From NCBI RefSeq assembly GCF_034479555.1, contig NZ_CP140151.1, positions 372,001-436,000 of the forward strand: DNA of 64,000 nucleotides, written 5' to 3'. The translations under genes were made by a program, and so were the position numbers. The notes beneath the pieces are model-generated. The model was not told the DNA's origin. It ran no database searches and was given only the letters and a program-made list of their open reading frames with translations. Shown here piece after piece: positions 1 to 64,000 of this stretch. The DNA comes from Chromohalobacter canadensis. GTDB lineage: Bacteria; Pseudomonadota; Gammaproteobacteria; Pseudomonadales; Halomonadaceae. Position 1 is the stretch's first letter, and each line of letters begins with the position of its first letter.

Positions 1-748
1 AGGGGCTGCGGATGGCCTTTTCGGCGGCTTCACGTGCACGATTTTCGCCAGTGGCCGCACCGGTCCCCATCATCGCCATGCCCATCTCAGACATTACGGT
101 GCGCACGTCGGCAAAGTCGACGTTGATGATGCCAGGACTGGTAATCAGCTCAGCGATCCCTTGGACCGCACCCAGCAGGACATCATTAGCGGCACTGAAT
201 GCCGACAGCAGGCTCGCGTTCTTGCCAAGCACCGCGAGCAGCTTCTCATTGGGGATGGTGATCAGCGAATCGACATACTCGGACAGCGCCTCCATGCCCT
301 CTTCGGCGGCCCGCATGCGCTTGGGCCCCTCGAAGGGGAACGGACGCGTCACTACCGCCACGGTCAGGATACCCAACTCTTTGGCGACCTGTGCCACGAT
401 GGGCGCGCCACCGGTACCAGTACCACCACCCATGCCGGCCGTGATAAACACCATGTCGGCGCCTTGCAGTAGCTCGGCAATCCGTTCACGGTCTTCCGTC
501 GCCGCTTGACGACCGACCTCGGGACTGGCTCCAGCCCCCAGCCCCTTGGTGATCTCGCTGCCGAGCTGAAGAACGGTCTTGGCAGCGACGCGTTTTAGCG
601 CCTGAGCGTCGGTATTGGCACAGATGAACTCGACGCCTTCGATATTGCTTTCGACCATGTGGTTGACGGCATTACCACCGCCACCACCGACGCCAATCAC
701 CTTGATAACCGCGCTGCTAGAAGGTGCGTTATCTACCAGTTCGAACAT
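1..748 (-). CDS. ftsZ: Cell division protein FtsZ (N-terminal part, cut by window edge)
   Basis: FtsZ is the tubulin-like GTPase that polymerises into the cytoplasmic Z ring and recruits the divisome. The visible 249 codons begin [12 protein letters not shown] and carry the glycine-rich [11 protein letters not shown] segment near residues 18-28 and the tubulin signature GGGTGTG, which binds GTP phosphates. The gene continues past base 1, so the C-terminal domain and the FtsA/ZipA-binding tail are not seen. It follows ftsA by about 38 bases and is the last visible gene of the dcw cluster. The start is the first ATG in frame with the conserved N-terminus. Confidence 0.97.
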
Positions 749-786
749 AAGCCCCGTCTCCTGTGACCGCTACTTGTACGGCCCTC

Positions 787-2058
787 TCAGAAATTTCCTT
801 TAAACCAACCTTTGATCCTTTCCAACCCCGAGCGCTCCTGCCTTTGTCCACGTCGGGTATGAGCCTCTTCTCTACGGGGCTGAGCCGACACGACGGCATT
901 ACGTTTGGCATCATTCATACCGTAGAGTAGCAAACCCACTCCCGTCGAATAAATCGGATTACGAACGACATCGGCGAGACCGCGAACGTTTTGGGGATAA
1001 GCAATGCGCACGGGCATGTGAAAGATTTCTTCGGCCAGCTCGACGACACCCTCCATGCGCGACGTACCGCCGGTTAGCACCACACCGGCCGCCACGAGAT
1101 CTTCGTAGCCGCTACGCCGCAATTCTTCGCGTACCAATGTAAACAATTCTTCATAGCGCGGTTCGACTACTTCGGCCAACGCCTGGCGAGAAAGATCGCG
1201 TGCCGGCCTGTCTCCCACGCTGGGAACCTTGATCATTTCGTCGCTGCTTGCAAGCTGGGTCAGCGCGCAAGCGTATTTGACCTTGATGTCTTCCGCGTAC
1301 TGCGTTGGCGTGCGTAATGCCATGGCGATGTCATTGGTCACCTGGTCACCCGCGATGGGAATCACCGCCGTATGGCGTATGGCCCCTTCGGTAAACACGG
1401 CGATATCGGTGGTGCCGCCGCCAATATCGACCATACACACACCCAGCTCGCGTTCGTCTTCCGTCAATACCGCGTAACTGGAGGCTAACTGTTCCAGTAT
1501 GATGTCATCGACTTCCAGGCCGCAGCGACGCACGCATTTTTCGATGTTCTGCACGGCATTCAATGCCGCCGTGACCAGGTGAACCCGCGCCTCGAGACGG
1601 ACACCCGACATCCCCATGGGCTCACGGATACCTTCCTGGTTGTCGATCGCGAATTCTTGGGGCAACACATGAAGAATACGCTGTCCTTCGGAAATAGCAC
1701 GTGCGCGGGCCGAGTCGATGACACGATCGATATCCGAGGGGGTCACTTCCCGCTCCTTGATGGCCACGACACCGTCGGAATTCATCGAGCTGATATGACT
1801 ACCCGCCACGCCAACATACACCGAGTGAATATCGCAACCCGCCATCAACTCGGCTTCCTCGACGGCACGCTGGATCGACTGCACGGTCGACTCGATATTG
1901 ATGACGACCCCTTTTTTCATACCGCGCGAGGGGTGCGAGCCGATACCTGCGATCTCGATGCTTCCATCATCGGAAGGCTGGCCGACGATAGCCACTACCT
2001 TGGACGTTCCGATATCCAGCCCGACCACCATGTTGGAAGCATTGGATTGTCCTGCCAT
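787..2058 (-). CDS. ftsA: Cell division protein FtsA
   Basis: FtsA is an actin-like ATPase that tethers FtsZ filaments to the inner membrane and recruits later division proteins. The 423-residue product has the family's usual length. It starts MAGQSNASNMVVGLDIGTSK, where GLDIGTSK is the phosphate-1 loop of the actin fold; a second nucleotide-binding loop, DIGGGTTDIAVF, lies near residue 216. The C-terminus ends ERIKGWFKGNF, which fits the amphipathic membrane-targeting helix. It sits between ftsQ and ftsZ but is separated from ftsQ by 201 bases that hold a possible promoter. Confidence 0.97.
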   Translation of the reverse strand: MAGQSNASNMVVGLDIGTSKVVAIVGQPSDDGSIEIAGIGSHPSRGMKKGVVINIESTVQSIQRAVEEAELMAGCDIHSVYVGVAGSHISSMNSDGVVAIKEREVTPSDIDRVIDSARARAISEGQRILHVLPQEFAIDNQEGIREPMGMSGVRLEARVHLVTAALNAVQNIEKCVRRCGLEVDDIILEQLASSYAVLTEDERELGVCMVDIGGGTTDIAVFTEGAIRHTAVIPIAGDQVTNDIAMALRTPTQYAEDIKVKYACALTQLASSDEMIKVPSVGDRPARDLSRQALAEVVEPRYEELFTLVREELRRSGYEDLVAAGVVLTGGTSRMEGVVELAEEIFHMPVRIAYPQNVRGLADVVRNPIYSTGVGLLLYGMNDAKRNAVVSAQPRREEAHTRRGQRQERSGLERIKGWFKGNF

Positions 2059-2126
2059 AGGTCGGGGTCACTCCTCGAACTGCACTGGGTTTGAAATTCA
2101 TTGATCTATAAAAACGCGCTGGGCCA

Positions 2127-2154
2127 ATTATAGGAACATGTGACTTTACATCAC
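2127..2154 (-). promoter_or_regulatory. Candidate promoter for ftsA-ftsZ
   Basis: In the 201-base ftsQ-ftsA gap the minus strand has a perfect TATAAT at 2132-2127. The -35 candidate GTGATG at 2154-2149 (16-base spacer) is poor. Internal promoters that raise ftsA and ftsZ expression are known in this cluster in E. coli and Pseudomonas. The gap also carries an AT-rich stretch near 2190-2205. Confidence 0.4.
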
Positions 2155-2259
2155 CACCCAGCAAATGAAACCGGCCTCAGAATACGGTGATTTTTTCGAA
2201 AAGGGAAACCCCCGTCGCCCGGATTTCGTGGCCTGGCGCCGAAAAAGGCAACTGCGCCG

Positions 2260-2982
2260 TTACTCTGTCGCATCTATTTCTGTCTGTCCATGCCAAGCGA
2301 CGGAAACACCATTGGGATAGCGTAAATCAATGTAGCGAATTTGCGACGCCTGCGTCCCCAACTGTCGTTGCCAGGCCGCCGTAAAACGCGCCAGACGAGA
2401 TGCGAGATCGGTACGCCCCAGGATAACCCACACACTGTCATTCACCTGAAAGCGCCAAGCGCCACGGTCCTCCAACCGTAACTGTGTCACACGCAAGTCC
2501 AAGGTCTCCAGACGGCGTAGTAACGAGTCAAGGTATGCCAATACTTCAGGCCCACTACCCTTGGGGCCCGCTAGATCCGGCAAAGGTTTATCGAAGTCAT
2601 CGACCGGCCCCGGTGAAAAAGGCTCGCCATGCGTATTGAGCAGCTTGTCATCGTTCCAGTGTGCGACCGGTGTTTGTTCGAAAAGCTCGAAGCGTAAGGC
2701 ATCCGGCCATTCTCGCGAGACTTTTACTTCAGAGAGCCAATCGATATCGCGAGCCTTGTCGCGCACCTGGTCGAGATCGATGGATAACCAGGTTTCACCG
2801 CTGACCAAGGGGGCGAGATTGCGCTGCAAATAGGCCGCCGAGACATAATGCAGGTCGCCGCCGATGGAAACCCGCTCTATGGGCCGGTCGAGCCAGATCC
2901 ACAACGTACGCCCGCCAGCACCGAGCAAAACAACGAACAGGATCAAACCTAACAAGGCACCGCGCAAACCGGCCTCCTTCAT
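2260..2982 (-). CDS. ftsQ: Cell division protein FtsQ
   Basis: FtsQ is a bitopic inner-membrane protein that bridges early and late divisome components through the FtsQLB complex. With the start at 2982 (MKEAGLRGALLG) it has 240 residues. A hydrophobic segment at about residues 8-27 is the membrane anchor. It is followed by a POTRA region beginning near IERVSIGGDLHYVS and then the FtsQ C-terminal domain. An upstream in-frame start at 3051 would overlap the end of ddl by 62 bases and add a non-conserved stretch, so I prefer 2982, which lies 7 bases after the ddl stop. Order ddl-ftsQ-ftsA is typical. Confidence 0.93.
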   Translation of the reverse strand: MKEAGLRGALLGLILFVVLLGAGGRTLWIWLDRPIERVSIGGDLHYVSAAYLQRNLAPLVSGETWLSIDLDQVRDKARDIDWLSEVKVSREWPDALRFELFEQTPVAHWNDDKLLNTHGEPFSPGPVDDFDKPLPDLAGPKGSGPEVLAYLDSLLRRLETLDLRVTQLRLEDRGAWRFQVNDSVWVILGRTDLASRLARFTAAWQRQLGTQASQIRYIDLRYPNGVSVAWHGQTEIDATE

Positions 2983-2989
2983 TCTCGCG

Positions 2990-3934
2990 TCACTCGCCGA
3001 TCGTGGTGTCGAGAATCCGCAACACCAGCGCATCGAAGTCGAGACCGGCATGCGCCGCCGCTTGCGGCACCAGGCTATGATCGGTCATGCCCGGCACCGT
3101 GTTGACCTCGAGTAGCCAGAAACGTCCCTGCGCATCGCGCATCACATCGACACGCCCCCAGCCACTGCCGCCGATCACCTCGAATGCGCGGCGGCACAGC
3201 TCGCCCAGCGTACGTTCATCGTCGGCCTCGAGACCACACGGCAATAGATAACGCGTGGTGTCGGAATGATACTTGGCCTCGTAATCGTAGAAGCCACTGG
3301 GCACCTCGACGCGAATCGCCGGCAATACCTCGTCGCCAAGCAGCGACACGGTATATTCCTCGCCCTGCACGAAACGCTCGGCCATGATGGCGTTATCGAA
3401 GCGTGCCGCCTCAGCATGCGCCGCGATCAACTCTTCCCGTGTATCGACAATACTGATCCCGATGGTCGAGCCTTCATGCACCGGTTTAACGATCAAGGGC
3501 AATCCGAGGGTCTCGATGACCGCATCCCAATCCACCGCACCTTCCAGCATGACGCTTTCCGGCGTGGGTAGACCATGGGCACGCCAGAACTGTTTGGTGC
3601 GCTCCTTGTCCATACCCAGCGCAGAGGCCAGCACACCGCTGCCCGTATAGGGGATGTCCAGTAGTTCCAAGGCACCCTGTAAAGAGCCATCCTCGCCGTC
3701 ACGGCCGTGCATGGCGATAAAGACACATTCCGGCGCCAGCGCTTCTAGCCCACTCAATCCTCCACCGGCGAAATCGAACCCGTGGGCGTCGACGCCACTA
3801 CGCTTGAGCGATGCCAGGATCGCGCGGCCACTGAGTAGCGACACTTCACGTTCGGCAGAACGGCCACCGTATACCACGACGACGCGCCCCGGATGCAGGC
3901 GCTTCGTGCCCTCGTTCGTCACGCTGTCATTCAT
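2990..3934 (-). CDS. ddl: D-alanine--D-alanine ligase
   Basis: The enzyme joins two D-alanines using ATP to make the dipeptide added by MurF. The product is a cytoplasmic ATP-grasp protein. [20 protein letters not shown] near the start is the N-terminal substrate-binding motif, HEGSTIGIS is a central ATP-grasp segment, and [15 protein letters not shown] near the C-terminus supplies metal ligands. I take the ATG at 3934, which overlaps the murC stop as ATGA and gives 314 residues, the usual DdlB length. A start 10 codons upstream at 3964 is possible but lies inside murC. It belongs to the ddlB branch by its position between murC and ftsQ. Confidence 0.95.
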
Positions 3935-5343
3935 AATTCCATTCCATCCAGATGTAACCGACAACCGGCCAGACGCAACGAGATCCCACCGATATCACCG
4001 GCGCCCTGGGTGATCAGAATATCGTCGGGGCGCAGCACGCGTGACAACAACGCCGGTAGCTCTTGCTTGCTTTCGACGAATAGCGGGTCGACCTGGCCAC
4101 GTTGACGAATCGACCCAGCCAATGTCCGGCCCTCCGCCCCCGGAATCGACGCCTCCCCGGCGCTGTAGACATCCAGCAGCAACAGCGTATCCACGCCCGA
4201 GAGTACACGCACGAAATCTTCGTACAGATCTCGCGTACGCGAATAGCGATGTGGCTGGTACAGCATGACCAAGCGACGCTCGGGCCAGCCCGCGCGCACC
4301 GCGTCGATGACCATTTCCACCTCACGCGGATGATGGCCGTAATCGTCGACCAGCATGACCTCGCCTTCGGCAGCCGGCGCTGGGAACTGCCCATGCACCT
4401 GGAAACGCCGCCCCACACCGGCAAAGTGTGCCAGACCGCGCTGAATGGCCGCGTCGTCGACCCCCGCATCGCTGGCCACGGCGATCGCCGCCAGCGCATT
4501 GAGGGCATTATGGCGCCCCGGCATGCCCAACTGGATCTCGAGCGGCGCCATACCTGGCGGACGCTCAGCGGTAAAATGCACTACGCCACCGCGCTGGACG
4601 AAATCGCACAACCGGTAGTCGGCATCCTCGGCGAAACCGTAGGTGACGAATTGACGCTGGATGCGCGGAATCAAACCACGCACGTTGTCATCGTCGAGGC
4701 ACAGCACCGCCAGCCCGTAGAAAGGCAGATTATGCAAGAATTCCAGGAAGGTATCCTTGAGCCGTGTGAAGTCGCCCCCGTAGGTCGCCATATGGTCGGC
4801 ATCAATATTGGTAACGATCGAGACCATCGGTTGCAAATGCAGGAACGAGGCATCCGACTCGTCGGCCTCGGCCACCAGGTAATCGCCCTCGCCCAGGCGC
4901 GCGTTGGTGCCGGCACTGGTCAGCTTGCCGCCGATCACAAAAGTCGGGTCGAGCCCACCCTCGCCAAGTAGCGTCGACGTCAGGCTGGTCGTGGTGGTCT
5001 TGCCATGCGTTCCCGCCACAGCGATGCCATGCCGAAAGCGCATCAACTCGGCAAGCATTTCCGCACGCCGGACGATGGGAATACGATGCTCACGTGCCCA
5101 GCGAATCTCTGGATTCTCGGTGTCGACTGCCGTAGAGACGACCAGAACATCGGCACCCTGAGCATGCTCATCGACGTGCCCGATGCACACGCGAATGCCG
5201 CAATCACGGAGATGCTGCGTGACGGGCGACTCACGCAGATCGCTACCGCTGACCGTATAGCCCTGATTGGCTAACACCTCTGCGATCCCGCACATGCCGG
5301 CACCACCGATGCCCACGAAATGGATATTGTGAATGCGGCGCAT
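3931..5343 (-). CDS. murC: UDP-N-acetylmuramate--L-alanine ligase
   Basis: MurC adds L-alanine to UDP-MurNAc, the first amino acid of the peptidoglycan stem. The 470-residue protein starts [20 protein letters not shown], with the Rossmann-like UDP-binding glycine loop at residues 10-16, followed by the Mur-ligase ATP loop [10 protein letters not shown] near residue 116 and the central-domain motif [14 protein letters not shown]. The open frame continues upstream into murG as far as 5709, but that part is low-complexity, is antisense-like in composition and matches no MurC N-terminus. The stop overlaps the ddl start (ATGA). Confidence 0.96.
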
Positions 5344-5393
5344 GCCCAACCCAGTGCGGTTCGGACGAGTTGGAGCGGAAACGTTATTCGCTA

Positions 5394-6479
5394 TCAATAT
5401 TTTGCCTCCATGCACCCCGCCACTAGGCGCTCGACCGCTTCCAAACGCGCCTCGGAGCGTGCCGCGACCGCCATGGTAGCCAAGGTCTCGGGTTCGAGAA
5501 GTGCCGCCAACGTCTCGGCGAGACTCGCCGCCGTCAGTTGCTCCTGCGGCATCAAACGCGCGGCTCCGGCATCGACCAATTGCCGCGCGTTGAGTGTCTG
5601 ATGATCGTCGACGGCATGCGGAAACGGCACCAATACCGAGGGCTTGGCCGCCGCAGCAAGCTCGGCGATCGTCAAGGCGCCGGCACGACAGACAATCAAG
5701 TCCGCCCAATCATAGGCCGCTGCCATATCGTCGATGAAGGCACTAACCTCGGCGCTGACCTCCACCTCGGCGTATTCCGCTTGCGTCGTGGTTTCCTTGT
5801 CGCGTCCCGCTTGGTGACGCACTTCGGGGCGATGAGCCTCTGGCAACTGCGCCACGGCCCGGGGCACATTGACATTCAGTGCCTGCGCGCCCAATGAGCC
5901 ACCCAGTACCAACAATCGCAGAGGACGCGCGCGAAGCGTCTCGACATCGCGCGGTGTCTCGCCCAGCGTGGCGATGTCATCGCGTACGGGATTTCCCACT
6001 ACCTTGGCCTGGTGCTCGCCGAACGCACCCGGAAATGCGGCATAGACGCGATCAGCCAGACGCGCCAGATAGCGATTGGTCATTCCAGCCAAGGCGTTTT
6101 GTTCATGAATAATCAAGCGCCGCCGCATCAACCAGGCGGCCAGCCCGCCGGGGCCGCTGGCGAAACCGCCCAACCCGACTACTAGTTGCGGATCGAATGT
6201 GGCAATCACTTGGCGTGCCTGCCAGATGGCTTTGGCTAGACGCCATGGGGCCAATAGCCATCCGACGATCCCATTGCCGCGCAGGCCGGACACTTGCACA
6301 CGATGCAAGGTAATTTCGGCCGCCGGTACCAATTGATTTTCAATTCCTCGAGGGCTGCCCAACCATTCCACCACGACACCGCGTTCGCGCAGCGCCTTGG
6401 CCAGTGATAGCGCAGGCACCACATGACCGCCGGTCCCGCCGGCCATAATCAGAACACGGGACACTTGCTGATGAGGCAC
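5394..6479 (-). CDS. murG: UDP-GlcNAc:undecaprenyl-PP-MurNAc-pentapeptide GlcNAc transferase
   Basis: MurG converts lipid I to lipid II on the cytoplasmic face of the inner membrane. The product has 361 residues, and its N-terminus carries the glycine-rich loop GGTGGHV at residues 14-20. A second glycine motif, [14 protein letters not shown], lies near residue 100, and the UDP-GlcNAc-binding region [11 protein letters not shown] lies near residue 263; all are GT28 hallmarks. The start codon is GTG at 6479 and overlaps the ftsW stop TAG by one base (TAGTG), which suggests translational coupling. Confidence 0.96.
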
Positions 6480-7663
6480 TAGCGCTCTCCTCGTTCTTGT
6501 TTCTTCGCTTGGCGTGCCGCCTGAGTGGCACGCGTCTTGGCTCGCATCTCGGCATCGACGCGCAGCAACAAGGCGACCATGACACTGCTGACTGCCAAGC
6601 TGGAGCCCCCATAGCTCAATAGCGGCAAGGTCAGCCCTTTAGTGGGCAGCATGCCCGTACTGACGGCGATATTGATAAATGCCTGTGCCCCGAACACCAG
6701 TGAAATGCCGTAGCACAGGTAAGCGGAAAAGGCCCAGCCACGCAATTCAGCTTTGCGCCCTATGCGAAGCCCGCGAAAGATAAGCAGCGCGAACAAGCAG
6801 ACGACGGCGACGGCACCCACAAGTCCTAACTCTTCGGCCAGGACCGCGAACACGAAATCGGTGTGCGCCTCAGGCAGATAAAATAGCTTCTGGACACTAT
6901 TTCCTAGCCCAAGGCCCAGCCAATGCCCACGCCCGAAGGCGATCAATGCTTGTGTCAACTGATAGCCACTGGAGTACTGATCGGCCCAGGGATTGGCAAA
7001 ACTGGTAATGCGCTCCAGGCGATAAGGCTCGGCCACGGCCAGCAATCCCCCGGCGACCACGACCACGATCATGACGAAACCGAAGCGCCCCAGCGGCGCT
7101 CCCGACATCAGCAACATGCCCATCATGCAACCGCCGATCACTACGACGGCCCCGTAATCCGGCTCGAATATCAAAAGTGCCACGTACACCCCGAGCACCA
7201 CGAACGGGCGCAAGAAGGCGCCCCAATCGCGGCGCACTTCGGGGAGATAACGTTGTAAATAATCGGCGAAGTAAACGATGAGACACAACTTGGCGACTTC
7301 CGACGCCTGGATATTGACAATGCCCAAGGGGATCCAACGCTTGCTGCCATTGACTTCGTGACCGATAAGCAGCACCGCGATAAGAAGCACGATACCCAAC
7401 AACAGCAAACCGGGCCCCCAGGAACGCCAGCGCTCAAGCGGTATACACAGCGCCACGAGCCCGAGCACGATCGAGCAGAGCACGAACACACCATGACGAA
7501 TGCTGAAGTAATAAGGGTTACCGGTAAGACTGGTCGCGATTTCAGACGACGCCGAGGTCACCATGATCCAGCCCACCAGCAACAACGAGAATGTCGCCAG
7601 CAGCAACCACCCGTCAGTCGCCTGCCCTTGGGTGGAAAGTCGTTTTTCCCAACGCGCTAGCAT
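6479..7663 (-). CDS. ftsW: Probable peptidoglycan glycosyltransferase FtsW
   Basis: FtsW is the SEDS-family polymerase that works with FtsI to make septal peptidoglycan. The 394-residue protein is almost entirely transmembrane, consistent with ten helices. It carries SEDS hallmarks such as the FAVLAEELGLVGA segment and the C-terminal GLTLPLLSYGGSSL motif. I start at MLARWEKRL (7663), which overlaps the end of murD by 7 bases. A start at 7747 would add 28 non-conserved residues lying inside murD. The C-terminus is a basic cytoplasmic tail. Confidence 0.95.
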   Translation of the reverse strand: MLARWEKRLSTQGQATDGWLLLATFSLLLVGWIMVTSASSEIATSLTGNPYYFSIRHGVFVLCSIVLGLVALCIPLERWRSWGPGLLLLGIVLLIAVLLIGHEVNGSKRWIPLGIVNIQASEVAKLCLIVYFADYLQRYLPEVRRDWGAFLRPFVVLGVYVALLIFEPDYGAVVVIGGCMMGMLLMSGAPLGRFGFVMIVVVVAGGLLAVAEPYRLERITSFANPWADQYSSGYQLTQALIAFGRGHWLGLGLGNSVQKLFYLPEAHTDFVFAVLAEELGLVGAVAVVCLFALLIFRGLRIGRKAELRGWAFSAYLCYGISLVFGAQAFINIAVSTGMLPTKGLTLPLLSYGGSSLAVSSVMVALLLRVDAEMRAKTRATQAARQAKKQERGER

Positions 7664-9024
7664 GTCGTCGCTCCGCCCTGCGTCAACCACTGTCGAAAGG
7701 CATCCCCACGCGCCATGTAATGGGGAAATTGGTCGAGGCTTGCGCACGCGGGCGACAGCATGACGGCATCACCGGCGCACGCGATGACCTGCGCCCGTCG
7801 CATGGCCGCGTCGAGATCGGGAACTCGGGTAACCGGAACGCGCCCTGACATGACATGCGCAAGGCGCTGAGCATCGCGTCCGAACACCACCACCTCGCGT
7901 GCATAACGCATCAGCGGCTCAACCAGCGGCGTGAAATCGGCGCCCTTACCGTCGCCACCCGCTAATAGAACCAGTCGGCCCTCGAGCACCGGCCCGACCC
8001 CGTCAATCGCCGCCAACGTCGCGCCCACATTGGTGCCCTTGGAGTCGTTGATCCAGCGCACGCCATCACGTTCGGTGACCAGCTCGCCCCGATGCGGCAA
8101 GCCAGGGAAACGCTCGAGGACACGACGCATCGCCATCAGCGGTAAGCCCAATTGTGCCCCCATCGCTAGCGCCGCCAGGGCATTGGCATGATTGTGTCGT
8201 CCGGGCATGCGCACACTACGCGTCGACATCAGAGGTGTGTCGCCATGCACGAGCCAGGATTCCCCATCATGCTCGGCGATGCCCCAATCGTTGCTAGAAG
8301 GGACTTGAGTGGTAAATCGCGCCACTTCGCGCACATCAGTATCAGGCCATGTAGCAGCATCATCAGCATTGACGACGGCATGCCGCGCGCCGCGAAAGAC
8401 ACGCTGCTTCGCCGTTCGGTAGCCATCCATGTCGCCGTGACGATCCAGGTGATCCTCGCAAAGATTGAGAAACGCCGCCGTTTCGGCACTCAGCCAAGCA
8501 GTGGTTTCCAACTGGAAGCTTGAGAGTTCGAGCACGAACAGCTCGGCGTCCGGAGCCTCGGCAAGCAAGTCGAGTGCCGGTGTACCGAGATTCCCCCCGA
8601 CCGCAACGCGACGCCCTGCTTCCCGTGCCATATCACCAAGCAGAGTGGTCACCGTCGATTTAGCATTGGAGCCGGTGATCGCAGCTAGCGGCGCGCGACA
8701 CGCACGCACGAAAAGCGCAATCTCGCCGACCACGTGTGGGCCTTCACCCTTGGCATTCACGTACTCGACGAGCCCCGGCGTGCGCAAATCAACCCCAGGG
8801 CTGACCACGATTTCAAGCGCCTCGCCCATATCCAGCGCTTGCAGCGGGCCGCACATCACCTCGACGTCCGGATAGGCCGCGCGAAAAGTCTCCAGGCCTG
8901 CAGGCATCTCGCGCGTATCGGCGATCATGAACGGCACTCCCTGACGGGTGAGATGCCGCGCGATCGCTTGGCCGGAGACACCCAACCCGATGATTAGCGT
9001 ATATCCAGGGGGCACCTTGGCCAT
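7657..9024 (-). CDS. murD: UDP-N-acetylmuramoylalanine--D-glutamate ligase
   Basis: MurD adds D-glutamate to UDP-MurNAc-L-Ala in the cytoplasm. The 455-residue product starts MAKVPPGYTLIIGLGVSG, where GLGVSG is the N-terminal nucleotide-binding loop. The ATP loop of the central domain is GSNAKSTVTTLL near residue 117, the usual MurD variant of the Mur-ligase P-loop. Motifs WINDSKGTNVGAT and LLAGGDGKGADF in the second half are typical of MurD. It lies one base downstream of mraY and overlaps ftsW. Confidence 0.96.
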   Translation of the reverse strand: MAKVPPGYTLIIGLGVSGQAIARHLTRQGVPFMIADTREMPAGLETFRAAYPDVEVMCGPLQALDMGEALEIVVSPGVDLRTPGLVEYVNAKGEGPHVVGEIALFVRACRAPLAAITGSNAKSTVTTLLGDMAREAGRRVAVGGNLGTPALDLLAEAPDAELFVLELSSFQLETTAWLSAETAAFLNLCEDHLDRHGDMDGYRTAKQRVFRGARHAVVNADDAATWPDTDVREVARFTTQVPSSNDWGIAEHDGESWLVHGDTPLMSTRSVRMPGRHNHANALAALAMGAQLGLPLMAMRRVLERFPGLPHRGELVTERDGVRWINDSKGTNVGATLAAIDGVGPVLEGRLVLLAGGDGKGADFTPLVEPLMRYAREVVVFGRDAQRLAHVMSGRVPVTRVPDLDAAMRRAQVIACAGDAVMLSPACASLDQFPHYMARGDAFRQWLTQGGATTC

Positions 9025-9025
9025 A

Positions 9026-10108
9026 TCAGCGAATCTTCAACGTGGCTAGCCCCATCAAGACCAGCACGACCGTGATAATCCAGAAACGCACGATCACGCG
9101 CGGCTCGGGCCAGCCCTTGAGTTCGAAGTGATGATGAAGGGGCGCCATGCGAAAAATACGTCGCCCCGTCAGCTTGTAGGAGCCCACCTGCAACATGACC
9201 GAGACGGTTTCCATCACGAATACCCCGCCCATGATGAACAGCACGATTTCCTGACGCACGATGACGGCCACCACCCCGAGCGCGGCGCCTAGGGCCAACG
9301 CCCCGACATCGCCCATGAATACCTGCGCCGGATAGGTATTGAACCACAGGAAGCCTAGCCCCGCTCCGGCGATGGTACCGCAGAACACGGCGAGCTCGCC
9401 GGCCCCCGGCACCAGAGGGATATGCAGGTATTGTGCGAAGACGGTGTTACCGCTTGCGTAAGCGAAGATCGCCAGCCCCATGGCAACGAGCACGGTCGGC
9501 ATGATCGCTAGGCCGTCGAGCCCATCGGTCAAGTTGACCGCATTGGAGCTGCCCACGATGACGAAATAGGTCAAGACGATGTAGAAAAGCCCTAGCGGTA
9601 CCACGACATCCTTGAACAATGGCACGATCAGGCTGACCTCAACGGGGCTGGCCGCCGTGAGATACAAGATGACCGCCGCGCCGAGGCCAATGGCCGATTG
9701 CCAGAAGTACTTCCAGCGTGCTGGCAAGCCGCGTGGATTTTTCTCCACGACCTTGCGGTAATCGTCGACCCAACCGATGGCACCGAAACCAAGCGTCACG
9801 GCCAACACCAACCAGACGTAGTGGTTGGTCAGGTCTCCCCAGAGCAGGGTGCTGATGGCGATGGCGATGAGAATCATCGCCCCGCCCATGGTCGGCGTAC
9901 CAGCCTTGGAAAGATGCGATTGCGGCCCATCGTCGCGCACCGCTTGGCCGATCTGACGTTCGACCAGACGCTTGATGACCTGAGGCCCCAACCACAGGCA
10001 CAGCATGAGGGCGGTCAGCGTGCCCAGGATCACGCGCAGGGTCAGGTAATTGAAAACGTTGAAGGCGCTTTGGTAATTCGCCAATAAGTCAGCCAGGAAA
10101 AGCAGCAT
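9026..10108 (-). CDS. mraY: Phospho-N-acetylmuramoyl-pentapeptide-transferase
   Basis: MraY moves phospho-MurNAc-pentapeptide onto undecaprenyl phosphate to make lipid I in the inner membrane. The 360-residue product has the usual length and ten predicted membrane helices. Visible motifs are KAGTPTMGG (near residue 68), DDYRKV (the Asp pair near residue 115), [13 protein letters not shown] (near residue 190) with active-site Asp residues, and the [13 protein letters not shown] loop near the C-terminus. It lies between murF and murD with gaps of 9 and 1 bases. Confidence 0.97.
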
Positions 10109-10117
10109 GAGTCGCGT

Positions 10118-11476
10118 TCACCTTGGTGCATCCGTGCGCAGTTCGGCAATCAAGCGTTCCATACCGGCACTGCGCGACCCCTTGACCAGCACACTGGCCC
10201 CAGAGGGAAGATGGTCGCGGGCATAACGCACAAGCGTCGCCCAATCATCGAAATGACACGCCGAATCGCCGAATGCCGCCACCGCAGCGCGGGCATCGGC
10301 ACCGAACGTGCCGAGAAAGTCGATCTTCAGTTCCCGCGCAGCGCGGCCCAAGTCAGCATGCAAGCGCTCGCTATCGCGGCCCAGCTCCCCCATGGCGCCC
10401 AGGAAGCACCAGCGGGGCGCGGGCATATCGGCCAACACCGTCAGGGCCGCATGGACCGCACCGGGGTTGGCATTGTAGGTATCATCCAGCAGGCGCGAAC
10501 CACGCAGCCCCGGCACACACGCCATACGGCCCGCCATTGCCTTGCAGGCCTCGAGCCCGGCGACAACATCGGCGCCCGAAACGCCCAGCGCCCATGCTGC
10601 TGCCGCACTGGCCAGCGCATTAAGCACATTATGGCGCCCCAATAAAGCCAACTGGATCCGGCCCAATGGCTCGCCATCCACAGATAACGTGAAAGCATAA
10701 CGCCCGGCATCGTCACAGGCTAGCGCCTGGGCACGCACCCGCGCCGTGGCATCGAGCCCGAAATCGAACACTTCAGCCTCGCCGGCCAGTTCCCGCCACA
10801 GTGGAAAAAACCGGTCGTCGCGATTGAGCACGGCGGCGCCAGAGGCCGACAATCCCTGAAGGATTTCCGCCTTGGCCTGGGCGATCTGGCCAAGACCACC
10901 GAACTCACCGATATGCGCCCCCGTGACATTGGTAATCACCGCCACATCGGGACGCGCCAGCGCCGACGTCCAGGCGATCTCGCCCAAGTGATTGGCCCCC
11001 ACCTCGACGACCGCGCGGCGGTACTCTGGCGATAACGCCAGTAACGTCTGCGGCACGCCGATATCATTGTTGAGGTTGTCGCGCGTGGCGAGGGTCGGCT
11101 GCGAACGTGACAAGATCGACGCGAGCATTTCCTTGACCGTGGTCTTGCCGCTATTACCAGTGACCGCGACCACTTCTCCCGACCAGGCGCGCCGACGAAC
11201 GCGCCCCAGCATACCTAGTGCCAGACGCGTGTCGGCGACTTCGATCTGGGGCAAGGGAGTCGCCATGGGACGCGATACGATCGCCCCGACCGCTCCCTTG
11301 GTGCGTGCCTCTTCCAAGAAATCATGGCCATCGAAGCGCTCGCCGACCAAGGCCAAGAAGACGTCGCCCGGTACGATTCGACGCGTATCGCTCACCACCT
11401 GCACCGCCTCGGCGTCTACCTCGGGGGGAGGTGCCCCCAGCCAACCCGCGATGTCGCGTAGCGTCGTCGCGCTCAT
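10118..11476 (-). CDS. murF: UDP-N-acetylmuramoyl-tripeptide--D-alanyl-D-alanine ligase
   Basis: MurF adds the D-Ala-D-Ala dipeptide to the UDP-MurNAc-tripeptide, completing the cytoplasmic precursor. The 452-residue protein has the Mur-ligase P-loop GNSGKTTVKEML near residue 106, the motif VEVGANHLGEI in the central domain, and LLDDTYNANP in the C-terminal part, which is characteristic of MurF. Its ATG overlaps the murE stop by 4 bases (ATGA), indicating coupled translation. Confidence 0.96.
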   Translation of the reverse strand: MSATTLRDIAGWLGAPPPEVDAEAVQVVSDTRRIVPGDVFLALVGERFDGHDFLEEARTKGAVGAIVSRPMATPLPQIEVADTRLALGMLGRVRRRAWSGEVVAVTGNSGKTTVKEMLASILSRSQPTLATRDNLNNDIGVPQTLLALSPEYRRAVVEVGANHLGEIAWTSALARPDVAVITNVTGAHIGEFGGLGQIAQAKAEILQGLSASGAAVLNRDDRFFPLWRELAGEAEVFDFGLDATARVRAQALACDDAGRYAFTLSVDGEPLGRIQLALLGRHNVLNALASAAAAWALGVSGADVVAGLEACKAMAGRMACVPGLRGSRLLDDTYNANPGAVHAALTVLADMPAPRWCFLGAMGELGRDSERLHADLGRAARELKIDFLGTFGADARAAVAAFGDSACHFDDWATLVRYARDHLPSGASVLVKGSRSAGMERLIAELRTDAPR

Positions 11477-13002
11477 GCCTCATGCTCCCGACGTCGCTCA
11501 AGCGCGGCCTGCACCACCTCGACATCGCTGAACGGATAACGCCGGCCGTCGATATCTTGATAGGTTTCATGCCCTTTGCCGGCGATCAGCACGATGTCGT
11601 CCGCATTGGCGTCCTGCAAGGTACGCTCGATCGCCTCGCCACGTCCCGCCACGCATTGCGTGCGAGCCTGGCCAGTACTCGAGAGCCCCTCCACGATCTC
11701 GCCACGAATCGATGCCGCCGGCTCGCCCCGTGGGTTGTCGTCGGTGATCACCAGGCGGTCGGCCAGCGCCTCGGCAGCTTGCGCCATCAGCGGGCGCTTG
11801 CCACGATCACGATCGCCGCCGCACCCAAAAACGCACCATAGCTTGGCCCCCTCTTGAGCGGGGACATGCGCACGTAACGCGTCAAGAGCGTTGCTCAGCG
11901 CCTCCGGCGTATGCGCATAGTCGACCACCACCGTCGGCGCACCATCCGCGACCAGACGCTGCATGCGCCCAGGCACCGGCGCAAGCTGCGCGGCGGCGTC
12001 GAACAACGCAGCCAAGTCGCATCCCAGACCATAGAGCGTCGCCATCGCCAAGAGCACGTTGTCGAGATTGAAACGCCCCAGCAGCGACAGCTCCAATTCA
12101 CGCTCACCCTCCGGCGTCGCGATCAAGGCACGCTGCCCGAGCGCATGCGGAAACCAGTCGATGACACGCAAGGTAGTGGCTTCATCGCACCCCGTGGCGA
12201 GCACACGCACACTCTTGGGAAGGCCAGCCAGCATCAATGGCGCCAAGCGATCATCGCCATTGACCACCGCCAGCGACAACTCACGATGCTTGAACAGGCG
12301 TGCCTTGGCCGCCGCGTAGGCCGCCATGCTGCCGTGATAATCGAGATGATCGCGGCTGATATTGGTGAACACCGCCGCACGGAACCGGCACCCGACCACA
12401 CGCCCTTGCTCGAGCGCATGCGATGAGACCTCCATGGCGACGCGCTCGACACCCTGCGCGCCCAGACTTCCCAATGACGCCTGAAGCGCCAACGGCCCCG
12501 GCGTCGTCAATGCGCCGGGCTCGAGCCGCCCCGGACGTCCAACGCCCAAGGTACCGATCACCGCCGTCGCCGTACCCAGCGATTCCGACAGCGCAGCCAT
12601 ATAATGGGTGACCGAACTCTTGCCGTTGGTGCCGGTTACGCCAATCAGCTCCAGCGTCTCGGGGACACAGAACAGATAACGCCCCAACTCGCCGAGGCGC
12701 CCGCGCAGACCTGGCACGCCAAACACGCGCGCATCCTGTTCGGGAATATCTTCCGACATGGCGTCCGTATCGTAGAGGACCGCGTCCGCGCCGGACGCCA
12801 GCGCCTGCTCGATAAAGGCGCGCCCATCGGCATGTGCTCCCGCCACGGCCACGAACAGCACGCCAGGGCCCGCTTCACGACTGTCGAGCGTCACCACGCA
12901 AGTGGATAGCGCAGGACGCCAGCCATCGAGCAGCGCGGTCGTGGCATGCGATGGCCAGAGCAACGCCAGGGTATCCGCCAAACGTTGCGTATCGATTTCC
13001 AT
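11473..13002 (-). CDS. murE: UDP-N-acetylmuramoyl-L-alanyl-D-glutamate--2,6-diaminopimelate ligase
   Basis: MurE adds the third stem amino acid. The DNPR motif in the C-terminal domain (LVITDDNPRGEPA) is the signature of enzymes specific for meso-diaminopimelate, so the cell wall is of the Gram-negative type. The P-loop is GTNGKSSVTHY near residue 124 and the central domain has AMEVSSHAL. I choose the ATG at 13002, which overlaps the ftsI stop (TGATG) and gives 509 residues; a GTG immediately before it at 13005 is also possible. Confidence 0.96.
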   Translation of the reverse strand: MEIDTQRLADTLALLWPSHATTALLDGWRPALSTCVVTLDSREAGPGVLFVAVAGAHADGRAFIEQALASGADAVLYDTDAMSEDIPEQDARVFGVPGLRGRLGELGRYLFCVPETLELIGVTGTNGKSSVTHYMAALSESLGTATAVIGTLGVGRPGRLEPGALTTPGPLALQASLGSLGAQGVERVAMEVSSHALEQGRVVGCRFRAAVFTNISRDHLDYHGSMAAYAAAKARLFKHRELSLAVVNGDDRLAPLMLAGLPKSVRVLATGCDEATTLRVIDWFPHALGQRALIATPEGERELELSLLGRFNLDNVLLAMATLYGLGCDLAALFDAAAQLAPVPGRMQRLVADGAPTVVVDYAHTPEALSNALDALRAHVPAQEGAKLWCVFGCGGDRDRGKRPLMAQAAEALADRLVITDDNPRGEPAASIRGEIVEGLSSTGQARTQCVAGRGEAIERTLQDANADDIVLIAGKGHETYQDIDGRRYPFSDVEVVQAALERRREHEA

Positions 13003-14714
13003 CACTCGGAAGTCTCCTGTTTATCGGGGGGCACATCGAGAAGACGCAGCGCCTTGCCCACCACACGGCCAAAGACCGGTGCCGCCACCAGACCACCGTA
13101 ATACTCGTCTCCCTTGGGATTGTCGATCATCACCACCGTCACGATGCGCGGGTCGGAAACCGGCGCAATACCCGCAAACAGGCCACGATAGGCTTTTTGC
13201 TGATAGCCCCCAGCGGTCACCTTGCGAACCGTACCGGTCTTGCCCGCTATGCGGTACCCCTCCACCATCGCACGTGAGCCACCGGCATCGGGCTGAACGA
13301 TCTTCTCCAGCATGCCCAGTAACTCATGCGCAATCGTCGGTGACATGACCTGTTCACCGATCGGAGCCGAGGTGCGCTTCAACAACGAGGGATGCAGACG
13401 TCGCCCGTCGTTGGCGATCGCGGTGTACGCACTGGCAAGCTGCAAAGGCGTCAGCGCGACCCCATAGCCATAAGCCATGGACGCCTGAGCACTGCGCGAC
13501 AAGCCACTCAAGGGCGGTAGACTGCCGCTGCCTTCACCCGGAAAACCGGTCCCCGGGGCTTGCCCCAGCCCCAGCCTTTGGTATTGCTTCCAGATAGTGT
13601 CCTTATCCAGCTTCAAGGCGATATGGGACATCCCGATATTGGACGAATGCAGCAGAATCCCCCCGGGGGTAAGCTTGCCGTAATTGCGAAAGTCGCTGAT
13701 CGTATATCCATCGATGACCATCCATCCCGGCGAGGTGTCGATGACCGTATCGGGGCTGATCTTGTCCGTCGCCAGCGCCGCCGACATTGCCAAAGGCTTC
13801 ATGACCGACCCCGGCTCGATAGCGTCGGTCACCGCCTGGTTGCGCAAGCCATTGACGTCGATCGAAGTGCGATTGTTGGGGTTATAGGATGGAAGGTTGG
13901 CCATCGCCAGGACTTCGCCACTTCGCGCATCCATCATCACTAGGGAGCCACCGTCGGCATCATGAGCGTCGACGGATTTCTGCAATTCACGGTACGCCAT
14001 GTACTGCAAGCGCAGGTCGATCGATAGCGTCAGATCGCCTCCCGGCTTGGCATCCTTGAGCAAGTGTAGATCGCGCACCAGGCGGCCCTTGCGGTCCTTG
14101 AGCACACGCCGCTTGCCAGGCTGGCCACTGAGATAATCGTCGTAGGCCAGCTCCAAGCCTTCCTGGCCATGGTCGTCGACATTGGTGACACCCACCAATT
14201 GCGCGGCGACATCGCCAGAGGGGTAATAACGCTTGTACTCGTCCTTGGCGTAAACGCCGGGTATATCGAGCTCGCGGGCGGGCTTTGCCGCTTCCGGTGT
14301 CATGCGCCGCCGCAGATACATGAACTCATGCTCGGAATAACGCTCGACACGCGCTTCGAGCGTATCGGGGTCCATCTTCAAGGCGCGCGCGAGCGTCTCC
14401 AGTTGGGTCGGGTCGGAAGGCAGTTCCTGGGGATTGGCCCATAGCGTCACTACCGGCGTGGAGATCGCCAGCGGGTCGCCGTTGCGGTCGGAAATCATTC
14501 CACGGTGCGCATTGATCGGCTCGACGCGCAGCGTGCGCGCATCCCCCTGGTTCTGCAGAAAGTCTCGGTCGATGACATTGAGATAGGCAATACGCCCGAC
14601 CAGAGCACTCAGACCGATGATCACGATGCCCAGCAAGAAAAAGTAACGTCCACGGCCCATCGGCCCGTTATTCGGCGAACGGCGCCTCGTGGTGGATCGA
14701 CGCTCGCGACTCAT
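13002..14714 (-). CDS. ftsI: Septal peptidoglycan transpeptidase FtsI (PBP3)
   Basis: FtsI is the class B penicillin-binding protein that cross-links septal peptidoglycan with FtsW. The 570-residue protein has a basic N-terminus, one membrane anchor at about residues 24-45, and a PBP dimerisation domain. The transpeptidase domain shows all three motifs: SVMK at residues 303-306 (nucleophile Ser303), SSN at 357-359 and KTG at 492-494. It overlaps ftsL by 4 bases and murE by 1-3 bases. It is the likely target of beta-lactams such as aztreonam, by family knowledge. Confidence 0.97.
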   Translation of the reverse strand: MSRERRSTTRRRSPNNGPMGRGRYFFLLGIVIIGLSALVGRIAYLNVIDRDFLQNQGDARTLRVEPINAHRGMISDRNGDPLAISTPVVTLWANPQELPSDPTQLETLARALKMDPDTLEARVERYSEHEFMYLRRRMTPEAAKPARELDIPGVYAKDEYKRYYPSGDVAAQLVGVTNVDDHGQEGLELAYDDYLSGQPGKRRVLKDRKGRLVRDLHLLKDAKPGGDLTLSIDLRLQYMAYRELQKSVDAHDADGGSLVMMDARSGEVLAMANLPSYNPNNRTSIDVNGLRNQAVTDAIEPGSVMKPLAMSAALATDKISPDTVIDTSPGWMVIDGYTISDFRNYGKLTPGGILLHSSNIGMSHIALKLDKDTIWKQYQRLGLGQAPGTGFPGEGSGSLPPLSGLSRSAQASMAYGYGVALTPLQLASAYTAIANDGRRLHPSLLKRTSAPIGEQVMSPTIAHELLGMLEKIVQPDAGGSRAMVEGYRIAGKTGTVRKVTAGGYQQKAYRGLFAGIAPVSDPRIVTVVMIDNPKGDEYYGGLVAAPVFGRVVGKALRLLDVPPDKQETSE

Positions 14715-15037
14715 GGACGAATGACCTCGACGTCATCGACGTCGGGCACGCGCATCTCCAGGCGTTCGACGGCCATATCCTCGACCCGTGCCGGCGCCGA
14801 CCAGGTGCTCTCTTCAAGAAGCAGCCGTCCCCAGACGGTCTGCAAGCTATCACGCTCGCTTTCCAGCTCTTGAAAACGCGCATACTGCACACGCGTCAGG
14901 TGGGTGCTGGCAATGGACGCCAACGAGCTGATCAGCATCACGCCAATCAGAATCAGCAGGATGACATGGCGCCAACGCAAGCGACTGGCGAACGGCCAGC
15001 CGATCTTGAGCGTGGTGTTTCGTCCTTGAGCCGCCAT
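14711..15037 (-). CDS. ftsL: Cell division protein FtsL
   Basis: FtsL is a small bitopic protein that forms the FtsQLB complex and activates FtsWI. The 108-residue product starts MAAQGRNTTLKIG, has a transmembrane segment at about residues 24-44 (HVILLILIGVMLISSLASIA), and then a periplasmic coiled-coil-like region rich in Glu and Arg (ARFQELESERDSLQ). An upstream start at 15112 would overlap rsmH by 67 bases and add non-conserved sequence; 15037 lies 8 bases after the rsmH stop. The sequence family is weakly conserved, so position in the cluster is the main support. Confidence 0.9.
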   Translation of the reverse strand: MAAQGRNTTLKIGWPFASRLRWRHVILLILIGVMLISSLASIASTHLTRVQYARFQELESERDSLQTVWGRLLLEESTWSAPARVEDMAVERLEMRVPDVDDVEVIRP

Positions 15038-15045
15038 CACGAACC

Positions 15046-16041
15046 TCAGTCGAGTTTCTGGGCCACGCGCATCACGGCACTGCGCGCGCGAGGATTGAGG
15101 GCCACCTCGCACTCCCCGGGACGGCTCGCCTTGCCGACCATGGCTAGGCGTCGATTCAACTGCGTATCGCGAATCGGGAAGTCGCGTGGCAGGTGCGTAT
15201 CGCCACGTGCCTGGTCACGAATGAAGCGTTTGACCAGCCGATCCTCCAGGGAGTGGAAACTGATCACCACTAAACGCCCACCCGGCGCCAGCGCCTCGAG
15301 TGCGGCGGCGAGCGCGGCCTCGAGCTGCTCGAGCTCGCCGTTGATATGAATGCGAATCGCCTGAAACACTCGCGTCGCGGGGTGTTTGCCTTTTTCCCAG
15401 GCCGGGTGCGCGGCCTTGACGAGCTCCGCCAGGTCTTCGGTATGCGTGATCGGTCGCTCGGCGCGGCGCGCGATGATCGCTTTGGCAATGCGGCGCGCGA
15501 AGCGCTCCTCACCATAACGTTTGAAGACATCGCTCATTTCGCGCTCAGCGACACGAGCCAACCAGTCGGCGGCACTTTCTCCCTGGGTAGGGTCCATACG
15601 CATGTCGAGCGGGCCATCGCGCAAGAAACTGAAGCCACGCGAAGGATCGTCAAGCTGTGGCGATGAAACACCGACATCCAATAACACACCCCCTAAGCGA
15701 CCGTGCAGCGCATGGTCGCGGGCGATGCCATCCAGCTCGGCGAAGCGGCCGTATTGAAGAGAGAAGCGCGGGTCATCCAGCGCGGCGCCTTCAGCAAGCG
15801 CCGCCGGGTCGCGATCAATAGCCAACAGGCGTCCTTGTGGAGATAGCCGTTCGAGGATCGCGCGGGAATGCCCACCGCGACCGAAGGTGCCGTCCAGATA
15901 GCAGCCGTCGGGGTCGGTGATCAGTGCGTCTACCGCACCGTCGAGCAACACACTCGCGTGTCGGTAATCAACCGCCCGACCATCAACAGCACTCGGCGTA
16001 TCGGAAAGCGGGTCCTTCTCGGGATTGTCACGATGCTGCAT
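15046..16041 (-). CDS. rsmH: 16S rRNA (cytosine(1402)-N4)-methyltransferase
   Basis: RsmH (formerly MraW) N4-methylates C1402 in the decoding centre of 16S rRNA using S-adenosylmethionine. The 331-residue product has [13 protein letters not shown] near residue 28, the SAM-binding motif [14 protein letters not shown] near residue 49, and the C-terminal [24 protein letters not shown] typical of the family. It is the first gene of the dcw cluster here; no mraZ precedes it. It acts together with RsmI, whose gene lies about 520 bases upstream. Confidence 0.96.
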
Positions 16042-16137
16042 GAATCACTCGGGCATTGGGGCCTGCCGCCGCTGTATCGGGCCGCCCGAAGGCAGACGTC
16101 GCGGCATGACGCGCACAGACCCGGAGATCTGAAATTC
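16042..16137. other. Gap between rnpB and rsmH, no gene seen
   Basis: This stretch carries neither mraZ nor any conserved reading frame. It must contain the leader of the dcw operon unless transcription reads through from rnpB or rsmI. I see no clear sigma-70 promoter and only a weak ribosome-binding site before rsmH. Confidence 0.5.
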
Positions 16138-16493
<356 letters not shown>

Positions 16494-16502
16494 AAGCGCG
16501 CA

Positions 16503-16531
16503 AGAATAACAGCCCCTCGCAGGCCCCTCAA
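16503..16531 (-). promoter_or_regulatory. Candidate sigma-70 promoter of rnpB
   Basis: The minus strand shows TTGAGG (16531-16526), a 17-base spacer and TATTCT (16508-16503), placed 9 bases before the first paired base of the RNase P RNA. Spacing and position fit a housekeeping promoter. Confidence 0.6.
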
Positions 16532-16558
16532 GCGCCCAAACTCCGCAAGGGCACATTG

Positions 16559-17419
16559 TTATGCACCGCTGTCCTTGAGGGCCTGTGCACATTGGTACCA
16601 ATATTTTTTGCGCCCCCCGAGACGGCTGGCCACAACCGTCGCCGCGGCCTTGACGCCGACGCCTTCGGCGAGCATCGCTGCCAGCCATGCCTCGCCTTCG
16701 GCCAGGGCTTGTGTCTCGTCATCCCGAGGCTCAGCGCCTGCCACCATGATCACGAATTCGCCGCGCGCCTGATTAGGGTCTTCGCGCATGCGCGCCAACA
16801 ATGTCTCGGCATCGGCATCGAGAAATGTTTCGAACGTCTTGGTCAACTCCCGCGCCAGAACCACGCGCCGCGTACCAAATAGTGCTGCGATATCCTGAAG
16901 TGTCGCCTGAATGCGATGCGGCGACTCGTAATAGACGAGGGTTTCTTCGCGCTCGAGCGCAGCCGTGAGGCGCTGACGTCGCGCGCCTCCCTTGGCGGGT
17001 AGAAACCCCTCGAAGAGAAAACGATCCGTCGCCAAACCGGCCGCCGACAACGCCGCGACCAGCGCACAGGCCCCGGGCACCGGGATGACTCGATGGCCGC
17101 TCGCACGCAGCTCCCGCACCACCACGAAGCCAGGATCGGAGATCAGCGGCGTCCCTGCATCGCTGATCAACGCCACATCCTGACCGGAGGCCAGCGCATC
17201 GCGCAGCGCCGTCACCCGCGATGCTTCATTGTGCTCATGCAGCGAAACCAACGGCTTGTCGATTCCCAGATGACGCAACAAGCGTGCACTGTGCCGCGTA
17301 TCCTCCGCAGCCACCCAGGATACCTCACCGAGCAGACGGGCCGCGCGAGGACTCAGATCCTCGAGATTCCCAATCGGCGTGGCGACCACGTACAATGCCC
17401 CTTCACATCCTTCGCTCAT
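16559..17419 (-). CDS. rsmI: 16S rRNA (cytidine(1402)-2'-O)-methyltransferase
   Basis: RsmI methylates the 2'-OH of C1402 in 16S rRNA, the nucleotide also modified by RsmH. The 286-residue product has the tetrapyrrole-methylase-fold motifs LYVVATPIGNLEDLS at residues 9-23, AEDTRHS near residue 38, VALISDAGTPLISDPG near residue 82 and VYYESPHRI near residue 142. It is divergent from lpoA, the same arrangement as in E. coli. A C-terminal region ending YQCAQALKDSGA is the usual RsmI extension. Confidence 0.96.
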   Translation of the reverse strand: MSEGCEGALYVVATPIGNLEDLSPRAARLLGEVSWVAAEDTRHSARLLRHLGIDKPLVSLHEHNEASRVTALRDALASGQDVALISDAGTPLISDPGFVVVRELRASGHRVIPVPGACALVAALSAAGLATDRFLFEGFLPAKGGARRQRLTAALEREETLVYYESPHRIQATLQDIAALFGTRRVVLARELTKTFETFLDADAETLLARMREDPNQARGEFVIMVAGAEPRDDETQALAEGEAWLAAMLAEGVGVKAAATVVASRLGGRKKYWYQCAQALKDSGA

Positions 17420-17584
17420 TCGTTAATATCCCGGTTGCGACGCTCTATTGGATAACTTGCGTCGTGTCATGTCGCCAGCGCCACGCACCATTGGATCATG
17501 CGGCCGGCGCCAGTCTCAGCATGCGTCAGACATAATCCGGAACAGGGAACCGTCCGAGTCACACCGCCATAAAGGAATGACATC

Positions 17585-19370
17585 ATGCCCAAATCGTTGC
17601 GCAGCCTGTTCGGGTTCGCCTTGATCGCCCTACTACTCGCCGGGTGCGCCAGCGGCCCGGGGCCCAGCGATACACGACCCGCCATGCAAGGCCTCAGCGC
17701 CGGTGAACTGCTCGATAAGGCCCAAGGCCAATCCGCTACGCAGGCAGCACAGAGCAGGCTCCAAGCGGCCCATATCCTAACACGGCAAGGCGAGGACGAG
17801 CAGGCGCTTGACGTCGCCCGCGACCTCGATGCGTCGCAACTAACGCGCGAGGATCGCATCGATCGCGCTCTTCTCATCTCCGATCTCAGCCTGCGCAAGG
17901 AAGATGGCCGAAGCGCTCTGGCAGCCACGCAGATACTCGGCGATATCGATGACATGCCACGCGACGCACAGCAGACATTACGCCATCGTCGCGGCCTGGC
18001 CCTGACACTGGTGGGCGAATCGCGTGCGGCGGCGGAATCCCTGATCGGCCTGCAACGCGACGAGGCCCCTTTCGAACTCAACGACGACATCTGGACACCA
18101 CTGTCGCGGTTGAGCGAGGCCACACTCGACCGTATGGAGGATCAAGGCGGCTCTCTCACTCAAGGCTGGGTCGAGCTCGCACGGCTATATCGCCAAAGTG
18201 GCGGTGACATGTCCCGCCTCACCGACGCACTGGACGATTGGCGCTCGGATTACGCCAACCATCCCGCTGCCCGCCGCCTGCCTAGTGACCTCTCTGCACT
18301 GAAGGACCTGCGCGGCAACGACGTCAAGCACATTGCCATCTTCCTCCCGGAGTCCGGCCCGCTGGCGAACGTGGCCAAAGCGATCAAGAAAGGCATCGAG
18401 ACACGCCACACGGTTGCCCTCAACCAGGGCGAACAGACACCACAACTGACGTACTACGACAGTAGCGCGGGAAATCTCGCGGCCCTTTACGCACAAGCCA
18501 CCATGGACGGTGCACAGGTCGTGCTCGGACCGCTCAACAAGGATCTGGTATCGCAACTCGAGCAGCGCGATGATGTCGCTCTGCCGACGCTGGCCCTCAA
18601 CTACGGCGAACACGACCGCAATCAAGCGGACGAACTATTCCAATACGGACTATCGGCCGAGGACGAGGCGCGTCAAGCCGCCAAGCGTGCACGCATGGAT
18701 GGCCATCACGAGGCGGCCGCGCTGATTCCCGACAACGCATGGGGCGAACGCGTCTTCAAGGCTTTCCGTACGCACTGGGAAGAACGGGATGGCGAGCTCG
18801 ATGCCGTCGTGCATTATGACCCCAAGGGCCCCGTCAGCGAGGCGACGAAACGCCTGCTGAACGCCGACGGCAAACGTAGTGGAAACGAGGATATCGATAT
18901 GCTCTTCCTCGTGGCATTGCCTAGCTATGCACGCCAAGTACCACCTACGCTGGACTATTACTACGCAGGCGACCTCCCCGTCTACGCGACGTCCCAGGTT
19001 TATGGCGGCCAACCCCAACCGCGCGCCGACCATGACCTCAACGATGTGATGTTCATGGATATCCCCTGGCTGATACCGGACGCCGCGGCCGGCGGCGAAG
19101 AAGCGTTGCCGTTTTACTCCACCTATCGCGAACTCGACGCCCAAGATGATCCTAGTCTGCTCAAGCTCAATGCCATGGGCGTCGACGCCTACGAACTAGC
19201 ACGTCGTCTACCTCTGATTCAGGCACTACACTCGCTGGAAGTCTTCGGTGCCACCGGAACGCTTCAGGCACGCGACGACGGACGGATTCAGCGCACATTG
19301 CCCTGGGCTCAGTTCCAGTCAGGCGTGCCCGCGCCACTACTGACCGGTGGGTCCGACCTGGACATCGACA

Positions 19371-19390
<20 letters not shown>
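17585..19390 (+). CDS. lpoA: Penicillin-binding protein activator LpoA (outer-membrane lipoprotein)
   Basis: LpoA is an outer-membrane lipoprotein that reaches through the periplasm to activate the bifunctional synthase PBP1a. The 601-residue product begins with a lipoprotein signal whose lipobox LLAGC places the lipidated Cys at residue 21. The N-terminal half is helical and TPR-like. The C-terminal half (from about VKHIAIFLPESGPLANVAKAI) has the periplasmic-binding-protein fold of the LppC/YraM family. It heads a plus-strand cluster with yraN, diaA and dolP, as in E. coli. A weak -10 (CATAAT at 17531) lies upstream. Confidence 0.93.
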
Positions 19391-20356
<966 letters not shown>

Positions 20357-20366
20357 GGAATTCGTC

Positions 20367-20933
20367 ATGACACGACAGGTTATTCTTCCACTACTCCTTG
20401 GTATCACGCTAGCGCTAGCCGGCTGCGCCTCACCTTTCACCGACAACCAAGGCGGTGAAAACTATGGCAAGCGCACTCCCGGCATGAAGGTGGAAGACGA
20501 AAGCATCCAGAACAAGATTTCCGACAATCTTACCAACACTGACGCACGCTTTCGCGATGCACATCTCAACATCGACAGTTACAACGGCATGGTACTTCTC
20601 ACCGGCCAAGTAGCGAGCGACGAGCTCAAGAAAAAAGCCGGCAACGTAGCCGAGCAAGTACGGCAGGTGCGTCGCGTTCACAACGAACTGGAAGTCGCCG
20701 CCAACTCCCCCATCGGTCAGCGCATGACGGATACTTGGATCACCGGACGGATCAAGGCAAGCCTCGCGACCGACGAGCGCATCGACGGCAGCCGAATCCG
20801 GGTAATCACCGAAAACAGCACGGTCTATCTAATGGGCATGGTAACCCACCAGGAAGCAGATATCGTGACCAACATCGCTTCACAAGTGGGTGGCATTCAG
20901 CGGATCGTCAGAGTCTTCGAATATCTGAATTGA
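20367..20933 (+). CDS. dolP: Outer-membrane lipoprotein DolP (dual BON domains)
   Basis: DolP (YraP) is a division-site-localised outer-membrane lipoprotein that supports envelope integrity and septal amidase activity. The 188-residue product has a lipoprotein signal with lipobox ALAGC (Cys20). Two BON domains follow, at about residues 45-115 and 125-186, each with the glycine-containing strand pattern (NGMVLLTGQV and NSTVYLMGMV). The ATG at 20367 is preceded by AAGGAA. It ends the lpoA cluster, 10 bases after diaA. Confidence 0.93.
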   Translation: MTRQVILPLLLGITLALAGCASPFTDNQGGENYGKRTPGMKVEDESIQNKISDNLTNTDARFRDAHLNIDSYNGMVLLTGQVASDELKKKAGNVAEQVRQVRRVHNELEVAANSPIGQRMTDTWITGRIKASLATDERIDGSRIRVITENSTVYLMGMVTHQEADIVTNIASQVGGIQRIVRVFEYLN

Positions 20934-20939
20934 GCACCT

Positions 20940-20961
20940 AGCAGGGTCAAAAGACCCTGCT
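20940..20961. terminator. Hairpin between convergent dolP and sspB
   Basis: A 9-base perfect stem AGCAGGGTC / GACCCTGCT with an AAAA loop lies 7 bases after the dolP stop and just before the sspB stop. It has only short T tracts, so it may act weakly for both genes. Confidence 0.65.
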
Positions 20962-20962
20962 T

Positions 20963-21448
20963 TCACTTCACGACACGTAGGGATGGGCGCCCCTTGGTAC
21001 GCCGGGCGTCGTCACTGTCACTCTCGGTTCCACTGGCTTCTTCATCGTCCTGCGCCTCGACGCTTTCCAGCGCAGGGCGATCGTCATCGTCCTTCGGCTG
21101 GGTGCCGTTACCCTCGCTCGTTTCGGCTTCCGGCATGACCGGCTCATGGCCAAAGACCATACCGACCCCATTCTCACGCGCATAAAGCGCGATCAAGGCC
21201 TCCATGGGCACGACGACCTCCATCGGCTGGCCGGAAAAGCGCGCTCCGAAGGTCACGGCGGCATTCTCGATATACAAATCACGTACTGCGGAAGGCGCAA
21301 TATTGAGGACAATTTGTCCGTTTTGCACAGACTGACGAGGTACGTTCACACCTTCACGCTCGGCATCAACAACGATATACGGCGTATGTCCGTTGTCCAG
21401 CAACCACTCATAGAGTGCGCGGGCCAAGTAAGGGCGACTGGAAAGCAT
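20963..21448 (-). CDS. sspB: ClpXP protease specificity-enhancing factor SspB
   Basis: SspB delivers ssrA-tagged and other substrates to ClpXP. The 161-residue product has the conserved N-terminal SspB fold (SSRPYLARALYEWLLDNGHTP, then GQIVLNIAPSAVRDL and IENAAVTFGARFSG). A long acidic disordered region follows from about residue 105, and the conserved basic C-terminal tail RPSLRVVK is the ClpX-docking segment. The ATG at 21448 has a strong AGAGGAAG ribosome-binding site; a TTG two codons earlier is less likely. It follows sspA, as in E. coli. Confidence 0.95.
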   Translation of the reverse strand: MLSSRPYLARALYEWLLDNGHTPYIVVDAEREGVNVPRQSVQNGQIVLNIAPSAVRDLYIENAAVTFGARFSGQPMEVVVPMEALIALYARENGVGMVFGHEPVMPEAETSEGNGTQPKDDDDRPALESVEAQDDEEASGTESDSDDARRTKGRPSLRVVK

Positions 21449-21513
21449 AGACAACTTCCTCTTTCGGTTCGCGGCGACGGTTCATTAGCGCTGCATACTC
21501 ATGCCTGGCAACG

Positions 21514-22140
21514 CTAAGTGCGCATTTCCTTCTCTGCCTCCAGCAGGGAAGCCTTGAAGGCATCACGACTGAAGAGACGCTCCATGTAGCTCATCAGCGG
21601 CTGGACTTGCTTTTCCGGCAACTCAACGCCCAGCGACGGTAGCCGCCAGAGAATCGGTGCGATGCAGCAATCCACCAGCGAAAACTCGTCGCTCATGAAG
21701 AACGGCATGTCTTCAAAGATCGGTGAAATCCCTGTGATGCTTTCGCGCAGCTCCTTGCGTGCCTTCTCGGCATCTTTCTTGCTACCCTGCTGAATCGTTT
21801 CGACCAACGGGCACCACTCGCGTTCGATGCGATGCATCCACAAACGACTCTGCGCACGCGCCACGGGATAGACCGGCAACAGCGGCGGATGCGGAAAGCG
21901 CTCGTCCAGGTATTCCATCATGACCTTGGACTCGTAAAGCACCAGATCACGATCCAACAGGGTAGGCACGCTGTTGTACGGGTTGAGATCGGCAAGCTCT
22001 TCAGGGCGATTATCATCGTTAACCTCAATGACATCGACGGCCACCCCTTTTTCCGCCAACACGATACGTACGCGATGGCTATAATGGTCATCGCTGCCAG
22101 AATAAAAGGTCATCGACGACCGCTTGGCCACTACACCCAT
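21514..22140 (-). CDS. sspA: Stringent starvation protein A
   Basis: SspA is a glutathione-S-transferase-fold protein that binds RNA polymerase and affects stationary-phase and virulence transcription. The 208-residue product begins with a GST thioredoxin-like N-domain ([20 protein letters not shown]) with [29 protein letters not shown], the usual glutathione-site region, followed by the helical C-domain. AGGAATG provides the ribosome-binding site. It lies downstream of rpsI behind a strong terminator and upstream of sspB. Confidence 0.95.
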
Positions 22141-22283
22141 GAAACATTCCTCGCTTCAGTTCGAACCCAGATGATAACACGTTAACAGGGGGGCACGAAT
22201 GCCACCCGCCGCCACTCATTAAGCGTGCCAGGAGGGTAGATAAGCTCATACCCCCACACAAGCGCCCCCTATCGTGTGCGTCA

Positions 22284-22320
22284 CGCAAAAAGGCCCGGAC
22301 AACAGGTCCGGGCCTTTGCG
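22284..22320 (-). terminator. Rho-independent terminator of rplM-rpsI
   Basis: A GC-rich hairpin (GGCCCGGAC / GTCCGGGCC with flanking A and T tracts) lies 33 bases after the rpsI stop. On the minus strand it ends in TTTTTGCG. It separates the ribosomal protein operon from sspA-sspB. Confidence 0.85.
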
Positions 22321-22353
22321 TAGCGCGCACCGATGGGTGCGAAGCGCTGCGTC

Positions 22354-22743
22354 TTAACGCTTGGAGAACTGCGGACGACGACGCGCCTTGCGCAGACCGA
22401 TCTTCTTACGCTCGACCTGACGGGCGTCACGCGTCACGTAGCCTGCATCACGCAGCGGACGACGGAAATCTTCATTGTAGGCGAGCAAGGCACGCGTAAT
22501 GCCGTGACGAATCGCCCCCGCCTGCGCAGAGCCGCCGCCACCGCTCACGGTGACATAGACGTCGAACTGGCCAGTGGTTTCAGTCAATTCGAACGGCTGA
22601 CGAACGACCATCTCACCGGTGACACGACCGAAATAGTCGTGCAAGTCACGGTTGTTGACGGCGATTTTGCCAGTGCCCGGCTTCAAAAACACCCGAGCTG
22701 TGGAAGTCTTGCGGCGCCCGGTACCGTAATACTGCTGTGTCAT
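22354..22743 (-). CDS. rpsI: 30S ribosomal protein S9
   Basis: S9 is a small-subunit protein whose C-terminal tail reaches the P-site tRNA. The 129-residue product starts [20 protein letters not shown] and ends [10 protein letters not shown], the conserved tail with terminal Lys-Arg. It follows rplM by 13 bases in the usual L13-S9 operon and is terminated by the hairpin at 22284-22320. Confidence 0.98.
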
Positions 22744-22756
22744 GGCGAAGAATCCC

Positions 22757-23185
22757 TTAAAGGTTCAGTTCAAGCGGCTGCTGCGCGGCATGCGGATGCT
22801 CGGCACCAGCATACACCTTGAGCTTGGAGTACATGGCGCGGCCCAATGGCCCCTTCGGCAGCATGCCCTTGACCGCAGATTCGATAACGCGCTCAGGCGC
22901 ATGGTCGATCAATTTCTCGAAGGACATGGAGCGCAGACCGCCCGGATATCCGGTATGACGGTAATAATTCTTGGCTTGCGCCTTATTGCCAGTGACACGC
23001 ACTTTTTCGGCATTGACGACGACGATGTAATCGCCAGTGTCGACGTGCGGCGTGTATTCCGGCTTGTGCTTGCCGCGCAAACGGCGAGCGATCTCGGTGG
23101 CCAGGCGGCCGAGCGTCTTGTCAGTCGCATCGACGACATACCAGTCGCGTGTGACGGACTGTGGCTTAGCACTGAACGTCTTCAT
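22757..23185 (-). CDS. rplM: 50S ribosomal protein L13
   Basis: L13 is an early-assembling large-subunit protein. From the ATG at 23185 the product has 142 residues ([20 protein letters not shown]), the same length as the E. coli protein, with the conserved [32 protein letters not shown] split across residues 20-51. A possible upstream extension to 23242 is not conserved. A promoter about 110 bases upstream and a structured leader precede it. Confidence 0.98.
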
Positions 23186-23300
23186 GGGTGAATCACCAAT
23201 TGCTTGTGTGGACGTCACGCGTATAAGGGCGTGATCAGCCAATCCCTATTTTTCTTGGTTGCCGCGCCCCGCAAGACGGACAACGTTAGAGCGAGCGCGC

Positions 23301-23328
23301 ATTGTACATGACGTTTCTCCGGCCACAA
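23301..23328 (-). promoter_or_regulatory. Candidate sigma-70 promoter of rplM-rpsI
   Basis: The minus strand has TTGTGG (23328-23323), a 16-base spacer and TACAAT (23306-23301). Alternatively TTTGTG gives a 17-base spacer. It would produce a leader of about 110 bases before rplM. Confidence 0.6.
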
Positions 23329-23355
23329 AGCCCGATTTACGCTTTGCAGCAGCCC

Positions 23356-24531
23356 TCACGGCTTGTGCGGCAACGCCAGATATTCCTTGGATTGCATTTC
23401 CTGCAAGCGAGACAGTGTCCGCTCGAACTCGAATTCTAACTGGCCATGCGTGTAAAGCGACTCAATGGCCACCTCGGCGGACAGCAGCAGCTTGACCCCA
23501 CGATCGTAGAACTCGTCGACCAGGTTAATGAATCGCCGCGCCAAGTCTTCCGTCGCCCCGCTCATCTGGGGCACATTGGAGACGAGAACCGTATGAAACT
23601 CGCGGGACAACTCGATGTAGTCGTTCTGGCTCCGCGGACCATCGCATAGCGTCTCGAACTCGAACCATACGACATCCTCATGCAGACGACGAGGCTGCAG
23701 GACACGATGGTTAACGTCGATCTCGGCATCCCTCTCGCCTTCGGCGCCGGCAATGGCATGGAAGCTTTCTCCCAGTGCGCTGTCGGCGGCTTCGCCCCAT
23801 GGATGATAGAAGATCTTCACTTGTTCTAGCGCCCTCAAACGATAATCGATTCCCGAGTCGACATTGACCACTTCGCAGTGACGCTTGAGCAAGTCGATAG
23901 CAGGGATAAAACGCGCACGCTGCAGACCATTCTTGTAGAGATCGTCGGGCACGATATTGGAAGTCGTGACCAACACCACCCCCTGCGCAAACAACGCCTC
24001 AAGCAGATTGGCGAGAATCATCGCATCGGTAATGTCTTTGACGAAGAACTCATCGAGGCAGATCACCCTGGCTTCGGCGGCGAACTTGGCCGCAATCAGC
24101 GTCAGCGGGTTTCTCTCCCCCTTGTAATGCGTCAACTCATTGTGCACACGTTGCATGAAGCGGTGGAAATGCGTGCGCATCTTATCGGCGAACGGCAAGG
24201 TTTCGTAGAACGTATCCACCAAGTACGTCTTACCGCGCCCCACGCCTCCCCAGAAATACAGCCCCAAAATCGCTGGCGGCGCTTCGAAGGGAGAAGGTGC
24301 GGACTTCTTGCCGAAGAGCTTGGCAACCTTGGACTTGAGGCCATCATCACTTGCCGATGGTGCGCTCGACGATTGGCGTGGCGCGTTTACCAACTCATCA
24401 TAGAGCCGCTGCAAGTGCTTAACGGCCTCTTCCTGCTCGGGATCGTACTCGAAATCGTCGCGCTTCAAGTCCTGGCGATACTTTTCCAGGGGCGTACGTG
24501 CGTCCACGGACGGCGGCATGGTGGCACTCAT
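23356..24531 (-). CDS. zapE: Cell division protein ZapE (AFG1-like ATPase)
   Basis: ZapE is a Z-ring-associated ATPase of the AFG1/LACE1 family. The 391-residue product has the Walker A motif GGVGRGKTYLVD near residue 87 and the Walker B region RVICLDEFFVKDI near residue 143. Conserved segments MRTHFHRFMQRVH and HGQLEFEFERTLSRLQEMQS follow the family. Starts further upstream would add 85 unmatched residues. I take the ATG at 24531 with GAGGTG about 13 bases upstream; the ATG at 24519 is an alternative. The gene lies upstream of rplM on the same strand, as in many gammaproteobacteria. Confidence 0.93.
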   Translation of the reverse strand: MSATMPPSVDARTPLEKYRQDLKRDDFEYDPEQEEAVKHLQRLYDELVNAPRQSSSAPSASDDGLKSKVAKLFGKKSAPSPFEAPPAILGLYFWGGVGRGKTYLVDTFYETLPFADKMRTHFHRFMQRVHNELTHYKGERNPLTLIAAKFAAEARVICLDEFFVKDITDAMILANLLEALFAQGVVLVTTSNIVPDDLYKNGLQRARFIPAIDLLKRHCEVVNVDSGIDYRLRALEQVKIFYHPWGEAADSALGESFHAIAGAEGERDAEIDVNHRVLQPRRLHEDVVWFEFETLCDGPRSQNDYIELSREFHTVLVSNVPQMSGATEDLARRFINLVDEFYDRGVKLLLSAEVAIESLYTHGQLEFEFERTLSRLQEMQSKEYLALPHKP

Positions 24532-24724
24532 GGGGGCGAAACACACCTCGGCTGAACGATGAAAGCTGCCATTATACGCGTCATCACGACACTTGCATGG
24601 ACACGCGCGGCATGGTGCCACACTTTCGGGTTTGACCCGCTGCGCCAAGACACCGATATAATAGCCATGCTTGGTATGCCATCGCATCGCAACCGCATGC
24701 CCCGTGACGATCAAGGAGAGCATT

Positions 24725-25183
24725 GTGAACGAGAGCAACATCGACTGGATCCTAGCCATCGCGTGCTTTCTGGCAGGCATTGGCATCGGTGCCCTCGGCT
24801 ACCATCTGCTGAACGCCAACGTGGCCCGCAACCAGAAGGTTCGTCAACGCCTGGCAGAGGCAGAACTGGAACTCAGCCAAGTAAAGGATGCACTGAACGA
24901 CCATTTCGCTAAGGCTTCTGAGCTGGTCAACAGCATCCAGCGTCAGAGCCATGAGCTTGAGCAGCAGTTATCTCAAGGTGCTGACCGTCTCGTCGACGAC
25001 CTGCAGCTCAAGCGTCGCTTGCACCCGCACCAGGAGGGTGAGACGCAAGAAGAAGGCGCCGGGCCACCCCAGATGCCACGCGACTACGCTGAGGGCACTC
25101 AGGGCACACTCTCGGAAGACTATGGCCTCGAACCACGCAAACAGCGCGTCACCGAAGAAGAGACAACGCCGCCGCGCTACTGA
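24725..25183 (+). CDS. zapG: Inner-membrane protein ZapG (YhcB, DUF1043)
   Basis: ZapG/YhcB is a membrane-anchored coiled-coil protein that links division and envelope growth. The 152-residue product starts at a GTG (24725) with a good AAGGAG site upstream. It has one membrane segment at about residues 8-26 (WILAIACFLAGIGIGALGYH), a coiled-coil-like Glu/Gln-rich stretch at about residues 38-90 and a polar, Pro-rich tail. It is divergent from zapE. A hairpin terminator follows. Confidence 0.9.
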   Translation: MNESNIDWILAIACFLAGIGIGALGYHLLNANVARNQKVRQRLAEAELELSQVKDALNDHFAKASELVNSIQRQSHELEQQLSQGADRLVDDLQLKRRLHPHQEGETQEEGAGPPQMPRDYAEGTQGTLSEDYGLEPRKQRVTEEETTPPRY

Positions 25184-25239
25184 GATTAGAATCTGCCAGG
25201 CAACCTTCTTGGACGCCCCTCACGCTTGCCACAATACCT

Positions 25240-25276
25240 AGGCGCCGGCCACTCTCAATGCTCGGCGCCTTCTTGT
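25240..25276 (+). terminator. Candidate terminator of zapG
   Basis: AGGCGCCG (25240-25247) pairs with CGGCGCCT (25263-25270), followed by TCTTGT. It sits between convergent zapG and the Nif3-like gene. Confidence 0.6.
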
Positions 25277-25287
25277 TTCGGAACCGC

Positions 25288-26046
25288 TCAGGCGGGGTTG
25301 TCGATATCCACGAAACGATGCGTTATGTCGAAACGTGACGCCAGCCAATCCCCCAAAGCCCTGACGCCATCACGCTCGGTGGCGTGATGGCCGGCCGCTA
25401 CATAGGTCACGCCCATTTCCCGCGCCATATGCGTGGTGCGCTCGGAAATTTCTCCCGAAATGAAGGCATCGACACCCGCCTCGGCCGCCAGCGGCAACAT
25501 ATCCTGTGCTCCGCCGGTGCACCACGCGACACGCTTGATCGACCGAGCGTGTCCCGCTATGACCAAGGGCTCACGCCCCAATCGTCGTTCTACATGTGCA
25601 GCGAATGCGGCATGATCCATCGGCGACGACATATTCCCATGCCATAAGAGGCCCCGCCCGAGCGCACCATCGAGACAGCCTGACGGCGTGAGGTCGAGCC
25701 GCTTGGCGAGCTGCACATTATTGCCCAACGTCGCGTGTGCATCCAACGGCAGGTGATATGCCAACAGATTGATATCATGCGCCATCAACGTGGCCAGGCG
25801 ACGGCGCTTCATCCCCGTGACCGCTACCGGTTCGTTCTTCCAAAAATAACCATGATGGACGAGCACCAGATCCGCTTTCCAGGCCACAGCTTCATCGAGC
25901 AATGCTTGGTTGGCGGTGACGCCACTCATCACGCGCGCCACCGTGTCACGCCCTTCCACTTGCAGGCCATTGAGGGTGTAGTCCTTGAAGTCGCCGCACT
26001 GCAATTCGGACTCAATAGCGGCGATCAATTCTTGTCGAGCACTCAT
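25288..26046 (-). CDS. Nif3-like dinuclear metal centre hexameric protein (YbgI family)
   Basis: The 252-residue product belongs to the Nif3/YbgI family, whose members form toroidal hexamers with a di-metal site; the reaction is unsettled, and related proteins have been called GTP cyclohydrolase 1 type 2 homologues. Visible family motifs are NGLQVEGRDTVARVMSGVTA near residue 26, the metal-ligand histidine pair LVLVHHGYFW near residue 61, LLAYHLPLDAH near residue 94 with His and Asp, and the C-terminal AAGHHATERDGVRAL with further metal ligands. It is convergent with zapG and divergent from the DegS-like gene. Confidence 0.92.
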   Translation of the reverse strand: MSARQELIAAIESELQCGDFKDYTLNGLQVEGRDTVARVMSGVTANQALLDEAVAWKADLVLVHHGYFWKNEPVAVTGMKRRRLATLMAHDINLLAYHLPLDAHATLGNNVQLAKRLDLTPSGCLDGALGRGLLWHGNMSSPMDHAAFAAHVERRLGREPLVIAGHARSIKRVAWCTGGAQDMLPLAAEAGVDAFISGEISERTTHMAREMGVTYVAAGHHATERDGVRALGDWLASRFDITHRFVDIDNPA

Positions 26047-26148
26047 GGGCGGCTCCAGACAGCTTAGGGAAGCAATGTTACACTCGGCACCATTGTAACG
26101 GCTGCCCCACTGGGCAGCGACTGTCCGCTCGCCGACAAGGAATCGTAC

Positions 26149-27084
26149 ATGCGTCGCTCACTGATGTCGCTCGTCTGGCCCATCATCAGTGGCATCCTGC
26201 TCGCCATCGTGCTGCTCAACGCCTTCCCCCAGCTGATGGGCGAGCGCACCGCCGACGATGCCGCCACGCCAGTGCCCGATACCAGCGCCGTGCGCGCCAT
26301 CGCTGAACGTGCCGATACCGCCGAACACGCGCCGGAAGTCATCGAGGCGGCGCCCCTGAACAGATCTAAAGGCCCCGCGAGCTACGCCAGTGCCGTGAAC
26401 AAGGCAGCCCCTGCCGTCGTCAACATCTATTCGTCGCGGATGGTCGAGCGTAGCGAGCACCCACTGATGTCCGACCCTTTTTTCCAGCAATTCTTCGGCA
26501 AGGACATGCCGCAACGTCAGCGCATGCTCTCTAGCCTGGGTTCGGGGGTCATCGTCAGCGCCGAAGGGTACGTACTGACCAACAATCATGTCATACGCGA
26601 TGCCGATGAGATTCAGGTCGCCCTGCGCGACGGTCGTGAAACACTTGCCAAGGTCGTGGGCACAGACCCCGAGAGCGACCTGGCGGTACTCAAGATTCCC
26701 AGCGAAGATCTTCCCGTCATCCAGCTCACTGACTCCGAGCAGGTCGCCATCGGCGATGTCAGCCTCGCGATCGGCAACCCCTTTGGAGTCGGGCAAACCG
26801 TCACCATGGGCATCATCAGTGCCACGGGGCGTAACCATCTCGGTCTGAATGCTTACGAAGACTTCATCCAGACCGATGCCGCCATCAACCCCGGCAACTC
26901 CGGTGGGGCACTGGTCAATGCAGAGGGCGCACTCGTGGGGATCAATACTGCGATCTTCTCACGTTCGGGAGGCTCACAAGGCATCGGGTTCGCCATCCCC
27001 GCCAACCTGGCTCACCAAGTACTCGATCAGATCGTCGCCCATGGCCGCGTCATTCGTGGCTGGGCATCGATGTTCAGGCGATGA
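26149..27084 (+). CDS. DegS/AlgW-type periplasmic serine protease, truncated by frameshift before its PDZ domain
   Basis: DegS/AlgW is the inner-membrane-anchored site-1 protease that cleaves the anti-sigma factor RseA/MucA in the sigma-E (AlgU) envelope stress response. This 311-residue product has a membrane anchor at about residues 8-26 and a complete trypsin-like domain with the triad His147 (NNHVIR), Asp177 (SDLAVL) and Ser251 (GNSGGAL). The family continues as ...RGWLGIDVQAM into a PDZ domain, but here the frame changes after Trp305 and stops six codons later. Restoring four bases (a lost copy of CTGG near 27058-27064) rejoins it to the PDZ frame, giving a normal 407 residues. It could be a true mutation, a phase-variable tract or a sequencing error. 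Confidence 0.85.
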   Translation: MRRSLMSLVWPIISGILLAIVLLNAFPQLMGERTADDAATPVPDTSAVRAIAERADTAEHAPEVIEAAPLNRSKGPASYASAVNKAAPAVVNIYSSRMVERSEHPLMSDPFFQQFFGKDMPQRQRMLSSLGSGVIVSAEGYVLTNNHVIRDADEIQVALRDGRETLAKVVGTDPESDLAVLKIPSEDLPVIQLTDSEQVAIGDVSLAIGNPFGVGQTVTMGIISATGRNHLGLNAYEDFIQTDAAINPGNSGGALVNAEGALVGINTAIFSRSGGSQGIGFAIPANLAHQVLDQIVAHGRVIRGWASMFRR

Positions 27085-27368
27085 CCCCCGATCTAGCCTC
27101 ATCATTCGGCCTCAAGACCCTGACAGGCGTAGTCATCGCCAGCGTCGTACCCGACGGCCCAGGCGATAAGGCCGGCCTGCAGCCGGGGGACGTGCTCATG
27201 TCCATCAACGGCGAGCCTATCGTCGATGCCCGCGAGGCCATGGCCGATATCGCCGAGATTTCCCCCGGCACACAGCTCCCCATTACCATCGTGCGTGATG
27301 GAGAAAAACGCGAGATCACACTGACGGCAGGCGAACGCCCCGAAGCGTCAGAATCTGAGGTACAGTAA
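27081..27368 (+). pseudogene. PDZ-domain remnant of the DegS/AlgW-type protease
   Basis: This 95-codon frame encodes the PDZ domain that should be fused to the preceding protease: TGVVIASVVPDGPGDKAGLQPGDVLMSINGEPI is the PDZ core with the carboxylate-binding region. In DegS the PDZ domain senses misfolded outer-membrane protein C-termini and restrains the protease. Its ATG overlaps the upstream TGA as ATGA, so re-initiation could in principle make a free PDZ protein, but without a signal peptide it would stay in the cytoplasm. I treat it as the detached half of a broken gene. Confidence 0.8.
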
Positions 27369-27379
27369 GCCAACGCAAC

Positions 27380-27407
27380 ATGCCCCACCGGCGCGCCGAT
27401 GGGGCAT
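27380..27407. terminator. Hairpin between the DegS-like gene and hisD
   Basis: ATGCCCCA (27380-27387) pairs with TGGGGCAT (27400-27407); the loop itself is palindromic (CGGCGCGCCG). It lies between convergent genes but has no T tract, so terminator function is uncertain. Confidence 0.5.
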
Positions 27408-27428
27408 GAGAGGGCTGACCAACCGTCG

Positions 27429-28745
27429 TCAGGTATCGCCGAGACGATTCTCCGCCGAACGCGCATGCGCCGTCAGCGACTCCCCTCTCGCCAGCACCGA
27501 GGCGGTGCGCCCCAGAGTGGCCGCGCCTTCCGGCGAGCAATGAATCAGCGACGAGCGTTTCTGAAAATCGTAAACGCCCAAGGGCGAGGAGAAACGCGCA
27601 GTACCTGATGTCGGCAACACGTGATTGGGGCCGGCGCAGTAATCGCCCAGCGCTTCCGCCGTGTAACGCCCCATGAAGATGGCCCCAGCGTGACGCACGC
27701 CTTCTGCCATCGCCTCAGGGTCGCCAACCGATAGTTCAAGGTGTTCGGGCGCAATGCGGTTGATGATCGTCAGCGCCTCATCACGATCACGGCATTGGAT
27801 CAAGGCACCGCGTGACGCCAACGACTCACGAATGATCGCCTCGCGTTCCATGGTCGGCAGCAAACGCTCGATGGCGGCGTGAACCGCATCGAGATGGGCT
27901 GCGTCCCAGCCCACGAGAATTGCCTGAGCATCCTCGTCGTGCTCGGCCTGCGAGAACAGATCCATCGCCAGCCACTCGGGGTCCGTCTCGCCATCGGTTA
28001 CGACCAGAATCTCGGAAGGCCCCGCGATCATGTCGATTCCCACCTGCCCGAACACCGCGCGCTTGGCCGTCGCCACGTAGATATTGCCGGGACCAACGAC
28101 CTTGTCCACGCGGGGGATGCTCTGAGTACCATACGCTAGAGCCGCCACGGCCTGAGCGCCTCCCACGGTGAAGACATAATCGACGCCCGCCAGATGCGCA
28201 GCCGCCAGAACGAGGTCATTGAGCACCCCGTCAGGCGTGGGCACTACCATGACGATTTCGCATACACCGGCAACATGTGCGGGGATGGCGTTCATCAGTA
28301 CCGAGGACGGATACGCGGCCTTTCCGCCCGGCACGTAGATACCCGCACGGTCCAACGGCGTGACCTTCTGGCCCAGTACACTGCCATCGGCCTCGGTGTA
28401 CTGCCAGGACTCAGGTTTCTGACGCTGGTGGTAGAGACGAATGCGCTCGGCGGCGTGCGCCAGTGCCTCACGCTGTGCATCCGGCAAGCCCTCATAGGCC
28501 TCGCGCAACCGCGCCGCATCCAGCGTCAACTCACTCATGTCACGCGCCTGCATGCGATCCAGGCGATTGGTGTATTCGACCACTGCGGCGTCGCCTCGCG
28601 AACGCACGGCATCGATGATCTCCTCGACGCGTTCGGCCACCTGCTTGTCGGAGACACCTTCCCACGCCAGCAACGCTGTCAGACGTGTATCGAAATCGTC
28701 TTGTGTGGTGCTCAGACGCGCCACATTCACGGCATTGTCAGTCAT
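27429..28745 (-). CDS. hisD: Histidinol dehydrogenase
   Basis: HisD catalyses the last two NAD-dependent oxidations of histidine synthesis, from histidinol to histidine. The 438-residue product has the expected length. Motifs include [21 protein letters not shown] near residue 136, [14 protein letters not shown] near residue 217 and the zinc-site segments [12 protein letters not shown] and IAPEHLEL. It lies 17 bases downstream of hisG in the ibaG-murA-hisG-hisD cluster. Confidence 0.97.
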
Positions 28746-28762
28746 CTCGCCCTCTCGTATTC

Positions 28763-29416
28763 TTACGCCTGCGTCTCACCGCGCCGCGACTCGACCGCGC
28801 GCCCCAGGCGCTCGATCAGCGGCTTGAGCCGCTCATGCTTCATGGTCATCGAGGCCTTGTTGACTACCAGCCGCGAACTGACCTCGTCGATCAATTCGCG
28901 CGGCTCCATGCCATTGGCACGCAAGGTATTACCGGTATCGACGATATCGACGATCTCATCGGCCAGATTCATCAAAGGCGCCAGCTCCATGGCCCCGTAG
29001 AGCTTGATCACCTCGGCCTGGATCCCCTGTCGCGCATAGTAACGACGCGCAACATTGACGAACTTAGTGGCTACCCGACGCCGCGCATGAGTCGGCTGCG
29101 CCCCGACGACACCAGCCGTCATCAACTTGCAGCGCGATATTTCCAGATCCAGAGGCTCATACAACCCTTCGGCCCCGTGCTCGAGCAAGGTATCCTTGCC
29201 CGCCACGCCGACATCGGCGGCTCCGAGTTGCACATACGTCGGCACATCGACGGCGCGAATCACGACCAACTTGACATCGGGAAGGTTGGTATCGAACAGC
29301 AACTTGCGGCTCTTGCCGAAATCTTCCGCCGGCTCTACGCCCGCATCAGCCAACAGCGGGAGCGTTTCTTCCAATATACGCCCTTTGGACAGGGCCAGAA
29401 TCAGTTGCTTTGACAT
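28763..29416 (-). CDS. hisG: ATP phosphoribosyltransferase, short-form catalytic subunit
   Basis: HisG condenses ATP and PRPP in the first step of histidine synthesis. From the ATG at 29416 the product has 217 residues ([20 protein letters not shown]), which is the short form lacking the C-terminal regulatory domain. By family knowledge, such enzymes need the HisZ regulatory subunit, which is not in this window. The PRPP-binding segment [16 protein letters not shown] lies near residue 157. Upstream in-frame extension to 29512 is not conserved. Confidence 0.96.
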
Positions 29417-29483
29417 GATGTTGGCACGTCTATTGAACTTGGCGTTCCGCCAGCATGGCGGAACGGGAGAATGAAACCGCCGA

Positions 29484-30758
<1,275 letters not shown>

Positions 30759-31013
30759 TTAGACGCCCGCGTTTTCAGGGGCTTGTTCCCACTGAGACGG
30801 AGTGTAGGTCTTGATACTGATGGCATGTAGGGCGCCACTGGCGATTTCATCTGACAACGCTGAATAAATCAGCTGCTGACGCTTGACCGGCGCTAGCCCT
30901 TCAAAAACGTCGCCGACGGCGACCACCTGGAAATTGCAGCCTTCACCTTGAATATGAAACTGGCAATCGTCGATACGCGATTCGAGTAGGGCCTTGACGT
31001 CGCTGGGTTGCAT
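30759..31013 (-). CDS. ibaG: BolA-family protein IbaG
   Basis: IbaG (YrbA) is a small BolA-like protein that partners monothiol glutaredoxins in iron-sulfur trafficking and is linked to acid stress. The 84-residue product has the BolA fold with CQFHIQGEGCNFQVVAVGDVFEG, the KRQQLIYSAL helix and the ALHAISIKTYTPSQW segment that contains the conserved His. It sits directly upstream of murA as in E. coli, behind the terminator of the mla operon. Confidence 0.93.
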   Translation of the reverse strand: MQPSDVKALLESRIDDCQFHIQGEGCNFQVVAVGDVFEGLAPVKRQQLIYSALSDEIASGALHAISIKTYTPSQWEQAPENAGV

Positions 31014-31097
31014 AAGGCGTTGGCTCCTGTTCTACGGCACCGCGCGCGTGACGCGAACGGGTGCGGTAATTGAGTCGGGATTTCAAACAGGCATGAT

Positions 31098-31127
31098 AAA
31101 GAAAACGGGCGCCGTTGGCGACGCCCG
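31098..31127 (-). terminator. Rho-independent terminator of the mlaFEDCB operon
   Basis: On the minus strand CGGGC pairs with GCCCG around an inner GCC-AAC-GGC hairpin, followed by TTTTCTTT. It lies 38 bases past the mlaB stop and upstream of ibaG. Confidence 0.75.
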
Positions 31128-31165
31128 CTTGCATGTAGAATCCCGGTAGGCGGCGCTCTGCGCTG

Positions 31166-31519
31166 TCATAACGTTTCCGAAGCCGCCCGCATCTCGTCAC
31201 TGGGAAGCAAGGGATCTAATCCCGCCATGGCCGTCAAGCGCGCCAAGGGGGGCGACAGTGCCACATGCACGATATGCACGCCGTGCGACTGCGCGCAACG
31301 CAGCCATTCGAGAAGGACACTGAGAACGGCACTGCTGGCACAGCTCACGCCGGTTAGATCGAACTCGACCGCAGCATCACGCGGCAAGCTTTGCAGCCAC
31401 TCCCGTCCTTTGGCCGCCAACGAGGCAGCGCTATCGAAATCCGCCTCGCCGTCGACTTTGAGAATACGCTCGTCGCGCACTTCGAGCCGGGCATCGTCAC
31501 GCTCGAGCAGGACATTCAT
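31166..31519 (-). CDS. mlaB: STAS-domain protein MlaB
   Basis: MlaB is the small cytoplasmic STAS-domain subunit of the MlaFEDB ABC transporter, which moves phospholipids between the inner membrane and the periplasmic carrier MlaC. The 117-residue product has the STAS pattern VEFDLTGVSCASSAVLSVLLEW near residues 51-72, including the conserved Ser/Thr region used for MlaF contact. It overlaps mlaC by 4 bases (ATGA) and ends the operon. Confidence 0.9.
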   Translation of the reverse strand: MNVLLERDDARLEVRDERILKVDGEADFDSAASLAAKGREWLQSLPRDAAVEFDLTGVSCASSAVLSVLLEWLRCAQSHGVHIVHVALSPPLARLTAMAGLDPLLPSDEMRAASETL

Positions 31520-32181
31520 TGGCTATCGTCACCGCCTTCTTCGAGCTCATCAGTGGCGACGTCCGGCGCCCAGCCATTGATGACCGCATCGATATCGCGA
31601 TTGTTGTCGCGCATGGCTTGATCGAACTGGTTGCGGAATGTCAGCCCCAGGTTGATACCATTGACGATGACATTGATTACACGCCACTCGCCGTCGCGCT
31701 GATGCAACGTGTAGACCACGGGATAGACATCACCATTGGTGGAGACCACTTCCATGTCGACGCTGGCCTGATCCTCATAACGCCGCTCGCTATCATTATC
31801 GAGCACCCGGATATCGCGATAATCGAACGTCACCAGCCCTTTGGCATAGGTCTCGATCAGCGTCTTACGAAACGTGTCGACGAAACGCGAGCGCTGCTCC
31901 GGCGAGGCATTACTGAAATACCGGCCCATGACGCTGGCGCCGATATAGCGAAAATCGGCCACGTCGTCGAGGCTCTCGTCGACCAGCGACTCAAGCTCTT
32001 CTTCATGCGCGGCGTAATAATCCTTACGCCCCTCCAATTTCTGCATCAACGCTGCCACGTTATCTTCGATCAGCTGCTGAGGCTCCTGCTGGGCCTGTGC
32101 CGTCAATGCCACGCACCATAGGACCGACAGCAATAGTGCACAAAGACTGGAGCGCCGGGGTGTGAATTGCCTTGATGTCAT
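31516..32181 (-). CDS. mlaC: Periplasmic phospholipid carrier MlaC
   Basis: MlaC shuttles phospholipid between the outer-membrane MlaA complex and the inner-membrane MlaFEDB complex. The 221-residue product (Ttg2D/MlaC family) has a cleavable signal peptide with a hydrophobic core (CALLLSVLWCVALTAQA) ending near residue 32. The mature part carries IGASVMGRYFSNASPEQRSRF and WRVINVIVNGINLGLTFRNQF, both typical of the family. It lies between mlaD and mlaB. Confidence 0.95.
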   Translation of the reverse strand: MTSRQFTPRRSSLCALLLSVLWCVALTAQAQQEPQQLIEDNVAALMQKLEGRKDYYAAHEEELESLVDESLDDVADFRYIGASVMGRYFSNASPEQRSRFVDTFRKTLIETYAKGLVTFDYRDIRVLDNDSERRYEDQASVDMEVVSTNGDVYPVVYTLHQRDGEWRVINVIVNGINLGLTFRNQFDQAMRDNNRDIDAVINGWAPDVATDELEEGGDDSQ

Positions 32182-32196
32182 GAAAACCTCCTTGGC

Positions 32197-32661
32197 TCAA
32201 TCGCTTGTCATGTTCGACACGAACTGCTGAATTAATTGCTCCAGCACCAGCGCTTGCTGGGTATCGCGGATGGTGTCGCCTTCTTCGAGCATCTCGGGGT
32301 CACCTCCCACGCTCAGACCGACATATTGCTCACCCAACAACCCCGAGGTGAGAATCGATGCCGTACTGTCCCGCGAGATCTTGCCCTCAAGATCCTCGTC
32401 TAGCTCCATGGTCACGCGAGCATCAAGCCATTCGGTGTCGAGCGCAACGTCGGTAACACGCCCGATGGTCACGCCTGCCATGGCAACTCTAGAGCCTGAT
32501 TTGAGCCCGCCGATATTGGCGAAATTGGCCTGCAGCGTGAATGTGTCCTGCGGTACGCCAAGGCTGATGCCACTGACTCGCAAGCCAAGAAACACCATGC
32601 CTAAAATCCCGGCCAGGACGAACAGCCCCACGCCGAACTCCATCATCTTGCTGCGCTTCAT
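32197..32661 (-). CDS. mlaD: MCE-domain phospholipid transport protein MlaD
   Basis: MlaD forms a hexameric MCE ring in the periplasm, anchored in the inner membrane, through which lipids pass. The 154-residue product has an N-terminal membrane helix at about residues 9-27 and an MCE domain ([23 protein letters not shown]). The C-terminal helix [11 protein letters not shown] is the segment that forms the central hydrophobic pore in the E. coli protein. It overlaps mlaE by 4 bases. Confidence 0.96.
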
Positions 32662-33440
32662 CCAAGTTCTCCAAACATCAGCGCGGTCAGCACGAAATCC
32701 AATCCGAGCACCGCCAGGGACGAATAGACTACCGTGCGGGTCGTGGCCCGCGAGATGCCTTCCGACGTCGGGATCAAATCATATCCCTGAAACACCGCAA
32801 TCCATGTAACGACGAGACCGAACACCACGCTCTTAAGCATGCCGTTGAGAATATCGTCGACGAACGCGACACTGCTTTGCATGTTGCTCCAGTAGGAACC
32901 ATCGAACACGCCCAACCACTGCACGCCGACCAGGTACCCACCCCAGATACCGACCACGCTGAAGCCCACGGTCAACAACGGCATCGAGATAAACCCCGCC
33001 CAGAGCCGCGGCGCCACGATGCGCCGCAGCGGATCGATCCCGATCATTTCCATGCTGGTCAACTGCTCGGTCGCTTTCATAAGCCCAATCTCGGCGGTCA
33101 GCGCCGAACCGGCGCGCCCCGCGAACAGCAACGCCGCCACCACCGGCGCGAGCTCACGTAGCAGCGACAGCGCCACCATCTGTCCCAGCGCATCCTCCGC
33201 GCCGAAACCGACCAGGATGGTGTAGCCCTGCAAGCCCAGCACCATGCCGATAAAAAGCCCCGAGACCAGCACGATCGCCAGCGACATGACGCCGATGAAA
33301 TGCATCTGACGCAGCCATAAGTGCCACCCTTCGCGAGAAGGAATGCCCACCGCCGACTGCGCCAGGAACATCGACGCCCGACCCAAGGCACTCAGCGCTT
33401 CGAGCGTACCCCGTCCAAGCGACGCGATAGGACGAATCAT
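32658..33440 (-). CDS. mlaE: Phospholipid ABC transporter permease MlaE
   Basis: MlaE is the integral-membrane permease of the Mla lipid transporter. The 260-residue product has five to six hydrophobic segments. Permease-family motifs include [25 protein letters not shown] (split at residues 109-133) and [16 protein letters not shown], the latter being the cytoplasmic coupling helix. It overlaps both mlaF and mlaD by 4 bases (ATGA junctions). Confidence 0.96.
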
Positions 33441-34288
33441 GGACGCTCCCCCTTGGTGGCCAGGATATCGCGATAAAAATCGGGCGCCGGGTAATGAAAT
33501 GGCACCGGGCCATCGGGCTCACCATGCACGAATTGCTTGACACGCGCGTCACGATTGACGTCCAGCGTTTGCGGCGTGCCATGGGCCATGACCTGGCCGT
33601 CGGCGATGATATATACGTAATCGGCGATGGAAAGCGTCTCCTTGATATCGTGCGAGACGATGACTGCGGTCAACCCCAGCGCTTGATTGACCGTCTTGAT
33701 CAACTGCACCAGTACGCCCATAGAAATCGGGTCCTGGCCGACGAAGGGCTCGTCGTAGAGCACCAGCTCGGGATCGAGCGCCACCGCACGCGCCAGCGCC
33801 ACACGCCTGGCCATGCCGCCAGACAGTTCCGCTGGCGACAAGTTGCGCGCACCGCGCAAGCCCACCGCCTGAAGCTTCATCAGCACGATATCGCGCACCA
33901 TGGCTTCCGGCAGGTCGGTATGCACGCGCAGTGGAAAAGCCACGTTCTCGAAAACACTCAGATCCGAAAACAGCGCTCCACTCTGGAACAACATGCCCAT
34001 GCGACGCCGCATTCGAAACAACGCACGGCGAGACAAACCATGCACATCCTCTCCATCGATACACACGCGCCCGGCATCGGGCACTAGCTGACCACCGATC
34101 AACTTGAGCAACGTCGTCTTGCCCGTCCCGCTAGGGCCCATGACCGCAGTAATCTTGCCTTTAGGAATACGCAGATCGACGCCACGAAAGATGTCATTCT
34201 CGCCCCGCGAGAAATGCAACCCCTCGACGTCGACCAGGGTCGTGTCAGTCACGTAACGCTCATCCACGTCTCGATAATTATCGAACAT
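33437..34288 (-). CDS. mlaF: Phospholipid ABC transporter ATP-binding protein MlaF
   Basis: MlaF is the cytoplasmic ATPase that powers the Mla lipid transporter. The 283-residue product has Walker [14 protein letters not shown] near residue 52, the ABC signature [14 protein letters not shown] near residue 153, Walker [15 protein letters not shown] and the switch His in IVSHD. It is the first gene of the minus-strand mlaFEDCB operon and is divergent from kdsD with 144 bases between them. Confidence 0.96.
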
Positions 34289-34324
34289 CGTATCCTAACT
34301 CTAGCGATCACCGCCAGCCTCACC

Positions 34325-34353
34325 TTGCAACACTCTCGGCGAGTGCGTTTAAT
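34325..34353 (+). promoter_or_regulatory. Candidate sigma-70 promoter of the kdsD-kdsC-lptCAB operon
   Basis: TTGCAA (34325-34330), a 17-base spacer and TTTAAT (34348-34353) match the sigma-70 consensus at 4 of 6 and 5 of 6 positions. It lies about 80 bases before kdsD. Confidence 0.6.
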
Positions 34354-34432
34354 GAGCGCCCCAATTCGCTCGCCACTCCCCAGGAGTCAGCGATGCTTGA
34401 GCCCAAGGCCGCTAAGGGCAACAATCACTACC

Positions 34433-35413
34433 ATGAACACTGTTACCGATTACGATTATCGAGCTAGCGCGCGACGCACGCTGACACTTGAATCGCAGGC
34501 CATCGCCGCTTTGGTCGAACGCCTCGATGAGGCCTTCGACCACGCCTGTCGATTGCTCCTAGCCTGCGAAGGACGTGTCGTTGTCACCGGCATGGGTAAA
34601 TCCGGGCACGTCGCCCGCAAGATCGCGGCGACGCTGGCCAGTACCGGCACGCCGGCCTTCTTCGTCCACCCTGGCGAGGCCAGCCACGGCGACATGGGTA
34701 TGATCACGTCCCGTGACGTCGTCCTGGCACTCTCCAACTCGGGCGAGACGGCCGAGGTCACAGCACTATTGCCGCTTCTCAAGCGCATGGGCGCCCCTCT
34801 GGTCAGCATGACCGGGCGCGCCGGCTCGACGCTATCACGTCACGCCGAAGCACATTTGGATACCGCCGTGGCCCGCGAGGCCTGCCCCCTCGACCTCGCG
34901 CCGACTACTTCGACGACCGCCGCGCTGGCCATGGGCGATGCCCTGGCGGTGGCCCTGCTCGAGGCACGCGGATTCACCGCCGAGGACTTCGCCCTATCAC
35001 ACCCCGGCGGCAGCCTGGGACGACGTCTGTTGCTCAAGGTCGAAGATCTCATGCATCACGGCGAGCGCCTGCCCTGTGTCCCGCTGGGCAGCCCGCTACG
35101 CGACGCCCTGCTGGAGATCACCCGTCAGGGCTTGGGCTTTACTTGCGTGATCGATGACGCCGGTCATCTGGCTGGCATTTATACTGATGGCGACCTGCGG
35201 CGCACTCTCGACCAGCACGACGACCTGCGCCGTCTGCGCGTCGATGATGTCATGACCCACGGCGGCAAGACGATCCGGCCGGAATTACTCGCCGCCGAGG
35301 CTGTCAGGATCATGGAAGACAACCGCATCACGGCGCTCGCCGTGGTCGACGACGCCGGACGACCGGTCGGCGCACTGCACATGCACGACCTATTGGCCAG
35401 CGGCGTCATTTGA
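34433..35413 (+). CDS. kdsD: D-arabinose-5-phosphate isomerase
   Basis: KdsD interconverts ribulose-5-phosphate and arabinose-5-phosphate, the first step to Kdo of the LPS inner core. The 326-residue product has an N-terminal SIS domain (VVVTGMGKSGHVARKIAATLASTG and ALSNSGETAEV) and two C-terminal CBS repeats (ending HMHDLLASG). I use the ATG at 34433; the frame is open further upstream into the mlaF region but without homology. It heads an operon with kdsC and lptCAB, as in E. coli. Confidence 0.95.
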   Translation: MNTVTDYDYRASARRTLTLESQAIAALVERLDEAFDHACRLLLACEGRVVVTGMGKSGHVARKIAATLASTGTPAFFVHPGEASHGDMGMITSRDVVLALSNSGETAEVTALLPLLKRMGAPLVSMTGRAGSTLSRHAEAHLDTAVAREACPLDLAPTTSTTAALAMGDALAVALLEARGFTAEDFALSHPGGSLGRRLLLKVEDLMHHGERLPCVPLGSPLRDALLEITRQGLGFTCVIDDAGHLAGIYTDGDLRRTLDQHDDLRRLRVDDVMTHGGKTIRPELLAAEAVRIMEDNRITALAVVDDAGRPVGALHMHDLLASGVI

Positions 35414-35421
35414 GGAGCCCC

Positions 35422-35964
35422 ATGACGTACCCCGACGATTGGCGCGACAAGGCACGCCACGTCCGCCTCCTTGCACTGGACGTGGACGGCGTGCTCACCG
35501 ACGGCACACTGCATTTTCAAAGCGATGGCCAGGAAACCAAGAGCTTCAACATCCTCGACGGCCTCGGCATCAAGCTGCTGCAGCAAAGCGGCATCGCCGT
35601 GGCGCTGATCACGGGGCGTGAATCACCCATGGTCAGCCGGCGTGCCGAAGCGCTGGGCATCGCCCACGTCGCACAAGGCCGCGAGGATAAACTAGTGGCG
35701 CTCACCGCCCTATGCGAACAGCTCGACCTGCCGCTGGACGCGGTCGCCTATTGTGGCGACGACTTGCCCGATCTGGCCGCGATTCGCGCTGCGGGACTCG
35801 GCCTGAGCGTGAACAATGCACCGGAATATGTCCGTGTGCACGCCGACTGGATTCCTGAGCGCTCGGGCGGCCAAGGTGCAGTACGCGAGATCTGCGACGC
35901 CCTGCTGAGCTGCCAGGGACGGTGGGATGCTTGTCTCGCGCCCTATCTCGATGGCCAAGGATGA
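35422..35964 (+). CDS. kdsC: 3-deoxy-D-manno-octulosonate 8-phosphate phosphatase
   Basis: KdsC removes phosphate from Kdo-8-phosphate in LPS core synthesis. The 180-residue HAD phosphatase has the catalytic DVDGVLTDG motif with nucleophile Asp20 and acid Asp22, ALITGRES as motif II, and YCGDDLPDL as the metal-binding motif IV. The ATG at 35422 follows GAGGAG at a good spacing; a TTG at 35410 overlapping kdsD is less likely. Its stop overlaps the lptC start (ATGA). Confidence 0.96.
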   Translation: MTYPDDWRDKARHVRLLALDVDGVLTDGTLHFQSDGQETKSFNILDGLGIKLLQQSGIAVALITGRESPMVSRRAEALGIAHVAQGREDKLVALTALCEQLDLPLDAVAYCGDDLPDLAAIRAAGLGLSVNNAPEYVRVHADWIPERSGGQGAVREICDALLSCQGRWDACLAPYLDGQG

Positions 35965-36560
35965 AGCGCGTCATGCCGACTTTTCTGTCTTCTCGCAAAT
36001 GGGCCCGCGTAGGGCTACTGCTCGTACTCGTCGCCCTGGGCATCGGCCTCGCCATCGTCGAACAACGTGATTCTTCTTCACCTGGCCCGGTCCCCAGCGA
36101 TGACGCGGGCGAGCCCGATTACTACCTCGAAGGCGTCACCATGACGCGCTTCAACGCACAAGGCATTCCCCATCAAACGCTTAAATCGCCGCGCCTCGTG
36201 CATACCCCCGTCGACGACATCATTCGTGCTGACTCACCGACAGCCAAAGTGCGCGACGAAGCAGGACGTAAGTGGGACATCTCCGGCGACAAAGGAAGCC
36301 TGGGACCGCAACGCGATCTGCTCACACTGACCGGGAACGCCCAGCTCCTACAACCCGAACAGGGCTGGCGCCTCGACACCGACGTGCTGTACTACCAGTC
36401 CAGCGATGGCCACGCCTGGAGTGACACCGAGGCCGTGTTGCGGCAGCATGAGCAACGCGTGCGCGGCAATCGCTTCGATGCCTGGATCGACACCGATCAA
36501 GCGCGCCTAAGCGGTGATGTGCGAGGCCACCATCCACAGCCTGCCGAGGACGAATCATGA
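35961..36560 (+). CDS. lptC: LPS export protein LptC
   Basis: LptC is the bitopic inner-membrane component that passes LPS from LptB2FG to the periplasmic bridge LptA. The 199-residue product has a membrane helix at about residues 16-33 followed by a beta-jellyroll domain (DDAGEPDYYLEGVTMTRFNA ... LTLTGNAQLLQPEQGWRLDT). I start at the ATG overlapping the kdsC stop. Sequence conservation is low across the family, so the operon context kdsC-lptC-lptA-lptB is important support. Confidence 0.93.
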   Translation: MKRVMPTFLSSRKWARVGLLLVLVALGIGLAIVEQRDSSSPGPVPSDDAGEPDYYLEGVTMTRFNAQGIPHQTLKSPRLVHTPVDDIIRADSPTAKVRDEAGRKWDISGDKGSLGPQRDLLTLTGNAQLLQPEQGWRLDTDVLYYQSSDGHAWSDTEAVLRQHEQRVRGNRFDAWIDTDQARLSGDVRGHHPQPAEDES

Positions 36561-37081
36561 TGACACGACCATTGACGACGGCACTGGCATGCGCCGCGCT
36601 GGGACTCACCAGCCACGCAGCACTAGCGCTGGAAAGCGATGCCAGCCAGCCTATCGAGATCGCCGCCGAGCAGTTGGATCTCGACGACAACGCCGGCACC
36701 GCGGTCTACACCGGTGATGTCGACATGCAACAAGGCAGCATGCAGCTGACGGCCGCGCGCGTGGAAATCGAACGCGACGCGCAGGGTGAAGTCTCCACGG
36801 TCACCGCACATGGCGGCGGTGGCGAGCGCGCCTATCTCGAACAACAGCCGGCACCGGACGAACCGGTGGCCAAGGGCTGGGGCGATACGGTGATCTATCA
36901 TGCCGCCGAGCGTCGCGTGGAGCTCATCGACAATGCCGAGCTGCACCAGGCCCGGGATACCTTCAATGGTGCCTATGTCGAATACTTCCTCGATCGCCGC
37001 CAGGTTCAGGCTCGCTCCGCCGATGATGGCGATGGCGATCAGCGCGTTCGCATGACGCTAACGCCCCGCGACAGCGAGTAG
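36557..37081 (+). CDS. lptA: LPS transport periplasmic protein LptA
   Basis: LptA polymerises into the beta-jellyroll bridge that carries LPS across the periplasm. The 174-residue product has a signal peptide ending near residue 25 (TSHAALA) and the OstA-like repeat pattern (PIEIAAEQLDLDDNAGTAVYTGDV, then MQLTAARVEI). Its ATG overlaps the lptC stop (ATGA) and lptB follows after 48 bases. Confidence 0.94.
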   Translation: MMTRPLTTALACAALGLTSHAALALESDASQPIEIAAEQLDLDDNAGTAVYTGDVDMQQGSMQLTAARVEIERDAQGEVSTVTAHGGGGERAYLEQQPAPDEPVAKGWGDTVIYHAAERRVELIDNAELHQARDTFNGAYVEYFLDRRQVQARSADDGDGDQRVRMTLTPRDSE

Positions 37082-37129
37082 TGACGTGCCTCGTGATTCA
37101 CTCCCCCCGTTAGGTAGGACCCGACGCCC

Positions 37130-37855
37130 ATGAAGACCCTGAGTGCCGCCAACCTCGCCAAGAGCTACAAAGGCCGCCGCGTGGTACATGACATCAGCCT
37201 GACCATACGTCAGGGCAGCATTGTCGGCCTGCTCGGCCCTAATGGCGCCGGCAAGACCACCTCGTTCTACATGATTGTCGGGCTGGTAGGCGCCGATGCC
37301 GGCAGCGTGCACATCGACGAACGCAACCTCTCGCATTCCGCCATGCACGAACGCGCCCGCGCCGGTATCGGTTATCTTCCCCAGGAAGCCTCGATCTTTC
37401 GCAAGCTTTCGGTCGCCGACAACATCATGGCGATTCTCGAGACGCGCCGCGATCTCGACAAGGCTGCACGCAAGGCGCAACTCGAACGCCTCCTTGAGGA
37501 GTTTCACGTCACCCATATTCGTGACAACCCCGGCATGAGCCTGTCCGGGGGCGAACGTCGTCGCGTGGAAATCGCCCGCGCCCTGGCCACCGAACCCGCC
37601 TTCATCCTCCTCGACGAACCCTTCGCCGGAGTCGACCCAATCTCCGTTGGCGAGATCAAGAGCATCATCCGGCAATTGCGTGATCGTGATATTGGCGTCT
37701 TGATCACCGACCACAACGTACGTGAAACCCTGGATATCTGTGACAACGCCTATATCGTCGGCGACGGTCAGATCATCGCCGAAGGACATGCCGAGGCCAT
37801 ACTCGCCAACCAGAAAGTACGCGACGTCTATCTCGGCCATGAGTTTCGATTGTAA
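37130..37855 (+). CDS. lptB: LPS export ABC transporter ATP-binding protein LptB
   Basis: LptB is the ATPase of the LptB2FG complex that extracts LPS from the inner membrane. The 241-residue product has Walker [17 protein letters not shown] at about residues 37-52, the signature [15 protein letters not shown] near residue 139, Walker [14 protein letters not shown] and the switch His in ITDHN. The C-terminal [20 protein letters not shown] is typical of LptB. lptF and lptG are not nearby. Confidence 0.97.
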
Positions 37856-37891
37856 ACGCAAACTACTGGAACCGCCGCGTGCTTATATAAA

Positions 37892-37908
37892 TGGCATGAT
37901 TGTTGCTT
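37892..37908 (+). promoter_or_regulatory. Candidate sigma-54 promoter upstream of rpoN
   Basis: TGGCAT-GATTG-TTGCTT matches the -24/-12 consensus TGGCAC-N5-TTGCW with one mismatch and exact GG/GC spacing. It points at rpoN, whose ATG is 72 bases downstream. Whether it is an active promoter or a binding site for autorepression is unknown. Confidence 0.55.
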
Positions 37909-37979
37909 CCATTCTTGCAAGTAGCGTCGTCGCGAGATAACGTACGGGCACCGTTTCAGGAAGCGATGATCGATTTTCC

Positions 37980-39410
37980 ATGTCCATGAAACCCACCTTG
38001 CAGCTTCGCGTCGGCACACAGCTGACGATGACGCCCCAGTTACAGCAAGCCATTCAGCTCTTGCAGCTTTCTACGCTGGATTTGCGACAGGAGATCCAGC
38101 AAGCCTTGGATTCCAACCCCATGCTGGAGCTCGAAGACGACTTCGAAGAACGCGAGGTCAGCGAGACGCAGGAGGAGGATGACTGGACGAACGACATCCC
38201 CGAGAACTTGTCGCTGGATAGCGAATGGAGTGATACCTACCAGGACACAGGCCCCTCACTGACGGGAGGCGGAGGCAGCGAGGAAGGCCCTGATATAGAG
38301 CGAAATACGGCGCATACCAGTCTTCACGACCATCTGGCCTGGCAACTCGCCATGGCCGATATGACACCGCGCGAACGTGATATTGCCGAAAGCCTGATCG
38401 ATGCCATGGGGGCCGACGGCTACCTCACCCTGCCCCTCGACGAGCTTGTCGACGGTTTGCGCGGCCAAGGCCTTTCGGGGCTCAAGGTGGGCGATGTCGA
38501 ACACGTCATGATGCGTGTACAGCAGTTCGATCCCACCGGAGTCGGCGCCCGCGATCTACGCGAGTGCCTGTTGCTACAGCTCGGCGCCCTCCCTGAAAAC
38601 ATGCCGCTGCTAACCCAGGCCAAGCGGTTAGTACGCCAGTTCCTCGAATCTCTCGCCGGCAACGACCGTAAATTGCTCAAGCGACGTTTGCGCCTCGACG
38701 AGGAAGAACTCGATCACGTCATTACCCTCATCCGGTCGCTCGATCCGCGCCCCGGCCTCGCCTTCGAGGATAGCAGCAACGATTATGTCATCCCCGATCT
38801 CGTCGCACGGCGGATCCGACAGGAATGGCGCATTGAGCTCAATCCCGAAGCCTTGCCCCGCGTGCGCATCCAGCCGGATTACGCCGCGCTCATCAAGCGT
38901 GCCGACAAGAGCGACGATAACACCTTCCTCAAGCAGCACCTGCAAGAAGCCAAATGGCTGCTCAAGAGCCTTTCGAGCCGTAACGATACCTTGCTGCGCG
39001 TGGGCCAGGAGATCATGGCGCGCCAGCTCGATTTCCTCGAACGCGGCGAGGAAGCCATGAAACCGTTGATCCTGGCGGATATCGCCGGGGCGGTAGACAT
39101 GCACGAGTCGACTATCTCCCGCGTGACCACGCAGAAATTCATCCATACCCCGCGCGGCGTCTTTGAACTCAAGTATTTCTTTTCCAGCCATGTCGGGGGG
39201 CAAGGCGAAACCGACGCCCATTCCAGCACCGCGATTCGTGCACGCTTGAAGAAATTGATCGGCGACGAGCCGCCACGCAAGCCTCTATCCGATAGCAAGC
39301 TCGTCGACCTGCTGGCCCAGGACGGTATTCCGGTCGCACGACGCACCGTCGCCAAGTACCGCGAAGCGTTGGGCATCCCCTCCTCCAGCGAGCGCAAGCG
39401 ACTCACCTGA
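37980..39410 (+). CDS. rpoN: RNA polymerase sigma-54 factor
   Basis: RpoN directs transcription from -24/-12 promoters and needs AAA+ activators. The 476-residue product has region I rich in Gln and Leu (LTMTPQLQQAIQLLQLS), an acidic region II, the core-binding domain, the DNA-binding helix-turn-helix region with HESTISRVTTQK, and the C-terminal RpoN box ARRTVAKYRE near residue 458. The start MSMKPTLQLRVGTQL fits the family. It lies between lptB and hpf, the conserved gammaproteobacterial position, and has its own possible sigma-54 site upstream. Confidence 0.97.
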   Translation: MSMKPTLQLRVGTQLTMTPQLQQAIQLLQLSTLDLRQEIQQALDSNPMLELEDDFEEREVSETQEEDDWTNDIPENLSLDSEWSDTYQDTGPSLTGGGGSEEGPDIERNTAHTSLHDHLAWQLAMADMTPRERDIAESLIDAMGADGYLTLPLDELVDGLRGQGLSGLKVGDVEHVMMRVQQFDPTGVGARDLRECLLLQLGALPENMPLLTQAKRLVRQFLESLAGNDRKLLKRRLRLDEEELDHVITLIRSLDPRPGLAFEDSSNDYVIPDLVARRIRQEWRIELNPEALPRVRIQPDYAALIKRADKSDDNTFLKQHLQEAKWLLKSLSSRNDTLLRVGQEIMARQLDFLERGEEAMKPLILADIAGAVDMHESTISRVTTQKFIHTPRGVFELKYFFSSHVGGQGETDAHSSTAIRARLKKLIGDEPPRKPLSDSKLVDLLAQDGIPVARRTVAKYREALGIPSSSERKRLT

Positions 39411-39546
39411 ACGTGGGCGGATTGCACGTGTCGGCCACGCTGCGTAGACTCGCCGCGGCCTTCGTTATCCAGCGCTTGTCTAGGGCTATGCAGCGCTCTA
39501 AAAAGGGTTACAATCGAAGTGCCAACCGATGGAATAGGAGCGTGCC

Positions 39547-39855
39547 ATGCAAGCCAATATCACCGGTCATCACATCGAACTGACCGATGCTCTACGCGAC
39601 TACGTCAATGAAAAGCTCGCGCGTCTGGAACGCCACTATGACAACATCACCACCGTCCAGGTCACGTTATCCATCGAGAAGGAACGTCACCTGGCTGCAT
39701 GCACGCTTCATGCCGCAGGCGCGGACCTGCACGCCGATACACAAAGCGACGACATGTACGCCGCTATCGACGCCCTAACCGACAAGCTCGACCGTCAGCT
39801 CGTCAAACACAAGGAAAAGGTGCAGGCACGCGCTCAGGGCGCCGGTGCCCGTTAA
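39547..39855 (+). CDS. hpf: Ribosome hibernation promoting factor (short form)
   Basis: HPF binds inactive ribosomes and promotes their dimerisation in stationary phase. The 102-residue product begins MQANITGHHIELTDALRDYV and has the S30AE pattern KLARLERHYDNITTVQVTLS. At this length it is the short form without a dimerisation domain. AATAGGAG provides the ribosome-binding site, and TACAAT at 39509-39514 is a possible -10 without a clear -35. Confidence 0.95.
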   Translation: MQANITGHHIELTDALRDYVNEKLARLERHYDNITTVQVTLSIEKERHLAACTLHAAGADLHADTQSDDMYAAIDALTDKLDRQLVKHKEKVQARAQGAGAR

Positions 39856-39861
39856 TTCGCC

Positions 39862-40338
39862 ATGATATTGGAAAGCATCCTACCCCCCGAGCGCGCACTC
39901 TTCGGCGTTGCCGGGGGGAGCAAGAAGCGCGTGCTGGAATTTTTCAGCACCTTTATCGCACAGAATACCCCGAGCCTCGATAGCCAGGAAGTCTTCGGAC
40001 GTCTGATTGGCCGCGAACGATTGGGCAGCACCGGTATCGGCAATGGCGTCGCTATCCCGCATGCGCGCAATCCGCATTGCAAGGAGCCGATTGCCGGCTT
40101 TCTACGCTTGCAGGAGCCCATCGACTTCGATGCCACCGATGGCGACCCCGTCGACTTGATCTTCGTCCTGCTGGTGCCAGAAGAAGCCGACGATGCGCAT
40201 CTGTCGTTGCTTGCTCAGGTTGCCGCCATCATGAACGATAGCGCCATCCGCACCAAGCTGCGTCAGGCACAGACCCAGCGGCAGCTCTACGATACTTTGC
40301 TCGAGGCCATCCGCCAGCACGATACCAGCGCAAACTGA
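39862..40338 (+). CDS. ptsN: Nitrogen PTS enzyme IIA-Ntr
   Basis: PtsN is the terminal phosphoacceptor of the nitrogen-related phosphotransferase system and regulates potassium uptake and other processes by protein contact. The 158-residue product has the EIIA motif GVAIPHARN with phosphorylatable His67. It follows hpf by 6 bases and lies upstream of rapZ and npr, which encodes its phosphodonor. Confidence 0.96.
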   Translation: MILESILPPERALFGVAGGSKKRVLEFFSTFIAQNTPSLDSQEVFGRLIGRERLGSTGIGNGVAIPHARNPHCKEPIAGFLRLQEPIDFDATDGDPVDLIFVLLVPEEADDAHLSLLAQVAAIMNDSAIRTKLRQAQTQRQLYDTLLEAIRQHDTSAN

Positions 40339-40379
40339 CATCTGCGTAAACTGATACTCGCGCAATACAAGGGGTGCCC

Positions 40380-41276
40380 ATGCAGCTCGTGATCATCAGC
40401 GGCCGTTCCGGCTCCGGCAAATCAATTGCCCTGCAGGCACTCGAGGATCTCGGCTACTACGCGATCGACAACCTGCCGGCCAGTCTCATGGCGCCCCTGA
40501 TCGATGAGCTGCGTGAAGGCCCCCCGTCCCGCACGCATATCGCGGTCAGTATCGACGCGCGCAACCTTCCCGACGCCCTGAGACGCTTTCCGGTTCTGCT
40601 CGAAGAGATCCGCGCCCGGGGCATTCAGTGCCAGGTCGTCTATTTGACCGCCGACTCGCGCATACTGCTCGAGCGCTATTCGGCGACGCGACGTCGACAT
40701 CCGCTGACGCGAACCAGCGAAATGACGCTTGCCGAGGCCATCGAGCAGGAACAGACCTACCTTTCGTCGATTCGCGATATCGCCGATTTGGTCATCGACA
40801 CCTCGAGCCTGTCTGTGCATGAGCTGCGTGGGCGCATCGCCGAGCAGGTAGCCCGTCATAGCGGTCGACACCTGACCTTGACGTTCGAGTCGTTCGGCTA
40901 CAAGCGCGGTGTCCCGCTGGATGCCGACATGGTGTTCGATGCTCGCTGCCTGCCAAACCCTTACTGGGACCCTCAGCTGCGCGGTTTCGACGGTCGCGAT
41001 TCACAAATCATCACGTTTCTCGAAGCTTACCCCGACGTACATGCCATGGCCGACGATATACGTCAGTGGCTGGAACGCTGGCTCCCCGCCTATGTTGCCA
41101 GCAACCGCAGTTATTTGACCGTCGCGATCGGCTGCACCGGTGGACAGCACCGCTCGGTATACCTGATCGAAGGGCTGGCCCGGTATTTTGCGACGCAAAT
41201 GAGTGGCGTCCGTCTACGCCATCGCGAACTGGGTGTGCAAGCAGCATTGCCGGAGAATGGCGATGCCGCGTCGTAG
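40380..41276 (+). CDS. rapZ: RNase adapter protein RapZ
   Basis: RapZ is a nucleotide-binding protein which in E. coli presents the small RNA GlmZ to RNase E and so controls glucosamine-6-phosphate synthase. The 298-residue product has Walker A GRSGSGKS at residues 8-15 and the C-terminal signature VAIGCTGGQHRSVYLIEGLAR. The ATG at 40380 is preceded by AAGGGG; a GTG two codons earlier is an alternative. Whether GlmZ/GlmY RNAs exist in this organism cannot be seen here. It overlaps npr by 14 bases. Confidence 0.95.
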   Translation: MQLVIISGRSGSGKSIALQALEDLGYYAIDNLPASLMAPLIDELREGPPSRTHIAVSIDARNLPDALRRFPVLLEEIRARGIQCQVVYLTADSRILLERYSATRRRHPLTRTSEMTLAEAIEQEQTYLSSIRDIADLVIDTSSLSVHELRGRIAEQVARHSGRHLTLTFESFGYKRGVPLDADMVFDARCLPNPYWDPQLRGFDGRDSQIITFLEAYPDVHAMADDIRQWLERWLPAYVASNRSYLTVAIGCTGGQHRSVYLIEGLARYFATQMSGVRLRHRELGVQAALPENGDAAS

Positions 41277-41532
41277 ACTGCAACTCATCAACAAGCGCGG
41301 CCTCCACGCACGCGCCGCAACCAAGCTCGTGCAATGCTGCCAATCTTACGCGGCACGCGTCTGCGTCTTCCATGGCCAGCGTGAAGCGGATGCCACCAAT
41401 ATCATGTCACTGCTCATGCTAGCGGCTCCCTGCGGGACCGAACTCGACATTCAAGCCGAGGGCGACGATGCCGAGGAGGTACTCAAGGCCCTCACTGCCT
41501 TGTTCGAGGCACGCTTCGAGGAGGATGTTTGA
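41263..41532 (+). CDS. npr: Phosphocarrier protein NPr of the nitrogen PTS
   Basis: NPr (PtsO) relays phosphate from EI-Ntr (PtsP) to PtsN. The 89-residue HPr-like product has the active-site motif KRGLHARAATKLV with His15 and the conserved Ser region NIMSLLMLAAPCGTELDI. It overlaps the end of rapZ and completes the rpoN-hpf-ptsN-rapZ-npr group. ptsP is not in the window. Confidence 0.95.
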   Translation: MPRRRLQLINKRGLHARAATKLVQCCQSYAARVCVFHGQREADATNIMSLLMLAAPCGTELDIQAEGDDAEEVLKALTALFEARFEEDV

Positions 41533-41535
41533 TTA

Positions 41536-41574
41536 GCGAACAGTGTTCGCGCCTTCCCAAAGCAATGTTAGAAT
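41536..41574 (+). promoter_or_regulatory. Candidate mgtE promoter with overlapping palindrome
   Basis: A perfect 15-base palindrome GCGAACAGTGTTCGC (41536-41550) overlaps a poor -35 (TTCGCG, 41546-41551), which is followed after 17 bases by TAGAAT (41569-41574). This looks like an operator-promoter arrangement for mgtE. Confidence 0.4.
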
Positions 41575-41614
41575 GAAGCCTCGCCCTAGAATCGACAAAG
41601 GATGCCGATTCCTC

Positions 41615-42967
41615 ATGAGCCCCAATCACAAGCAATTACAGCCCCGGCTGGACCGCCTTAGCGAGGCCTTGGAAAGCGGTGCGCTGGACCAGGCGCGCCG
41701 CATGCTCAATCGCGGCCTGGCCCCGGTCGACGTCGCTCATCTGCTCGAGTCGACGCCACCGCGTGAGCGTAATGTGCTTTGGGAACTGGTCGAGCCCGAA
41801 TTGCAGGGCGATGTGCTGCAATATCTGGGCGATGATATCCAAAGCGAGTTCCTGAGCCGCATGGACGCCGAACAGCTCGTGTCGGCGACCGAAGGGCTCG
41901 ACGTCGATGACCTCGCCGACCTGCTACAACGCTTGCCCAACACGGTCATTCACGAAGTCCTGCAAGCCATGGAGGCGCAGGAGCGCCAGCGAATCGAGAC
42001 CGTGCTGTCCTATCCCGAGGACACCGCAGGCGGCTTGATGAACACCGACACCATCACCATTCGCCCGGATATCACACTGGACGTGGTGCTGCGTTATCTA
42101 CGCCGACACGAGAAGCTGCCCGATTCCACCGATACGCTGCTCGTCGTCACCCGCCGCGACGAACTGATCGGCACACTACCGCTCAATTTGCTGTTAGTGT
42201 CCGACCCTTCGATTTTGGTCCGCGAGGTCATGAATACCGATTTTGCCTCGGTGCAGGCCACGGCCTCGGACACCGATGTCGCTAGTCTGTTCGAAAAATT
42301 CGACCTGATCTCGGCGCCGGTAGTGAGCACCGACGGCGCCCTGCTGGGCCGCATCACCATCGACGACGTGGTCGACGTCATTCGCGAGGACGCCGAGCAT
42401 CAGGTTATGAGCATGGCCGGCCTCGATGAGGACGAGGATACCTTCGCGCCGGCGTGGCGCACCGGGCGCCGTCGCGCCGTATGGCTGGGCATCAACCTGA
42501 TCGCAGCGACCATCGTATCGTTCGCTATCGGCATCTTCGAATCGACCATTCAGCAAATCACCGCGCTGGCAGTGTTGATGCCCATCGTCTCCAGCATGGG
42601 CGGCATCGCCGGGTCGCAGACGCTGACAGTGCTGATCCGTGGGATTGCCCTAGGACACGTCGGCGGCGCCAACGTGCAGTGGCTGCTGGTCCGCGAAATG
42701 CTCTCGGGGATGATGAACGGTGTGCTATGGGCCGTGATCGTGGCTCTGGTCGCCATCGTGCGCTTCGACGACTACAAACTCGGCGGCATCATCGCCTTGG
42801 CGATGGTCATCAACCTGACCGTTGCCGCGCTGGCCGGCACCGTGATTCCCGTGCTACTCAAGCGCCTGAAGATTGACCCGGCGCTTTCGGGGGGCGTGTT
42901 ACTGACGACGATTACCGATGTGGTCGGCTTCGTCGCGTTCTTGGGACTGGCCGCAGCGTTTTATTGA
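41615..42967 (+). CDS. mgtE: Magnesium transporter MgtE
   Basis: MgtE is a Mg2+-gated inner-membrane channel. The 450-residue product has the cytoplasmic N domain (DVAHLLESTPPRERNVLWELV), a CBS pair (about residues 130-250, including GLMNTDTITIRPDITLD and LGRITIDDVVDVIRED), and five membrane helices in the C-terminal half with AVLMPIVSSMGGIAGSQTLTV, the segment lining the pore. I start at MSPNHKQLQ (41615); upstream starts at 41543 and 41573 lie before or within the putative promoter. Confidence 0.94.
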   Translation: MSPNHKQLQPRLDRLSEALESGALDQARRMLNRGLAPVDVAHLLESTPPRERNVLWELVEPELQGDVLQYLGDDIQSEFLSRMDAEQLVSATEGLDVDDLADLLQRLPNTVIHEVLQAMEAQERQRIETVLSYPEDTAGGLMNTDTITIRPDITLDVVLRYLRRHEKLPDSTDTLLVVTRRDELIGTLPLNLLLVSDPSILVREVMNTDFASVQATASDTDVASLFEKFDLISAPVVSTDGALLGRITIDDVVDVIREDAEHQVMSMAGLDEDEDTFAPAWRTGRRRAVWLGINLIAATIVSFAIGIFESTIQQITALAVLMPIVSSMGGIAGSQTLTVLIRGIALGHVGGANVQWLLVREMLSGMMNGVLWAVIVALVAIVRFDDYKLGGIIALAMVINLTVAALAGTVIPVLLKRLKIDPALSGGVLLTTITDVVGFVAFLGLAAAFY

Positions 42968-43004
42968 AGCGCGACGAGCGCCGCGCCATCACATGAGACA
43001 ATGA

Positions 43005-43030
43005 CGACGCGGCACCGAAGCCCCGCGTCG
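43005..43030. terminator. Hairpin between convergent mgtE and pmbA
   Basis: CGACGCGG (43005-43012) pairs with CCGCGTCG (43023-43030) across a 10-base loop. There is no good T tract on either strand, so the function is uncertain. Confidence 0.4.
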
Positions 43031-43038
43031 CCGAGCGT

Positions 43039-44379
43039 TTACTCGCCGGCCACCGTCATGTCATCGATCAGCCAACTCCCGGTGTGTACACTGCCGCGCG
43101 TATCGGTATCGTTGCCCACACCTTGAAGATTGGCGAACATATCGCGCAAGTTGCCGGCAATGGTGAACTCCTCGACGGGATGCTGGATCTTGCCATCTTC
43201 GACCCAGAAGCCCGACGCACCGCGCGAATAATCGCCGGTCACGCCGTTGACGCCTTGGCCCATCAACTCGGTAACGAGTACGCCGCGCCCCATTTGCGCG
43301 AGCAATTCATCCCGTGAGACGAGAGGCGCGTCGATACGCAGATTGCGCGCCCCACCGGCATTCCCGGTCGTGGTCATCCCCAGACGCCGCGCGCTATACG
43401 CCGAGAGCATGTAACTCGCCAAGCGCCCCTTGTCGAGGAAGACGTTCTCGCGCGTGGCGACGCCATCGTTATCGAAGGCCGTGCTCGCCATGGCGCCATA
43501 TTCACGCGGCCGTTCGCGCAGCGTGAACCACTCGGGGAAGATAGGCTCACCCAACTGACCGCACAGGAAGGATGCCTCGCGGTACAAGGCGCCCCCAGCG
43601 ATGGCGCCCATGAAACTGCCCACCAGTCCGCTGGCAAGCTCAGGCGCAAAGAGCACCGGCATCCGCCCCGTCGCTGGTGAGGTTGCCCCCAACCGGGCCA
43701 ACGTCTTCTCGGCGGCACGCCGCCCCACCACCTCGGGCGACTGCAGATCCGCCGGATTGCGTACCGAGGTATAGTCGTAATCGCGCTGCATGTCCGCCCC
43801 CTGACCGGCGATCAACATGCACGACAGCGAATGGCGGCTTCCGCGCTGGCTACCCAGAAATCCATGACTATTGCCGTAAACGCGCACGCCCTCACCGCTG
43901 GATAGGCTCGCGCCCTCGGAATTGGCGATACCCTCGACCCCACGACCGGCGGACTCGCACGCAAGCGCCAGCTCAATGGCGTCGTCGGTGCTCAACGGCC
44001 ACGGGTAATGGACGCCGAGATCCGGCAATTCCGTCGCCATCAGCGCCGCATCGGCCAAGCCCGAGGCCGGGTCTTCCGCGGTATAGCGCGCAATATCCAG
44101 CGCTTTCTCGACCACCGCGCGCAAAGATTCATCGCTCGCATCGGATGTCGACACGCTGCCCTTGCGCTGCCCCACATAAACGGTCACCGCGATCCCCTGA
44201 TCGCGCGATAGCTCGACGTTTTCCACGTCGCCCAGGCGTACACCGACCTCGATTCCCTGGTCCACGCTGGCACCCACCTCACACGCATCGGCGCCCAATC
44301 GCTTGGCCAATTCCAAGGCCTGCGCGACGCGTGCCTCCAAGCGTGCTTGCTGCTCTACGGCATCGAAGGCCTGGCTCAT
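43039..44379 (-). CDS. pmbA: Metalloprotease PmbA (TldE)
   Basis: PmbA/TldE forms a heterodimer with TldD, a zinc protease that matures microcin B17 and CcdA in E. coli; the general role is unknown. The 446-residue product belongs to the TldD/PmbA family, with RDQGIAVTVYVGQRKGSVSTSD in the N-domain and GVNGVTGDYSRGASGFWVEDG near residue 380. As expected for the E subunit it lacks the HExxxH zinc motif. It is divergent from darP, as in E. coli, and tldD lies only 740 bases away here. Confidence 0.95.
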   Translation of the reverse strand: MSQAFDAVEQQARLEARVAQALELAKRLGADACEVGASVDQGIEVGVRLGDVENVELSRDQGIAVTVYVGQRKGSVSTSDASDESLRAVVEKALDIARYTAEDPASGLADAALMATELPDLGVHYPWPLSTDDAIELALACESAGRGVEGIANSEGASLSSGEGVRVYGNSHGFLGSQRGSRHSLSCMLIAGQGADMQRDYDYTSVRNPADLQSPEVVGRRAAEKTLARLGATSPATGRMPVLFAPELASGLVGSFMGAIAGGALYREASFLCGQLGEPIFPEWFTLRERPREYGAMASTAFDNDGVATRENVFLDKGRLASYMLSAYSARRLGMTTTGNAGGARNLRIDAPLVSRDELLAQMGRGVLVTELMGQGVNGVTGDYSRGASGFWVEDGKIQHPVEEFTIAGNLRDMFANLQGVGNDTDTRGSVHTGSWLIDDMTVAGE

Positions 44380-44488
44380 GGTCTACTCCTGTACTCATAA
44401 GGCCCGAGACACTGCTCAAGGGCTCGGTAGGATTGTCGAGGAAGCCTGATATACTGCACGGTCATCCCCGAAGCATGATGGTAATGCA

Positions 44489-45007
44489 ATGTCGATCGAC
44501 CTCCCCGACCCGCACGATGAAGAGGCGGGACGCCCCAGCAAGACCCAGCGCAAGAACGAGATGAAAGCCCTGCAAGCGCTGGGTGAGCGCATCATCGCCA
44601 TGAGCGATGCCGAACGCGCACGCCTACCGCTTTCCGACGACATGCGCTTCGCGGTCGAGGAAACCTCGCGTATCCGCTCCCGCGAAGGGCGGCGTCGCCA
44701 CATGCAATACGTGGGCAAGGTCATGCGCCGCGAAGACCTTGCGGCCATCCAGGCCACGTTCGACGCCATCGAGCAGGAAAGCTTACACCGCGATAACGTC
44801 TTTCACCGGCTCGAGCAATGGCGCGACCGGCTCATCGAGGACGACAGCGCCGATGCGCTGGAGGCCTTCATCGCCGAATACCCCGAGGTCGACCGCCAGA
44901 CGCTGCGGCAACTCACCCGCAATGCCAGAAGCGAGCGTCAGCGCGAAAAGCCACCGACGAGTGCTCGCAAACTATTCAAACTGATCCGCGAAACCGCTGG
45001 CCTCTAA
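44489..45007 (+). CDS. darP: Ribosome-associated protein DarP (YjgA, DUF615)
   Basis: DarP (YjgA) associates with late 50S ribosomal precursors. The 172-residue, highly charged product has the DUF615 core: SKTQRKNEMKALQALGERIIAMSD, RHMQYVGKVMRRED and FHRLEQWRDRLIED, split along the protein. It is divergent from pmbA with 109 bases between, and is followed by a heptamer repeat. Confidence 0.94.
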   Translation: MSIDLPDPHDEEAGRPSKTQRKNEMKALQALGERIIAMSDAERARLPLSDDMRFAVEETSRIRSREGRRRHMQYVGKVMRREDLAAIQATFDAIEQESLHRDNVFHRLEQWRDRLIEDDSADALEAFIAEYPEVDRQTLRQLTRNARSERQREKPPTSARKLFKLIRETAGL

Positions 45008-45024
45008 GAAGACACGGCTTCGCC

Positions 45025-45120
45025 GCTCGAAGCTCGAAGCTCGAAGCTCGAAGCTCGAAGCCAGGAATTCTCTTCTTCCAGCTTCCAGCCGCATAGCGGC
45101 GCTCTTCCCGCTTCGAGCTT
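45025..45120. repeat. Five-copy GCTCGAA tandem repeat with a distant complementary arm
   Basis: Five perfect copies of the 7-mer GCTCGAA run from 45025 to 45059. At 45111-45120 CTTCGAGCTT is complementary to the repeat (AAGCTCGAAG), so either transcript could fold a long hairpin around an inner GCCGC-ATA-GCGGC stem near 45089-45101. The 3' arm touches the tldD stop codon. The element separates convergent darP and tldD and may act as a terminator. Confidence 0.8.
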
Positions 45121-46574
45121 TATGACTGTGTCCCACCCACGGTGAGTTCGTCGATCTTGAGTGTCGGCTGGCCCACGCCGACCGGCACTCCCTGGCCTTC
45201 CTTACCGCAGACACCGATGCCGGTATCCAGATCGAGGTCGTGCCCGATCATCGACACCTGTTGCATCACCTCCGGTCCGTTGCCAATCAAGGTCGCGCCT
45301 TTGACCGGTGCGGTGATCTTGCCATCTTCGATCAAATAGGCCTCGGAGGCAGAGAACACGAAACGTCCTGAGGTGATATCGACCTGGCCACCGCCGAAGC
45401 TCACCGCATAGATGCCCCGCTTGACGCTCTTGACGATATCCTCGGGATCATCCTGGCCGGCCATCATGCAGGTATTGGTCATGCGCGGCATGGTGACATG
45501 TGCGTAGGACTCGCGACGCGCATTGCCGGTGGGTGCCATACCCATCAAACGTGCGTTGAGCTTGTCCTGCATGTAACCCTTGAGGATACCGTCCTCGATC
45601 AGCGTGTTGCGCTGTGTCGGGGTACCTTCATCGTCGACACTCAGCGATCCGCGCCGATCAGATAGCGTCCCATCATCGACGACCGTGACGCCAGGCGCAG
45701 CCACGCGCTCGCCGATACGCCCCGCAAAGGCCGAGCTGCCTTTGCGGTTAAAGTCGCCTTCGAGGCCGTGTCCCACCGCTTCATGAAGCAGAATGCCGGG
45801 CCAGCCGTTGCCTAGCACCACCGGCATCTGACCGGCCGGCGCATCGACCGCCTCCAGGTTGACCATTGCCTGACGCACCGCTTCCTTGGCGAAGCGTTCC
45901 GCCACGTTCTCGTCACGCAGCCGGGCCATCGAATAGCGCCCGCCGCCGCCAGCACTGCCACGCTCACGACGGCCGTCGCGCACGGCGATGACGCTGACGT
46001 TAAACCGAACCAAGGGACGAATATCGGCTGCAAGCGTGCCATCGCTGGCGCGCACCATCACTACTTCATAGACACCCGACAGCGAAGCACTGACCTGCGT
46101 AATGCGCGGATCAGCGGCGCGGGCCACGCGATCCGCTGTCTTGAGCATGGCGATTTTATCCTCGGCGGAAAGCCCCGCCAAAGGATCGACATCGGCATAG
46201 CGGCGTGTAGGCATGGCGGCCTGCACTGCCTGGGGTGGCAAGCGTTGGCCACTTCGTGCGATGCCCGCTGCGATACGCCCGGTATCGGCCAACGCATCGG
46301 CACTGATCTGATTGGAGTAGGCAAAGCCGGTCTTTTCCCCGGTCAGAGTGCGTACGCCAACGCCGCCGTCGATGCTGTAGCCGGCCTCCTTGACGTCGCC
46401 GTCCTCGAGAATCCAGCTTTCTTGCCAGGTACGTTGAAAATATAAGTCGGCATAGTCTATGCCCGGCCCCATGGCGTGACCCAGGCCGGTATCCAGCGCC
46501 GCCAGGTCGAGACCGCCCGGCGCGAGGAGCAATGAGGTCGCCTGATTCAAGGCGCTGTCGTTGAGTGCGTTCAT
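45120..46574 (-). CDS. tldD: Metalloprotease TldD
   Basis: TldD is the zinc-binding catalytic subunit of the TldD/TldE protease. The 484-residue product carries the HExxxH motif in [14 protein letters not shown] near residue 252, and the family motifs [20 protein letters not shown] and [12 protein letters not shown] take the ATG at 46574, which overlaps the yhdP stop (ATGA); an upstream start at 46610 would lie inside yhdP. It ends the mreB-to-tldD run, and its partner pmbA lies nearby on the same strand. Confidence 0.96.
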
Positions 46575-49500
46575 CGGGCGCTTTCCAGTGTCAGTTGCGG
46601 CGACGACCATGGGCCGTGCACGCGGTAATGTATCTGCGTTGCCTTATCGAGCCAGCCGCCGAAAAGCTTGTGGGCAAGGTACAATCCCACGCCTACCTGC
46701 GGCGCGCCAACAAGCACGGCCGCCAGCGGCAAATTCTGGCTCACCGGCACGGTGATACCCAGTCGCTGATTCAGTGTACGCTGCACGAGATCGGCTTCGC
46801 CTTGCAAGGTAAAGTGGGTGGCCGAACCGTCGATTTCAACCGGACCTCGGGTCACGAGCTTACCATCGAACAGCGTTGCCTCGCCGTTCACGCTGTTGAA
46901 AGCCGTTCCCTCCTGGGTAATATCGGAGAAATCCAACGTCAGCCGACGGAAGATGTTGTCCAGATTGAGCAGCCCCACCAGCTTGGCCGGCCCCGAGTCG
47001 ACCTGCCGAAAACGGCCATTGGTCAATGCCAGCGACACGCTGCCCTGCGAGCGTTCCACGGCAAACTGCCAGGGCGCGCCGGGCCATGCCAAGCGTGCAT
47101 TCAGATCGACGCTTTCGCTATTGACCACTTCGGGCTGCCCCAGGCGAACCAAGGCGTCGCCAAGATTGCTACCCTTCAAGGCCAACCGCGCGCGCGTCAG
47201 GCTATCTTCTCGCCCCGCGGTTTCCCAAGCCAGTTCGCCGCTAGCGGTCACGCCGTTGACCACCAGCGACAACGGCTTGATATCCAGACGCTGTGATGAG
47301 GTCTGCCAATCGGCATTGAGCGGACCAAAGGTTTGTCCATCATGATGCAGCTCGCCGACATGCAAGCGCCCATCGGGCCAGCCTTCCACGCCATCCGGAA
47401 GTGCTACAGGGTCCGGCGGCGTGGCGATTTCATCGCTGAGTTTCACCTTGCCGTCGCTTTGGGTGGCATCCTCGGCAGGCCACAAGGTATCAAGATCGAG
47501 ACGCGCGAGGTCAATATCCACCGGACGTGGTGCCTCTGGCCGCCACTGCGCTTCCCCCGCCGCGACGGGGCCCGCCAGCGCCAGTTGCCATCCATCCTCA
47601 AGCGGAGTGACATCGGCTTGTAATGCACCTCGGCATTGATCGTCGAGAACGACACAGGGCGTCGAGACGGCGATACGCCGCAGACCGCTCGAGATATCTT
47701 CGCCCGCGCCGCTTGATGTATCGCTCGGTACGCCCTTGGGTTGCGTGGTGACTTGACGGTTGAGATCGCGTTTGCGCAGCGCCGATATCCATTCTTGCGG
47801 GTCCAGTCGCGACGGCTGCCAGTTCACGGTCCAGCCATCCTGCTGGGTCCACTGGGGCGCTTCCGGCCAATTTTCCAACCATACCTGGCCCTGTAAGCGT
47901 TCGTCGCGTGTACGCCAGCGTAACCTCCCCCAGTCCGACAACCGCACCCGGCCACTTCCCGACGCCACATCCGCACTGACTTCTAGCGGCACCGTGTCGT
48001 CGACGGTCTTGCCAAAGGGGGCTGGCAGGCGCAGGGCCAGACCTTCGAGATCACTGGTGACGCGCACGCTCGCGTTGTCCTGATCATCGAAGGTGACCCT
48101 CGCACGATACGGCAGCGTGCCCTCGGCAAGCGCGGGCTGCGGCGCCAGGCGCGCCCAGCTCAATAGCCCCTCGGCGCTGGCACGGCCCGTGAAGGTGAAG
48201 CCGTCACCCCCCATGTCCAGCGTGCCATTCATATCCCCCCCCAATGCCCGCGCGCTCACATCACCGGTCAGCAGATCCTGATCCTTGATGTGGCGATAAC
48301 GCAGATCGCCCTGAACATCCTCGAGCGGAAGGCGCAACATGCCGAGATACAGTCGCGAGGCCTCGACACGCCCCTGGATATCGGCCTTCATCGTTTCTGG
48401 GATCGCCAGCGGAATCGTCATATCGAGATCGGCCTCGACGTGACCTTCGCTCTGCCAATCGGCGAAAGTTTCGCTGAGATCTTCCAGCGGCGCCTCGGCG
48501 AGATAATCCAGCAAGGCCTGGCTAGATCCCGTGACCGGTCCGCGCACACCCAATGTATTGCCGACCATCAAGACGCGCGCATCGCGCGTTTCCAGGCCCA
48601 AGCTAGAGGCGTGGTCCACCTGCGCGACCAGGGTCTGGTTGTCGATATCCAAATGGCCGGCAACGTTTTCCAGCGCTGGCCATTCGGGATCATAGGGAAG
48701 ACGTCCCTGCTCGACATCCAATTGCAACTGCAGACGATCATCGGGGTTGACGAATAACTCGCCCTCAGGTGCCTCGCGTTCGGTCAGCGTCTGCGACAAT
48801 GACAGGCTGCCTTGGGAGACTCGCCCGCTGACCTGCGATAGCCAATCGAGCAGTTCGTCGTCCATGGTTTGGGTGGGCAACCAGTCGAGCAGCGGCGTAT
48901 CGATTGCATCGACATCGGTAAACGCCAGGTCAAGATCGAGATGCCCGGGCGTGTCCTCGGCCATCGGTAGGTGCGTCGCGAACGTACCGTTCACCTCGGC
49001 CCCGCGCCAGTTGGCTTGCAACGCCTTGCCTTCAATGTCGAAGGCGCTGCCGTCACGCTGCCAGTCGATACGCCCGGTCGCGGCATCCAGCGCGACCGGC
49101 TGGACATAGACGTCGGGGAACGCGAGCGCCATGCCCGACTCATCACGAAAACGCACGCTGCCCGAAGCGTTGTCGGTGGTCACCCAGGCGCTGAATGGCC
49201 CGCCACCGGGGATGCTATCCCAAGCCGACACGCGTGCCCCCGTCAATGCCGTGCGTGAAAACCAGCGGCCGTCATGACGCCCTACTTCGAGGCCGGCGAC
49301 TCGCCCCTGTGGTGCCATCTCCTCGAGCATTCGTGCGTGTTCATCGGATAGCGGCAGCATGCCGCCCCAGGTGGCCAACATACCGAGGGAGAAATCACTG
49401 CTGCGCAGCCACCAGTCGGCGCCTTCAACGCGTGCCTGTAAACGCTCGGGCAAGGGGGAGCCTTCGCGGCCGTCGCCGTCGCGCTTGGCGACTAGGCCAT

Positions 49501-50461
49501 TGGCCCAGATATCCCAGCCACCATCGTCATCTCGCAACGCCTGGGCACGCACGCCGATATCCTCGAATGCCAGCGGCGGACCATCACGCCGCGTGATATC
49601 CAGCTTGGGTAGCGACAAGCGCAGGCGAGCATCCTCGAGCCGAGCATCATGCCAACGGGCCCACAGCCGTGCGTCGCCTTCTACCGTTTTCAGGGTGTAG
49701 CGTTGCTGAGCAGTCAACACCTGCCCCAGGGCACGCAACCCTTGGGCGTTGACGTCGACTTGCAGAGCGGCATTGAAGGCGCCCAGTCCACGACGCCCGG
49801 GCAGCACCTCGAGCACCGCGCTCAAGGCGGCATCCGGTTGACCTTCGACATGCATCTGGCCTTCGAGGTGGGCCTGTGAATCGCCGCCCGCCATCAGCAC
49901 GCGCGGTGCAACGAGCGTGACCTCGTCCTGACGCCCATGCAGCACCACACGCACGTCATGAATGGCGACACGCTGACGCAGAAGAGCGCCGACCCAACGG
50001 TCGATATCGGCGAGACGGAAGCGGCCCGGTGCCTGAACCTCATCGGGTACTTCCGCCGAGGGCCAACCCCATCCGCCTTCGTCACGCTGATAGAGATGAA
50101 GCGTCGCTTGCTCGACCTCGGCCCTTTCGAAAACGGGATACCCCGCGCGTAGCGACGCCAGGGTATCGAGACGCGCATGCGCGCTTTCAAGGCTCAGCAA
50201 AGGCGGCGCCTGAGGCACCTTGGCACGCAAGGTCATGCCCGAAAGCGTCGCAGACGGGTCCCAACCATGCCAATCGGCGCCGAGATTCTCAAGCTCGGCA
50301 TCGGCGCTGAAACGCTCGGAGAGCTGGGCTTCGATATCGTCGCGAAACGCATCGACCTGTGTCGCCAGACCGCGCGCTGCCAGCAACACCAGTACGATGA
50401 TGCTCAGTACCACCGCCACGACTGTGAGCGCCCAGCGCCACGCTCCTCGCAACGCATTCAT
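46571..50461 (-). CDS. yhdP: AsmA-like protein YhdP (phospholipid transport to the outer membrane)
   Basis: YhdP is a very large AsmA-like protein that spans the periplasm and, with TamB and YdbH, carries phospholipids to the outer membrane. The 1296-residue product is close to the E. coli length (1266). It has one N-terminal membrane helix at about residues 12-31, a long region of beta-strand-rich repeats forming the predicted lipid groove, and a C-terminal family segment containing [20 protein letters not shown] and [13 protein letters not shown]. It lies between rng and tldD, as in E. coli. Confidence 0.94.
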
Positions 50462-50465
50462 GGGC

Positions 50466-51929
50466 TCACATCAGCACGATGTCGTACTGCTCCTGGGAAT
50501 AGTGGGCTTCGACCTGAAAGCGAATCGTCTTGCCAATGAAAGCTTCCAGGTCCGCCACCGCTGTCGATTCTTCGTCGAGCAGGCGATCGACCACTCCCTG
50601 AGAAGCCAGCACCATGTAGGTTTCCGGGCTGTAAGCACGCTCTTCGCGCAGGATTTCCCGAAATATCTCGTAGCACACGGTCTCCGGTGTCTTGAGTGTT
50701 CCGCGTCCCTGGCAGGTCAAGCAAGGCTCGCACAAGGTCTGCTCGAGGCTTTCGCGAGTGCGCTTGCGCGTCACCTGCACCAAGCCGAGTTCGGTCACGC
50801 CAGTCAACTTGTTCTTGGCGTGGTCGCGTTCCAGCGCCTTCTCGAGAACACGCAGAACCTGGCGCTGGTGCTCGAGCTCTTCCATGTCGATGAAATCGAT
50901 GATGATGATGCCACCCAGATTGCGTAGCCGCAGCTGACGCGCGATCGCCGTGGCCGCCTCGAGGTTGGTCTTGAAGATGGTCTCCTCGAGGTTACGATGC
51001 CCAACATAACCGCCTGTATTGACATCGATGGTGGTCATCGCCTCGGTCTGGTCAATCACCAGATACCCGCCCGACTTGAGCTGCACCTTGCGACCCAGAG
51101 CCTTCTGGATCTCGTCCTCGACGCTGTAGAGATCGAACAGCGGGCGCTCGCCGGGATAGTACTCGATGCACGACTCGACATCGGGCATGAACTCCTTGGC
51201 GAACTCCTTGAGCTTGGCATAATTTTCGCGCGAGTCGATTCGTACGCGCTCAATGTCAGCGCGTAACACGTCGCGTAACGTACGGATGAATAACGGCAGG
51301 TCGTCGTAAAGAAGGGCTGGCGGTGTGGCGTTGAGCCGGCGTTCATCGACCTTGCGCCAGAGCCGCAACAAAAAATGCATGTCGGTCGCCAGCTCTTCCT
51401 GCCCCACACCCTCGGCAGCAGTGCGGATGATCACGCCCCCTGGCACTTCCTCGTGCATGGCTGCCTGAGAGGCGTCGATCAATGTCTTGAGTCGTTCGCG
51501 TTCGCCCTCATCCTCGATACGCTGAGAGACACCCGTATGCGGCGAGTCGGGCATATACACCAGATAGCGCGACGGCACCGACAGGTGCGTGGTCAAACGC
51601 GCCCCTTTCGATGCGATGGGATCCTTGGTGACCTGCACGACCAATGGCTGCCCTTCCTGGAGCAAGTGCGAGATCGTGGTGTGTTCATCGATGTTCGCGT
51701 TGGGCGCCACGACTTCGTTGACATGGATGAAGGCCGCCCGTTCGAGCCCAATATCCACGAAGGCAGCCTGCATGCCCGGCAGTACACGTACCACCTTACC
51801 CTTGTAGATATTACCCACAATGCCACGCCGACGGCTGCGTTCGATGAAGGCTTCTTGCAAGACACCGTTCTCGACCACGGCGACGCGTGTCTCCATGGGC
51901 GTCAAATTGATCAGTACCTCGCCGCTCAT
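50466..51929 (-). CDS. rng: Ribonuclease G
   Basis: RNase G is an endonuclease of the RNase E family that matures the 5' end of 16S rRNA and cleaves some mRNAs. The 487-residue product lacks the long C-terminal scaffold of RNase E. It has the S1 domain (GNIYKGKVVRVLPGMQAAFVDI) near residue 40, catalytic Asp residues in TTIDVNTGGYVG and IIIIDFIDM, and the Zn-link CLTCQGRG near residue 407. It follows maf and precedes yhdP by 4 bases. Confidence 0.96.
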   Translation of the reverse strand: MSGEVLINLTPMETRVAVVENGVLQEAFIERSRRRGIVGNIYKGKVVRVLPGMQAAFVDIGLERAAFIHVNEVVAPNANIDEHTTISHLLQEGQPLVVQVTKDPIASKGARLTTHLSVPSRYLVYMPDSPHTGVSQRIEDEGERERLKTLIDASQAAMHEEVPGGVIIRTAAEGVGQEELATDMHFLLRLWRKVDERRLNATPPALLYDDLPLFIRTLRDVLRADIERVRIDSRENYAKLKEFAKEFMPDVESCIEYYPGERPLFDLYSVEDEIQKALGRKVQLKSGGYLVIDQTEAMTTIDVNTGGYVGHRNLEETIFKTNLEAATAIARQLRLRNLGGIIIIDFIDMEELEHQRQVLRVLEKALERDHAKNKLTGVTELGLVQVTRKRTRESLEQTLCEPCLTCQGRGTLKTPETVCYEIFREILREERAYSPETYMVLASQGVVDRLLDEESTAVADLEAFIGKTIRFQVEAHYSQEQYDIVLM

Positions 51930-51960
51930 GCGTTGCCCCTAACCAGATAATCTGTCGGCA

Positions 51961-52563
51961 TTATGGCACAGCCAAGCGCTCGCCCCACAGCGAGACACCT
52001 TGACGAGTCAATAACTTGGCGGTCTCGAAAAGCGGTAACCCGACTACCGCGGAGTGACTACCTTCGATGCGCTCGACAAAGATCGCCGCTAGTCCTTGAA
52101 TCGCATAGGCACCGGCCTTGTCGACGGGTTCACGACTACGCCAGTACGCATCGATCTCGTGCGCTTCGAGAGGACGCAATGTCACCCGGGTCGTCACGTA
52201 GGTCGACAACATGCCGTGCGGCCCTGTCACCGCGACGCCTGTCATCACTTCATGCGTGGTGCCCGACAGCGCCGTGAGCATGGCGACGGCATCTTCACGA
52301 TCACGCGGTTTACCCAGAATGCGCTGCCCCAACACCACCGCTGTGTCGGATCCCAATGTGGGCAACGACGTTCCCGCCGCACCGGCCTGCGCCTTGTCTC
52401 TCGCCAGGCGTTCCACATAAGCGGCGGGCAACTCCCCTGGCTGCGGTGTCTCATCAATATCGGCCGGCGCTACTTCGACCTCGACGCCGATCGAAGCCAA
52501 CAGCTCACGGCGACGCGGCGAAGCCGATGCCAGGCGCAACGGCGCCCCCAGGGGTGCGGACAT
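51961..52563 (-). CDS. maf: Maf-family nucleoside triphosphate pyrophosphatase (dTTP/UTP type)
   Basis: Maf proteins hydrolyse non-canonical or excess NTPs to monophosphates; the member at this locus in E. coli (YhdE) acts on dTTP and UTP. The 200-residue product has [21 protein letters not shown] near the start, [19 protein letters not shown] near residue 71, and [28 protein letters not shown], split near residues 151-178, with the active-site residues. It lies between mreD and rng. Confidence 0.95.
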
Positions 52564-52617
52564 ATGCTTTTCCTCACGGCTTGGGTGGCAGAGGCCACGC
52601 GGATCGGGGCAGTAGGA

Positions 52618-53100
52618 TCAAACGATTTTAAAGCGGCGCCGCAGTACTTGCATCATGGTGAACAACCACGGCCACAAGGCAGCGCCCATGAGAGCGGGCA
52701 GTAAGAATGCCAGATGGATAGACACCGGCCCGAAGATCGTGCGCAGCCATTGCTCGACCAGTTGGATCAAGCCCAGCAGCACGAACATAAGGACGGCCTG
52801 CTGCCAGATGGAATAGGCACGCAGGCGTTGATAGAGCAAGAGACACAAATAGGTGAGCAACGACAGCGTCAAGGCGTTCTGCCCCAAGGGCGTGCCCTCG
52901 ATCAGATCCAGCAGCAAGCCGAGCACGAAACCATGGAGGACACCGACGCGCTGGGGGGCGGCAATGCACCAATAAGCCAACGCCAGGCCGAGCCAATTAG
53001 GACGCCACATCAGCCATGCATCGGGCAGTGGCATGACCTGCAAGCACAAGCTCACCAACAGGGTGGACCAGACCATGAGTAGTCCTGGTAAGCGCATCAT
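52618..53100 (-). CDS. mreD: Rod shape-determining protein MreD
   Basis: MreD is a small integral membrane protein of the elongasome. The 160-residue product has about five hydrophobic segments. PNWLGLALAYWCIAAPQRVGV near residue 34 and VLHGFVLGLLLDLIEGTPLGQNAL near residue 55 are typical of the family. Its ATG overlaps the mreC stop (ATGA); a second Met follows immediately. Confidence 0.93.
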   Translation of the reverse strand: MMRLPGLLMVWSTLLVSLCLQVMPLPDAWLMWRPNWLGLALAYWCIAAPQRVGVLHGFVLGLLLDLIEGTPLGQNALTLSLLTYLCLLLYQRLRAYSIWQQAVLMFVLLGLIQLVEQWLRTIFGPVSIHLAFLLPALMGAALWPWLFTMMQVLRRRFKIV

Positions 53101-54020
53101 GGACGCGCCTCCTCAAGCTCGTTGGGTATTTTACCCGCCCCGCCATCCATCAAGTGCAATGCGGCCTCGATATTGACGTCGCTGGTAACGGCTGCTGCCG
53201 CAGGCGAGGGAAACAGTAGCAAGAAATGCCGTGAGCGCTCGGGTTGTGAAAGCGGACGCGCCTCGACGCTCGCGAAAGAATGCTGGCCATCCCTGTCTAC
53301 CTTCGTGATCTCCGCGACAGGATAGCCCTCGGGGAAACGTCCGCCCAAGCCCGACGTCGTGAGCAGGTCACCTTGCTGGATGTCGGCGGTCGCCGGCACA
53401 TTGAGCACATTCAGAGTACCGAGGTTACCGGAGCCCTGGACGATGAAACGCTGCCCGCTGCGATTGACCTGCACCGGCACGGCATTATTGGCGTCGCTCA
53501 CCATCAGTACACGGCTCGTATACGCGGATACGGCAATGACCTGCCCGATCAAGCCGGAAGCATCCATGACAGGTTGTCCAACATAGACACCATCACGGCG
53601 CCCGCGCCCGATCACCATCTGCTGAGTGAAAGGGTCGGAATCCAACGACAACAACTCCGCCGTGATATAGGGCACCTCATCGCGCGGCGCGGCGTCCAGC
53701 AACTCGCGCAGACGCACGTTTTCCGCCGTCAAGTTCGCCATGCGTTGCACGCGATGCGATAGCGTCAGCAGCTGCTGGCGCAAGCGCTGGTTCTCATTCA
53801 CCAGAGCACGCTGATCCGAAAAAACCAGCGCCGCCCAGGACAACCCCTCGCTAGGCAAACTCACCGCCCATTGCACGGGTGCCACCACGGTGGTCAATTG
53901 CGAGCGCACATCGTCCATGAAGGGCAGGCGATGCTCCGCGAACATCAATGAGAAGGCGACCACCGCACATAGCAACATGCGATAGCTGGGCACCGGGCCG
54001 TGCGAAAACAGAGGTTTAAT
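53097..54020 (-). CDS. mreC: Rod shape-determining protein MreC, probable AUU start
   Basis: MreC is a bitopic periplasmic protein that organises the elongation machinery with MreB, MreD, RodA and PBP2. From an ATT codon at 54020 the product has 307 residues and begins (M)KPLFSHGPVPSYR, matching the MreC family N-terminus. A membrane helix at about residues 15-30, a coiled coil (about 65-105) and two beta domains follow, with VGDVLVTSGLGGRFPEGYP-like QQGDLLTTSGLGGRFPEGYP. GGAGG lies 7 bases before the ATT. Other options are TTG at 54047 without a ribosome-binding site or ATG at 53978, which loses the conserved basic end. Confidence 0.9.
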   Translation of the reverse strand: MKPLFSHGPVPSYRMLLCAVVAFSLMFAEHRLPFMDDVRSQLTTVVAPVQWAVSLPSEGLSWAALVFSDQRALVNENQRLRQQLLTLSHRVQRMANLTAENVRLRELLDAAPRDEVPYITAELLSLDSDPFTQQMVIGRGRRDGVYVGQPVMDASGLIGQVIAVSAYTSRVLMVSDANNAVPVQVNRSGQRFIVQGSGNLGTLNVLNVPATADIQQGDLLTTSGLGGRFPEGYPVAEITKVDRDGQHSFASVEARPLSQPERSRHFLLLFPSPAAAAVTSDVNIEAALHLMDGGAGKIPNELEEARP

Positions 54021-54027
54021 AAGCCTT

Positions 54028-54032
54028 CCTCC
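54028..54032 (-). promoter_or_regulatory. Ribosome-binding site of mreC
   Basis: GGAGG on the minus strand with a 7-base spacer to ATT at 54020-54018. It is the reason for choosing the AUU start of mreC. Confidence 0.65.
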
Positions 54033-54070
54033 GCAGACAGGGCGCAAGACTCATATCGACCGGACACACG

Positions 54071-54103
54071 CTGGAAGCCACTCGCGACGCGTGTGGCTTC
54101 CAG
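54071..54103 (-). terminator. Hairpin in the mreB-mreC gap (possible attenuator)
   Basis: CTGGAAGCCAC and GTGGCTTCCAG form an 11-base perfect stem with an 11-base loop, 41 bases past the mreB stop. No T tract follows. It may partly terminate or stabilise mRNA so that mreB is made in excess of mreCD. Confidence 0.55.
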
Positions 54104-54143
54104 ACAAGCGTATCGGCGCTAACATGGCAAGCGCCCGAGTGCG

Positions 54144-55190
<1,047 letters not shown>

Positions 55191-55371
55191 TCACCTAGTC
55201 CAGACCGGAACCCTGTGCGGATGCAAACGGTACCATCGCGGGGGTGGCGCGGCAAGCAAAGGCCTGTCAGCGCTCGCCAGATATGGTAAATTCTAGGGTT
55301 ATCCCCGGCGTCAGAGCTTCATTGGCGCGGCGATGACACGCGCCGCGCAGTATCCATAAAAGGCAAACGAT

Positions 55372-55659
55372 ATGGCGATCGAACATGCAGACGTGCTCCG
55401 TGCCGCCCATTTGGCCCGCGTCGGCCTGAGTGAGGACGAAGCAACCGGTTATGTCGACGACTTGAGCCGCATCCTGAAGATGGTCGATCAACTTCAGGCC
55501 GTCGACACTCAAGACATCACCCCACTGGCGCATCCGCTGGATGCCACCCAGCGCCTACGCCCCGACGAGGTGACCGAACATAGCCAGCGAGAACGCTTCC
55601 AAGCCTGTGCACCGGCCGTTACCGACGGCCTTTATCTCGTTCCGCGCGTCGTCGAGTGA
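55372..55659 (+). CDS. gatC: Asp-tRNA(Asn)/Glu-tRNA(Gln) amidotransferase subunit C
   Basis: GatC is the small subunit that holds GatA and GatB together. The 95-residue product has the family pattern [29 protein letters not shown] (split at residues 13-41) and ends [10 protein letters not shown], with a conserved Val-Pro tail. It starts the plus-strand gatCAB operon, which makes Gln-tRNA(Gln) and/or Asn-tRNA(Asn) indirectly. Its presence suggests that GlnRS or AsnRS may be missing or redundant, which cannot be judged here. Confidence 0.95.
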
Positions 55660-55699
55660 AGCATCCTCGTCAGGATTCGAACCAGGAGTCATATTTTCC

Positions 55700-57160
55700 A
55701 TGCATGACAAGACCCTCACGGAGCTTGCCGCCGGCCTTCAAGCAGGCGAGTTCTCCAGCCGTGAGCTGTGCCAGGCGGCACTCGAACGCATCGAGCACCT
55801 CGATGGCGAGCTCAACAGCTTTATTACCGTGATCGCCGAGCAGGCATTGGCCAATGCCGATGCTGCCGATCGTGCACGCGATGCCGGCAATGCCGGCCCT
55901 CTCGCTGGTTTGCCGCTAGCCCTCAAGGATATCTTCTGCACTCAGGGCGTGCGCACCAGCTGCGGCTCGAAGATGCTCGACGACTTCGCCTCCCCCTACG
56001 ATGCCACGGTCGTCGAAAAGCTGCGCCAAGCCGGCGCCGTCAACATCGGCAAGACCAACATGGACGAGTTCGCCATGGGCTCGTCCAATGAGAACAGCTT
56101 CTATGGCCCGGTCAAGAACCCGTGGGATCTGAGTGCCGTGCCCGGCGGTTCCTCGGGCGGTAGCGCAGCTGCCGTCGCCGCAGGCCTGGTGCCAGCAGCG
56201 CTGGGGACCGATACCGGCGGCTCGATCCGTCAACCGGCGGCCTTCTGCGGTATCACGGGCCTGAAGCCCACCTACGGCCGCGTCTCGCGCTATGGCATGG
56301 TGGCTTATGCCTCGAGCCTCGACCAGGGTGGCCCGCTAGCACGCACCGCCGCCGACTGCGCCCTGCTGCTCGAAACCATTGCCGGCCACGACGTTCGCGA
56401 CTCCACCAGCGTGGCGCGCGTCGTACCCGACTACACCGCCGAACTCGAGACCTCGCTTTCCGGTCTCAAAATCGGCTTGCCCAAGGAATATTTCGGCGAC
56501 GGCCTCGACCCCGAGGTCGAAACTGCAGTGCGTGAGGCCATCAAGGTCTACGAGTCGCTGGGCGCCAAGGTCTGCGAAGTCAGCCTGCCGCACACGCATC
56601 TGGCGATCCCCGCCTACTACGTCATCGCCCCGGCGGAAGCCTCTTCCAACCTCTCGCGCTATGACGGCGTGCGCTTCGGCCATCGCTGCGACGACCCGAC
56701 GGATCTCGAAGACCTGTACAAGCGCACGCGGGCCGAAGGCTTCGGCGAAGAGGTCAAGCGGCGCATCCTGATCGGAACGCACACGCTTTCCGAAGGTTTC
56801 TTCGACGCCTACTACCTCAAGGCACAGCAAGTGCGCCGCCTGATCCGCCAGGACTTTCTCGACGCCTTCGACGAAGTCGACGTGCTCATGGGGCCGACCG
56901 CCCCCACGCCGGCCTTCGACCTCGGCGCGCAGAAAGATCCGGTCTCGATGTACCTGCAGGATATCTACACCATCGCCGTCAACCTGGCCGGCATTCCGGG
57001 CATCAGCGTTCCGGCCGGCTTTGCCGGTAACCGCCCCGTAGGCCTCCAGGTGCTGGCTCCGCACTTCGCCGAGGCCCAGCTGCTCGGCGTGGCGCATCAA
57101 TTCCAGCAGGCCACCGACTGGCACCTCAAGCGTCCGGCATTCGGCAAGGAGATGGCATGA
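55700..57160 (+). CDS. gatA: Asp-tRNA(Asn)/Glu-tRNA(Gln) amidotransferase subunit A
   Basis: GatA is the amidase-signature glutaminase subunit that supplies ammonia to GatB. The 486-residue product has the Ser-cisSer-Lys triad regions: Lys in [11 protein letters not shown] near residue 76, [15 protein letters not shown] near residue 150 and [16 protein letters not shown] near residue 172 with the nucleophilic Ser. I start at [12 protein letters not shown] (55700), 40 bases after gatC. It overlaps gatB by 4 bases. Confidence 0.97.
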
Positions 57161-58611
57161 TGCAGTGGGAAACCGTGATCGGGCTCGAGGTCCACGTTCA
57201 GCTCGCCACCCAGTCCAAGATCTTCTCCGGCGCGTCCACCGCCTTCGGCGCCGAGCCCAATACCCAGGCGTGCGCCGTCGACCTCGGCATGCCCGGCGTG
57301 CTGCCGGTACTCAATGAAAACGCCGTGGCCATGGCGGTGAAATTCGGTCTCGCCGTCGACGCCGAGATCCCCGAGACCTCGCTGTTCGAGCGCAAGAACT
57401 ACTTCTACCCAGACCTGCCCAAGGGATATCAGACGAGCCAGATGGCGCAACCCATCGTCGGCCCCGGCCAGGTCGAGATCACCCTCGACGACGGTTCGAC
57501 GCGCAGCGTCCGCATTCATCACGCCCACCTTGAGGAAGATGCCGGCAAGTCGCTTCATGAGGACTATCACGGCATGACCGGCATCGACCTCAACCGTGCC
57601 GGCACGCCTCTGCTGGAGATCGTTTCCGAGCCCGACATGCGCTCGGCCAAGGAGGCAGTCGCCTACATCAAGGCGCTGCACGCCATCGTCACTTATCTTG
57701 GCATCTCCGACGGCAACATGGCCGAAGGCTCGATGCGCTGCGACGTCAACGTCTCGGTGCGTCCCAAGGGGCAGGCCGCTTTCGGCACCCGCGCCGAGAT
57801 CAAGAACGTCAACTCATTCCGTTTCGTCGAGAAAGCCATCGCCTTCGAGGTCGAGCGCCAGATCGAACTCATCGAGGACGGCGGCGGCGTCATTCAGGAA
57901 ACCCGCCTGTTCGACCCAGAACGCGACGAGACGCGCGGCATGCGCACCAAAGAGGAAGCCAACGACTACCGTTACTTCCCCTGCCCCGACCTGCTCCCGG
58001 TGACTCTCGACAGTGCCTATGTCGATCACCAGCGCGCGCTCATGCCCGAACTGCCCAGCGAAAAGCGCCACCGCTTCGAAAATCAGCTAGGCCTGTCTGC
58101 CTACGATGCCGGCGTGCTGGCCTCGAGCCGTGCCATGGCCGAGTACTTCGAAGCCGTCAAGGATGTCTGCGGCGACGCCAAGCAAGCCGCCAACTGGGTA
58201 CAGGGTGAACTCTCGGCCAACCTCAACCGCGAAAACCTGGAAATCGGCGACAGCCCAGTCACGGCCGAGCAGCTCGGCGGCCTCATCCAGCGCGTCATGG
58301 ACGACACCATCAGCGGCAAGGCCGCCAAGCAGGTCTTCCAGGCGCTCTGGGACGGTGAAGCGGACAGCGCCGACGCCATCATCGAGGCACGCGGACTCAA
58401 GCAGGTCACCGATACCGGCGCCATCGAAGGCATGATCGACCAGGTCATCGCCGACAGCCCGGTTCAGGTCGCCCAATACCGTGAAGCCGACGAGTCCAAG
58501 CGCGGCAAGATGATCGGCTACTTCGTGGGCCAGGTAATGAAAGCCTCGCGCGGTACCGCCAACCCGCAACAGGTCAACAGCCTTCTCAAGCAGAAGCTGG
58601 ATCAGGCCTGA
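57157..58611 (+). CDS. gatB: Asp-tRNA(Asn)/Glu-tRNA(Gln) amidotransferase subunit B
   Basis: GatB binds misacylated tRNA and transfers ammonia to the phosphorylated side chain. The 484-residue product has [20 protein letters not shown] at the start, [12 protein letters not shown] near residue 87, and the conserved [20 protein letters not shown] near residue 146. The C-terminal YqeY-like tRNA-binding domain ends [14 protein letters not shown]. Its ATG overlaps the gatA stop. It is convergent with the PP2C-kinase gene 25 bases away. Confidence 0.97.
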
Positions 58612-58636
58612 CGGCGCCCTAACAAACCCTATGGCC

Positions 58637-60358
58637 TCACCTCAGCCACCACGACAGCAATAACAGCAGCAACAGTACACCGGCCACGGCTTTCCACAGC
58701 GTGGCCGGCGTCTGCCAAGACTGACGTGCGACGCCGTCTTCGCTCCGCCTGGGTGTACGCAGGTGGTAGGCGAACTCGCCCAGGCGGCGAAACCGCAGTG
58801 CACGCTGGGGATCGAGCGCGCGCCGCAGGGCACCATCGAGTGCGGCGTCGATGGCGGGGTTGTAGCGACGCGCACTGGTGTAGCTCATACGCTCGAGGTC
58901 GGTATGGCTGCGCAATTCGTTGGGCGCCAGCGCATAGGGCTGATGTCCGGTCAGCAACCAGTAGATGGTCGAGGCTAGCTCGTATTGATCGCTGCGCCGC
59001 CCTACTTCGGTGTCCAGCGCGTATTCCGGTGCGCTGTGCTCATTTAACCCCACCTGACGCGCCAGTTCGCGCGCGGCTTGCTGGCTGTCGCTTTCACGCA
59101 AATGGCAAGCGCCGAAATCCGTCAGCACCAGTTGCCCATGTGAATCGACCATCAGGTTATCGGGGTGGATGTTCTGATGCAGCACATCGCGGCGGTGCAG
59201 GGCCTGCACTGCCTTGACCAACTGCCGCGCCAAATCCAGGCGTGCCTCGAGACTCGCCTGAGGGTGACGCAGCGCCCAGTCACTGAGCGATTCGCCCTTG
59301 ATGTACTCGAGCAAGTAATACTGATAGCGACGCGGGCGGGCCGGGTCCACGACCTTGGCGACGAACGGGGAGTTGACCCGCTGCACGATCCACTGCTGAA
59401 GCGCGAAATGCTCTTGGTAGGCATTGCGCAGCGACAGCTCTGGGCTCGGGGCCTTCATCACCATCTCGCGCTCGTTGCGCGCATCATGCACGCGATAGAC
59501 ACGCGACTTGGCCGTACGCGATAACACCTCCTGCACCTCAAACCCATCGAGACGCTCTCCAGGCGTCAATTCAGGGGGCACCGGCAAGTCGCCATACAAC
59601 GGTACGGGATGCTCGGGCTCGATTTCCTCGGGCAGCCGGTCGATACGCACCAATTGGAAACAGAATTGGTCGCCGCCGTACCCGCGCTCCTGCGCGCGGG
59701 AAAGCGCCGATTCGGCCAAGCGTTCGCAGGTCGCATCGAGATCGCTGACATCGGCACGGATCAGTTGTACGAAGTCCGAGGGCAACAGGGTGCCGCGTAC
59801 GGCCTGGGTGGTGAACAGGAAAAGATCACCCTGCTTGAGCGAATCCGTTACGTAATCGATGTCGAGGCTGCCGTCCATGCCCAACGCGCGCGACGGATAG
59901 CGATAGCCGCCCAGATCGGTGACATGATCTCGGGACAATTGCTCGAATTCGGCGCCCCGTAGACGAAACACCAGTGTGTCGCCCATATGGAACAGGTGCA
60001 TCTCACGACGACGAAACACCATTGCCGATAGCGAGCAGATATAACTACCGCCTTCGATGTAGGCGCTTTGGCTATAGCTCCAGCCATTCAGGGCGCGCAG
60101 CACGCGATGCGCCGATGTCTTGACGTCCCAATGCTCCGGCGTCGAATAGTAATCGGCGAGAAAGCCCCGTACGCTCAGGTCTCCGGCTTGTTTGGCGATG
60201 GCATTGCGCCAGGTGGAATCACTGATCAGGGCGCAGGCGCCCTTGGCGGACAACTGCGAGCCACCGGGTATCTGCACCGACATCGAACTGCGATGGCGAC
60301 GCCGATCCGGTGCCACGAATGCCTGGCCGAAGCTGATAGAAAGGCTGCTTTCCGTCAA
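58637..60358 (-). CDS. PP2C-like phosphatase / Ser-Thr kinase-like fusion protein with degenerate active sites and a C-terminal membrane anchor
   Basis: The 573-residue product joins an N-terminal PP2C-like domain (about 1-240), a protein-kinase-like domain (about 265-535) and a C-terminal membrane helix (about 555-571, LWKAVAGVLLLLLLLSWW). The family is annotated as bifunctional protein-serine/threonine kinase/phosphatase. In the PP2C part Asp47 and Asp230 remain, but the usual DG is Asp-Ser (47-48), the SDG aspartate is Gln185 and the N-terminal NxD motif is missing. In the kinase part Lys302 and DFG (414-416) remain, but the HRD aspartate is Asn396 (HQNIHPDN) and the Gly-rich loop lacks glycines. 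The TTG at 60358 has AAGGAG 7 bases upstream. Enzymatic activity is doubtful; a binding or scaffold role is possible. Confidence 0.82.
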   Translation of the reverse strand: MTESSLSISFGQAFVAPDRRRHRSSMSVQIPGGSQLSAKGACALISDSTWRNAIAKQAGDLSVRGFLADYYSTPEHWDVKTSAHRVLRALNGWSYSQSAYIEGGSYICSLSAMVFRRREMHLFHMGDTLVFRLRGAEFEQLSRDHVTDLGGYRYPSRALGMDGSLDIDYVTDSLKQGDLFLFTTQAVRGTLLPSDFVQLIRADVSDLDATCERLAESALSRAQERGYGGDQFCFQLVRIDRLPEEIEPEHPVPLYGDLPVPPELTPGERLDGFEVQEVLSRTAKSRVYRVHDARNEREMVMKAPSPELSLRNAYQEHFALQQWIVQRVNSPFVAKVVDPARPRRYQYYLLEYIKGESLSDWALRHPQASLEARLDLARQLVKAVQALHRRDVLHQNIHPDNLMVDSHGQLVLTDFGACHLRESDSQQAARELARQVGLNEHSAPEYALDTEVGRRSDQYELASTIYWLLTGHQPYALAPNELRSHTDLERMSYTSARRYNPAIDAALDGALRRALDPQRALRFRRLGEFAYHLRTPRRSEDGVARQSWQTPATLWKAVAGVLLLLLLLSWWLR

Positions 60359-60365
60359 CGATCGT

Positions 60366-60371
60366 CTCCTT
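60366..60371 (-). promoter_or_regulatory. Ribosome-binding site supporting a TTG start
   Basis: AAGGAG on the minus strand lies 7 bases before TTG at 60358. A GTG start at 60457 lacks such a site and adds 33 residues without family similarity. Confidence 0.6.
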
Positions 60372-60462
60372 GTCGATGATGATGAGACGGATAATTCCCG
60401 CAAGCGATGAGCATGACAACGCAAGACGACGATTGCATGATGCCATGTATACCTCACGCCGG

Positions 60463-60492
60463 TTGGTAAACGCTGGACGCTACTCGTATAAT
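60463..60492 (+). promoter_or_regulatory. Candidate sigma-70 promoter of ppa
   Basis: TTGGTA (60463-60468), an 18-base spacer and a perfect TATAAT (60487-60492) lie 54 bases before the ppa ATG. Confidence 0.65.
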
Positions 60493-60545
60493 TTCTCGGA
60501 TTTTCCCCCGCTGGTGTTCAACCTGCAAACAGCAAGGACTCGACG

Positions 60546-61076
60546 ATGAGTTTCAAAAACATTCCCGCAGGCAAGGATCTTCCCAACGACGTCTACGTGG
60601 CGATCGAGATCCCCGCCAATCACGCACCGATCAAGTACGAGATCGACAAGGACATGGATGCGCTGGTCGTCGACCGCTTCATGGCCACGCCGATGTTCTA
60701 TCCGGCTAACTACGGTTTCATCAACAACACCCTGGCCGACGACGGCGACCCGCTCGACGCCCTGGTGGTCACCCCGTATCCGGTTCAGCCGGGGAGCGTC
60801 ATTCGTGCGCGCCCGGTCGGTGTGCTCAACATGTCCGATGAAGCCGGCGAAGATGCCAAGCTGGTCTGCGTTCCGCACTCCAAGCTGAGCGCACTGTATG
60901 ACGATGTGCAGGAAGTCACCGACTTGCCCGAGCTGCTGCGCCAACAGATCGCGCATTTCTTCGAGAACTACAAGGATCTCGAGAAAGGCAAATGGGTGAA
61001 GATCGATTCTTGGGACGGCGCCGAAGCGGCTCGCAAGGCGATCGAGAAAGCTGCCGACGCTTATACCAAAGCCTGA
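60546..61076 (+). CDS. ppa: Inorganic pyrophosphatase (family I)
   Basis: Ppa hydrolyses pyrophosphate in the cytoplasm, pulling biosynthetic reactions forward. The 176-residue product has the usual family I length and the signature [11 protein letters not shown], with metal-binding Asp residues, near residue 66, together with [12 protein letters not shown] and the [17 protein letters not shown] segment. It has its own promoter and terminator. Confidence 0.97.
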
Positions 61077-61094
61077 CGCGCTCGCTGCCCGCCC

Positions 61095-61133
61095 AACACC
61101 CCGCGCCGGACATTCCGCCGCGGGGTGTTTTGT
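61095..61133 (+). terminator. Rho-independent terminator of ppa
   Basis: AACACCCCGCG (61095-61105) pairs with CGCGGGGTGTT (61119-61129), an 11-base stem followed by TTTG. It also lies just past the DUF2333 stop on the other strand and may serve both genes. Confidence 0.85.
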
Positions 61134-61140
61134 TAAGGGC

Positions 61141-62151
61141 TTATTGCGACCCGAGATCGCTGCGTATCTCTTGGGTCAGTTGCGATGCCCGCAACGTGTA
61201 GTTGGCCATCATCAGCGAATGATTGGCAAAGATGCCAAAGCCGCTGCCATTGAGCACCACTGGACTCCACACGCGCGCCTGCGAGGCTTCAAGCTCGTCG
61301 ATCAACCGATCAAATGCCTTGCCGACGCCGGCCTCCTCGATGGCCGGTGCAAAGTCACGCTTGGCCGCCTTGAGCAGGTGCACCAAGGCCCAGGTGTTGC
61401 CGCGCGCTTCGAAGAAGACGTTGTCGATGCGCCACCATGGAGTGCTCTCGCCATCCTCGCCGGTCTCGATATCGGCACTGCGACGCTCTGAGCTTCCCAC
61501 ACTCGCCGCCAGGCGCTGTGTCTGCTGGTCGAGTCGGGTCTGCACGCGCTCAAGCCACGCCGCCAGCGCTGGCGCGTCCTGCGAGAAATCCGCCTGCTGT
61601 CCACTCAGGCGCCCCAAGTAAGCGCGCAGCGCCTCGCGCGCCTCTTGGTAACGCCCTTCGGCTGACGGAAAGCGCCAAGCGTCGCTGCGCGTTGCCAAGG
61701 CATCGACGGCTTGTTGCACGTCATCGTCGTCACTAGCGATGGGATCAGTGAGGGTCGCGCTCATGGCCCGCACTTGCCCGAGCACGCCCTGCTCCCAGCT
61801 CGGCATGTTATCCAGCCACAACCCTGGCGGCGCGATATCGTTACGCAAATAGCCACCAGGCTTGTCGAGCAAGCTGCCGAGCAGCGTCAAGGTGGTGGCA
61901 GTCACCGTCTCGCCAGGCCGCGGGGCATCCGACGCGGCCTCGGCACTGGACGACTGCGCGGCGCCGCGCTGCACGCCCACCGCGTCATCGACGTTGAAAT
62001 CATCGGGTCGCTGGCTCCACCAAACGCCCAGCCCCACGCAGACCACGAGATAGATAGCCAGCAAGGCGACCAAGGGCTTCCAGATCCAGCCATACTGGGG
62101 CGATTCCAGAACATTGCGCTGGTGACGCTCACGCTTGCGAAAAAGAGCCAT
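61141..62151 (-). CDS. DUF2333 family membrane-anchored protein of unknown function
   Basis: The 336-residue product matches my recollection of the DUF2333 family, found in Pseudomonas, Halomonas and relatives. No function is known to me. It has a basic N-terminus, one membrane helix at about residues 24-44 (WKPLVALLAIYLVVCVGLGV) and a soluble, probably periplasmic, helical domain. GGYLRNDIAPPGLWLDNMPS, WWRIDNVFFEARGNTWALVH and GSGFGIFANHSLMMANYTLR are likely conserved blocks. The ATG at 62151 has AAGGA upstream. It is divergent from aroQ. Confidence 0.8.
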   Translation of the reverse strand: MALFRKRERHQRNVLESPQYGWIWKPLVALLAIYLVVCVGLGVWWSQRPDDFNVDDAVGVQRGAAQSSSAEAASDAPRPGETVTATTLTLLGSLLDKPGGYLRNDIAPPGLWLDNMPSWEQGVLGQVRAMSATLTDPIASDDDDVQQAVDALATRSDAWRFPSAEGRYQEAREALRAYLGRLSGQQADFSQDAPALAAWLERVQTRLDQQTQRLAASVGSSERRSADIETGEDGESTPWWRIDNVFFEARGNTWALVHLLKAAKRDFAPAIEEAGVGKAFDRLIDELEASQARVWSPVVLNGSGFGIFANHSLMMANYTLRASQLTQEIRSDLGSQ

Positions 62152-62366
62152 AAGACGTCCTTGTGATGAAGTTGAGTGCAATGACTTCCATCCTATCATG
62201 CAGTGGCGTTTTTGCTTGTGCCAACGCAAACTAGACAGCTCGTCCGTTTTTGGGCAAACTCCGCCCACACTAACGATATATGGCACCAGCGGCGGCATCT
62301 TGCGTGATCGTGCCGTGATCTAAGCCAATCCTGAACAGGTTAACAGCGTCGATCAGGACCCATGAC

Positions 62367-62804
62367 ATGGCGAAGCTTCTCGTACTCAACGGCCCTAACC
62401 TCAACCTGCTCGGCACCCGCGAGCCAGGTGTTTACGGCACCACCACCCTCGAGGACATTCGTCTGCGCCTGACCCAGCGCGCCTCTGATGCCGGCCATCG
62501 ACTCGATTGGCTACAGTCCAATGCCGAGCACTTACTGGTCGAGCGTGTGCATGCGGCGCGTGACGACGGCACCGACTTCATCCTGATCAATCCGGCCGCC
62601 TTTACGCATACCAGCGTTGCCTTGCGCGACGCGCTCACGGGTGTCGCCATCCCTTTTATTGAGTTGCATCTTTCCAACGTGCATGCGCGCGAGCCGTTTC
62701 GCGCGCATTCGTATTTTTCGGATGTCGCTCGCGGCGTCATAGCTGGATTCGGCGCCGACAGTTACGAGCTTGCCCTGGAGGCCGCGCTACGCCAGCTCGG
62801 CTGA
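62367..62804 (+). CDS. aroQ: 3-dehydroquinate dehydratase, type II
   Basis: AroQ removes water from 3-dehydroquinate in the shikimate pathway. The 145-residue product has the type II signature [21 protein letters not shown] with active-site Tyr23, Asn in [12 protein letters not shown], and His101 in [14 protein letters not shown]. It lies directly upstream of accB-accC, a common arrangement in gammaproteobacteria. Confidence 0.97.
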
Positions 62805-62866
62805 CAGCACCCACGCTCCGATGGCAAATCACGCCACCTCACATTCACATTGATCGAGACAGGCTT

Positions 62867-63325
62867 ATGGATATTCGCAAGGTCAAGAAACTCATCGAAC
62901 TCCTGGAAGAGTCCAATATCAGCGAGATCGAAATCCAGGAAGGCGAGGAATCCGTCCGTATCAGCCGCCACACTGGTGGTTTCAGCGCACCGCCCGCGGC
63001 CCAGGCCCCCGCTCCGGCCGCAGCGCCCGCCCCCGCCGCACCTAGCGTAGCGGCCGCTCCGGAGGCCGAGGCAGCACCCGCGCAGCCCAGCGGCCACCCG
63101 GTGACCTCACCCATGGTAGGCACTTTTTACCGCTCGCCGGCACCGGGCGCCAAAGCGTTCGTGGAAGTTGGCCAGAGCGTCAAGAAAGGCGAGACCGTGT
63201 GCATCGTCGAAGCCATGAAGATGATGAACCAGATCGAGGCCGACCATGATGGCGTAATCGAAGCCATCATGGTCGAGGACGGCGAACCGGTCGAATTCGA
63301 CCAGCCGATGGTCATCATCTCTTGA
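62867..63325 (+). CDS. accB: Biotin carboxyl carrier protein of acetyl-CoA carboxylase
   Basis: AccB carries the biotin that shuttles carboxyl groups between AccC and the AccAD transferase in the first step of fatty-acid synthesis. The 152-residue product has a conserved N-terminus ([20 protein letters not shown]), an Ala/Pro-rich flexible linker at about residues 41-77, and the biotinyl domain with Lys118 in [10 protein letters not shown]. It is followed by a long hairpin and then accC. Confidence 0.97.
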
Positions 63326-63368
63326 AGCCGTTTGCGATCACGCTTGACTGTTGATCGCAAACCGCTTC
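63324..63368 (+). other. Long hairpin in the accB-accC gap
   Basis: GAAGC-C-GTTTGCGATCA (63324-63340) pairs with TGATCGCAAAC-C-GCTTC (63352-63368): 16 pairs with a single C-C mismatch and an 11-base loop. It begins inside the accB stop codon and ends 27 bases before accC. No T tract follows, so it is more likely an mRNA processing or stability element than a terminator. Confidence 0.75.
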
Positions 63369-63395
63369 CGAGCTTACATAGAGACGGACGACACT

Positions 63396-64000
63396 ATGTT
63401 GGACAAGGTACTCATCGCCAATCGTGGCGAGATCGCCCTTCGCGTACTGCGCGCCTGCAAGGAGCTGGGCATCAAGACCGTGGCGGTCCATTCCAAGGCG
63501 GACCGTGAACTCATGCACGTACGCCTAGCCGACGAAGCCGTGTGCATCGGGCCGGCCTCCTCAGCGCAATCGTATCTGAATATCCCAGCGCTGATCAGCG
63601 CCGCCGAGGTCACCGATTCCAGCGCCATCCATCCCGGCTATGGTTTTCTCTCCGAGAATGCCAACTTCGCCGAGCAGGTAGAGCGTTCAGGTTTCGTATT
63701 TGTCGGCCCGCGTGCCGAAACCATCCGTATGATGGGTGACAAGGTCAGCGCCATTTCGGCGATGAAGGCAGCCGGCGTGCCCACCGTGCCCGGCTCCGAT
63801 GGCCCGCTCCCCGAAGATAACGACGAAGCCATACTGGCTACCGCGCAACGCATCGGCTATCCAGTCATCATCAAGGCAGCCGCCGGCGGTGGGGGGCGCG
63901 GCATGCGCGTGGTGCACAGCGAGGATAGCCTGCTCTCCTCAGTCAGCGTGACGCGCAACGAGGCTAATACGTCGTTCGGCGACGGCACGCTGTACATGGA
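63396..64000 (+). CDS. accC: Biotin carboxylase subunit of acetyl-CoA carboxylase (N-terminal part, cut by window edge)
   Basis: AccC carboxylates the biotin on AccB using ATP and bicarbonate. The visible 201 codons start [20 protein letters not shown] and include the biotin carboxylase N-domain ([17 protein letters not shown]) and the ATP-grasp glycine loop [16 protein letters not shown] near residue 157. The remaining ATP-grasp and C-terminal domains lie beyond base 64000. It follows accB after 70 bases containing a strong hairpin. Confidence 0.97.

Follow-up and report, generated by a model that had tools for sequence, protein, structure and literature searches.

One gene in the genome of this salt-loving Chromohalobacter is broken in the middle. 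The gene is algW, whose protease normally signals damage to the cell envelope. A loss of four bases lies between its protease domain and its PDZ domain, which are now read in different frames. Judged by the sequences compared, this genome is alone in having the break among those read. The window, which is the whole stretch of DNA analysed, is 64 kb long (G000:C1:372001-436000). It comes from a genome of 3,595,165 bases that consists of a single contig and is rated 100% complete.

The overall account we prefer is given a probability of about one half. It holds that a slippage deletion split algW, that the remaining protease fragment would be inactive or nearly so, that site-1 cleavage of MucA would then fail, and that the AlgU response would be blunted. 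As an allele, it is of the loss-of-function type: an ordinary case of a broken gene, seen in one genome. No report of a split algW allele was found among the matches listed in the literature searched. For users of the strain, the break means that its envelope-stress response may be atypical for the genus.

Structure of the split gene

The first of the two open reading frames runs from 26149 to 27084 on the plus strand and codes for 311 amino acids: an N-terminal membrane anchor and a complete trypsin-like protease domain. The domain matches Trypsin_2 (Pfam) with an E-value of 8.3e-36. The catalytic residues His147, Asp177 and Ser251 are all present. They were assigned to H123, D153 and S227 of AlgW by a constant offset of 24, from the alignment of P0002, an intact relative. 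Against the degP_htrA_DO family (TIGR02037) the protease piece scores 335.8 bits, which is under the cut-off of 416.2. The nine other genomes of the genus match the protease at 89-97%; over residues 1-307, seven of them are 96-97% identical and the remaining two 89-90%.

For 305 native residues this frame is the frame of the family, from which it departs directly after the motif RGW. Six out-of-frame residues and a stop codon follow. The stop overlaps, as ATGA, with the start of the second frame, which runs from 27081 to 27368 on the plus strand, codes for 95 amino acids and starts at a native internal methionine. This is the detached PDZ domain (PDZ_2 in Pfam, E-value 5.2e-14). The match begins at profile position 12, so the first strand of the domain is missing. 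The two frames overlap at 26835-27084, or over 250 bases.

A first-pass annotation of this DNA, made from the letters alone, had described much the same arrangement: a complete trypsin-like domain with three catalytic residues, a stop six codons past RGW, and a PDZ domain in another frame. The open reading frames and the profile matches bear this out.

Site-1 proteases of the AlgW/DegS kind are recognised by their cleavage of MucA/RseA on a peptide signal and, in the sequence, by three things. The first is a membrane-anchored trypsin-like domain with a His-Asp-Ser triad, which is found here; the anchor at residues 2-31 of P0002 gives a weak alignment to the AlgW anchor. The second is a single PDZ domain at the C-terminal end of the same polypeptide, and here it is in the other frame. 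The third is a conserved neighbourhood together with the partner genes algU, mucA and an M50 site-2 protease, and these are present. On the 3' side of algW there are hisD-, hisG- and murA-like frames (named by eye).

Apart from algW, one Trypsin_2 gene was found in the genome, and it is MucD-like (L125:12300-13733). HtrA proteases of this MucD/DegP type share the architecture of a protease followed by PDZ, but have two PDZ stretches, and this one is a separate gene beside mucA that is whole here.

Comparison with relatives

When aligned to each of three other Chromohalobacter genomes (G002, G005 and G007), the window is four bases shorter at about 27056, which agrees with the four-base loss first proposed from this sequence by itself. 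The alignment to G005 forms a single block with 95.4% identity across 64 kb. At this site G005, the nearest of the three, has an 11-base tract with a period of four (delimited by eye), which amounts to 2.75 copies. The window keeps seven of these bases, or 1.75 copies, as a remnant within the junction at 27052..27066 (plus strand). The four lost bases are one unit of the tract, and this is the signature of slippage. Going by the alignments, the junction is best read as a short four-base repeat that has recently lost one unit.

Each of the nine other Chromohalobacter genomes carries a single, intact algW, and within the genus the intact orthologues are 405-424 amino acids long. The gene of 407 codons that the first-pass annotation obtained by putting four bases back fits this range. 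The two-gene structure is not found in these relatives.

The junction was also scanned in two larger sets, which have most Chromohalobacter genomes in common. It is intact, and in frame through RGW[L/M]G, in all 29 whole-genome loci (those given among 57 other genomes). The second set holds the best 80 of 164 relatives found, in named genomes, and here the junction is in frame in 79; the 80th locus, L093, ends at a contig edge. Relatives in the named records include C. canadensis, C. sarecensis, C. beijerinckii, C. moromii and C. marismortui.

More widely, 199 of 201 sampled genomes of the family have an algW match, and the two without one are 77% and 87% complete. Among the 150 of these 199 matches that are listed, the open frame is at least 408 amino acids long in 149 other family genomes, versus 338 here.

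The break looks young. Compared with G005, the PDZ frame has 7 silent and 3 replacement changes in its 95 codons, and the protease part has 45 silent and 10 replacement changes in 305. Relative to silent changes, replacements are somewhat more frequent in the PDZ frame than in the protease part, although these are small numbers. Since the detached frame is without clear decay relative to G005, the split would appear to be recent.

Real allele or assembly error

It could be that the break is an isolated sequencing or assembly error and that the strain itself has an intact algW. This is unlikely, but it has to be taken seriously. All relatives that were read keep an intact gene, and the flanks on both sides of the break are unremarkable and still close to those relatives, as fits such an error. 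In addition, it would be surprising for a fit wild strain to lose a gene that is kept by all other listed genomes of the family. That surprise fits a mutation in culture and an error equally well.

The rest of the assembly speaks against an error. Frames counted as conserved if they have 100 codons or more in G005 and are full length also in G002; such frames overlap each other. The alignment to G002 stops at window position 58743, so the test covers all but the last 5.3 kb. Within it, 105 of 106 conserved frames are whole, and the sole exception is algW. This means that the assembly is not generally indel-ridden. A loss of four bases at a site that is not a homopolymer is also not the usual long-read error.

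The idea of a generally indel-ridden assembly had been prompted by an oddly ended YhcB (24671-25183, by eye). It was rejected, as there is no indel at that gene common to the three relatives. Other gaps that are not a multiple of three against all three relatives lie at 20949, at about 43037-43039 and at 55693-55695. The first two are between frames or at their extreme edge, and the third is just 5' of an ATG (by eye).

The picture outside the window is similar. In the 86 kb upstream, 2 of 138 conserved frames are partial. One partial upstream frame, o149, proved to be a spurious chain and was left out of account. Of the 34 conserved frames in the algU stretch, 33 are intact, none is partial and one is absent. 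Small gaps common to both relatives number 17 upstream and 3 in the algU stretch, taken as a count only. The test was also reversed, by seeking the frames of this genome in G005. Counted in this way, 3 of 118 frames in the window are partial, and upstream 3 are partial and 2 absent out of 156.

The other partial frame upstream of the window is a gene that by eye resembles ketopantoate reductase and has lost most of its length here (L155 about 7636-8039, or G000:C1 about 333,636-334,039). It is whole in G005 and G002, and what this genome has is a long deletion.

Further evidence comes from the protein database. A PDZ protein identical to the 95-residue fragment (P0121) has one entry, which sits on a contig of 97,880 bp and not on the contig of 3,595,165 bp. 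Because the contig has another size, this suggests that a second assembly carries the same break, possibly with the same reads as its source. From what the assemblies contain, the break likely exists in the living strain.

The AlgU pathway and MucB

The partners of AlgW are present as whole frames, for algU and mucD on a frame-level look. The genes algU, mucA (270 amino acids) and mucD form a cluster at about 3.336-3.340 Mb, and one M50 protease was found, with an open frame of 464 amino acids. Compared with seven of the nine relatives (L138 and L141 were left out), MucA has seven residues that are unique to this genome. A compensating mutation in MucA was sought in the same comparison, and the protein is not truncated.

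For MucB things are different throughout the genus. None of the ten Chromohalobacter genomes (G000-G009) has a match to MucB_RseB (PF03888). The profile is matched in 13 of 15 other genomes of the taxonomic family and, outside that family but within the order, in 12 of 13. In this genome mucD comes straight after mucA. The interval between them is 343 bases long (L125:11957-12299, or G000:C1 about 3,337,956-3,338,298) and holds short overlapping frames only.

The genus seems to have lost MucB, the second brake on the pathway; a MucB that has diverged beyond the reach of the profile is also possible. Because no MucB was found, the PDZ domain of AlgW would be the only known gate on the cleavage of MucA in Chromohalobacter. 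This genome then seems to have lost the PDZ brake in a genus that was apparently already without MucB. Of the two, the absence of MucB from Chromohalobacter deserves more attention than the break in algW.

Two genomes from other genera of the family, G014 and G015, also have no MucB_RseB match. The family may for this reason have lost MucB on more than one occasion.

Expected effect on the protease

In the account preferred here, in this Chromohalobacter lineage replication slippage would recently have deleted one four-base unit of algW. What the cell would now make is a trypsin-like protease that keeps its membrane anchor but has no PDZ sensor. The PDZ domain of AlgW-type enzymes does two things: it holds the protease off, and it also keeps the activation loops in their active form. 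As such enzymes need the domain for both restraint and active loops, the fragment of 311 residues most likely has little or no activity. MucA, the anti-sigma factor, would then no longer be cut at site 1, and the AlgU envelope-stress response would be blunted or non-inducible. While the difference in the DNA can be read directly from the alignments, we infer its outcome for function.

Much depends on whether the protein is of the AlgW or of the DegS type. Among solved structures, AlgW of Pseudomonas aeruginosa is the best match of the intact relative P0002, with an E-value of 3.7e-134, versus 3.1e-79 for the best DegS. In addition, its alignment to AlgW is ungapped through the LA loop. The P. 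aeruginosa protein (PDB 7co2, 7co3, 7co5 and 7co7) and P0002 thus have in common a long ungapped LA loop, the triad, the PDZ domain and a weakly matching anchor. What sets the present case apart from P. aeruginosa is that here the PDZ domain has a reading frame of its own, and that no MucB partner was found in Chromohalobacter. DegS of Escherichia coli (2qf0, 3lgi) has the same role of site-1 protease, in the sigma-E pathway. It is however more distant from P0002, has an LA loop of another length and, in PMC8545111, is described as partially active without PDZ.

PMC8545111 states that activity is partly retained in DegS-deltaPDZ and totally lost in AlgW-deltaPDZ. For the latter it cites a paper on DegS, and its Table 3 assays, of proteins without PDZ, only a chimera of AlgW and DegS. 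The expectation about PDZ loss comes from this one source, and the evidence is good but not first-hand. The same text reports that an alanine change at either M342 or R374 of the PDZ domain abolished the activity of P. aeruginosa AlgW. Both residues are conserved in P0002, so the same dependence on PDZ is likely. Two of the six interdomain residues tested in that paper differ in P0002, with E266 being Q and R347 being E. Since the protein is AlgW-type and not DegS-type, a dead or nearly dead protease is to be expected over a constitutive one. P. aeruginosa PAO1 is viable without algW.

A second possibility is that the truncated protease behaves like DegS and is partly constitutive. MucA would then be cleaved without a signal and AlgU would be raised, with no known gate left. 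The protease domain is indeed complete and has its triad, and all ten Chromohalobacter genomes are without a match to MucB. Also, the break point is close to where short crystallised DegS chains end: these chains (for example 2qf0 and 3lgi), which from their size we take to be PDZ-less constructs, align to P0002 residues 74-303, near the end of the 305 native residues in the window. The residual activity of DegS-deltaPDZ described above would fit as well.

A constitutive protease is nevertheless improbable, given that the protein is AlgW-type and that, in PMC8545111 as well, total loss of activity is stated for AlgW without PDZ. In addition MucA shows no truncation, and algU and mucD are whole frames. 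The first-pass annotation had proposed such an ungated protease. What stands of this is the gene, which is of the algW/degS type and has had its PDZ domain split off by a four-base loss; the constitutive activity followed the logic of DegS and is not supported for a protein of the AlgW type.

Under the account preferred here, a pathway that has become impossible to switch on appears likelier than one that is always on. The wider statement that MucA cleavage has lost both of its known brakes, and that the AlgU pathway is permanently open or permanently closed, we regard as quite doubtful. If the break is real, a strain with an AlgW that has no PDZ would offer an experiment of nature on the purpose of the sensor domain. 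It would reveal the default state of the pathway: off, as for AlgW, or on, as for DegS.

Two working pieces or a switch

It is very improbable that both pieces are made and cooperate, by re-initiation at the ATGA or by ribosomal frameshifting. The ATGA and the overlap of the two frames would allow for it, but the relatives read have a single frame. A programmed -1 frameshift gene was rejected, since the canonical slippery heptamer is absent from all 250 bases of the overlap (26835-27084). Re-initiation, which had been suggested from the sequence, is possible in principle, but the PDZ piece would have no membrane anchor, no signal sequence and no first PDZ strand. Because it starts inside the domain and without an anchor, it would stay in the cytoplasm. 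This leaves the suggestion unsupported.

A phase-variable switch, in which the four-base unit would be gained and lost in turn, was the other suggestion made earlier, and it is hardly credible. The deletion is indeed one unit of a short tandem tract, and the exact two-unit form is found at the junction in 21 of 29 and 49 of 79 readable loci. A phase-variable repeat should however be longer than chance allows and vary in copy number, and neither is seen here: the copies are few (2.75 in G005, 1.75 in the window), no other locus read has a frame shift at the junction, and tracts of at least 11 bases occur in the window as often as chance predicts, with 4 seen versus 4.4 +/- 1.9 in 30 simulations. 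The four-base tract is there because these are the codons of Gly-Trp-Leu-Gly.
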